A stretch of DNA of 37,727 nt from Candidatus Iainarchaeum sp. (GTDB taxonomy: Archaea; Iainarchaeota; Iainarchaeia; Iainarchaeales; DTGL01), in assembly GCA_021163505.1 (NCBI GenBank), contig JAGGVE010000018.1:1-37727 (forward strand). Direction: 5' to 3'. Below the pieces are notes generated by a model. The model did not search any database. It was not told the origin of the DNA and saw nothing but the letters and a program-made list of their open reading frames with translations. Positions 1 to 37,727 of the stretch are shown here, piece by piece; the stretch's first letter is position 1, and each line of letters opens with the position of its first letter. The translations under genes and the position numbers were made by a program.

Positions 1-391
1 CGCTATCCCCCTGGCAGAGAGGTCTGCCTAAAAAGGTTCGCTTAAGTATGCGGTTATAACCTGAGGCGATTATTCGAATTCTTTGGGTTGGAGCCAACAC
101 CACTTCGCGGGCTTCTTTATAGTTCGCCTTTCTAACAAGCACTGTGTCGCCTAAACCAACACCAGCATTGTGCCTTATAAAACTGTCCATTCGTATTACG
201 CTTTTGCCTTCATCTTCCGGGCGAGCAGGCCACACTATAGCTGCAGTAGTGCGCGAACCTATTATCTCAACTATATCGCCGCTAGTTACATTTAGCATTT
301 CTTTTGTTTCCCTATCTAAAGTAACAATATTTCTGCCTACATGTGCAGGATCGGCATCCTGAACCTTAAGCCTTACTTCAGCACGTTCCAT
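1..391 (-). CDS. CDC48/VCP-type AAA+ ATPase, N-terminal (double-psi barrel) domain, partial (runs off window start)
   Basis: Hand translation from ATG at 391: MERAEVRLKVQDADPAHVGRNIVTLDRETKEMLNVTSGDIVEIVGSRTTAAIVWPARPEDEGKSVIRMDSFIRHNAGVGLGDTVLVRKANYKEAREVVLAPTQ..., typical of archaeal CDC48 N domains. Confidence 0.85.
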   Translation of the reverse strand, partial: MERAEVRLKVQDADPAHVGRNIVTLDRETKEMLNVTSGDIVEIIGSRTTAAIVWPARPEDEGKSVIRMDSFIRHNAGVGLGDTVLVRKANYKEAREVVLAPTQRIRIIASGYNRILKRTFLGRPLCQGDS

Positions 392-437
392 TATGATTCC
401 ACCGCATATAAAAAGAGAATTGCAAATAAATAAAAAA

Positions 438-1238
438 CTACTTTGGTAACTCAACATTATCTGCTGGCAACATCGCTATTATCTCATCTAAATTTAGAGT
501 TGTGTTAAGCTTTCTTTCCATTATGCTCTTTAATACCTTTGCAACCTCGCTCTTCCTTTTTGAACCGGGAACTATTTTAAAGCTCATTATCGCGTGCTTC
601 TGTACTGCTGTAGCAGGTCCTGAAATTATGCGGTAGTATTCATCAACTTTTTCAACACCGATTGCAAAATCTAGCGGAGTATTTTTAAACCACTCGCGCT
701 TTCCATAAATCATAAATGCTCCTTTGCCCAAAGCCTCGCCGCTCGGTGCCTTTTTTGATACCTGCTCCGGCTTTACAGAATAAACATCTATTGCAGCTAA
801 GCCCTGCTGCCATGCCTTGCTATAAACTGCTGCAAATATCGCGGCTTCTTTTTTTGTCTGTTCAGTAACTTTTCTGTTAGCGGTTTTTACAATGCAGTGG
901 GCTGCACCCTGTATGTCTGCATGGAAATAAAGATCTTCTGGCTGCATGTAGCGCTTTATTAATAGCTCGTTTGTTTTTGCATCCTTGCCAGCCAATACAA
1001 GGAAACCATCGCTTGAAAAAAACCAGTGGAACTTTTCGTACCATTCGCGTGGCCTTTTCTTAAGCGGTTTTGCTTTCTGCTCAGTGAGCTTCTTTTGCTT
1101 AAGCTCTGCGATCTTCGCTTCAACCTCTTTTATTGCTTGCTCTATGCGCTTCGCTTTGCTATAAGCCTTCTTACTTTTTTCGAAGTAAAGCGAAGCGTTT
1201 TTATGCAGGCTTTCATCAAGGTCCAATTCAATATCCAT
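438..1238 (-). CDS. NFACT-R (DUF814) RNA-binding domain protein; coiled coil plus NFACT-R only, corresponding to the C-terminal half of NEMF/Rqc2
   Basis: WYEKFHWFFSSDGFLVLAGKDAKTNELLIKRYMQPEDLYFHADIQGAAHCIVK... is characteristic of NFACT-R; the NFACT-N half is absent from this ORF. Confidence 0.85.
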   Translation of the reverse strand: MDIELDLDESLHKNASLYFEKSKKAYSKAKRIEQAIKEVEAKIAELKQKKLTEQKAKPLKKRPREWYEKFHWFFSSDGFLVLAGKDAKTNELLIKRYMQPEDLYFHADIQGAAHCIVKTANRKVTEQTKKEAAIFAAVYSKAWQQGLAAIDVYSVKPEQVSKKAPSGEALGKGAFMIYGKREWFKNTPLDFAIGVEKVDEYYRIISGPATAVQKHAIMSFKIVPGSKRKSEVAKVLKSIMERKLNTTLNLDEIIAMLPADNVELPK

Positions 1239-1239
1239 C

Positions 1240-1788
1240 CTAAAGCCCCTGCTTAGAGCGCTTTATTATCTCCACTATAGATTTTGTTCTGGAAGCGCTT
1301 TTATATATTGGCTCTGTTGTAAAAAATATCTGCCTGTCGCGTATTAAATCATAAATGCCCGGTACTTTTTCAAAGTAATGCTCTTCAGTGTGCTTTCTGT
1401 AAGATTCAACATCTCTGTAAATGTGCCTCGCAATGAGGTTCCAGTTGCCAGAACCAAGCATTCCTGAAAACCAATACATATGTGGATCTTTAGCTACTTG
1501 TTCTAAAAATGCATCCATCGCTTTCTTCCTTGAAAGGTCTGCCTGAAACAGAGTTGTTACCTCTAGATTGTAGCCAAGCACCCGAAAGTTTATTTTTGGG
1601 CCATAGCCTTGAATCAGACCTGCTTTCTCAAGGAAATCCAAGGAGCTTATTATTGTAGCTTTGTGGAAGCCTGTATAATGCTTTATCTGTTTTATATTGG
1701 GCTTTACTGAGCCTTTTTTGAGCAAAGCCTCCAAAACAGCTATTCTAACAGCATCGGTAATAGACATTTTTGTAGCCAATTCCACCAC
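1240..1788 (-). CDS. Lrp/AsnC-like winged-helix transcriptional regulator
   Basis: N-terminal HTH (IKQIKHYTGFHKATIISSLDFLEKAGLIQGYGPKINFRVLGY) followed by a RAM-like ligand domain. Confidence 0.6.
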   Translation of the reverse strand: MVELATKMSITDAVRIAVLEALLKKGSVKPNIKQIKHYTGFHKATIISSLDFLEKAGLIQGYGPKINFRVLGYNLEVTTLFQADLSRKKAMDAFLEQVAKDPHMYWFSGMLGSGNWNLIARHIYRDVESYRKHTEEHYFEKVPGIYDLIRDRQIFFTTEPIYKSASRTKSIVEIIKRSKQGL

Positions 1789-1889
1789 CTTTTAATGTAC
1801 CAAAAGTAGAACCAAAAGGGCTAAAAATATACCTTTCGTACAGAAAAAAGGGAATAATCTCTTTATATAAGTTGGTGGTGTATATATAT

Positions 1890-2012
1890 GTAAAAATTTC
1901 CACAGGAGGGTTGTACAAAGGTCAAAAACTAGCTGAGGAATGGGGGGCGGCTCACCAAGCTGAAATTGGTTCCAAAAAGGCCCCTCATCATCCTCTTGGT
2001 TTTGCTTTTTTT
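1890..2012 (+). ncRNA. Candidate small structured RNA (boundaries approximate)
   Basis: TATA-like ctttatataa at 1861-1870, then a nested hairpin: 1923-1929/1998-2004, 1935-1939/1991-1995, 1942-1948/1980-1986 (7 bp G:C rich), 1954-1958/1966-1970 (ACCAA/TTGGT), followed by T7 at 2006-2012. No convincing protein in the interval. Confidence 0.4.
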
Positions 2013-2048
2013 GCGCTTCCCCTTCCTTTCTTTTTTTATTTGCACTAA

Positions 2049-2897
2049 TTAGCAAGAGCTATTTAAATCCACATAAAGTCTTTCAAGTTCAGAGAGCGAA
2101 TCTTGCATATTTGCGTAGCTCTGTGCTAGCGACTCCGCATTGAGATTGTAAGCTAGCGCTTCCTCAAAGAGCTTCTCTGCCTCTGCACTCAAAGCTTTTG
2201 CTTCACTTATTTTACTTTGAAGGGAAGACAAGCTGTTACAATCAACATCTGCAATGGCAATGCTTTCGAAAAACTTCTTCGCTTTCAGATTAAGAGAACA
2301 AAGCTTTCCGGAAAACATAGCCAGCTCGGCTTTTCTTTTAGCATCTTCTATTGCTTTTTCATCTACGCGTAGCAACATAACGTTGCTCTGCTTTGCCTCC
2401 TCAGCATAACTCTGCGAAAATTTCTCTATTAAGCTGTTTAGCGTTCTTGCTTTTACCAAAAGCGCTTCGAGCTTAGAAGCAAACGATGAGAACGAAAGAA
2501 GTTTATTGCAGTCCTGCTCAGAAGCTCTTTGCAGATCTTTTTCAGGCAATACTTTGAAAAGAAAGTATGCGTCCTTAGACTCGAATAATGCGAGCTTCTC
2601 TTCGAGGAAATCTGCAAAGAGCAGGGCTATATTAGAATAGCTTAATTCAGGAAATGGCTTTGAAGCTTCAAGCTTTGTTTTTATTGCACTCAGTTTAGCT
2701 AGCGTTTGCTCTTTTTCTTTGTTAGTGAGCATGAGCATTTTGGGCTGCTTCAAATATGTTATATTTAAATCCTTCCAGAGAGAAAAAGCCTGTTGCTCAG
2801 CAGGTTGCTGAGTCTCAATACATGCACTCATAAATAATAAAATTGCAAACAAAGCAGTGGGAAATAAAACTTTATTCGTTATTATTTTGCTCACCAT
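2049..2897 (-). CDS. Hypothetical lipoprotein-like secreted protein, helical
   Basis: Signal peptide with lipobox-like LFMSAC at the N terminus; long charged helical remainder; start overlaps the 3' end of the topoisomerase gene. Confidence 0.6.
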   Translation of the reverse strand: MVSKIITNKVLFPTALFAILLFMSACIETQQPAEQQAFSLWKDLNITYLKQPKMLMLTNKEKEQTLAKLSAIKTKLEASKPFPELSYSNIALLFADFLEEKLALFESKDAYFLFKVLPEKDLQRASEQDCNKLLSFSSFASKLEALLVKARTLNSLIEKFSQSYAEEAKQSNVMLLRVDEKAIEDAKRKAELAMFSGKLCSLNLKAKKFFESIAIADVDCNSLSSLQSKISEAKALSAEAEKLFEEALAYNLNAESLAQSYANMQDSLSELERLYVDLNSSC

Positions 2898-4935
2898 TAT
2901 TTTTCTTCTTCATTTTATTTTTCCATTCCTCTTTGCTTTTACAATTTGGGTCTATGCACATTTTATATGAATAGCGCCTGCCGGTAACCTTTATCATTGG
3001 TTTTCCACAAACAGGACATTTTTCGGCAAGCGGTTCAATTTTTCCTTTCTGTGGTAAAGGAAATGTCACTGTGCATTTGGGGTAATTTGTACAACCTAAA
3101 AAGCGTTTTCCACTTTTACTCCTGCGCACAACCAGGCTGCCATCGCAGTGCTCGGCTGTGCAGGCGAATTGCTTTCTATCTTCAAATATTGCTTTTCTGA
3201 GCTCCTGGCCAATGCTAACTTTATTTTCAAGAAGTTGATCCAACACTTGCAAAAGCAACTTTCGCGAATCTTCAACAACGCTCTTTTTGCTTCGCTTTCC
3301 CAGAGCAATTTCATCCATTTCTTTTTCAAGGTTTGCCGTCATCTCTGGTTTTAAAATGAGGCCATCGTGCTTTTCCAGCGAATCGATCACAGCAAACGCG
3401 ATCCTATTTGGAATTATCGCCTTATTGCCTTTTATATAGCCTCTAGCATAAAGCTTCTGGATGATTTCATGGCGAGTTGATTTTGTACCTAAGCCAAGGT
3501 CTGCCATCGCTTTTATCAATGCACTTTGCGAATACCTGGCAGGTGGCTTCGTTTTCTTTTCGTGAAGCTTCATATCCAACAGCTTTACTGTTTCGCCTTC
3601 TTTTAATTTTGGCAACAATACTTCGTTTGCCTGGCTATATGGATACACTTTCTTCCATCCAAGCTCGATGTAGTGCTGACCTCTTGCTATAAAGGGTTCA
3701 TTGCCAACAAGGATTTCGGTTGCTATAGTTTCAACAACCGCATCGCTGCTCAAAGTAGCTAAAAACCTTCTGCAGATAAGCTCGTAGATTTTTGCATGTG
3801 CATCGCTAAGCCTCTCTTTAGGTAAAGCAACTGGATGTATTGGTGGATGGTCCTTTGCCGATTTGCCGCGCGATGGCACAAGCCTTTCTTTGCTTAGAAG
3901 CTCTTTTGCAATGTTGCTTACTGGATTGTAAGCTGTCAATGTTTGGACTATTTTGCGCAAATTTATTGTTGCAGGGTAAGCAGCATTATCTGTGCGGGGA
4001 TAGCTTATGTAACCTAAGTTATAGAGATCCTCAGCGAGGCTCATCGCTCTAGCTGCAGAGAAACCGAGCGAGGTGGCAGCCCTTAAAAAGCTTGTGGTAT
4101 TGAATGGCTCTGGTCTTTTGAGAGTCTTTTCTTTTATTGTGATTTTTGAAACAACCCCAAAAGGTTCTTTCTTTTTTAATACCGCTAACGCTTTTTCCCT
4201 CTCCCAGAAGCGACCCTGCTTATGCAGAGCTGAAAATTTCTTAGAATCTTTTTCAAATATTGCTTCAACTTCCCAATAAGGTTTTGGTTTGAAAGCGAGT
4301 ATTTCCTTTTCGCGATCAACAATTAATGCCAAGGTGGGGCTCTGAACCCTGCCTGCTGAGAGAAACTCTTTGCCGAGCTGTCCAGAAACTAAAGAAAGGA
4401 ACCTTGTGAGAACTGCGCCCCAAATCAAATCGATTTCTCTTCTAGCATTGGCTGAATCTGCAAGATTGAAATCAAGCTCTTTAAGCGCATTAAACGCCTG
4501 CTCAACATCCTGCTTTGTTATTGCTGAAAATACTGCGCGCTTTGTTTCTATGTTTGGATTTGTTTCCTGCAAGCATTCCAAAGCTTCTAAAGCGATGCTT
4601 TCACCTTCGCGATCATAGTCTGTAGCAAAGATCGCTATATTGAACTGGGTTGCGAGCTCCTTCAGTAAAGAAATAATATTGCGCTCCTTTTCAGTATATT
4701 CTATATTGCTATAAACAAGAGCCTTGAGGTCTGTGCCAACCCAAGGTGAATAACGCTTCGGAAAATCAACATCCTTTATATGGCCTCTTAGCGGAATCAC
4801 CACGCAGGACTCGTTATTCCTTTCAAAGTGATAAGTGGGCACGCTATTTATTCTCTTTTCAGTTACTTTGCTGTCTGCAAGAAGCTCTGCTATGCGCCTG
4901 CCTGCAATTGGCTTTTCTGCAACAATGAGTTTCAT
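2872..4935 (-). CDS. topA: DNA topoisomerase I (type IA)
   Basis: Toprim start MKLIVAEKPIAGRRIAELL, ATDYDREGE, catalytic GYISYPRTDN, C-terminal zinc-finger CxxC repeats. Confidence 0.95.
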   Translation of the reverse strand: MKLIVAEKPIAGRRIAELLADSKVTEKRINSVPTYHFERNNESCVVIPLRGHIKDVDFPKRYSPWVGTDLKALVYSNIEYTEKERNIISLLKELATQFNIAIFATDYDREGESIALEALECLQETNPNIETKRAVFSAITKQDVEQAFNALKELDFNLADSANARREIDLIWGAVLTRFLSLVSGQLGKEFLSAGRVQSPTLALIVDREKEILAFKPKPYWEVEAIFEKDSKKFSALHKQGRFWEREKALAVLKKKEPFGVVSKITIKEKTLKRPEPFNTTSFLRAATSLGFSAARAMSLAEDLYNLGYISYPRTDNAAYPATINLRKIVQTLTAYNPVSNIAKELLSKERLVPSRGKSAKDHPPIHPVALPKERLSDAHAKIYELICRRFLATLSSDAVVETIATEILVGNEPFIARGQHYIELGWKKVYPYSQANEVLLPKLKEGETVKLLDMKLHEKKTKPPARYSQSALIKAMADLGLGTKSTRHEIIQKLYARGYIKGNKAIIPNRIAFAVIDSLEKHDGLILKPEMTANLEKEMDEIALGKRSKKSVVEDSRKLLLQVLDQLLENKVSIGQELRKAIFEDRKQFACTAEHCDGSLVVRRSKSGKRFLGCTNYPKCTVTFPLPQKGKIEPLAEKCPVCGKPMIKVTGRRYSYKMCIDPNCKSKEEWKNKMKKKNNGEQNNNE

Positions 4936-5039
4936 CTACACCACTATAAAGAAATATTATTGTAAATAAAACATTTATAAAAGAAATAGAATAAGAAAGG
5001 CGTGAGAAAAATTTAGCGTTATTGAGAAATAGAAAAGGA

Positions 5040-5047
5040 TATAAATA
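5040..5047 (+). promoter_or_regulatory. TATA-box (tataaata) for the downstream antiporter gene
   Basis: ggatataaatacc centred about 27 bp upstream of the ATG at 5071, predicting a leaderless or near-leaderless transcript. Confidence 0.55.
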
Positions 5048-5070
5048 CCCATCAACCTTTCTATTAAAAT

Positions 5071-6270
5071 ATGATTATTCTCACAATTGAGCTTACAAGC
5101 GTGTTGAACATATTGACGCAGATAGCGATAATCTTAGCGTTGGGCTTTGCTTTAAAGCTCTTCTGTGAAAAAACCAACATGCCGTTTATAGTTGCTCTCA
5201 TTTTAAGTGGTACTTTGCTTGCAAGTGTTTCTCTGTTAAAAATCGAAGAGCTTGGTGTTATTCCAGACACTTTAAGAATGCTCGCGTTGATTATTGTTGT
5301 TTTCGCAAATGGGTTTTACCTTAAGCTCGAGAATCTTCTGAAGCAGGGAACACTAATAGTTACGCTTTCAACCCTTGGTGTATTATTAACTGCTTCAATA
5401 GTTGCATTGATTTCGCATGCTTTGCTTGGCTTAGCTTTGCTGCCAGCACTATTTATGGGAGCAATACTTAGCGGCACAGACCCTGCGGTGGTCGCAAACC
5501 TCCTTAAAAAGATGCCAGAAAAGCTTCAGACAATCCTTAACATGGAATCCATACTAAATCAGCCACTTACTGTAATTCTTCCAATTATAATATTTGATTT
5601 TGCGATAGCTAAAACGCCCTTGCCCATTGCTGTGCCGATATATTTTGGAAAGCTCATAGTGCTTGTGAGCATTGGTTTTATTACTGGACTTATCGGCTTT
5701 TTTATTGGGCAAAAGGTGCTCAAGCTTGCTGGCGTCGAGCTGGAGGAAATCGCTGGTTTGGTAGTGGCTTTAAGCGTATTTGCACTTGCTGAAAACCTTG
5801 GCGGCTCGGGCATACTTGCAGTTGGGATAACAAGCATTTTGCTGAATTCATCAAAAGCAGCGGTTAAGGAAACGTTCTCTGAATTCAATCGCGAATTAGC
5901 TCTGCTTTTCACAATATTTGTGTTTGTGATGTTTGGAATGCAATTCCCAGTACAGCTTCTCAGCACCTTAGAAATAACGAGGTTTGATGTTATTGTTGTT
6001 ATATTTTCAGTTGTAACTGCGCGGCTATTCACTGTTGCAGTAGTGAGCTACAAAAGTGGCTTAAGCTGGAACGAGCGCTTAAAGCTCGGATTGATTGCTC
6101 CAAAAGGAATGGGCCCTGCTGCCTTAGCGCCATTAGCTCTTACAATGGCCACTACTTCAGAATTCGTCAGCATGCAGGCTGCGCTCACCATAATGAAAAT
6201 AGTTTATTTGACAATTATTATAAGCGCTCTATTGAGCATTATCGCAGCAAATCTAATCAATAACGACTAA
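5071..6270 (+). CDS. Cation/proton antiporter (CPA superfamily, Na+/H+ exchanger-like)
   Basis: About 12 hydrophobic helices; GAILSGTDPAVVANLLKK motif typical of CPA1 NhaP-like exchangers. Confidence 0.85.
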   Translation: MIILTIELTSVLNILTQIAIILALGFALKLFCEKTNMPFIVALILSGTLLASVSLLKIEELGVIPDTLRMLALIIVVFANGFYLKLENLLKQGTLIVTLSTLGVLLTASIVALISHALLGLALLPALFMGAILSGTDPAVVANLLKKMPEKLQTILNMESILNQPLTVILPIIIFDFAIAKTPLPIAVPIYFGKLIVLVSIGFITGLIGFFIGQKVLKLAGVELEEIAGLVVALSVFALAENLGGSGILAVGITSILLNSSKAAVKETFSEFNRELALLFTIFVFVMFGMQFPVQLLSTLEITRFDVIVVIFSVVTARLFTVAVVSYKSGLSWNERLKLGLIAPKGMGPAALAPLALTMATTSEFVSMQAALTIMKIVYLTIIISALLSIIAANLINND

Positions 6271-6740
6271 AACCGCTTCTGCATTATGCTTGCGGGCAGT
6301 GTATTCTTTTTTTGCAACTGTTCAAGAACAACAAGTGTCTTTATATCGAGCACACCATCCAAAGAGCCAAGCCTTTCAATAAAATCCTTTATTGCAGTCA
6401 TATCGGGCAGAACAGCTTTAACAAGCAGATTGTATTCGCCAAGCACCTGGTAGACTTCCATAACATGCTCAAAGTTTTCTATGCGCTTGAGCAAATCCTT
6501 ATTCTTTGAAAGGTCTGATCTTATCTGTACAAACACCGGCTTTTCGAAGCCGAGGACATCATAGTTTATTTCTGCTTTTATGCCAGCAAGCACGCCTTTT
6601 CTTTTAAGGGATTCGACGCGCTTCTTTATCGCAACATCTGTGAGCTGTGTTTCTTCTGCAATTGCTCTGTAGCTTATGCGGCCATCCTCAACAAGTTTTT
6701 TGAGAATGTGAAAATCTATTCTATCCAATGTCACAATCAT
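6267..6740 (-). CDS. Lrp/AsnC family transcriptional regulator
   Basis: MIVTLDRIDFHILKKLVEDGRISYRAIAEETQLTDVAIKKRVESLKRKGVLAG HTH plus RAM domain; internal Met preferred over the ORF-track start at 6806. Confidence 0.88.
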   Translation of the reverse strand: MIVTLDRIDFHILKKLVEDGRISYRAIAEETQLTDVAIKKRVESLKRKGVLAGIKAEINYDVLGFEKPVFVQIRSDLSKNKDLLKRIENFEHVMEVYQVLGEYNLLVKAVLPDMTAIKDFIERLGSLDGVLDIKTLVVLEQLQKKNTLPASIMQKRF

Positions 6741-6875
6741 CCCAAAGCCCCCAAAGCCCTTATTAACAAAATAAAACCAGAAATTAATAAAAAGTTTGCT
6801 TTTCAAAATAAAATCGTTATAACCTTTAGTTTCTTATACATAAACCAAAATTGCTGTTGGGAGCCCTACAAAACG

Positions 6876-7616
6876 CTAACCCACGAATTCGCTCTTCTTG
6901 ATGAGATGGAATTTCAACATATAAAGGTAGGTCTTCAATACTTCAATAAACGGTACTACGAATATAAGCACTATAAGCAGCGCAACGAATTCGCCAACAA
7001 AAAGCTCAATAAAAAACAAATCAAGCAGATACTCTATAAATGCTACAATTGCTAAAAGCGCTGAGCCAACAAACAATACAATAAATGCTGATTTGGGATT
7101 CCTCTTTACAAAGCTTACGCTTTCGAGAAGCGCATTTTTTAGTGTAACCTCATCCACAACAAGCGCTTGTGGAACAAAAAGGAAGAGCAGGCCGATTATA
7201 AGCATAGCAATATATGCAATAAAAACAGTGTAAGCGCTCGCTGTTGAAACAGCTAACGAAACACCAAAAAATAAGAGGAAAAGCAGTGAGTAGAAGATGA
7301 AAAGCCTGAGCGAAAATTTCTTAATCATCTCGTCGAGATAAAATTCAACCTTGACCTTGCTCAGATCGCGCCTAACACTGAACACCATAAGTGAAACAAA
7401 GAAGGAAAAAGGCGCGAGGAAAATTATCGCCAAAAGAATTTGTATTATAGAGTATTGTGAAAGCTCATACTCAAGGAATAAGGTGCCTGAAGAGACAAAA
7501 ATGCCTGAACCAAAGAAAGGCACAATAAAAATGGGTACAAATAAAAGCAGTAGTGCAAAGAGCAATGCAACCTTTATATTTGCAACATACTCGTTGAACG
7601 CTTTTGCCAGCACCAT
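6876..7616 (-). CDS. Hypothetical multi-pass membrane protein
   Basis: Six or so hydrophobic segments; good coding character. Confidence 0.6.
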   Translation of the reverse strand: MVLAKAFNEYVANIKVALLFALLLLFVPIFIVPFFGSGIFVSSGTLFLEYELSQYSIIQILLAIIFLAPFSFFVSLMVFSVRRDLSKVKVEFYLDEMIKKFSLRLFIFYSLLFLLFFGVSLAVSTASAYTVFIAYIAMLIIGLLFLFVPQALVVDEVTLKNALLESVSFVKRNPKSAFIVLFVGSALLAIVAFIEYLLDLFFIELFVGEFVALLIVLIFVVPFIEVLKTYLYMLKFHLIKKSEFVG

Positions 7617-7670
7617 AGAACCAAATAAATATGGTTAGAAAATGAATAAAAATGGTTTTGCTCGCAAATC

Positions 7671-8918
7671 CTATTCATCAATAACTTTCCCTATGAGGTG
7701 CGTTGGTTTTGCGTCGATTATTTCAACGTTAGCGAACTTGCAGAAAAGGTCTTCTTCTATCACAACTGGTTTGTAAGCGTTAGTTCTTGCAACGAAGTTT
7801 CCTTTGGAGCCGTGCTCTGAAACAAGCACTTCGAATCTTTTTCCAATAAACTTTTTATTGTTCTCAAGCGCGATTTCGCGGCAAAGCTTGGAAAGAACCC
7901 TGCTTCGAGCTTTTATTTGTCTGCCATGCAGTTGCTTCATGTTTGCTGCTGCAGAACCAGGCCTTGCACCAAAGCGAGAAACATTTACAATATCCGGCTT
8001 TACACGCTTTATAAGCTCTAGCGTTTTTTCAAAATCTTCCTGTGTTTCTGTTGGGAAGCCAACAATAACATCTGTTGCAATTGTGGCATTGGGGAAGCGC
8101 TTACGGGCTTTATTCACCAATTCAACAAAATCGCTAACAGCATAGCCCCTGCCCATCGCCTTTAGTACGCTATCAGAGCCGCTCTGCACTGGCAGGTGGA
8201 AAAACTTATAAACGCGGTCATCTTGCATCACATCAAGCAGTTTATCGAAGAAGCGCTTAGCGTGCTGTGGGTTCATCATCCCTATGCGAACGCGGTATTT
8301 CCCAGAATTTTTTAGGAGCTTGGCAAGCAACTCGCTTAAATCTGTTTTTAAATCAAAGCCGTAGCAACCAGCATCTGTAGCTGTTAGCCAGACCTCTTTG
8401 GAGCGCTTTATTGCCTGCTTAAATGCATCGTTTATTTCTTCTATCGGATAGCTTTTAAGCGTGCCGCGAGCAATCCAAACGCAGCAATAGGTGCATCTAT
8501 TCAGGCATCCTCTCGCAATAGGGATTATTGAGATGCAATTATTATAAGGCAAGGCTCTCGCTTTCGGCGAATAGTCAAGCTTTATATTGAAATAATCTGC
8601 CAAGGCTGAGGGGTCAACACCGAAAAGCAGCGCTTGCGGAAAGAGTTCAGCAAGCCTCTTCCCGTTTATCTCAACAAGGCAGCCAATAACTACGAGCTTG
8701 AAATGGTATTTCTCTGCTAAAGAACTTAGCTTTTTCAGCCTGGAGATTATCTTTTCTTCAGTAGGTGTCTTCACCGCACAGGTATTTATTATGCAAAAGT
8801 CCGCTTTTTCTGGTGCTGTTACAATTTTGTAGCCTGCCTCACTGAACGCATGCCTGAGCTTTTCAGTGTCCGCTTTGTTCAGCGCGCAGCCATACCACTC
8901 TATATAAACTTTTGCCAT
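7671..8918 (-). CDS. tRNA methylthiotransferase (radical SAM, MtaB/CDKAL1-like, t6A37 to ms2t6A37)
   Basis: UPF0004 start VYIEWYGCALNKADTEKL, radical SAM GCLNRCTYCCVWIARG, HLPVQSGSDSVLKAMGRGY, C-terminal TRAM-like domain. Confidence 0.9.
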   Translation of the reverse strand: MAKVYIEWYGCALNKADTEKLRHAFSEAGYKIVTAPEKADFCIINTCAVKTPTEEKIISRLKKLSSLAEKYHFKLVVIGCLVEINGKRLAELFPQALLFGVDPSALADYFNIKLDYSPKARALPYNNCISIIPIARGCLNRCTYCCVWIARGTLKSYPIEEINDAFKQAIKRSKEVWLTATDAGCYGFDLKTDLSELLAKLLKNSGKYRVRIGMMNPQHAKRFFDKLLDVMQDDRVYKFFHLPVQSGSDSVLKAMGRGYAVSDFVELVNKARKRFPNATIATDVIVGFPTETQEDFEKTLELIKRVKPDIVNVSRFGARPGSAAANMKQLHGRQIKARSRVLSKLCREIALENNKKFIGKRFEVLVSEHGSKGNFVARTNAYKPVVIEEDLFCKFANVEIIDAKPTHLIGKVIDE

Positions 8919-8951
8919 TTAAAAAAGCTTGCAAGGAAAAGAAAAAATAGG

Positions 8952-10688
8952 TTACTTTATGGTGAGCTCCAATGCTCTGTTGCTGATCTCTTTGCAGAGC
9001 ACATCGATGAACTCTTTAAGAGGCATGTTTTTCTTTATTGCACCTTTTCTTGTTCTTACAGTAACACTGCCCTGCTTTTGCTCATTATCGCCTACAACAA
9101 GCATATAAGGTATTTTCTCAAGCTGCGCTTGCCTTATTTTTTTGGACAATGTTTCTCTGCTATCATCGAGTTCTGCTCGAACATCTCTCAATAAGAGTTC
9201 TTTGAGCACCTTTTTTGCGTACTCGAGGTTTCTATCGGTGATTGGCAAAATTTTTACCTGAGTAGGGCTAAGCCATGTTGGAAAATTGCCAGCGTAGTGT
9301 TCAATGAGTACGCCCATAAAGCGCTCTATAGAGCCGAGTATTGCGCGGTGAATCATAACTGGCCTGTGTTTTTTATCATCAGGACCTATATAGTACAAAT
9401 CGAATTTTTCAGGCATTGAGAAATCAACTTGGATTGTGGCGCACTGCCATTCTCTTTCTAAAGCGTCTGTTATATGGAAATCTATCTTTGGGCCATAGAA
9501 TGCGCCTTCGCCCTCATTTATTTTGTAGTCAATCTTTAATTCTTCCAAGGCCTGCTTCAATGCGTTTGTTGCGTACTCCCACTGTTCATCGGTGCCCATG
9601 GAATCTTCAGGCCTTGTACTTAGCTCAATACCATATTCATTGAAACCAAACGCTTTGTAAATGCGTTTAGTAAGATTAATAACATTTATTATCTCATCCT
9701 TAAGCTGCTCCTCAGTGCAAAAGATGTGAGCATCGTCCTGCGTAAATTTTCTCACTCTGAAAAGCCCGTGCAAAACGCCGCTGCGCTCATGCCTGTGGAC
9801 TATACCAAACTCGGCAATTTTTAAAGGAAACTCTCTATATGAATGCCTCTTTTCCTTGTAGACGAGGATATGGCCTGGACAGTTCATTGGTTTTACTGCA
9901 AAGTCTCTTTCATCAATTTCGGTAAAATACATGTTCTTCCTATAATGATCCCAGTGCCCTGATCTTACCCAGAGATCCTTGCTCAGTATAATCGGGGTTG
10001 TAATAAATTTGTAGCCTTCTTCTATGTGCAACCTCTTGCAGAAGTTTACTATCTCATCCCAGATTATTGTACCATTTGGAAGGAAAAATGGGAAGCCAGG
10101 CGCTTCTTCATGCGTAGAGAATATTTCAAGCTGTTTGCCAAGCTTTATATGGTTTCGCTCACCGAGTTCTTTAAGCCTTTTCAGATAATCCTCGAGCTCT
10201 TTCTTACTTTTAAAGGAAATCCCATAGATGCGCTGGAGCATCGGGTTTCTTTCACTGCCGCGCCAATAGGCGCCTGCTGTCCTAAGAAGCTTAAATGCTT
10301 TTATTTCTGCTGTATTTTCAACATGCGGGCCTTTGCATAAATCAATGAAGTTGCCATTCTTGTATATGCTTACGGGCCCTTCAAGGCCTTTGAGCAATTC
10401 TAGCTTGTAGGGCTCATCCTTGAATAATTCCTCTGCTTCCTTTTTGCTTATCTCTTTTCGAATAAAGCGCTCTTTGCGCTTAATTATTTCTTTCATCTTT
10501 TTTTCTATCTTTGCCAAATCCTCCGGAGTGAAAGGCTTCTCTACATCAAAATCATAGTAGAAACCTTGCTTTATCGCTGGTCCAATACCGAGCTTTGCAT
10601 CTGGCCATAGTTCTTTCACTGCACTAGCCAATACATGTGCAGTAGAATGCCAGAGCTTTTTATAATATTCATCTTCCTTAGCTTGCAT
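8952..10688 (-). CDS. thrS: Threonyl-tRNA synthetase, bacterial-type editing domain, no TGS domain
   Basis: HSTAHVLASAVKELWPDAKLGIGP (HxxxH), DLCKGPHVENT, RTAGAYWRGSERNPMLQRIYG, KPMNCPGHILVYK, HGLFRVRKFTQDDAHIFC. Confidence 0.95.
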   Translation of the reverse strand: MQAKEDEYYKKLWHSTAHVLASAVKELWPDAKLGIGPAIKQGFYYDFDVEKPFTPEDLAKIEKKMKEIIKRKERFIRKEISKKEAEELFKDEPYKLELLKGLEGPVSIYKNGNFIDLCKGPHVENTAEIKAFKLLRTAGAYWRGSERNPMLQRIYGISFKSKKELEDYLKRLKELGERNHIKLGKQLEIFSTHEEAPGFPFFLPNGTIIWDEIVNFCKRLHIEEGYKFITTPIILSKDLWVRSGHWDHYRKNMYFTEIDERDFAVKPMNCPGHILVYKEKRHSYREFPLKIAEFGIVHRHERSGVLHGLFRVRKFTQDDAHIFCTEEQLKDEIINVINLTKRIYKAFGFNEYGIELSTRPEDSMGTDEQWEYATNALKQALEELKIDYKINEGEGAFYGPKIDFHITDALEREWQCATIQVDFSMPEKFDLYYIGPDDKKHRPVMIHRAILGSIERFMGVLIEHYAGNFPTWLSPTQVKILPITDRNLEYAKKVLKELLLRDVRAELDDSRETLSKKIRQAQLEKIPYMLVVGDNEQKQGSVTVRTRKGAIKKNMPLKEFIDVLCKEISNRALELTIK

Positions 10689-10816
10689 GCTCTCACTTAG
10701 GTAAATTTAGTATATTAAGTATTTTATTCTGCTTAGAAAAAACTTTAATGTTTTGTTTTTTATGGGAAATGCGCTGAACAACCATTTTTATTCTCTTTTT
10801 AGCAAGAGTTTAATAT

Positions 10817-12058
10817 ATGATTAGCTCGCAGCTATGCGTTAGGTGTAAAGGCAAGCTTCTCTGTGGTTTAAGTTATTGCCCCATACTGCAAAAATATGAG
10901 ACACAGCTAAAAGTAGCTAAGAATGTTGAGGAGGAATTCGCCGGCACCTCACCACCAAGCGTATTTGTCTCTTGGCATAGTTATCCTAAAGTAACGGTTT
11001 CGCCTTTAAGCGCTTCAGAGCGAATAAGAAACGCTAGCTTGCTTGATTTTCCTGAACAGTGGTATGGTCTGCCTGAGCAGAAAATAATAGAGTTTCGAAG
11101 CTTGCTCTTGATGAGTGGAAAGAACTTTAAGGCGAGTGATGCGAGCAAACCAAGCTATGAATTAGTTGATATACAGGAGTTAGCAATGAGTTTTGACCAA
11201 GTAGATGTTGATATAGAACTGCTTAAAAAACCTAAAGCAAAACTTTCTTTTAGTGCCTTTGCTGGACCTTTGGGGCCAAAAGCACCTTTAAAGAGGCTTG
11301 AGCTTGAAAGCAACCCCAAGATACCGCGCAAGGTTGACTATCTTGTAAGCGATATCGATGTTAAAGCAAATGCTGCCTTGCTTGAATTGTACAATGCTGG
11401 CTTTCCCGTTTCGTTTCTCCACAAATTGCTGAGCGCAGGCCTGCTTGGTGTTGAAAAGAACCGAAAGCTTGTACCAACGCGCTGGGCTATTACTGCAGTA
11501 GATGCAAACATAAGCAAGGAGCTTATAAACGAGAAAGTGAAGAGTTATGAAACAATAGATAAATATGAGTTGTACCATTCAAACTATCTCGATAATGATT
11601 TCTGGGTTTTGCTTATTCCGAGTGTTTGGGCATTCGAACAGCTAGAGTGCTGGCTTCCTGGGAGTACCTGGATGGGCAATGCAAAGGAATACCATATAAT
11701 TCAGGATCACGAGCTTTATGAAGGTCGTAAAGAGTACGCTAGCAATGTTGAAGGTGCTTATTATGCTGCTCGCTTGGCAGTAACAGAACATCTTATTGAG
11801 AGAAGAAGGCAGGCGGCATGCATTGTATTTAGGGAAATCGGCGCAAAGTATAGCGTTCCTTTAGGTGTATGGCAGATAAGGGAAAATGTGAGGCATGCAT
11901 TGAAAAGCAGGCCATTAGTTTTCGAAACGCTGAAAACGGCGTTGAAATTTTTGGAAGGGAAGCTTGCAGTACCTATAAAACAATATATAAAAGAATCAAA
12001 GGTAATAGGTTGGTTCAAGCATCAGAAAAAGCTCTGGGATTTCAGCCAAAGCGCATGA
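10817..12058 (+). CDS. nreA: NreA-family archaeal DNA repair protein
   Basis: N-terminal CxxC...CGLSYCP zinc-like motif; PPSVFVSWHSYPKVTVSPL; LVSDIDVKANAALLELYNAGFP; C-terminal PIP-like QKKLWDFSQSA. Confidence 0.8.
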   Translation: MISSQLCVRCKGKLLCGLSYCPILQKYETQLKVAKNVEEEFAGTSPPSVFVSWHSYPKVTVSPLSASERIRNASLLDFPEQWYGLPEQKIIEFRSLLLMSGKNFKASDASKPSYELVDIQELAMSFDQVDVDIELLKKPKAKLSFSAFAGPLGPKAPLKRLELESNPKIPRKVDYLVSDIDVKANAALLELYNAGFPVSFLHKLLSAGLLGVEKNRKLVPTRWAITAVDANISKELINEKVKSYETIDKYELYHSNYLDNDFWVLLIPSVWAFEQLECWLPGSTWMGNAKEYHIIQDHELYEGRKEYASNVEGAYYAARLAVTEHLIERRRQAACIVFREIGAKYSVPLGVWQIRENVRHALKSRPLVFETLKTALKFLEGKLAVPIKQYIKESKVIGWFKHQKKLWDFSQSA

Positions 12059-13005
12059 GTTGTGCTAACAAAGCTTCAAGCTGTATTCGCTCATTAGCAC
12101 CTTCTACCAAGCGAAAGTTATATTCAGCAATTGTATTCACTATTTCAATTTTTGCTCTTGTTGGTAAAACACTTTCATCTAAATTCATTATCTCGCGGTA
12201 AAGCTGCACTATTACATCCTCACCGCTCATACCGTAATCATACATCAGCTTTGTGAGCAGCTCGCGAGCTTCAACAAACTTCTTTTTCAAGGCTAATTCA
12301 ATCATCCTGCGTATTTCCTCTGGCCTTGCTCTGCTGGAAACATTGTAAACAGTTTTTTCAGTTATTTTTTCACCTAAGAAGGCTGAACCCTGCAAGACAT
12401 TTATCGCTTTCCTCATATCGCCTTCGCAAGCGTAGATGATTGCATCAAAAGCTTTATCTTCTACAGCTAAGCCCTCATGCTTTGCAATATCCTTGAGCTT
12501 GTTTTTTATCTCCACTTCTGTTAGTGGTGTGAAGCGGAATATTACGCAGCGCGATTGAATCGGTTCAATAATTCTGGAGGAATAGTTACAGGAAAGGATA
12601 AAACGAGCCGTCTTTGTGTATTTCTCCATTGTTCTGCGTAAGGCCTGCTGAGCGTCAGCAGTTAAAGCATCAGCTTCATCTAAAAATATTATCTTGAAAC
12701 CAGCATTAAATGCCAATGTTCTTGCAAAGTCCTTTATTGTATTTCTAACAACATCAATGCCACGTTCATCGCTAGCGTTTAACTCCAAAAAGTTCTGGTG
12801 AAAACCATCTTCGCCAAAAAGCTCCTTGGCTAAAGCAATAGCACAGCTTGTTTTTCCCACGCCTGCGGGCCCAGCAAAAAGCATATTTGGCACATTTTTG
12901 CTTTTAACATAGCTTTTGAGCCTTGCAACTATGTGCTTCTGACCGACCACTTCAGATAGCTTTTTAGGTCTGTATTTTTCAACCCAAGGCAGATCTATTT
13001 GCATA
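12042..13005 (-). CDS. rfcS: Replication factor C small subunit
   Basis: LPWVEKYRPKKLSEVVGQKHIVARLKSYV, Walker A AGPAGVGKTSCA, LDEADALTADAQQALRRTMEKY; start taken as MQIDLPW. Confidence 0.95.
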
Positions 13006-13115
13006 AAAAAACACCTGTTTAATTTATACCTCATAATTTTTAATAACCCTTTGCTAGGGTTTTTTCCATTGATCTTCCTAAAAAAAGAAAAAGGGTTTTT
13101 CAACATTCTTTTAAA

Positions 13116-13727
13116 ATGTTGTATCTAAAATTTTTTGTGGTTGCTATGGGAAAGAGCATGCTGAAACATGCCATCATTGCTGTTTTGGCTTTAATCACCT
13201 ACTTGCTTGTGTATGTAATATCAAATTACGCTATGAGTGGCATAGCATATGATTGGCGCTTTGAGTCCGCTAGCATTTCAGCGAACTATGCTTTAATGCC
13301 TTTCTTTGGCTTCGCATTTGTTTTTTTCGGTTTAAGCTTTTGGAAGAAGCGCTTCAAAGAAAAAAATAGCGCATTAGCTGTGTTATTTATATTTTTCGTT
13401 TTGCTCTCATTGGTTGCTTTTAGCATTGTGTTATGGCTTTTTTATATAGGTAATGTGGATGCAATATTTGGCCAGGTGAGGAATCAGTTTAACAGAGCAA
13501 ATCAAACACCCCCGTCGTTTGTATACAGTATTTGTGCATTTAATTGTAAAGTGTCTAATTTCAGGTGCTTCTTATCACAGGATAACAGCACATTCACCTG
13601 CCAAGTGAATTTCTGGAATGAATTATTCAGATCCTCTTTTTTCCTATTTTGGTTGGCAGGCATCTTTGCTGGTATAAGCTTCTTTGTTTATGAATTCTCA
13701 GAAAAGCTACTCAAAGAAAAGCAATGA
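13116..13727 (+). CDS. Hypothetical membrane protein with Cys-bearing extracytoplasmic loop
   Basis: Four predicted TM helices; loop SICAFNCKVSNFRCFLSQDNSTFTCQV. Confidence 0.55.
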   Translation: MLYLKFFVVAMGKSMLKHAIIAVLALITYLLVYVISNYAMSGIAYDWRFESASISANYALMPFFGFAFVFFGLSFWKKRFKEKNSALAVLFIFFVLLSLVAFSIVLWLFYIGNVDAIFGQVRNQFNRANQTPPSFVYSICAFNCKVSNFRCFLSQDNSTFTCQVNFWNELFRSSFFLFWLAGIFAGISFFVYEFSEKLLKEKQ

Positions 13728-13813
13728 GCTTTTTTTGAGAGAAATTTTATTTAGCAGCTTCAAAGTAGCGTAAGGTTTAAATAAAAAGAATGCCTCTTTT
13801 TATTGGTGTTTAT

Positions 13814-15646
13814 ATGCCAGCAGATTATCTAAAGGATTTGCTTGAAAAAGCGAAAAAAACAGAGGGTAGCGATGACGATCTATTTAAAGCACTGAAAGAA
13901 GAAGAGTTGAGTTTAAAGGCTCTGGGGGAAGAAGGGCCGAAGGCTGAAAAAGGCGAAAAAACAGGTAAAGAAAAGGATATTGAAGAGCGCCTGACACAAA
14001 TAAGGTCTCAGCTTATGGCTGAATTAGAAACAGGGCCGAAGGCTGAAAAAGGCGATGAATTAATTAAGCCGATAAAAGAAGTTGAGGAAAAAACGCATGC
14101 TAAAAAAGTTGTACCGCCAAGTAAAGAAGAAATAGCTTCTGGCATACCTCGTGAGGGTGCACTCGCTGGCAAAAGCACTGCTGAGCGAGAAATAGCGCAG
14201 GCTGCTAAAAAAATAGAGGTTGAATCCTATGGTAATGTGAAAATATATAAAATCCCAGGACAAAAGCTTCTTTACTATTTTGTGCCAGTGCCAAGGCCGA
14301 CGCCGAGCGAAAAGAGGATTATAAGAATTATAAAAGAGGCTGCAACAAGGCTCATCACAATAGAGCCCTATAAAATTAGGGATCCTGAGCAGAGAAGAGC
14401 GGTGTATAGGCAAAGAATAATGGACATTTTGCAATCATCATCTGAAATAAATATTCCCAAAGGAAAAATACCCTTTTACACAGAGGCGGTAGTAAGGGAG
14501 ATGGTTGGCTATGGTCTGATAGACACCTTGGTAAGGGATGATAGGCTCGAGGAAATAATGGTAATAGGTGCAAAGAAGCCGGTGTATGTGTTTCACAGAG
14601 ATTACGAAATGATGAAAACAAATATTGAATTTTACTCAGAGAATGAAATAGTTGATTTAATAAACAAGATTGCCCGCGAGATAGGCAGGCGTGTTGATTT
14701 CTCAAGCCCATTGCTTGATGCTCGATTGCCTGACGGCTCAAGAGTAAACGCAACAATTCCGCCTGCTTCAATTTCTGGGCCAACCCTTACAATTAGAAAG
14801 TTTAGGGAAGATCCCTTCTCTATCACAGATATGATAAATTTCAGAACGCTTAGTTCTGAGCTGGCGGCATTTCTGTGGTTAGCGGTCGAAGGGTTAGGCA
14901 CGAGGCCCGCCAACATATTAATTTCAGGCGGCACGGGTAGCGGAAAAACAACCTTGCTTAATGTGCTTGCAACGTTCATTCCGCCTTCAGAGCGCATAAT
15001 CACTATTGAAGATACCGCTGAACTGAACCTTCCATTGGAGCATTGGATTAGATTTGAAGCAAGACCTCCTGGACTGGAAAGCAAAGGCGAGTTAACACTT
15101 GATATTTTAACAAAGAACTCTCTAAGAATGAGGCCTGATAGGATTATCGTTGGCGAGATAAGACACAAAGAAGCGTTTACGCTTTTCACTGCGATGAATA
15201 CGGGCCATGATGGCTCTATGGGCACAGTGCATGCAAACTCTTCACAAGAGACACTTATAAGAGTTACAAGTCCACCGATGAGCGTACCTGAAGTGATGCT
15301 CTCTGGTCTGAACTTTATCATCGTTGAGCACAGACTACATGACAAGAAGAAAGGGACCATAAGGCGCGTTACTGAAGTAGCTGAGGTTTCTGGAGTTCTT
15401 GAGGGAAAGGCGCAAACCGAAGCGCTATTCCAATGGGACGCTGCAAAAGACGAAGTTGTGAGAACAGGCGTGCCATGTAAATACTTAAAAGAGTTAAGCA
15501 GACTTTCAGGAACAAGCGTTTCACAAATAGAGAAAGAGATCAAAAGAAGGCAAGCATTTTTGGAATCGCTTGTTAAAAAGAATATAAGAACTGTAAAGGA
15601 AACTGCAAAAGCAATGCAAGCGTTCTTAGAGAGGGAAGAAAGCTGA
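13814..15646 (+). CDS. Type II/IV secretion (archaeal type IV pilus) ATPase, TadA/CpaF/VirB11-like
   Basis: ISGGTGSGKTTLLNVLATFIPPSERIITIEDTAEL, Walker B LRMRPDRIIVGEIRHKEAFTLFTAMNTGHDGSMGTVHANS. ATG at 13814 preferred (GGTG 5 nt upstream). Confidence 0.95.
   Translation: MPADYLKDLLEKAKKTEGSDDDLFKALKEEELSLKALGEEGPKAEKGEKTGKEKDIEERLTQIRSQLMAELETGPKAEKGDELIKPIKEVEEKTHAKKVVPPSKEEIASGIPREGALAGKSTAEREIAQAAKKIEVESYGNVKIYKIPGQKLLYYFVPVPRPTPSEKRIIRIIKEAATRLITIEPYKIRDPEQRRAVYRQRIMDILQSSSEINIPKGKIPFYTEAVVREMVGYGLIDTLVRDDRLEEIMVIGAKKPVYVFHRDYEMMKTNIEFYSENEIVDLINKIAREIGRRVDFSSPLLDARLPDGSRVNATIPPASISGPTLTIRKFREDPFSITDMINFRTLSSELAAFLWLAVEGLGTRPANILISGGTGSGKTTLLNVLATFIPPSERIITIEDTAELNLPLEHWIRFEARPPGLESKGELTLDILTKNSLRMRPDRIIVGEIRHKEAFTLFTAMNTGHDGSMGTVHANSSQETLIRVTSPPMSVPEVMLSGLNFIIVEHRLHDKKKGTIRRVTEVAEVSGVLEGKAQTEALFQWDAAKDEVVRTGVPCKYLKELSRLSGTSVSQIEKEIKRRQAFLESLVKKNIRTVKETAKAMQAFLEREES
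13934..14055 (+). repeat. 23-bp direct repeat pair inside the pilus ATPase gene
   Basis: gggccgaaggctgaaaaaggcga at 13934-13956 and 14033-14055, both encoding GPKAEKG(E/D). Confidence 0.85.
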
Positions 15647-15658
15647 TGAGGTGTGCAA

Positions 15659-16756
15659 ATGCCAGAGCGCGAAGAGCTTGAAACAGTTGATATGAAAAAG
15701 GTCGAAAAGATCGTAGAAAAGATGCGAAAGAAGTATTCTGAGCAAGGTGTTAAAGCATACGGTGCAGGCGAATATGAGCAGCTAAGAGGGCTTATCATTG
15801 AAGGAAAAGTAAGTCCGCTTGAGATTCAAAAAATAGAGGATCTGAAAGAGCACGATTCGAAAACGGTGAGTTTTTTAGGTAAATTATATCTAAGCCTTGG
15901 AGCTATCACAAAGCCGATATTTGGCCTATTCAGTAAATTCCCCCTCGCAAAAAAACTTGAGCTTGATTTATATTCAGCAAACATGAAGTTCTCTGCAAAG
16001 CAGTGGTTGGCTTTGGCTACTATTACTGCATTACTTTCATTCATCACTGCTCTCGGCATATTGCTACTTATATCAACTTTTACTGGCTTCCCTTTGGTGC
16101 TTGTATTTGCGCTTGCGGTATTCATATTTTTCTTCTCAGCAACAGTTATGCTTCTCGTACCCAAGCAGCGTGCGGAAGCTCGTGGAAGAGCAATAAGTGC
16201 CGAGCTACCATTCGCCTTAAGGCATATAGCAACACAGCTCAGTGCAGGCATAGGCCTTTATAGAACATTGCAGGCAGTTGCAAAAGCTGACTATGGGCCA
16301 TTAAGCGAAGAGTTTGCCAGAACTATTGCTGAAATAGAAGAAGGAACAGATACGCAAGATGCATTGAGGCATCTAGCTTTGCGTACAAAATCAATCGCAT
16401 TGAGAAATGCGATGATGCACACTATAAGAGCACTAAAAACTGGCGGCAATCTTTCCGATGTAATGAACGATATTGCTGAAGATGTGGCATTTCAGTTAAG
16501 GGTGAATATGCAGGAGTTTGGTCAAAAGATGAACTACTTGGGTGTTATATTTATTTTCTTAGCGATTGTATTCCCAGTATTTGTGGCAATTCTCGGTAGC
16601 ATAAGAAACGCCCCACTAAGCTCCGCACAGATGGGTGTTTCGTTTTCGATAATTCCCCTCAGTGTAGATACGATGATGCTTATTTATTTCCTTATAATGC
16701 CTGCAATACTCATATGGTTTTTTATTTTTATAAAAATGATTCAACCACATGCGTAG
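15659..16756 (+). CDS. Type II secretion system F family / TadC-like membrane platform protein
   Basis: LPFALRHIATQLSAGIGLYRTLQAVAKADYGPLSEEFARTIAEIEEGTDTQDALRHLALRT, C-terminal TM helices. Confidence 0.88.
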   Translation: MPEREELETVDMKKVEKIVEKMRKKYSEQGVKAYGAGEYEQLRGLIIEGKVSPLEIQKIEDLKEHDSKTVSFLGKLYLSLGAITKPIFGLFSKFPLAKKLELDLYSANMKFSAKQWLALATITALLSFITALGILLLISTFTGFPLVLVFALAVFIFFFSATVMLLVPKQRAEARGRAISAELPFALRHIATQLSAGIGLYRTLQAVAKADYGPLSEEFARTIAEIEEGTDTQDALRHLALRTKSIALRNAMMHTIRALKTGGNLSDVMNDIAEDVAFQLRVNMQEFGQKMNYLGVIFIFLAIVFPVFVAILGSIRNAPLSSAQMGVSFSIIPLSVDTMMLIYFLIMPAILIWFFIFIKMIQPHA

Positions 16757-16764
16757 GTGATTAA

Positions 16765-17751
16765 GTGCTAAAAGAAACATGGAATAATTACAGAGAATAT
16801 CTAAGGGAAATAAAGTGGCCTTTTGAGCCTAAAACATGGTTAATTATTAGTATAATTTTAGCAATTGCTTTAGGAGTTGCAACTTGGATACTTGTTGGAA
16901 TATTGCAAATAATCCCAATGAGGTTTGTGCACAGCGTGCTTTTTTCAATAATAATTTTAATAGTTACGCTGGATATCACACTTACTTACCCCTATTTGCT
17001 CGCCGTTAGGAGAATATCGCAAATTGAGGATGCTTTGCCGGATGCATTCAAACAAATGGCAGATACCCTTAAAGCTGGCGGTACTTTTGAATACGCACTG
17101 CGGAGCGTTAGTTCTGCCGAGTATGGACCGCTCACTGAAGAAACCAATCTTATCCTCCGCAGGCTCGAAGAAGGTGAAAACCTTGAGAATTCAATGCGTG
17201 CTTTTGCAAATAATGTAAACAGCAAGGTTGTGAAACGAGCTGTGACAATTATATTAGATTCTATCGCTGCCGGTGCAAGTCTGGCAGATATTTTAGATGA
17301 GATTGCCGATGATGTGAGAGCAACACATAGAATAATGCGCGAGCGAAAAAGCAGCACATTAATGCAAGTGCTTTTCATGGTAACCGCTGGTACAATTGTG
17401 GCGCCTTTCATATTTGGCCTTGTAACAACCATAGTTGAATTCTTTATGTCCCAGTCCATCTCGGCATTTAATATCATTCAAAGCGTAAGCATAACTGAAA
17501 CCACAATGCTCTGCGGAGCCGCTGTGGGGAATCCTGACAAAACAGTGTATTGGAACTGCATTAAAGAGAGCATAACGATGCTGCTTGTGTGTTATATCAT
17601 AATAGAAGCCATCGCAGTAGGCTTTATGGTATCAATGATTCGCGAAGGAAACGCAAACAAAAGTTTTATATATATCCCTGTATTTTTATTAATAGCATAT
17701 CTAGTATATTATATAAGCTATATATTCACAGTAGGGTTCTTCGGGAGGTAA
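16765..17751 (+). CDS. Second type II secretion system F family / TadC-like membrane protein
   Basis: LPDAFKQMADTLKAGGTFEYALRSVSSAEYGPLTEETNLILRRLEEGENLENSMRAFANNV; GTG start after AGGTGA. Confidence 0.88.
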   Translation: MLKETWNNYREYLREIKWPFEPKTWLIISIILAIALGVATWILVGILQIIPMRFVHSVLFSIIILIVTLDITLTYPYLLAVRRISQIEDALPDAFKQMADTLKAGGTFEYALRSVSSAEYGPLTEETNLILRRLEEGENLENSMRAFANNVNSKVVKRAVTIILDSIAAGASLADILDEIADDVRATHRIMRERKSSTLMQVLFMVTAGTIVAPFIFGLVTTIVEFFMSQSISAFNIIQSVSITETTMLCGAAVGNPDKTVYWNCIKESITMLLVCYIIIEAIAVGFMVSMIREGNANKSFIYIPVFLLIAYLVYYISYIFTVGFFGR

Positions 17752-17756
17752 TATAT

Positions 17757-17906
17757 ATGTGGAAAGATGAGAAAGCACAAACTTCGATGGAGTATCTTTT
17801 AGTACTTGGCGGCGCAGTAGCTACTGCTACCGTAGTTGGTCTATATTTAAAGAGCATACCAAAAACAGCCGGACCCCAAATAAAAAAAGCGGCACAAAAC
17901 CCTTAA
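17757..17906 (+). CDS. Small archaeal pilin-like protein, class III signal peptide
   Basis: MWKDEKAQTSMEYLLVLGGAVATATVV; GGGAGGT SD just upstream of ATG at 17757. Confidence 0.8.
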   Translation: MWKDEKAQTSMEYLLVLGGAVATATVVGLYLKSIPKTAGPQIKKAAQNP

Positions 17907-17918
17907 GGAGGTGCACGG

Positions 17919-18206
17919 ATGATAAATAAAGGCCAAGGTGCTTTAGAATACCTAATCCTGATTGGAGCAGCGGTACTTGTAGCAACAGTTGTGATATATT
18001 TCTTAGTGTGGAGTGTGACATCACAAAAATGCCAAACAGCCAAAGCCCAGTGGGAATTACAATGCAATCAGATAATGTTGAAAGAGCAATGCGAGGGCAA
18101 CATGGGCGACATATATGATGGTTATGCAGGAAACGAGTGCGAATGGGATAGTACCAACGCAAGGTGTGTTCTAAAAGCAGGCGTTTTGCCACCAGAGTGT
18201 CAATAA
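17919..18206 (+). CDS. Pilin-like protein, class III signal peptide, Cys-rich C terminus
   Basis: MINKGQGALEYLILIGAAVLVATVV then six Cys, ending NECEWDSTNARCVLKAGVLPPECQ; AAGGAGGTG SD. Confidence 0.8.
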   Translation: MINKGQGALEYLILIGAAVLVATVVIYFLVWSVTSQKCQTAKAQWELQCNQIMLKEQCEGNMGDIYDGYAGNECEWDSTNARCVLKAGVLPPECQ

Positions 18207-18219
18207 AGAAGGTTATTTA

Positions 18220-18492
18220 TTGGTGGGAACGATTGAGAAAGGTTTCATAAACTTTACGGCATTTCTTGAGTATTCAATTATTGCAGGCGTTGGCATAATA
18301 GTGGCAATAATGCTATTCATAACTTTGGGGTACGGTGTAAAGGAGAAGGTTTCAGAAACTCGCCAAGCTACAAGGTTAATGATATGTCCAAAGGCATTCA
18401 TCCCAAGCAACTGTAATGCGCTTGATATTGACGGGGATGGAAAAGAAGATTGTGTATGGGATGTGAAACGAAAGGTGTGTGTGCCAAAATGA
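18220..18492 (+). CDS. Pilin-like protein with diverged signal and Ca2+-loop-like motif
   Basis: TTG/GTG start; single hydrophobic N-terminal helix FLEYSIIAGVGIIVAIMLF; tail CPKAFIPSNCNALDIDGDGKEDCVWDVKRKVCVPK. Confidence 0.7.
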   Translation: MVGTIEKGFINFTAFLEYSIIAGVGIIVAIMLFITLGYGVKEKVSETRQATRLMICPKAFIPSNCNALDIDGDGKEDCVWDVKRKVCVPK

Positions 18493-18668
18493 TGTTTTTT
18501 GAAGAAAAAGCGCAGGTTGCCTTTGATTATCTCATTTTGCTTACCTTCGTTTTAGCTCTCGTTATTGCGGTTTCTGTTCTTATAATGTATCTTAAAACTG
18601 TTGCAGAGGAAGCAGTTACAAAAGCAGGGAACATAAGAACATCTTTGCTCTCATCCTTAATGCGCTAG
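18489..18668 (+). CDS. Small pilin-like protein, class III signal peptide
   Basis: MMFFEEKAQVAFDYLILLTFVLALVIAVSVL; ATGA overlap with the previous stop. Confidence 0.75.
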   Translation: MMFFEEKAQVAFDYLILLTFVLALVIAVSVLIMYLKTVAEEAVTKAGNIRTSLLSSLMR

Positions 18669-18676
18669 GTGCTCCG

Positions 18677-19618
18677 ATGTGGCAGATGCTCGCATTCACT
18701 ATTTCATTATTTGGGCTTGTAATTGCAACCTATACTGATCTGAAAGAAAGAATTGTACCAAATAAGCTCAATCTTTTTCTGGTAAGTTCCGGGTTGTTAA
18801 TACACCTATCTTTTTCTTATTTGAATAATAATTGGTCACTCTTTGGTTATGCTATATTTGCGCTTATTTATTCTTTTCTGTTTGCGTATTTTCTTTATAG
18901 AATTGGGGCCTGGGCTGGTGGCGATGTAAAGCTCTTTACTGCTTTGGCTGCATTGAATCCAGTGAATCCTTTCATTGTGAGATTCTTTGGATTTAATGGA
19001 ACAGCTATCAGCATGCCGCTCTTCCCAATAGAATTATTTGTTCTTACTATATTTGCAATGTTGCCAATAAATATTGTTATATTATTTAAGCGAGCAGATT
19101 CGAGCACAAGGAAACACCTCTTGTTTTTGCTTTCAATCCCTATTTCCCTTTGGGTTTGCAGCATTGCAATTCCAATCAAAATGGTTAGCACACTATTTGC
19201 AACACTTTCGTTTTTTGGTTTTATTTATTTCATATTCGCTTGCTACTTCGCAGGCAAAGTCATCCTAACCAAAAAAATAAAAATAAGTGAACTGCAAGAA
19301 GGCGATATACCTGCAGAATCCATACGAATTGTAGATGGAAAAGTGATTAGGGAAAAAGGTTTTAATATAAAAAAGCTTATTAATTACTTAGCTCAACATA
19401 AAATAGGGAACGGCAAGCAAGGAGATGAAATAGTGAGCCCATTAAAAGCCCGTGGAGTTACTGAAGAAGAGATTATAAAGCTAAAAGAGCTTGTGAACAA
19501 AAAAATGCTCGAGGATTCTATATATATAAAAGAGTCCGCCCCTATGGTCCCAGCAATTCTAACAGCTTATATCGTTTTGAATATTTCGGGTGATATCTTA
19601 TGGATTTTAGCCGCTTGA
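18677..19618 (+). CDS. Prepilin peptidase, A24 family (EppA/FlaK/PibD-like)
   Basis: ATYTDLKERIVPNKLNLFL and WAGGDVKLFTALAALNP (paired catalytic Asp), multiple TM helices, soluble insertion near the C terminus. Confidence 0.85.
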   Translation: MWQMLAFTISLFGLVIATYTDLKERIVPNKLNLFLVSSGLLIHLSFSYLNNNWSLFGYAIFALIYSFLFAYFLYRIGAWAGGDVKLFTALAALNPVNPFIVRFFGFNGTAISMPLFPIELFVLTIFAMLPINIVILFKRADSSTRKHLLFLLSIPISLWVCSIAIPIKMVSTLFATLSFFGFIYFIFACYFAGKVILTKKIKISELQEGDIPAESIRIVDGKVIREKGFNIKKLINYLAQHKIGNGKQGDEIVSPLKARGVTEEEIIKLKELVNKKMLEDSIYIKESAPMVPAILTAYIVLNISGDILWILAA

Positions 19619-20121
19619 ATAAAAGAGGTCAGACATCTATTGAATTTCTTTTCCTTTTCCTCATAATGCTGATATATGTAAATACAATAGTATATCCTAA
19701 CATGAATATCTCACGAGCATATATAGAAGACACCCACAGAGTAGGGCAGGCAAGGCTTGCAATCAAACAGATTGCAAACGCGGTTACGGAAGTTGCAGCA
19801 TCAAGTGGAGAAAGCAAACAAACATTATATGTATTTTTAGATTCCAACACAGAGCTTATCTGCGATGAAACAAATAATAAGATACAGTTCGAGGTTGGAA
19901 TGAACACAGAAGCAAAGGTATCTTCACCCAACCCTGGAGAAAATGAATGTGATAATACGACCTGCTATGGAGTCGAATATCTTTCTCTACCAACTGGAAT
20001 TACTTTAGACTGCGGAAACTTTAACAATAATGTACAAACAACAGGAGACTACTCCGCTAAATTTAAGATAGAGGTGTACAAGGATCCGACAGGGAAGGTG
20101 AAATTCAATGTTGTTATCTAA
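19600..20121 (+). CDS. Pilin-like protein, class III signal peptide
   Basis: MDFSRLNKRGQTSIEFLFLFLIMLIYVNTIVYPN; overlaps the peptidase end by 19 nt. Confidence 0.75.
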   Translation: MDFSRLNKRGQTSIEFLFLFLIMLIYVNTIVYPNMNISRAYIEDTHRVGQARLAIKQIANAVTEVAASSGESKQTLYVFLDSNTELICDETNNKIQFEVGMNTEAKVSSPNPGENECDNTTCYGVEYLSLPTGITLDCGNFNNNVQTTGDYSAKFKIEVYKDPTGKVKFNVVI

Positions 20122-20467
20122 AAGAGCACAATCATCCTTTGAGATGATAATGGTAACTGGGATAATAATTATGTTAGCGCTCACTATAACCTCCTATCTG
20201 CCGAAGGTTGGAGTAAGCACAGGCATAATTTCTGTGCTTAAATCTGAAACCCTGAAAGAATTGAGTAAAGAGGACAAGTTCTATTTTATAGAAGGGATTG
20301 ACCCGCCCGAAGGCATTGGTGGTGATGGCAAAGTTGTTGTGAGAATCGGCGGCGGAGACAAAAGCGCGGTTGAGGCACGGATTGTGGGCATCGCTAGTAC
20401 ATTGGAAGATTTAAACTTTTACCATACCGCCAATATAATAGTGGAGCAGGCTTGGCCTTATAACTAA
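20108..20467 (+). CDS. Pilin-like protein, class III signal peptide
   Basis: MLLSKRAQSSFEMIMVTGIIIMLALTITSYLP; overlaps the previous gene. Confidence 0.75.
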   Translation: MLLSKRAQSSFEMIMVTGIIIMLALTITSYLPKVGVSTGIISVLKSETLKELSKEDKFYFIEGIDPPEGIGGDGKVVVRIGGGDKSAVEARIVGIASTLEDLNFYHTANIIVEQAWPYN

Positions 20468-20473
20468 TTAGCA

Positions 20474-22594
20474 CTAATCTCGCTGTGTTGGTTTTACAAA
20501 TCCGTATCTTGGTCTATAGATTTCGCCTTTTCTTTCCAGTTTGTTTAGGAGATCTTCAACCTTCTCTCTATCCAGACCAAACTGTGAAGCCTCAGCGATA
20601 ACATCATCTACAGCAACGTTGTCTTGCTGTTTTGCTTTTTCCTTTATAATGGCAAGCAGCTTTCTCATATTCTCCAGCTGTGTATGGGTCTGGCCAGATA
20701 TTATAAGGTCTATATCTATTTTCCCAGTTTCTGGATCTGTTACAACATCTTTCAATGAGCGTTTAAGCAGTCTTATTGCGCGCTCAGCATCCTGCTTTTC
20801 CACAACATTACTGAGCCTTACTCTTGCAGACGCTTCGCTTAATCTAATCAGACCTTCAAGCTGCCTGTGAGTAGCTGCATAAGAGCCTTCCTGCTTTCCC
20901 CTCTCACGCAGACCAACATAGAATTCTGCAAGAGTTTCTATCGCTTCCTTGGAAAGGGTAGGGAAAACCTTTTGTCTTGCGTAAGAGATATATTTCCGCA
21001 ATAGGTCAGGCTCTATTACTGGCTGTGTAAAGGCTTTGATCTGTTCCTCCTCTTTCTTTTTTAGCTTCTTTCCCGTAAGCTGTGATTGTAAAAGCTTTTC
21101 TCCTGCTTGGTGAGTTTTTAGTATAAAGTTTGCTATTTCAGTATCACGAGTCCTATCCAGCACATCTTTTATCATGAAGAATAGGTCAAAGCGTGAAATC
21201 AGAGTTGGGGGCAAATCTATCTGCTCTATAAGTGGTTCGTATTGTTCAAACCTAGAGAACTTTGGATTAGCAGCAGCTAAAATACTTGTATCGGTTTTGA
21301 AGCGTGCTATAATCCCCGCTTTTGCAACGCTAACAGTGCCTTGCTCCATGGCTTCATGTAGAGCGGAGCGTTCGTCAGCAGGCATTTTATCGAGCTCATC
21401 CACCATGGCAACACCGCCACTAGCAAGCACCAAGGCGCCTGCTTTAAGGGTCCAGCTACCTTCGCCAAATTCATCCTTAACTGCGCTCGCTGTTAGGCCA
21501 ACTCCACTTGTGGTTTTACCGCCAACATAAATACTTTTAGGGGCGATTGCATTGGCGGACATTAAAATCTGACTTTTTGCAGTCCCTGGATCGCCAACAA
21601 GCAAAATGTGGATGTTTCCTCTTATGGCTTGCGTTGGTAAAACCTTCTTTACGCCGCCAAATAGCTGCAGAACAATGGCTTCTTTTACATCCTCATGTCC
21701 ATAAATGCTCGGTGCAATGCTATTTATGAGCTTTTCATATATTTCAGGGTCCTTTGCAAGCTCTCTTATTTTTTCTTCTTCTTCTGGCGTTATATCTATC
21801 TCTTCAAATTCCTGTTGCGTTTGCTCTAAATAAATGCATTCCAAATATCTGCCAAAAACTGGTTTTGCAGCTTTTGCAGGAGCAAGGCGAAGCACACCAA
21901 CAAGCACAACCTTTTCGCCCGGCAAAACCTTGTTAACCAAATCATCAGAGACATAAATGTCAAGTGTAGTGGGCTGCTCACTTCCCTTCAGCACCTCTAA
22001 AGGCTCCTGAATCTGTATCTTTTGATAGTCCACAAACTTTGATTGTTCTTCAACAAGAGAAAAATCCTTATGGCGACACTCACACATAGCTGGCTGAATA
22101 ATGGTCTGGCCTGATTGCGGGACTCTGTATACATTGCCACACCTATTGCAACGCCACACAGCAAGCTTCAATTTTGGCAGAACATCAGTTATCTGTTTTA
22201 TAACGCCCTCAACACAAATAAGCCTGTTGATATGGTTAGCACTCAGATTCCTGAGAAGAATCTTGCGATCTTCTGGTAGATTGAAAACCCGTATATGCAC
22301 GCTGAAATCTTTTACATCCAAAGTAGGCAGCTCAATGCGTTTTAAAGCTAAACGCGCTGCTTCAAGAAGTGTATCTGGCTTTTCAAGCAGCTCATCGGCT
22401 AAGCTGTAATCAAACTTTTCAAGCTCCGCAAAGTCTATGAATAAGGAGCGCTTTTCGGGATAGGTTTCTGCCAAGTGTTCTATCTCCTTACGATACCGCG
22501 TTTCAAAGAAGTTTTGGAATTTTTCAACCAGCGGACTTTCTTCAGAAAGTACTTCTTCGGTGCTTGAAAGTTTTAATGGCATATTCTCACTCAA
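20474..22594 (-). CDS. mcm: MCM replicative helicase
   Basis: Zinc motif CNRCGNVYRV...CECRH, Walker A GDPGTAKSQIL, Walker B ALVLASGGVAMVDELDKM, SRFDLFFMIKD; no intein insertion. Confidence 0.95.
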   Translation of the reverse strand: MSENMPLKLSSTEEVLSEESPLVEKFQNFFETRYRKEIEHLAETYPEKRSLFIDFAELEKFDYSLADELLEKPDTLLEAARLALKRIELPTLDVKDFSVHIRVFNLPEDRKILLRNLSANHINRLICVEGVIKQITDVLPKLKLAVWRCNRCGNVYRVPQSGQTIIQPAMCECRHKDFSLVEEQSKFVDYQKIQIQEPLEVLKGSEQPTTLDIYVSDDLVNKVLPGEKVVLVGVLRLAPAKAAKPVFGRYLECIYLEQTQQEFEEIDITPEEEEKIRELAKDPEIYEKLINSIAPSIYGHEDVKEAIVLQLFGGVKKVLPTQAIRGNIHILLVGDPGTAKSQILMSANAIAPKSIYVGGKTTSGVGLTASAVKDEFGEGSWTLKAGALVLASGGVAMVDELDKMPADERSALHEAMEQGTVSVAKAGIIARFKTDTSILAAANPKFSRFEQYEPLIEQIDLPPTLISRFDLFFMIKDVLDRTRDTEIANFILKTHQAGEKLLQSQLTGKKLKKKEEEQIKAFTQPVIEPDLLRKYISYARQKVFPTLSKEAIETLAEFYVGLRERGKQEGSYAATHRQLEGLIRLSEASARVRLSNVVEKQDAERAIRLLKRSLKDVVTDPETGKIDIDLIISGQTHTQLENMRKLLAIIKEKAKQQDNVAVDDVIAEASQFGLDREKVEDLLNKLERKGEIYRPRYGFVKPTQRD

Positions 22595-22748
22595 CTTAGC
22601 GCTTTTAAATAAAATTAAACTTTTTAGAGCTTAGTTCCGATGAAAACAATCTTTAAAAGCAGTGTTGAGAGCGAGAACTGAAGATGTTGGAATCTTAATA
22701 ATTAGAGCGATGTTTTTAATTTATTTTTATGGAGTTTGAAATTCAAAC

Positions 22749-23375
22749 CTAACAAAGCGTTTTCTTTGGCTTTCCTGGGACTATATGGTGTTCTCTACAA
22801 CGAGCTTCGTAAAGCTCTTCGCTACCGACTATTATTAGGGGGCTATCATAGGGCGCAGGTTTTCCATCAATTAGGCGCTGTGTGAAATAGGCCTCTTTAC
22901 CACAGATGCGCTCCTTGCCATTTTTATCTTTTAGCTTATATGTGCATATTGCATGCAACTTATCAACGTGATCGCTTAATGCAATCATATCTGCAACTGT
23001 TCTTCTTGAGTCGCGGAAAGGAAAAGGTTCGCCTCTAAAGTCTAGGTTCAGACATGCGAGTATTACTCTAATATTGCGAGAGGCAAGCTCCAATGCAACA
23101 TCAATGATCTCATCATCCAAGAATTGAATTTCGTCTACGCCTATTACTTCTGTATTCGGTTCAAGCTTCTCAAGAATCTCACGGCTTTTATTTATTGGGA
23201 TAGCATCTATTATTCTTTTATCATGCGAATATATGCAGTTCTCCCCGCCTCGAAAGTCCAAAGCAGGAGTAAATACCTGCACTTTCTGGCCAGCGATCAT
23301 CGCTCTGCGAATTCTCCTTATAAGCTCCTCAGATTTGCCGCTAAACATTGGCCCGGTAATCATTTCAATTGGCAT
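22749..23375 (-). CDS. tdk: Thymidine kinase (type II)
   Basis: MITGPMFSGKSEELIRRIRR, IGVDEIQFLDDE, CLNLDFRGEPFPF, zinc-lid Cys residues. Confidence 0.93.
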   Translation of the reverse strand: MPIEMITGPMFSGKSEELIRRIRRAMIAGQKVQVFTPALDFRGGENCIYSHDKRIIDAIPINKSREILEKLEPNTEVIGVDEIQFLDDEIIDVALELASRNIRVILACLNLDFRGEPFPFRDSRRTVADMIALSDHVDKLHAICTYKLKDKNGKERICGKEAYFTQRLIDGKPAPYDSPLIIVGSEELYEARCREHHIVPGKPKKTLC

Positions 23376-23527
23376 AGCACATCTCCATTAAATTCCAGAA
23401 GCATTTTCTTTAAATAGCTTATTTTCAAAAGCACCCAAAGAATAATCTTTTCTTTATTGGAATAATACAGCAAAAAAATCAATGTTTTAAAGATTTTTAG
23501 GTAAAAATAGGTGTTGAGTTACCGTTC

Positions 23528-25027
23528 TTGAAGCGAGGTGTTGTTTTGCAGAATAAATTCTATATAACCACAGCAATAGATTATCCGAGTTCAAATCCGC
23601 ATTTAGGGCATGCTTACGAAAAGCTATGCGCTGATGTGCTTGCAAGGTGGAATAGGCTTTTAGGCAAGCAGGTGTTTTTCCTTACCGGCACGGATGAGCA
23701 TGGCTTAAAAATCATGAGAGCAGCGCAAAAAGCTGGTCTAACACCGCAAGCCTTTGTTGATAGACAAAGCGAGAAATTTAAGGAACTCTGCTCGCTTTGG
23801 AACATAAGCTATGATCGCTTTATAAGGACAACTGAGAAGCAGCATATCAAAGTGGCTCAACAGATATTCAAGAAGATTTATGAAAAGGGAGATATATATT
23901 TAGGCACTTATACCGGAAAGTATTGCGCTGACTGTGAAACATTTTACACTGAGAAAGACCTAATTGATGGCAAATGCCCTGTGCATGGGAAAGAATGCGA
24001 ACTTGTGAGCGAGGAATCCTATTTCTTCAGGCTGAGTAAATACAAGGAAAAAGTGATTGAGTATATTGAAAAGAATGATCTTTCTATATGGCCAGCAGGC
24101 AAGAAGGAGGAAATAAAAAACAGGCTAAAGCAAGATTTGCTGGATTTGAGCGTCTCGCGCACGAGCTTTGATTGGGGCATTCCTGTGCCAATAAATCCAA
24201 AGCATGTGCAATACGTGTGGATTGATGCATTGATCAATTACATAAGCGGTGTTGATTATCCTAATGAGCAATTCAAAAAATTCTGGCCTGCAGATGTGCA
24301 CCTAATTGGCAAGGATATTGTGTGGCACCATACAGTAATATGGTGGAGCATCTTAATGGCTGCAAACATCGAGCTGCCGAAAACAGTGCTTGTGCATGGT
24401 TTTATTCAGACAGAAAGCGGTGAAAAAATGAGCAAAAGCAAGGGCAATGTTATTGATCCTATCGAGCTTGCAAAGAACTACAATATTGACTCCATTCGTT
24501 ACTATCTAATTAGAGAGATTCCTTTCGGCGAAGATGGCTACTTCTCAGAAGAGAAGCTCATTGAGAGGCACAATACTGAGCTAGCGAACGATTTGGGAAA
24601 CTTGGTGAATAGAACATTGGCTATGACGGAGCGTTACTTTAGTGGAGTGGTTCCTGCAGGCAGCCTTGATGTAGAACTCAAGGAAAAATTAAATCTCGAA
24701 AAAGTAAAGCAGCATATGCAGAAATTTGAATTGCATCTAGCACTTGCAGAAATAATGAGTTTTGTGAAGGCATGCAACCAGTATATTAATGAGAAAGAGC
24801 CTTGGAAGAAGCAGGGTAAAGAGCTTAGCGATATAATTTACACGCTTGTGGAAGCGCTCAGGGCTATTGCAATATTATTGCACGCGTTTATGCCTGCAAG
24901 CTCAGAAAAAATAGCAAATGCGCTTAGCATTGAGGTAAAGAGTATTGAAGATGTATTTTCAGAGAAGGGGCTTGCTGGTAAGAAAGTAACAAAACCAGGG
25001 ATACTATTTCAAAAAATAAATAGATAG
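23528..25027 (+). CDS. metG: Methionyl-tRNA synthetase, bacterial (Thermus-like) type
   Basis: FYITTAIDYPSSNPHLGHAYEKLCADVLARW, CADCETFYTEKDLIDGKCPVHG, WIDALINYISGVDYP, EKMSKSKGNVIDP. Confidence 0.95.
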   Translation: MKRGVVLQNKFYITTAIDYPSSNPHLGHAYEKLCADVLARWNRLLGKQVFFLTGTDEHGLKIMRAAQKAGLTPQAFVDRQSEKFKELCSLWNISYDRFIRTTEKQHIKVAQQIFKKIYEKGDIYLGTYTGKYCADCETFYTEKDLIDGKCPVHGKECELVSEESYFFRLSKYKEKVIEYIEKNDLSIWPAGKKEEIKNRLKQDLLDLSVSRTSFDWGIPVPINPKHVQYVWIDALINYISGVDYPNEQFKKFWPADVHLIGKDIVWHHTVIWWSILMAANIELPKTVLVHGFIQTESGEKMSKSKGNVIDPIELAKNYNIDSIRYYLIREIPFGEDGYFSEEKLIERHNTELANDLGNLVNRTLAMTERYFSGVVPAGSLDVELKEKLNLEKVKQHMQKFELHLALAEIMSFVKACNQYINEKEPWKKQGKELSDIIYTLVEALRAIAILLHAFMPASSEKIANALSIEVKSIEDVFSEKGLAGKKVTKPGILFQKINR

Positions 25028-25101
25028 GCAGAGAATCACAACACATCAGCGAAACCTTTAAATACCATCTGTAATAAATATTATAACAATTTAAGGGTGA
25101 T

Positions 25102-25668
25102 TTGATGTTTGAGATTATTGTTGGCGTTATTGGGCTTATTCTGCTAATATTCGTAATAGCACTTCTTGTAATGTATAATTCGCTTGTTGCTAAGAAAAAT
25201 CAGGTGGAAAATGCATGGTATCAGATTGACGTACAGCTGAAGAAAAGAGCTGATTTAGTGCCAAACCTTGTTGAGGTCGTAAAGGGTTATATGGCTCACG
25301 AACGAGGTGTTTTAGAGAATGTTACAAAGGCAAGAACAGCCTTTCTCAATGCCTCTAGTATTCAGGAAAAGGCGCAGGCTGCAAATCTCCTTACTGGTGC
25401 ATTGAAAACATTGTTTGCTGTTGCTGAAAACTACCCAAACCTGAAAGCAAGTCAAAATTTCTTGCAGTTGCAGGAAGAGCTCAGCGGCATTGAAAATAAG
25501 ATTGCTTATGCAAGACAGTTTTACAACGATGCGATAATGCAATATAATATTGCATTACAATCATTCCCAACAAATGTGGTTGCAAAGATATTCGGCTTTA
25601 AGCCAGAGAGGGATTACTTCGAGATAGCGGAAGAAGAGCGCAAAGTACCAAAGGTAAGCTTTAAGTGA
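25102..25668 (+). CDS. lemA: LemA family protein
   Basis: N-terminal [45 protein letters not shown]. Confidence 0.93.
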
Positions 25669-25673
25669 AATAA

Positions 25674-26552
25674 ATGCTGGTATGGGATGCAATAGCTGTA
25701 AATAAACGCAACAGCTTTCTTCTATTTTTCTTCTTTTTCCTATTTGTTCTTGCTTTAGGCTGGCTTTTTAGTGAGGTAACTGGTTTGGGAGTTATAGGTT
25801 TGATAATTGCATTTATTATTGCGGTCGTTTCGGTATATTTTTCCTATTATTATTCGGATCAGATTGTACTGAAAATAAGCAGGGCGAGGCCAGCAACGCA
25901 TGAGGAGTACACCTATTTGGATAACGTGGTAGAAGGTTTAGCTATTGCGGCAGGTATTCCGAAACCTAAGATTTATGTAATAGATGATTCCGCTCCAAAT
26001 GCATTTGCTACTGGCAGAGATCCAGAGCATGCAGTTATATGCGTAACCACAGGCCTGCTGAAAAAATTGAACAGAGCGGAGCTTGAAGGCGTTATCGCTC
26101 ATGAAATATCGCATATAAAGAATTATGATATCAGATTTATGACCCTCGTTTCAGTGATGGTTGGATTGATAGCACTTCTTAGTGATTGGATGCTACGCGC
26201 CTTTTGGTGGGGCGGAAATAGAAGGGAGAAAGGAAATATTTTTGTGTTGGTTATTGCAATAGTGGCTGCAATTCTAGCACCGATTATTGCAACACTCATA
26301 AAGCTCGCTATTTCAAGACAACGCGAATTTTTAGCCGATGCTAATGCTGCCTTATTGACCCGATATCCAGAAGGCCTGGCCTCAGCACTTGAAAAGCTTG
26401 CTAAAGATAAGGAGCCTTTAGAAGCAGCAAACAAGGCAACAGCACATCTTTATATTGTCAACCCTTTAAAGGACCACAAATCCTTTTTGAACAATCTATT
26501 TAGTACACACCCACCAATTGAAGAGAGGATAAGAAGGCTGCGCAGCATGTAG
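25674..26552 (+). CDS. htpX: HtpX-like M48 membrane metalloprotease
   Basis: APNAFATGRDPEHAVICVTTGLL, VIAHEISHIKNYD, REFLADANAAL, FSTHPPIEERIRRLRSM. Confidence 0.95.
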   Translation: MLVWDAIAVNKRNSFLLFFFFFLFVLALGWLFSEVTGLGVIGLIIAFIIAVVSVYFSYYYSDQIVLKISRARPATHEEYTYLDNVVEGLAIAAGIPKPKIYVIDDSAPNAFATGRDPEHAVICVTTGLLKKLNRAELEGVIAHEISHIKNYDIRFMTLVSVMVGLIALLSDWMLRAFWWGGNRREKGNIFVLVIAIVAAILAPIIATLIKLAISRQREFLADANAALLTRYPEGLASALEKLAKDKEPLEAANKATAHLYIVNPLKDHKSFLNNLFSTHPPIEERIRRLRSM

Positions 26553-26559
26553 TTTTATC

Positions 26560-27042
26560 CTACGTTTTGCCATACCTCATAATGTACAGCACATCCGTTA
26601 AAAGGTTGGAAGGAGCATGGCCCAAATTTCGGTAAGATTCTACAATTACAAATATTTTGTCAATTCTCTTTTTCGCTCCTCTTAAAAATCGGTACAATAA
26701 AGCAGGGTTATCGAAGATCTCGGGACCATATTTTATAAGAAGTGCTGCAAGGGCCTTTTTCTCAGGGTCGGCAAGCTTTGAAATGAGGGAATGCGCTTCT
26801 CTCAGCCTTTCATCTCGAATTAGTATTTCTCCATAATTGGGGTGCTCTGCACAGAATCTTTCAATGATCCTCGAAGGTTCTTTAATGTTTGCTTCCTCTG
26901 CTAGGCGAACATATCTGCGAGCTCTTAATACCTTTATAAGAGTTTTACCTGCAACAACTGCGCCTTTTGCAGCTTTGCTGGCAGTAAGCGCCCTCTTTGG
27001 TTTTCTGCGTAATTTTGCATATTTCCTTGCAACTGCTGGCAT
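26560..27042 (-). CDS. Hypothetical basic protein
   Basis: 160-aa ORF with very basic N terminus and helical body; no recognised family. Confidence 0.55.
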   Translation of the reverse strand: MPAVARKYAKLRRKPKRALTASKAAKGAVVAGKTLIKVLRARRYVRLAEEANIKEPSRIIERFCAEHPNYGEILIRDERLREAHSLISKLADPEKKALAALLIKYGPEIFDNPALLYRFLRGAKKRIDKIFVIVESYRNLGHAPSNLLTDVLYIMRYGKT

Positions 27043-27201
27043 AATAAGAATAGCGTGTGGAAGTATTTAATCTTTTTGCATATAGAAACCTCTGGCAGGC
27101 CCATACAAAACAAAGTGGGTTTTTGTTATTCCAAAAAAAGAATATATAAAAATTTACGCCGGGAGTGGGATTCGAACCCACGCGAGCAAAGCTCACCTGC
27201 T

Positions 27202-27345
27202 ATCTCGTTTCCTGAAACTTTTCTTTGGGCAATCAGAGAAACTACGCTTGCGATGCCTCTTCCTTTTTTATCCCTGAAATGGTTTTTCTTTCTTTGGGGA
27301 AACTTACACCTTTCTTTCTTTTCTAAAGAAAGAAAGGGGGGAGAG
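27202..27345 (-). other. 144-nt tRNA intron at canonical position 37/38
   Basis: BHB: CCUGC/GCAGG outer helix, bulge AU^A, CUCG/CGAG 4-bp central helix, bulge AG^C. Confidence 0.85.
27307..27336. repeat. Near-perfect inverted repeat inside the tRNA-Ser intron
   Basis: acctttctttcttttctaaagaaagaaagg: CCTTTCTTTCTTT pairs with AAAGAAAGAAAGG around a 3-nt loop. Confidence 0.8.
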
Positions 27346-27418
27346 CTCGAGGCAGGCGCGTTGGACCACTCCGCCATCCCGGCATTACTTATATAAAAAA
27401 GCTACAAAACTCCTTTTT

Positions 27419-28531
27419 TTACTTTCTTTTTGAAGCATTGTAAAGTAATTGCTTTACCTTTGCTAAGCGATATGCGTTTTCTATCGCATCTAATGAAATA
27501 ACGCCTATAAGCTGGCCGGAGGCAAATACCGGTAATAAGCTATAACCTCTTGTGAGAAAACGCTCCAATACCTTATCAGCGCTTGTAGAAGTATCTATTG
27601 GTTCAACATAGCGAGCGTATCTTGAAACAGGAGCAGTTAGGTTTGCGTTTTGTTGAAGCTCGCTCAAATCAAATACGCCAAAGCGATTGTTCCCTAAATC
27701 AACAAGGCACGCTAGACTATTTCTTGTGAGAAGCTCTTCAACAGCGAGCCCTAAAGGAACAGAGGCGTCCAGTACTAAAGGTTTTGTATCAATAAGGCGT
27801 TCTATGTTTATGTGTTTTATGAAATGTTTTGCTTCAACTATGCGTTCCTCTTCCTTGGCTCCAAAGAAAATAAATGCGGAAATAACAACCATAAGCAAAC
27901 TGCCTATAAAAAAGCCCACAAGAAAAAGGAAAATTGATACGAAAGCGCTCAGCATAGTAACAATCCTTGTTGCTTTTAAGTAGCCTATTCTCATGCTGAG
28001 CAGGGAGCGAAGCACGCGGCCACCATCGAGAGGTAATGCGGGAAGTAAAAGATTAAACGCACCCAAAATGAAATTCACATAGAGGATTGCAAAGAGAGGA
28101 TAGGAAAAAACTGCTTTTTCAAATTCACCCACATTCATACTAGAAAAAATATGCCAAGGAAAAGGTAAAGGAAGCATGGAAACGCTTAGAAAAATGAAAA
28201 ATACGACAAGGAAATTGAAAAGAGGTCCGCTTATAGCTATTAAAAATTCGTCCATTGCATTATCAGGCAGCTCATCTGTTAATGCAACGCCGCCTATTGG
28301 AAGCAGAACAATCTTATGAACCTTTATGCCCCTTGCAATTGAGACAACGCTGTGGGTAAGCTCATGTAGAAAAACGCTTAAGAAGAGAAAAAAGAATAGC
28401 ATAGTTGTAGGAAGTAAGCTTTGCGGCTCTATCGCAGCAGTAGAGATCACTATGAAGAAGATTATGAGCAAAAATGACCAGTGCAATTCAACCTTAATTC
28501 CGAAAATTTTTCCTAAGCTAAGAGAGCGCAT
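27419..28531 (-). CDS. Site-2 protease family (M50) intramembrane metalloprotease with C-terminal CBS domains
   Basis: FLHELTHSVVSIARGI (HExxH), LLPALPLDGGRVLRS, CBS-like C terminus. Confidence 0.92.
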   Translation of the reverse strand: MRSLSLGKIFGIKVELHWSFLLIIFFIVISTAAIEPQSLLPTTMLFFFLFLSVFLHELTHSVVSIARGIKVHKIVLLPIGGVALTDELPDNAMDEFLIAISGPLFNFLVVFFIFLSVSMLPLPFPWHIFSSMNVGEFEKAVFSYPLFAILYVNFILGAFNLLLPALPLDGGRVLRSLLSMRIGYLKATRIVTMLSAFVSIFLFLVGFFIGSLLMVVISAFIFFGAKEEERIVEAKHFIKHINIERLIDTKPLVLDASVPLGLAVEELLTRNSLACLVDLGNNRFGVFDLSELQQNANLTAPVSRYARYVEPIDTSTSADKVLERFLTRGYSLLPVFASGQLIGVISLDAIENAYRLAKVKQLLYNASKRK

Positions 28532-28596
28532 TTAAACCCTATAGAAATAGATATGCAAATAAATAAAAAAGAGGAAGAGAGAAATGGGCTTGCTAT

Positions 28597-29373
28597 TTAT
28601 GCTGTAGCAGCCCTTTGTTCGAGCTCCCTGTATGCCTGTGCGAACAACGTACTAATGGTCGTAGCGCCTGCATAAAATACGAAGCCCATTGCAAGATAAA
28701 TGCCAACTACTGGTATCTGAGTTAGTATTACTCCCACAACCGTCAACACGGCAGAGTATATGGACGAATAGAATATTGCTGTTATATATGGTGTTCTGCG
28801 AAATAGTGAAGGAATTGCAAGACCAGCAGTAAAGCTATCCTGTTTAACCCAATGCATTATTGCCATTGGTATAAGGACCATCAAGAATACTGAAAGAATA
28901 TATAATATAGCAAACACTGTCGCAATCCCCAAAGTAGTTACTGGAATTGAACCGAAAAGGGAAGCACCTGGTTTTGTGCCTGGCAATGCCCCATAGATAC
29001 CTGTATTACTTGTAGGGAAAGCTGTAGCATATCCCGTAGTAGTTGGCCCGTTGAATGGGAGGGATTCCATTGATATGCCCAATAAGCCGAACACACCAAG
29101 GGATAGCAGAAACACTGCGAAAAAAATTGCAACTATAATTCCTATATATATCAATAGGAGCACAATGAGCAGTATAGATTTCACTATGATATCGCCCCAG
29201 TCGCCCCAGCTCAACAATGAATCGTCGCCCTCTAAGCTTTTCTTTGCGTTGCGCAGTGCAAACCCTGGAACTGTCAGAATATTTACTACTGGAATTGCAC
29301 CAAGAATTATTCCTATTATCGCTGTTTTAAGATCCTGAAACGGCCTCTTTATTGCTGTACCAAAACTAACCAT
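28597..29373 (-). CDS. DUF4013-like membrane protein
   Basis: PGFALRNAKKSLEGDDSLLSWGDWGDIIVKSILL motif plus several TM helices. Confidence 0.65.
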   Translation of the reverse strand: MVSFGTAIKRPFQDLKTAIIGIILGAIPVVNILTVPGFALRNAKKSLEGDDSLLSWGDWGDIIVKSILLIVLLLIYIGIIVAIFFAVFLLSLGVFGLLGISMESLPFNGPTTTGYATAFPTSNTGIYGALPGTKPGASLFGSIPVTTLGIATVFAILYILSVFLMVLIPMAIMHWVKQDSFTAGLAIPSLFRRTPYITAIFYSSIYSAVLTVVGVILTQIPVVGIYLAMGFVFYAGATTISTLFAQAYRELEQRAATA

Positions 29374-29472
29374 TTTTGCACCTCCTTTACCTTATCGTAA
29401 CACTTTAAATTAGGGGTTTCTATTATTTAAAGTTTTCTATCTTAGAAGGACTGAAATTAAAATAAAATTAGG

Positions 29473-29760
29473 TTACTCTTTTTTATTTATTATTTCAAGC
29501 AGCTCTTCAACTATTTGTTTTGCTTCCTTCTCTTCAACATTCTTTACAAGGATTCTGCCGCTTTTGAAGAGGCTTACACTGGCGTTCTTAAAAAGGAAGA
29601 TTGTAACAAATGGTGTTTCTACTTGTAGCTGAGCGGTTTCTCTCAGCGCATTGGTTATTTCGCTGAGCTGGAGCTTCAGTTTCTTCTGTGGCAAAAATTC
29701 TATTGCTTTATCGCTCTTACAGGGATCTACGATAAAATCTTTAAGCTGGAGCTTGCTCAT
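29473..29760 (-). CDS. Small protein resembling a TBP half-repeat
   Basis: FVTIFLFKNASVSLFKSGRILVKNVEEKEAKQIVEELLEII; overlaps the aIF5A stop by 4 nt. Confidence 0.6.
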   Translation of the reverse strand: MSKLQLKDFIVDPCKSDKAIEFLPQKKLKLQLSEITNALRETAQLQVETPFVTIFLFKNASVSLFKSGRILVKNVEEKEAKQIVEELLEIINKKE

Positions 29761-30170
29761 TTTTTCTTACCTTCGCTGCTGGCCTTAATACGCAGAATCG
29801 CTGCTTTATCACCATAGCGCACATACTCAAGCTCAACGCCACTTTTTAGGCCCGTAAGGTCGGCAGGCTTTTTTACATTGAATAGCTCATAGTCTTTAAT
29901 ATCCATTATTTGCACTACATCGCCCATTAGTGCTACGAGCTGGGCGTTGCCGCGCTTTATTATTGGGACCTCAACTTCAGCATCTACAGGACCTAAAAAG
30001 GTGCGCTTCTGATTATCAAAAAGGCCTGTAGCTGTTATGCGCACCTTTGCAGAGCCATGCCTGCCAGGAGCGCTCTTTTCAATATTTTTAACCCTGCAAA
30101 CTTCGCCCTCTATAAGCACATAGTTTCCTTCTTTTAGCTGGCCAGCTTTTTTGAACATCTTTTCAGCCAT
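29757..30170 (-). CDS. Translation factor aIF5A (Arg at the hypusination position)
   Basis: GQLKEGNYVLIEGEVCRVKNIEKSAPGRHGSAKVRITATGLFDNQKRTFLGPVDAEVEVPIIKRGNAQLVALMGDVVQIMD aligns with archaeal IF5A. Confidence 0.93.
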   Translation of the reverse strand: MAEKMFKKAGQLKEGNYVLIEGEVCRVKNIEKSAPGRHGSAKVRITATGLFDNQKRTFLGPVDAEVEVPIIKRGNAQLVALMGDVVQIMDIKDYELFNVKKPADLTGLKSGVELEYVRYGDKAAILRIKASSEGKKK

Positions 30171-30303
30171 GAAAAGCACCTCCAAAGATTTAATAAAAAG
30201 CAGCTGATAAATGAATATAAGGATGTTGAATATTTATATCTCTTTCCATATATATTTTCCAGAGAAAAGAGAAATAGTATTCAACAGCCTTTCAGCATGC
30301 GTT

Positions 30304-30528
30304 TTAGAGTGCTATAAAAATTATATTGTCGCCTCTAACCATAATTTTGGGGTATTTCTCCTTTACGCTTTGTTCCTCATTGTTGGCGAGTTCCTCTGCA
30401 TTCTCTAGTATTATGTTGAGATGCACGTCAAAGGAAGCTAAAGTGCCTCTGACTATGCGGTCCCCTTTCAGTCGCACTAGTACCTGCTGCCCCAATACCT
30501 TTGTTAGTTCATCAAAAGGTCTTGTCAT
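30304..30528 (-). CDS. Sm-like archaeal protein (LSm/SmAP)
   Basis: RPFDELTKVLGQQVLVRLKGDRIVRGTLASFDVHLNIILENAEE...IMVRGDNIIFIAL (Sm1 and Sm2). Confidence 0.93.
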   Translation of the reverse strand: MTRPFDELTKVLGQQVLVRLKGDRIVRGTLASFDVHLNIILENAEELANNEEQSVKEKYPKIMVRGDNIIFIAL

Positions 30529-30537
30529 TCTTTCACC

Positions 30538-31326
30538 TCAGATTTTTTTTCTTTTGAATATTGATAAAATCCTTGAGAAAATAGAGCCCTTGCCTATATC
30601 CTCCGGCTCAACTTTTTTACCACTTATTTTGTTAGCTGCAAGCGTTATTGCCTTCGCAGCTGGTGAATCAGGCTTTCGCAGTATTATTGGCTGATTCCCT
30701 TTGCCAATAAATGTTTTTCTCACCTCTTTATCAAATGGAATTATTCCATAGCATGGCAGCTCCAGAATAGCACTTATCTCGTTTTTCTTTAATTCGCCCT
30801 TTTCACCATGTACCATGTTTATAATAAATCCGAATGGCTTTGAAAGCAAGCGTTGTGCAACAATCTTTGTTTTAAGAGCGTCAGCAACGCTAGGCGAATC
30901 AGGCGTAGTGATAATTAAAGCCTGCTTTGCGGAAGCTAGAGCAGCCAGTGTACTCCTTTCTATACCAGCAGGCACATCAAGCAATATATAATCATACCTG
31001 CTTTCCAAAGTGCTTACAGCCTGCTTCAGCCTTTCAGGATCAACGCGCCTGTAGCTTTCCAAGCTGAGACCGCTTGGAATTATTTCTACGTTTTGTGGTC
31101 CGGAGTAGATAGCATCTTCTATGTTTGCTTCACCCATAAGTACCTCATGCAATGTTATTGGTGAATTCTGAAGCTTGAAGATTAATGAGAGGTTTGCCAT
31201 CGCTACATCGGCATCTATTAGAAGCACCTTCGCATTGCTCATCGCTAACGCTATGCCAAGATTGGCGGTTATGGTTGTTTTTCCAACGCCGCCCTTCCCA
31301 GAAGCTATTGCAATACTTCTTGCCAT
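30538..31326 (-). CDS. minD: MinD/ParA family ATPase
   Basis: IAIASGKGGVGKTTITANLGIALA, LIDADVAMANLSLIF, DVPAGIERSTLAALASAKQALIITTPDSPSVADALK. Confidence 0.93.
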   Translation of the reverse strand: MARSIAIASGKGGVGKTTITANLGIALAMSNAKVLLIDADVAMANLSLIFKLQNSPITLHEVLMGEANIEDAIYSGPQNVEIIPSGLSLESYRRVDPERLKQAVSTLESRYDYILLDVPAGIERSTLAALASAKQALIITTPDSPSVADALKTKIVAQRLLSKPFGFIINMVHGEKGELKKNEISAILELPCYGIIPFDKEVRKTFIGKGNQPIILRKPDSPAAKAITLAANKISGKKVEPEDIGKGSIFSRILSIFKRKKI

Positions 31327-31434
31327 ATAAATCCTTACTCACATTTCTTTTGCAGTAAGTTAGTAAATAGTAGTAATTATTAAAATAAATACTTTTTGCA
31401 TCAAACAAATTCTCAAAATAATTAGTTGCAGGCT

Positions 31435-31926
31435 TTAATGTTCTGTAATGCCCGCAATGCCTGCTCTTTTGAAGATATCGTACTTTGTTACCTCTTCTTG
31501 CCGCTTTATCACATCCTTCGCATACCTATCCGAAAATTCTTTCGGATAAATCTTTTTCAGATTCTTCGGTTCTATCTTTAGGCTGATCAACATCTTTTCA
31601 TGGAATGCTGTTAGCAAATCCATATGCTGTGTTGTTAAGCTGTAAATATCAATAACCCCGTGCTTTGCTTTAAATGCATTCAACACAATTTCAAAAGCAT
31701 CGTTGCCTTCAATGGTTACGCCATACTTCATAAATTCGTAGCCAGCCCCAATAATTGCGCCATTCCTAAAAAGCATTGCGCCTTCTTCGATTCCATCATA
31801 ACCATTTATAGTTACCACAATATAACCAGTGAACTGCTTTTTCATAAGTTCTAGTATTGTATTTAACATATCAGCGTTGGCGGTCTTTAAGCTCTGCTGA
31901 AGTGGTACACCGAGGGGCAAATCCAT
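31435..31926 (-). CDS. Hypothetical protein, possibly DUF2226-like
   Basis: 163-aa ORF; MDLPLGVPLQQSL start and roadblock/PATAN-like middle (TGYIVVTINGYDGIEEGAMLFRNGAIIGAGYE). Confidence 0.55.
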   Translation of the reverse strand: MDLPLGVPLQQSLKTANADMLNTILELMKKQFTGYIVVTINGYDGIEEGAMLFRNGAIIGAGYEFMKYGVTIEGNDAFEIVLNAFKAKHGVIDIYSLTTQHMDLLTAFHEKMLISLKIEPKNLKKIYPKEFSDRYAKDVIKRQEEVTKYDIFKRAGIAGITEH

Positions 31927-32111
31927 TTAAAATCACTCATATAATTAAGTAACTTCCTTTAAAAAGCTTAATTTTTATCGCTCACCACGCTCTTCAGGCA
32001 CCAAACAGTTATTTAACCAAAACCTTTTCTATATAAAGTTGTTGATGTTATTATTCTTTTCTTTAGAGGGAGAAAGAAATATAAATATTCAATAGCTTTT
32101 TGATTTATTGA

Positions 32112-32183
32112 GGGCCGGTAGTGTAGTGGTAACACGCGTCCTTGGCATGGACGAGACCCTGGGTTCGAGTCCCAGCCGGTCCA
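32112..32183 (+). tRNA. tRNA-Ala(GGC)
   Basis: GGGCCGG...CGTCC TTGGCAT GGACG...CTGGG TTCGAGT CCCAG CCGGTCC A; G3:U70 alanine identity pair; CCA not encoded. Confidence 0.95.
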
Positions 32184-32279
32184 TCTTTTTCTTTATCACT
32201 AATGAAAATTAGTCAAAAGTTAAGGCTTTACTGCTTAATGAAAAAGTTTTTATAATAGAACTATATATTATTGATTTGA

Positions 32280-34457
32280 ATGCCGGATAAGAAAAGCATA
32301 ATCCTAGATTCCGTAAGGAAGCTCTTAGCTCTAGATCTGTCCGATGAGGAAATAATAAAGAATTTGAGAGATGTGGGCATACCGGAAAGCGAAGCTCGCG
32401 CAATTCTCGCTGAAGCTAAAGGTGAACGAAAGAAAAAGAAGGAAGAAGTGGTATTGCCAGAAAGTGAAGAAGATGTAATAAAAGCCCTAGAAAAAGGCCT
32501 GGAAGAAACTGAAGAAGAAACGGAAGAAGTGCAAAAAGAAACACCAAAAGCGAGGGAAATGTGGGAAAAAGCAGTGATGGAAACAGTAAACAAAAAGGTT
32601 AAAGAAATAGAAAGAATGAAAAGTGAAATTGAAAAGAAGATTGATGAAAAAGTAAAAGCTGGTTTAAAACAGGAGTATGAAAAGATAGATACCCTGCTTG
32701 ATTCTAAAACCGTTCTTTTAACCCAGAAAATAAACAGCGAATTAATGCAGAGACAAAAGGAAATAGATGATATGCTCAATAAACGCATCGAGGAGATAAA
32801 AAAAATAAACGAGGAAGTAAAAAGTGCAGCAAAGGATATTGAAAAAAGGCAAAAACAAGAAGAAGCTCTGCTTAAAGAAATCGATAGGATAAGCAAAAGA
32901 GTCAACAAGCTTAGAAAAAAGGTAGAGGAGACAACCGAAAGAAAAGTGGAGGACCTTACAGCAAATGTTGAGGGGAAAGCAGATGAGGCATTGAAAAGAA
33001 TCGAAGAGCTGTTGCAAAGCACTAATAAGGAGATGGAAGAAAATATTAGCAAGCTTAAAGAAGAGTTAAAAAGTACAGAAAATTTGTTTGAAAACAAAAT
33101 AAAAGAGGTGAGCGATGAGCAAGCTGAAAAATTGCGCAACGAAGCAGAGAAATTAAGAGCAAAAATGGAAGAAAGGTTAAACAGAGTTCTTGAGGAAAAG
33201 GTCGGCGAAACGGAGAAGCAGTTTAATGAAATACGAGAATCTCTATTGCAGGAAATAAAAGCATCAATACAACAATCACGCTCCGAAATAAACCAGTTCC
33301 TCACAAAAGCCCGGGAGGAAATAAAAAGGCTTGATAGTCGCGTGGTAAAAACTCTTGAGCTGGAATCTGAAGTTATTGAGGATATAATGGCTGAAGCGAA
33401 AAACAGAATAGAGAAATTGAAATTAGAGAGTCATGAAGAGCTTGAGAAAGAAATAGTAAAACAGATTAAGGAGCTCGAAGCATTGAGGAAGCAGGTAAGG
33501 CCTGAGCGCGTTGATGCTAAACTCGCAGAACTTGAAAGAATGAAGGAAAAAATTGGTGAGGAGATAGAGAAGAGGATTGAAGAAAAGGTTTGGGGAATCG
33601 AGAAACAGTATGCGAAGAAGATTGATTCCATGCTTGCTGAAATAGAGAAGAAAAGATCTGAATCTGAACAAAAGGTCGAAGAGGTAATTAAGAAAGCTGA
33701 TGAGAAAGCAAAAGAGCTTGAAAAGCTGGATGAAATTATAGATGAAAGGATGCTTGCACATATTGAAAGCGTTGAGAAGGAATATAAAGAAAAAGCCAAG
33801 GAGAGCGTACGGAGAGTTGAAGAAGTTAGAGCTAGGGTGGAAGATGAGCTCAAAGAAATTGAGAAGCTTAAGAATGAGTTGAATAAAACAAGGGCAAGGG
33901 TGATTGCGGAGAGCAGTGCAGCGATTGCAAGTCTCAAAGATGAAATACAAGGGCTTATAACAGAGCACGAGAAGCGTGCTGAGCAGCTTGCAAAGCAGGC
34001 TGAAGAGATAATAAAGAGGCGCGATCTGTTACTGAAAGGCCTTGAACCATATACTACGATGGATCTAAACAGAATAAGGCAGGCTGTAATAAAGGCTTCT
34101 ACAAAAGATCTGGAAAAGCTAATGAGTATAAAGAAGGCAGAGTTCACAAAAGACCTTGAAACCCTTAAAGAACAGCTTGAGAAGGGCATAGTGGGTAGTG
34201 TGGAACTTGAAAAGATAAAACATGAGGTGGAAACAATATCTGCATTTAGAGATCAGTTCATAAAGATATTGGATAAAAATATAGAGAATTTCAATGAAAA
34301 AATACAAAAGTTCAACGAAACAATAAAGATGATGGAAGACCAGTACAAGGAAAGAATAAAGCTAATTGACGCAAAGATTGCTGAACTTGACAGGTTTGAG
34401 AAGAACTTTGCCAGAGTAATAGGGCTCAGCTTAGATAAACTTATTGAAAAGAAATAG
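32280..34457 (+). CDS. Large coiled-coil protein with short N-terminal UBA-like helical motif
   Basis: SDEEIIKNLRDVGIPESEARAILAEAKGE followed by about 640 aa of Glu/Lys-rich heptad sequence. Confidence 0.85.
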   Translation: MPDKKSIILDSVRKLLALDLSDEEIIKNLRDVGIPESEARAILAEAKGERKKKKEEVVLPESEEDVIKALEKGLEETEEETEEVQKETPKAREMWEKAVMETVNKKVKEIERMKSEIEKKIDEKVKAGLKQEYEKIDTLLDSKTVLLTQKINSELMQRQKEIDDMLNKRIEEIKKINEEVKSAAKDIEKRQKQEEALLKEIDRISKRVNKLRKKVEETTERKVEDLTANVEGKADEALKRIEELLQSTNKEMEENISKLKEELKSTENLFENKIKEVSDEQAEKLRNEAEKLRAKMEERLNRVLEEKVGETEKQFNEIRESLLQEIKASIQQSRSEINQFLTKAREEIKRLDSRVVKTLELESEVIEDIMAEAKNRIEKLKLESHEELEKEIVKQIKELEALRKQVRPERVDAKLAELERMKEKIGEEIEKRIEEKVWGIEKQYAKKIDSMLAEIEKKRSESEQKVEEVIKKADEKAKELEKLDEIIDERMLAHIESVEKEYKEKAKESVRRVEEVRARVEDELKEIEKLKNELNKTRARVIAESSAAIASLKDEIQGLITEHEKRAEQLAKQAEEIIKRRDLLLKGLEPYTTMDLNRIRQAVIKASTKDLEKLMSIKKAEFTKDLETLKEQLEKGIVGSVELEKIKHEVETISAFRDQFIKILDKNIENFNEKIQKFNETIKMMEDQYKERIKLIDAKIAELDRFEKNFARVIGLSLDKLIEKK

Positions 34458-34473
34458 AAAATACTATTTCTAA

Positions 34474-34546
34474 TGGGCCCGGGCGGAATCGAACCGCCGA
34501 CCTCCTCCGTGTCAGGGAGGTGTCCTAACCACTAGACCACGAGCCC
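34474..34546 (-). tRNA. tRNA-Val(GAC)
   Basis: GGGCTCG TG GTCTAGTGGTTAGGAC ACCTCC CTGACAC GGAGGAGGTC GGCGG TTCGATT CCGCC CGGGCCC A. Confidence 0.95.
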
Positions 34547-34592
34547 TTATAGAAAAATAATCTGTACAATAAATTAAAAAGCTGTTAGTTTT

Positions 34593-35654
34593 TCAGTTTG
34601 GATGTCTAGCATCTGAAGTAAGTGAGTTTAGCAATTTTCCCAGCTTTTCAGGAGTTGAGATCACATCTAGAGCCAAAATTCCAAACCTCTTCTCGACATT
34701 CTTTATAACCTTCAATAATTTTTTTCTTTCACAACCAAAACCATTTATTACTAATGCAGCAACTTGGGCGTTTATGGAATGTTTTATAAGCTCAAGGTGC
34801 GGAGCTATTTCCGCTATGTTGCTCCACTTTGAGCACAAAACAACCTTCTGGGGTTTTGACCCAAGCAAAATCTGCCATGCGACTATTGCGCCTGCTCTTG
34901 CTTTTTCAACATCTGTTGCGTTTGCTCTCAATCCTGTTTGATTGCCAACCAAAATAATATCTGGCTTCTCTTCCAGTTCGATCTTTTTAATAGCTCCAAA
35001 TATTGCATGAGCCCCGCGCATTGTAGGCAAAACCTCAGGCACAACCTGCTCATCTGCGCCCACAAAAACAGAGCATGGCTCTGTACCTAAAACACCAACC
35101 TTCAGCCCTTTCCTTTCCAATAAACTACGCACTGTGAGCATTGCGGTCATCTTTCCAGAGTTCATTGAAGTGCCTGTAAAGGTAACAACTCGGGTTTTTA
35201 TACCTTCTTTCTCTGCCAAAAGAGCGTAATTTTTGTATTTTTCAAAAGCATTTGGTTGCGAGGCTTCAATGAATTTTACTCCAGATTTTTCCGCAAGCTT
35301 CTTGAGCTTAGCGGTTTTCTCACCGTAAAATATCTTGCTCATTGTGTATATATCTAAGCCGGCTTTTATTGCCTCCATAATGTGCTCCTTCCATTCCTTC
35401 ACATTGGATTCTTTTGTAAAGTAGAGACCTTCACCTGTTGTAACGAGCATATCCGCATCTTTTGCATGTGTTTTGAGAAGCTCTGTAAAATTTCCAGAAA
35501 TCTTTAAGCCAAGTTTGCCAATACCTAAAAAAGAACCTGCATCAACACCCTGCAACTCTTTTCGCTCATCATAGATTCCTAGAATTTTTATATTTCTGCC
35601 AAATCTGAGCATCGCATGTGCATTTTGATCAAAGTGATGAATTAATATTTTCAT
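34593..35654 (-). CDS. DUF1611-family P-loop protein
   Basis: VVTFTGTSMNSGKMTAMLTVRSLLERKGLKVGVLGTEPCSVFVGADEQVVPEVLP (P-loop), N-terminal Rossmann-like region. Confidence 0.7.
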   Translation of the reverse strand: MKILIHHFDQNAHAMLRFGRNIKILGIYDERKELQGVDAGSFLGIGKLGLKISGNFTELLKTHAKDADMLVTTGEGLYFTKESNVKEWKEHIMEAIKAGLDIYTMSKIFYGEKTAKLKKLAEKSGVKFIEASQPNAFEKYKNYALLAEKEGIKTRVVTFTGTSMNSGKMTAMLTVRSLLERKGLKVGVLGTEPCSVFVGADEQVVPEVLPTMRGAHAIFGAIKKIELEEKPDIILVGNQTGLRANATDVEKARAGAIVAWQILLGSKPQKVVLCSKWSNIAEIAPHLELIKHSINAQVAALVINGFGCERKKLLKVIKNVEKRFGILALDVISTPEKLGKLLNSLTSDARHPN

Positions 35655-35690
35655 AAAAAACTCATTCAAAGTTAGAAAAATTTTAATTTA

Positions 35691-36068
35691 TCATCCCTTA
35701 TGCTTTTCCATTTCCGCGAGCACTTCCTTAAGGATGCCTTCTCTTTTCGCAATCGTTAAGTGCCTTTTGCGCAAATTAACAACTTGTTTATATGCTTCGT
35801 TATAGCCTTTAAGCAGCTTTCTTTCCTCTTCAAGTTTTTTTCTTAGCCGCTCAGCTTTTTTATGCTCTTTCCTTTGCTCTAATATTCTTATTTTTGCATT
35901 TAGGCTTCTCACCTTTCTACGCTGCTCAACGAGCTTTCTGTACCATATAACGCGCTCACTTTCAGCCCGCATTATTATATTGGCGTAGAAAGGCACAACA
36001 AAGTGTGCAACGCGTTCAGCCATAAGGGCTTTTTTCCTTTTTCTTCTTTGTGGTTTTTTAGCTGGCAT
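35691..36068 (-). CDS. Hypothetical basic coiled-coil protein
   Basis: MPAKKPQRRKRKKALMAERVAHFVVPFYANIIMRAESERVIWYRKLVEQRRKVRS...; start taken at the internal MPAKK. Confidence 0.55.
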   Translation of the reverse strand: MPAKKPQRRKRKKALMAERVAHFVVPFYANIIMRAESERVIWYRKLVEQRRKVRSLNAKIRILEQRKEHKKAERLRKKLEEERKLLKGYNEAYKQVVNLRKRHLTIAKREGILKEVLAEMEKHKG

Positions 36069-36099
36069 AGGTATCACTAAAAAATGCATTTTATACTTT

Positions 36100-37098
36100 T
36101 TATAATTTTCGCAATAATGCTAACTTCCTGCAGGTATCGCACAGCTTGCCTGTAGTTGGTTCAGAGCAGCGCGAGCATTCGTTCAAAGTAAGTTCTGCAA
36201 AGCTCTTGTTTTTTAGCAGAACTGGTTTTATCTGCATGTAAAAATTCCATAGCGAAAACTTTGTTCCAGGATACTGCTCCTCAAGCGAATCAATGATTCT
36301 GCGATATGCATTTCTTTTTGCTTCAGAGCGAAAAGGGCAGCAATAGTCAGAATAATGTTCTATTCCAACAAAATCAGCATAAAGTATTATTTCATTTTCA
36401 GGAATTTCGCAGAGTGGTTTTACGCGCTGCACAAACTGTTTGAAACTTTTAACTCCGCTTATAGGGCCGCAGCGCAAAAACCTTGCCAAATCATTATCGC
36501 AAGCGTTCATCAGAATGCTCTGCAACTCATCATCCAGGTTGTGGCCTGTGATAAGCTTATCTGCATGCAGGCGCTTCGCATAGCGGTTCATAACTGTTCT
36601 GCGCAAAGTGCCGCAAAATGCGCATGGTGACCCTAAATTAATAGCAGATTTTTTCATCTTTTTATATATAGTGCTCATTGTGAAGCCGAATTCATCCTTG
36701 AACTTTACAAGCTTATAAGGGATTTCCCAAGCGCGGCAATTCTTTACCGCAAGTTTCAGCGCTCTATCTCTGTAGCCTTTTATACCCTCATCTATGAGCA
36801 ATGCGACTATCTTGTTGGAATTGCGGAAGAATTTATTCGTTAGGTAAAGTGCTGTTAATGAATCCTTGCCACCGCTAACGGCCACAACAAGCTTTTCGTT
36901 GCGCTTTATAAGCGAATAGCGCCTAACTGTTTTTCTAAAGCGCTTTTCTATGAGCTCAACAAAGTGTTTTTCGCAGAACTTTTGCGGCCCGTATGGAAGC
37001 AACACTTTTGCTTGCCTGCTGCACTTTAGGCATTTATCGTGCTTTTTTAGGCCCTGTTTTAATGTGCCTGTGGCTTCCAGCTTTGCTTCGCAGCCCAT
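36100..37098 (-). CDS. TtuA/Ncs6-type tRNA 2-thiolation enzyme (PP-loop, Fe-S)
   Basis: CLKCSRQAKVLLPYGPQKFCEKH, VVAVSGGKDSLTALYL, GSPCAFCGTLRR, HYSDYCCPFRSEAKRNAYRRIID, C-terminal CxxC zinc motifs. Confidence 0.9.
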   Translation of the reverse strand: MGCEAKLEATGTLKQGLKKHDKCLKCSRQAKVLLPYGPQKFCEKHFVELIEKRFRKTVRRYSLIKRNEKLVVAVSGGKDSLTALYLTNKFFRNSNKIVALLIDEGIKGYRDRALKLAVKNCRAWEIPYKLVKFKDEFGFTMSTIYKKMKKSAINLGSPCAFCGTLRRTVMNRYAKRLHADKLITGHNLDDELQSILMNACDNDLARFLRCGPISGVKSFKQFVQRVKPLCEIPENEIILYADFVGIEHYSDYCCPFRSEAKRNAYRRIIDSLEEQYPGTKFSLWNFYMQIKPVLLKNKSFAELTLNECSRCSEPTTGKLCDTCRKLALLRKL

Positions 37099-37183
37099 AC
37101 CAAAACCTTTAAATTCATTCCCTAACAGAAATAATTAAATTAAGAATAAAATCCCTTCTTTTTACTACATTTTGGTGGGTGAA

Positions 37184-37727
37184 TTGAGCGCAACTAAATG
37201 CATTGCGGAAACACTGCAAAAGGAATATAAGGGCGAAAAAGGAGCATATAACTACAAGAAGCTCTATAAGGATAAGCTAGTGGAATATAGAAAAAGTGAG
37301 CTTGCTGTGGTACGCTTAGAAAAACCATCAAACCTACCAAGAGCAAGAGCGTTAGGTTACAAAGCGAAGAAGGGCTTTGTAGTGGTAAGGGTTCGCGTGC
37401 GTAAAGGCAGCGGTGCTCACAAGAGGCCAAGAGCAGGACGCAGGCCGAAACGCATGGGAATAAAGAAGCTTACAAGGAATATAAGTATTCAGCGCATCGC
37501 TGAGCAGAGAGCAAGCAGAAAATATCCAAACTGCGAGGTGCTAAATTCATACTGGGTTGGCGAAGACGGCAAACACGAATACTATGAAGTGATATTGGTT
37601 GATAGGAGCGCGCCGGAAATAAAGGCAGATAAAGATATTGGCTGGATTTGTAGCAGCAAGCACAAAGGCAGAGCAGAGCGTGGCCTGACTTCTGCAGCGA
37701 AGAAAGCAAGGAAGGGCAAGAAAAAGA
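37184..37727 (+). CDS. rpl15e: Ribosomal protein L15e, partial at the window end
   Basis: KGAYNYKKLYKDKLVEYRKSELAVVRLEKPSNLPRARALGYKAKKGFVVVRVRVRKGSGAHKRPRAGRRPKRMG; TTG start after GGTGGGTGA (GTG at 37175 also possible). Confidence 0.93.
   Translation, partial: MSATKCIAETLQKEYKGEKGAYNYKKLYKDKLVEYRKSELAVVRLEKPSNLPRARALGYKAKKGFVVVRVRVRKGSGAHKRPRAGRRPKRMGIKKLTRNISIQRIAEQRASRKYPNCEVLNSYWVGEDGKHEYYEVILVDRSAPEIKADKDIGWICSSKHKGRAERGLTSAAKKARKGKKK

Follow-up and report, generated by a model that had tools for sequence, protein, structure and literature searches.

Ribosomes that stall on runs of prolines are rescued by IF5A and EF-P, whose loop-tip side chain lies near the CCA end of the P-site tRNA. 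Hypusine is regarded as a universal and essential feature of archaea and eukaryotes. A 2016 paper reported that every archaeal genome sequenced had a homolog of deoxyhypusine synthase (DHS) (PMC5178350), and according to PMC11611912 eukaryotes and archaea admit only Lys as the tip residue. Three known systems come closest to the factor described here. First, it resembles canonical aIF5A (structures 1bkb, 1eif and 1iz6; Haloferax volcanii) in being the same full-length protein with the same GxHG loop, encoded by a single gene at the ancestral locus of the order; the canonical factor has a modified Lys and a DHS, whereas here there is an Arg in a genome without DHS. Second, the EarP-rhamnosylated EF-P of some bacteria, homologous to IF5A, likewise carries Arg at the tip of this loop. 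Third, E. coli EfpL (YeiP) also has an Arg at the loop tip: Arg33 was found unmodified by mass spectrometry, yet the protein is functional and active on proline motifs (PMC11611912). Unlike the aIF5A described here, which is the sole IF5A of its genome and has a loop of normal length, EfpL coexists with canonical EF-P, of which it is a paralog, and its loop is prolonged.

The gene lies in a window of 37,727 nt (the whole stretch of DNA analysed, contig JAGGVE010000018.1 of assembly GCA_021163505.1, Candidatus Iainarchaeum sp.); close relatives of the source genome, here G000, are named Candidatus Diapherotrites. The relevant features are as follows.

29473-29760, minus strand: 95-aa ORF with no Pfam family and a 4-nt overlap with the aIF5A stop
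29757-30170, minus strand: single-copy gene for aIF5A (137 aa), with PF21485 and EFP_N matches and similarity to solved aIF5A structures
30045-30074, minus strand: modification loop SAPGRHGSAK, read directly
30060-30062, minus strand: AGG codon of Arg37 at the hypusine/deoxyhypusine Lys position, read directly and aligned to 1bkb/1eif and 100 relatives
30178-30184, minus strand: Shine-Dalgarno-like motif GGAGGTG, 7 nt before the aIF5A ATG, read directly
30304-31926, minus strand: 74-aa Sm-like protein (named from sequence), MinD/ParA ATPase and DUF2226 protein, ancestral aIF5A neighbours in the order

Minus-strand translation of the aIF5A gene gives MAEKMFKKAGQLKEGNYVLIEGEVCRVKNIEKSAPGRHGSAKVRIT..., which matches IF5A-like_N (PF21485; E 1.2e-12), exceeds the TIGR00037 cut-off and aligns along its entire length with solved structures of archaeal IF5A (1bkb, E 2e-33; 1eif; 1iz6). 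Arg37 aligns exactly on the Lys of GKHG in these structures. The original prediction, that aIF5A carries Arg at the universally hypusinated Lys, is thus borne out by the codon itself, by the structure alignment and by six assemblies; alignment of related aIF5A proteins, which it had called for, also places Arg on the hypusine Lys column and not elsewhere. Ser33, Gly36, His38, Gly39 and Lys42 of the loop are as in Lys-type proteins, the remaining conserved columns are intact, and the loop aligns to that of Lys-type aIF5A without insertion, with no prolonged beta3-beta4 loop. A second, canonical aIF5A copy, which would have spoken against the prediction, is absent from the source genome (958,664 bases, 93.6% complete) by BLAST and TIGR00037. 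The ancestral aIF5A site of the order consists of MetRS, HtpX, an M50 protease, the 95-aa ORF, aIF5A, DUF2226, MinD and the 74-aa Sm-like protein (the MetRS, HtpX, M50 and Sm-like labels are putative, from sequences only), and aIF5A is kept among these neighbours in the Arg genomes, in the Lys genome G002 and in the outgroup G012. Most relatives in the family, and some other members of the order, have the 95-aa ORF beside aIF5A. Relative to G005, G024 and G012, the block of 74-aa protein, MinD and DUF2226 is inverted in the window, an inversion common to G003. Elsewhere in the window, tRNA-Ala(ggc) at 32112-32183 and tRNA-Val(gac) at 34474-34546 flank a 725-aa coiled-coil-like ORF. With full-length homology and a conserved genomic context, the window protein is, as judged from these comparisons, a member of the IF5A family by descent. 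The hypusine-containing class of IF5A is marked by Lys at the tip and a DHS gene, and the window genome has neither.

Arg occupies the hypusine position in six Candidatus Diapherotrites assemblies from three families: the source genome itself and G003, G004, G005, G014 and G024, whose proteins are 99%, 82%, 68%, 48% and 60% identical to the window aIF5A, respectively. G000, G003 (JAFCEU010000007) and G004 (JAGHBI010000077) belong to one genus, G005 to another genus of the same family, and G014 and G024 to two further families of the order; all six are draft metagenome-assembled genomes, 78-94% complete. Their Arg codons are AGG or AGA, a single A-to-G transition from AAG/AAA. Lys is found in all 95 of the other relatives whose loop could be read, and the Arg lineages always have Arg, never another non-Lys residue. 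Within the genus, Arg and Lys sister proteins are 75-77% identical. A DNA pattern for Arg-type IF5A, which in a set of 228 fetched loci matched none but the Arg ones, found no further Arg-type aIF5A in 395 archaeal genomes, small phylum scans being part of the search (altered loops would escape the pattern). The SK-to-SA change beside the Arg had been offered as an argument against a base error, and this argument fails: SA or SS precedes PG in Lys-type relatives as well (e.g. G081, G084-G091). That Arg is not a lone error follows instead from the independent Arg genomes.

The search for DHS that had been proposed gave a consistent answer: PF01916 has no match in the source genome or in the other five Arg genomes, while archaeal control genomes do match. 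DHS is present in 0/6 Arg genomes vs 88/95 Lys relatives (Fisher p 1.4e-6, with relatedness ignored; the survey took in 118 relatives, and the comparison covers those with a readable loop), and it is kept by Lys sister species in the same genus as Arg genomes. Across archaea, it was found in 261 of the 266 near-complete genomes in a survey of 395. Arg therefore goes with absence of DHS in the genomes examined, but the reverse does not always hold. Seven Lys relatives also have no DHS match, so absence of DHS alone does not force Arg; these genomes are mostly incomplete (65-85%, one 92%). The DHS-less genomes G298, G315, G383, G308, G345 and G124 all have Lys. Outside the class, a Lys loop with no DHS match occurs in two genomes of the same genus, G315 (L300; G315:C24:10235-10591; 91% complete) and G383 (L299; G383:C62:9766-10122; 85%), and in G298 (L302; 93%), where the Lys is possibly unmodified or the DHS diverged. 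Within the order, G040 (L063) and G057 (L066) of genus g32, 85% and 65% complete, have a Lys-type aIF5A and no DHS, a possible intermediate state. G001 has a divergent DHS-family paralog (L077 8080-9066, G001:C21) with about 21% identity to DHS, in which the SWGK motif was not found; a weaker second DHS-family match, of similar score, is present in G012 too. The polyamine route was considered as support and rejected: the patchy occurrence of spermidine synthase (PF01564) in both Lys and Arg genomes makes it uninformative.

The window protein is probably a functional aIF5A that is no longer (deoxy)hypusine-dependent, a putative unmodified Arg having replaced deoxyhypusine as in EfpL. The Lys that DHS aminobutylates would have become Arg by the single transition, with the DHS gene missing in the same lineages, and the charged Arg37 would substitute for deoxyhypusine. 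Of the codon differences between the aIF5A genes of G000 and G003, 19 are synonymous and 2 nonsynonymous, so the gene is under purifying selection. A PPP motif in ValS (TPPPT) is present in all six Arg genomes. Polyproline is not depleted relative to Lys relatives: the observed/expected ratio of PP is 0.77-0.92 in Arg genomes (0.34 in G003, a tiny sample) vs 0.68-0.95 in Lys genomes, a comparison of low power, and PPP is rare in both in the sampled sequence (seven genomes, about 60-220 kb each; 15 kb for G003). In E. coli EF-P without modification, K34R has about 20% activity, below the 50% of unmodified Lys, and A, M, N and Q at that position have none (PMC6544042). Because an unmodified Arg is only about 20% active there, some compensation is probably needed.

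It is less likely that Arg37 bears a novel modification whose enzyme is neither DHS nor EarP, in the way that some bacteria have rhamnosyl-Arg in place of lysyl-Lys. Modified Arg has this bacterial precedent, and the loop, His38 and the OB domain are well conserved, as if a precise function were maintained; however, no candidate enzyme travels with aIF5A, whose neighbours are ancestral and common to Lys relatives. Pro is found at position -2 in five of the six Arg proteins (Ala in G005), whereas EarP-type EF-Ps select against it (PMC6544042), and EarP itself (PF10093), which the original prediction had asked to be sought, was unmatched in ten genomes in a search without a positive control. Among the options first put forward (an unmodified Arg, an alternative Arg modification, or loss of DHS), loss of DHS is supported and EarP modification is not. 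There is little to recommend a further reading, that aIF5A function is decaying in reduced genomes, with stalling tolerated or relieved by some other factor and Arg left behind, nearly neutral, after the loss of DHS. The genomes are indeed small and the loop is partly relaxed (SA, SS and, in G005, A for P), but the excess of synonymous differences between G000 and G003 argues against decay, as do the retained ValS PPP, the level of PP relative to Lys relatives and the choice of Arg alone by all Arg lineages; the Arg proteins of the genus are 82-99% identical, with few genes of the region better conserved. Finally, an artefact, with DHS hidden by assembly or binning gaps or the codon wrong, is very improbable: the six genomes are all drafts and seven Lys relatives lack a DHS match too, but the Arg codon recurs in six assemblies, incompleteness alone would hide DHS in all six with a probability of about 2e-6, G024 has no DHS match although it is mostly one 853-kb contig, and DHS is found in Lys sister species of the same genus.

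An EF-2 tree of 26 genomes implies five changes between Arg and Lys, and a single Arg clade is rejected (AU test, p-AU 5e-31). With 12 concatenated genes from ten genomes, four changes are required; the well-supported pairings are (G004 Arg, G001 Lys) and (G002 Lys, (G000 Arg, G003 Arg)), and Arg as a single clade within the genus is rejected (AU test, p 0.0037). Residue and enzyme thus switch together four to five times on the species tree, although with only 4-5 independent contrasts a sign test cannot reach 0.05. The aIF5A tree computed without the loop (124 usable columns) joins G004 to G000/G003, separate from G002, and therefore conflicts with the species tree.

The Lys genomes of the group differ in where aIF5A and DHS are found. 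In G001, of the Arg-containing genus, and G006, of a sister genus, aIF5A is missing from the ancestral site, where the 95-aa ORF remains; in these genomes aIF5A(Lys) and DHS have been relocated as a pair, separated by about 20 nt, and the stretches compared have no further genes in common. In G002 the aIF5A at the ancestral site has Lys, and the nearest relatives of the G002 DHS, at 59% identity, are in genomes outside the class. This DHS retains the catalytic Lys, and its grouping with the DHS of G001/G006 is rejected (p 1.9e-5). G002 appears to have regained hypusination through a horizontally acquired DHS, and the foreign DHS together with the relocated operon of G001/G006 suggests that hypusination can be regained as well as lost. 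Several independent losses of DHS, with xenologous replacement in G002, would fit these data; so would a single earlier loss with subsequent regain in G001, G006 and G002. Parsimony is indecisive between the two; regain is somewhat favoured by the relocated operon and the foreign DHS. Tentatively, then, hypusination may be reversible in archaea: the ancestor of one Diapherotrites family may have lost DHS and exchanged Lys for an unmodified Arg, with later regain by a foreign DHS (Arg back to Lys) or by a mobile aIF5A-DHS operon.

No archaeal or eukaryotic IF5A without the Lys was encountered in the open-access literature searched, and the Arg aIF5As in genomes without DHS are natural exceptions to the stated universality of Lys and DHS. 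Loss, and possible regain by gene transfer, of a core translation modification is unexpected, and with closely related species in both states, the question of why IF5A needs hypusine becomes directly testable.
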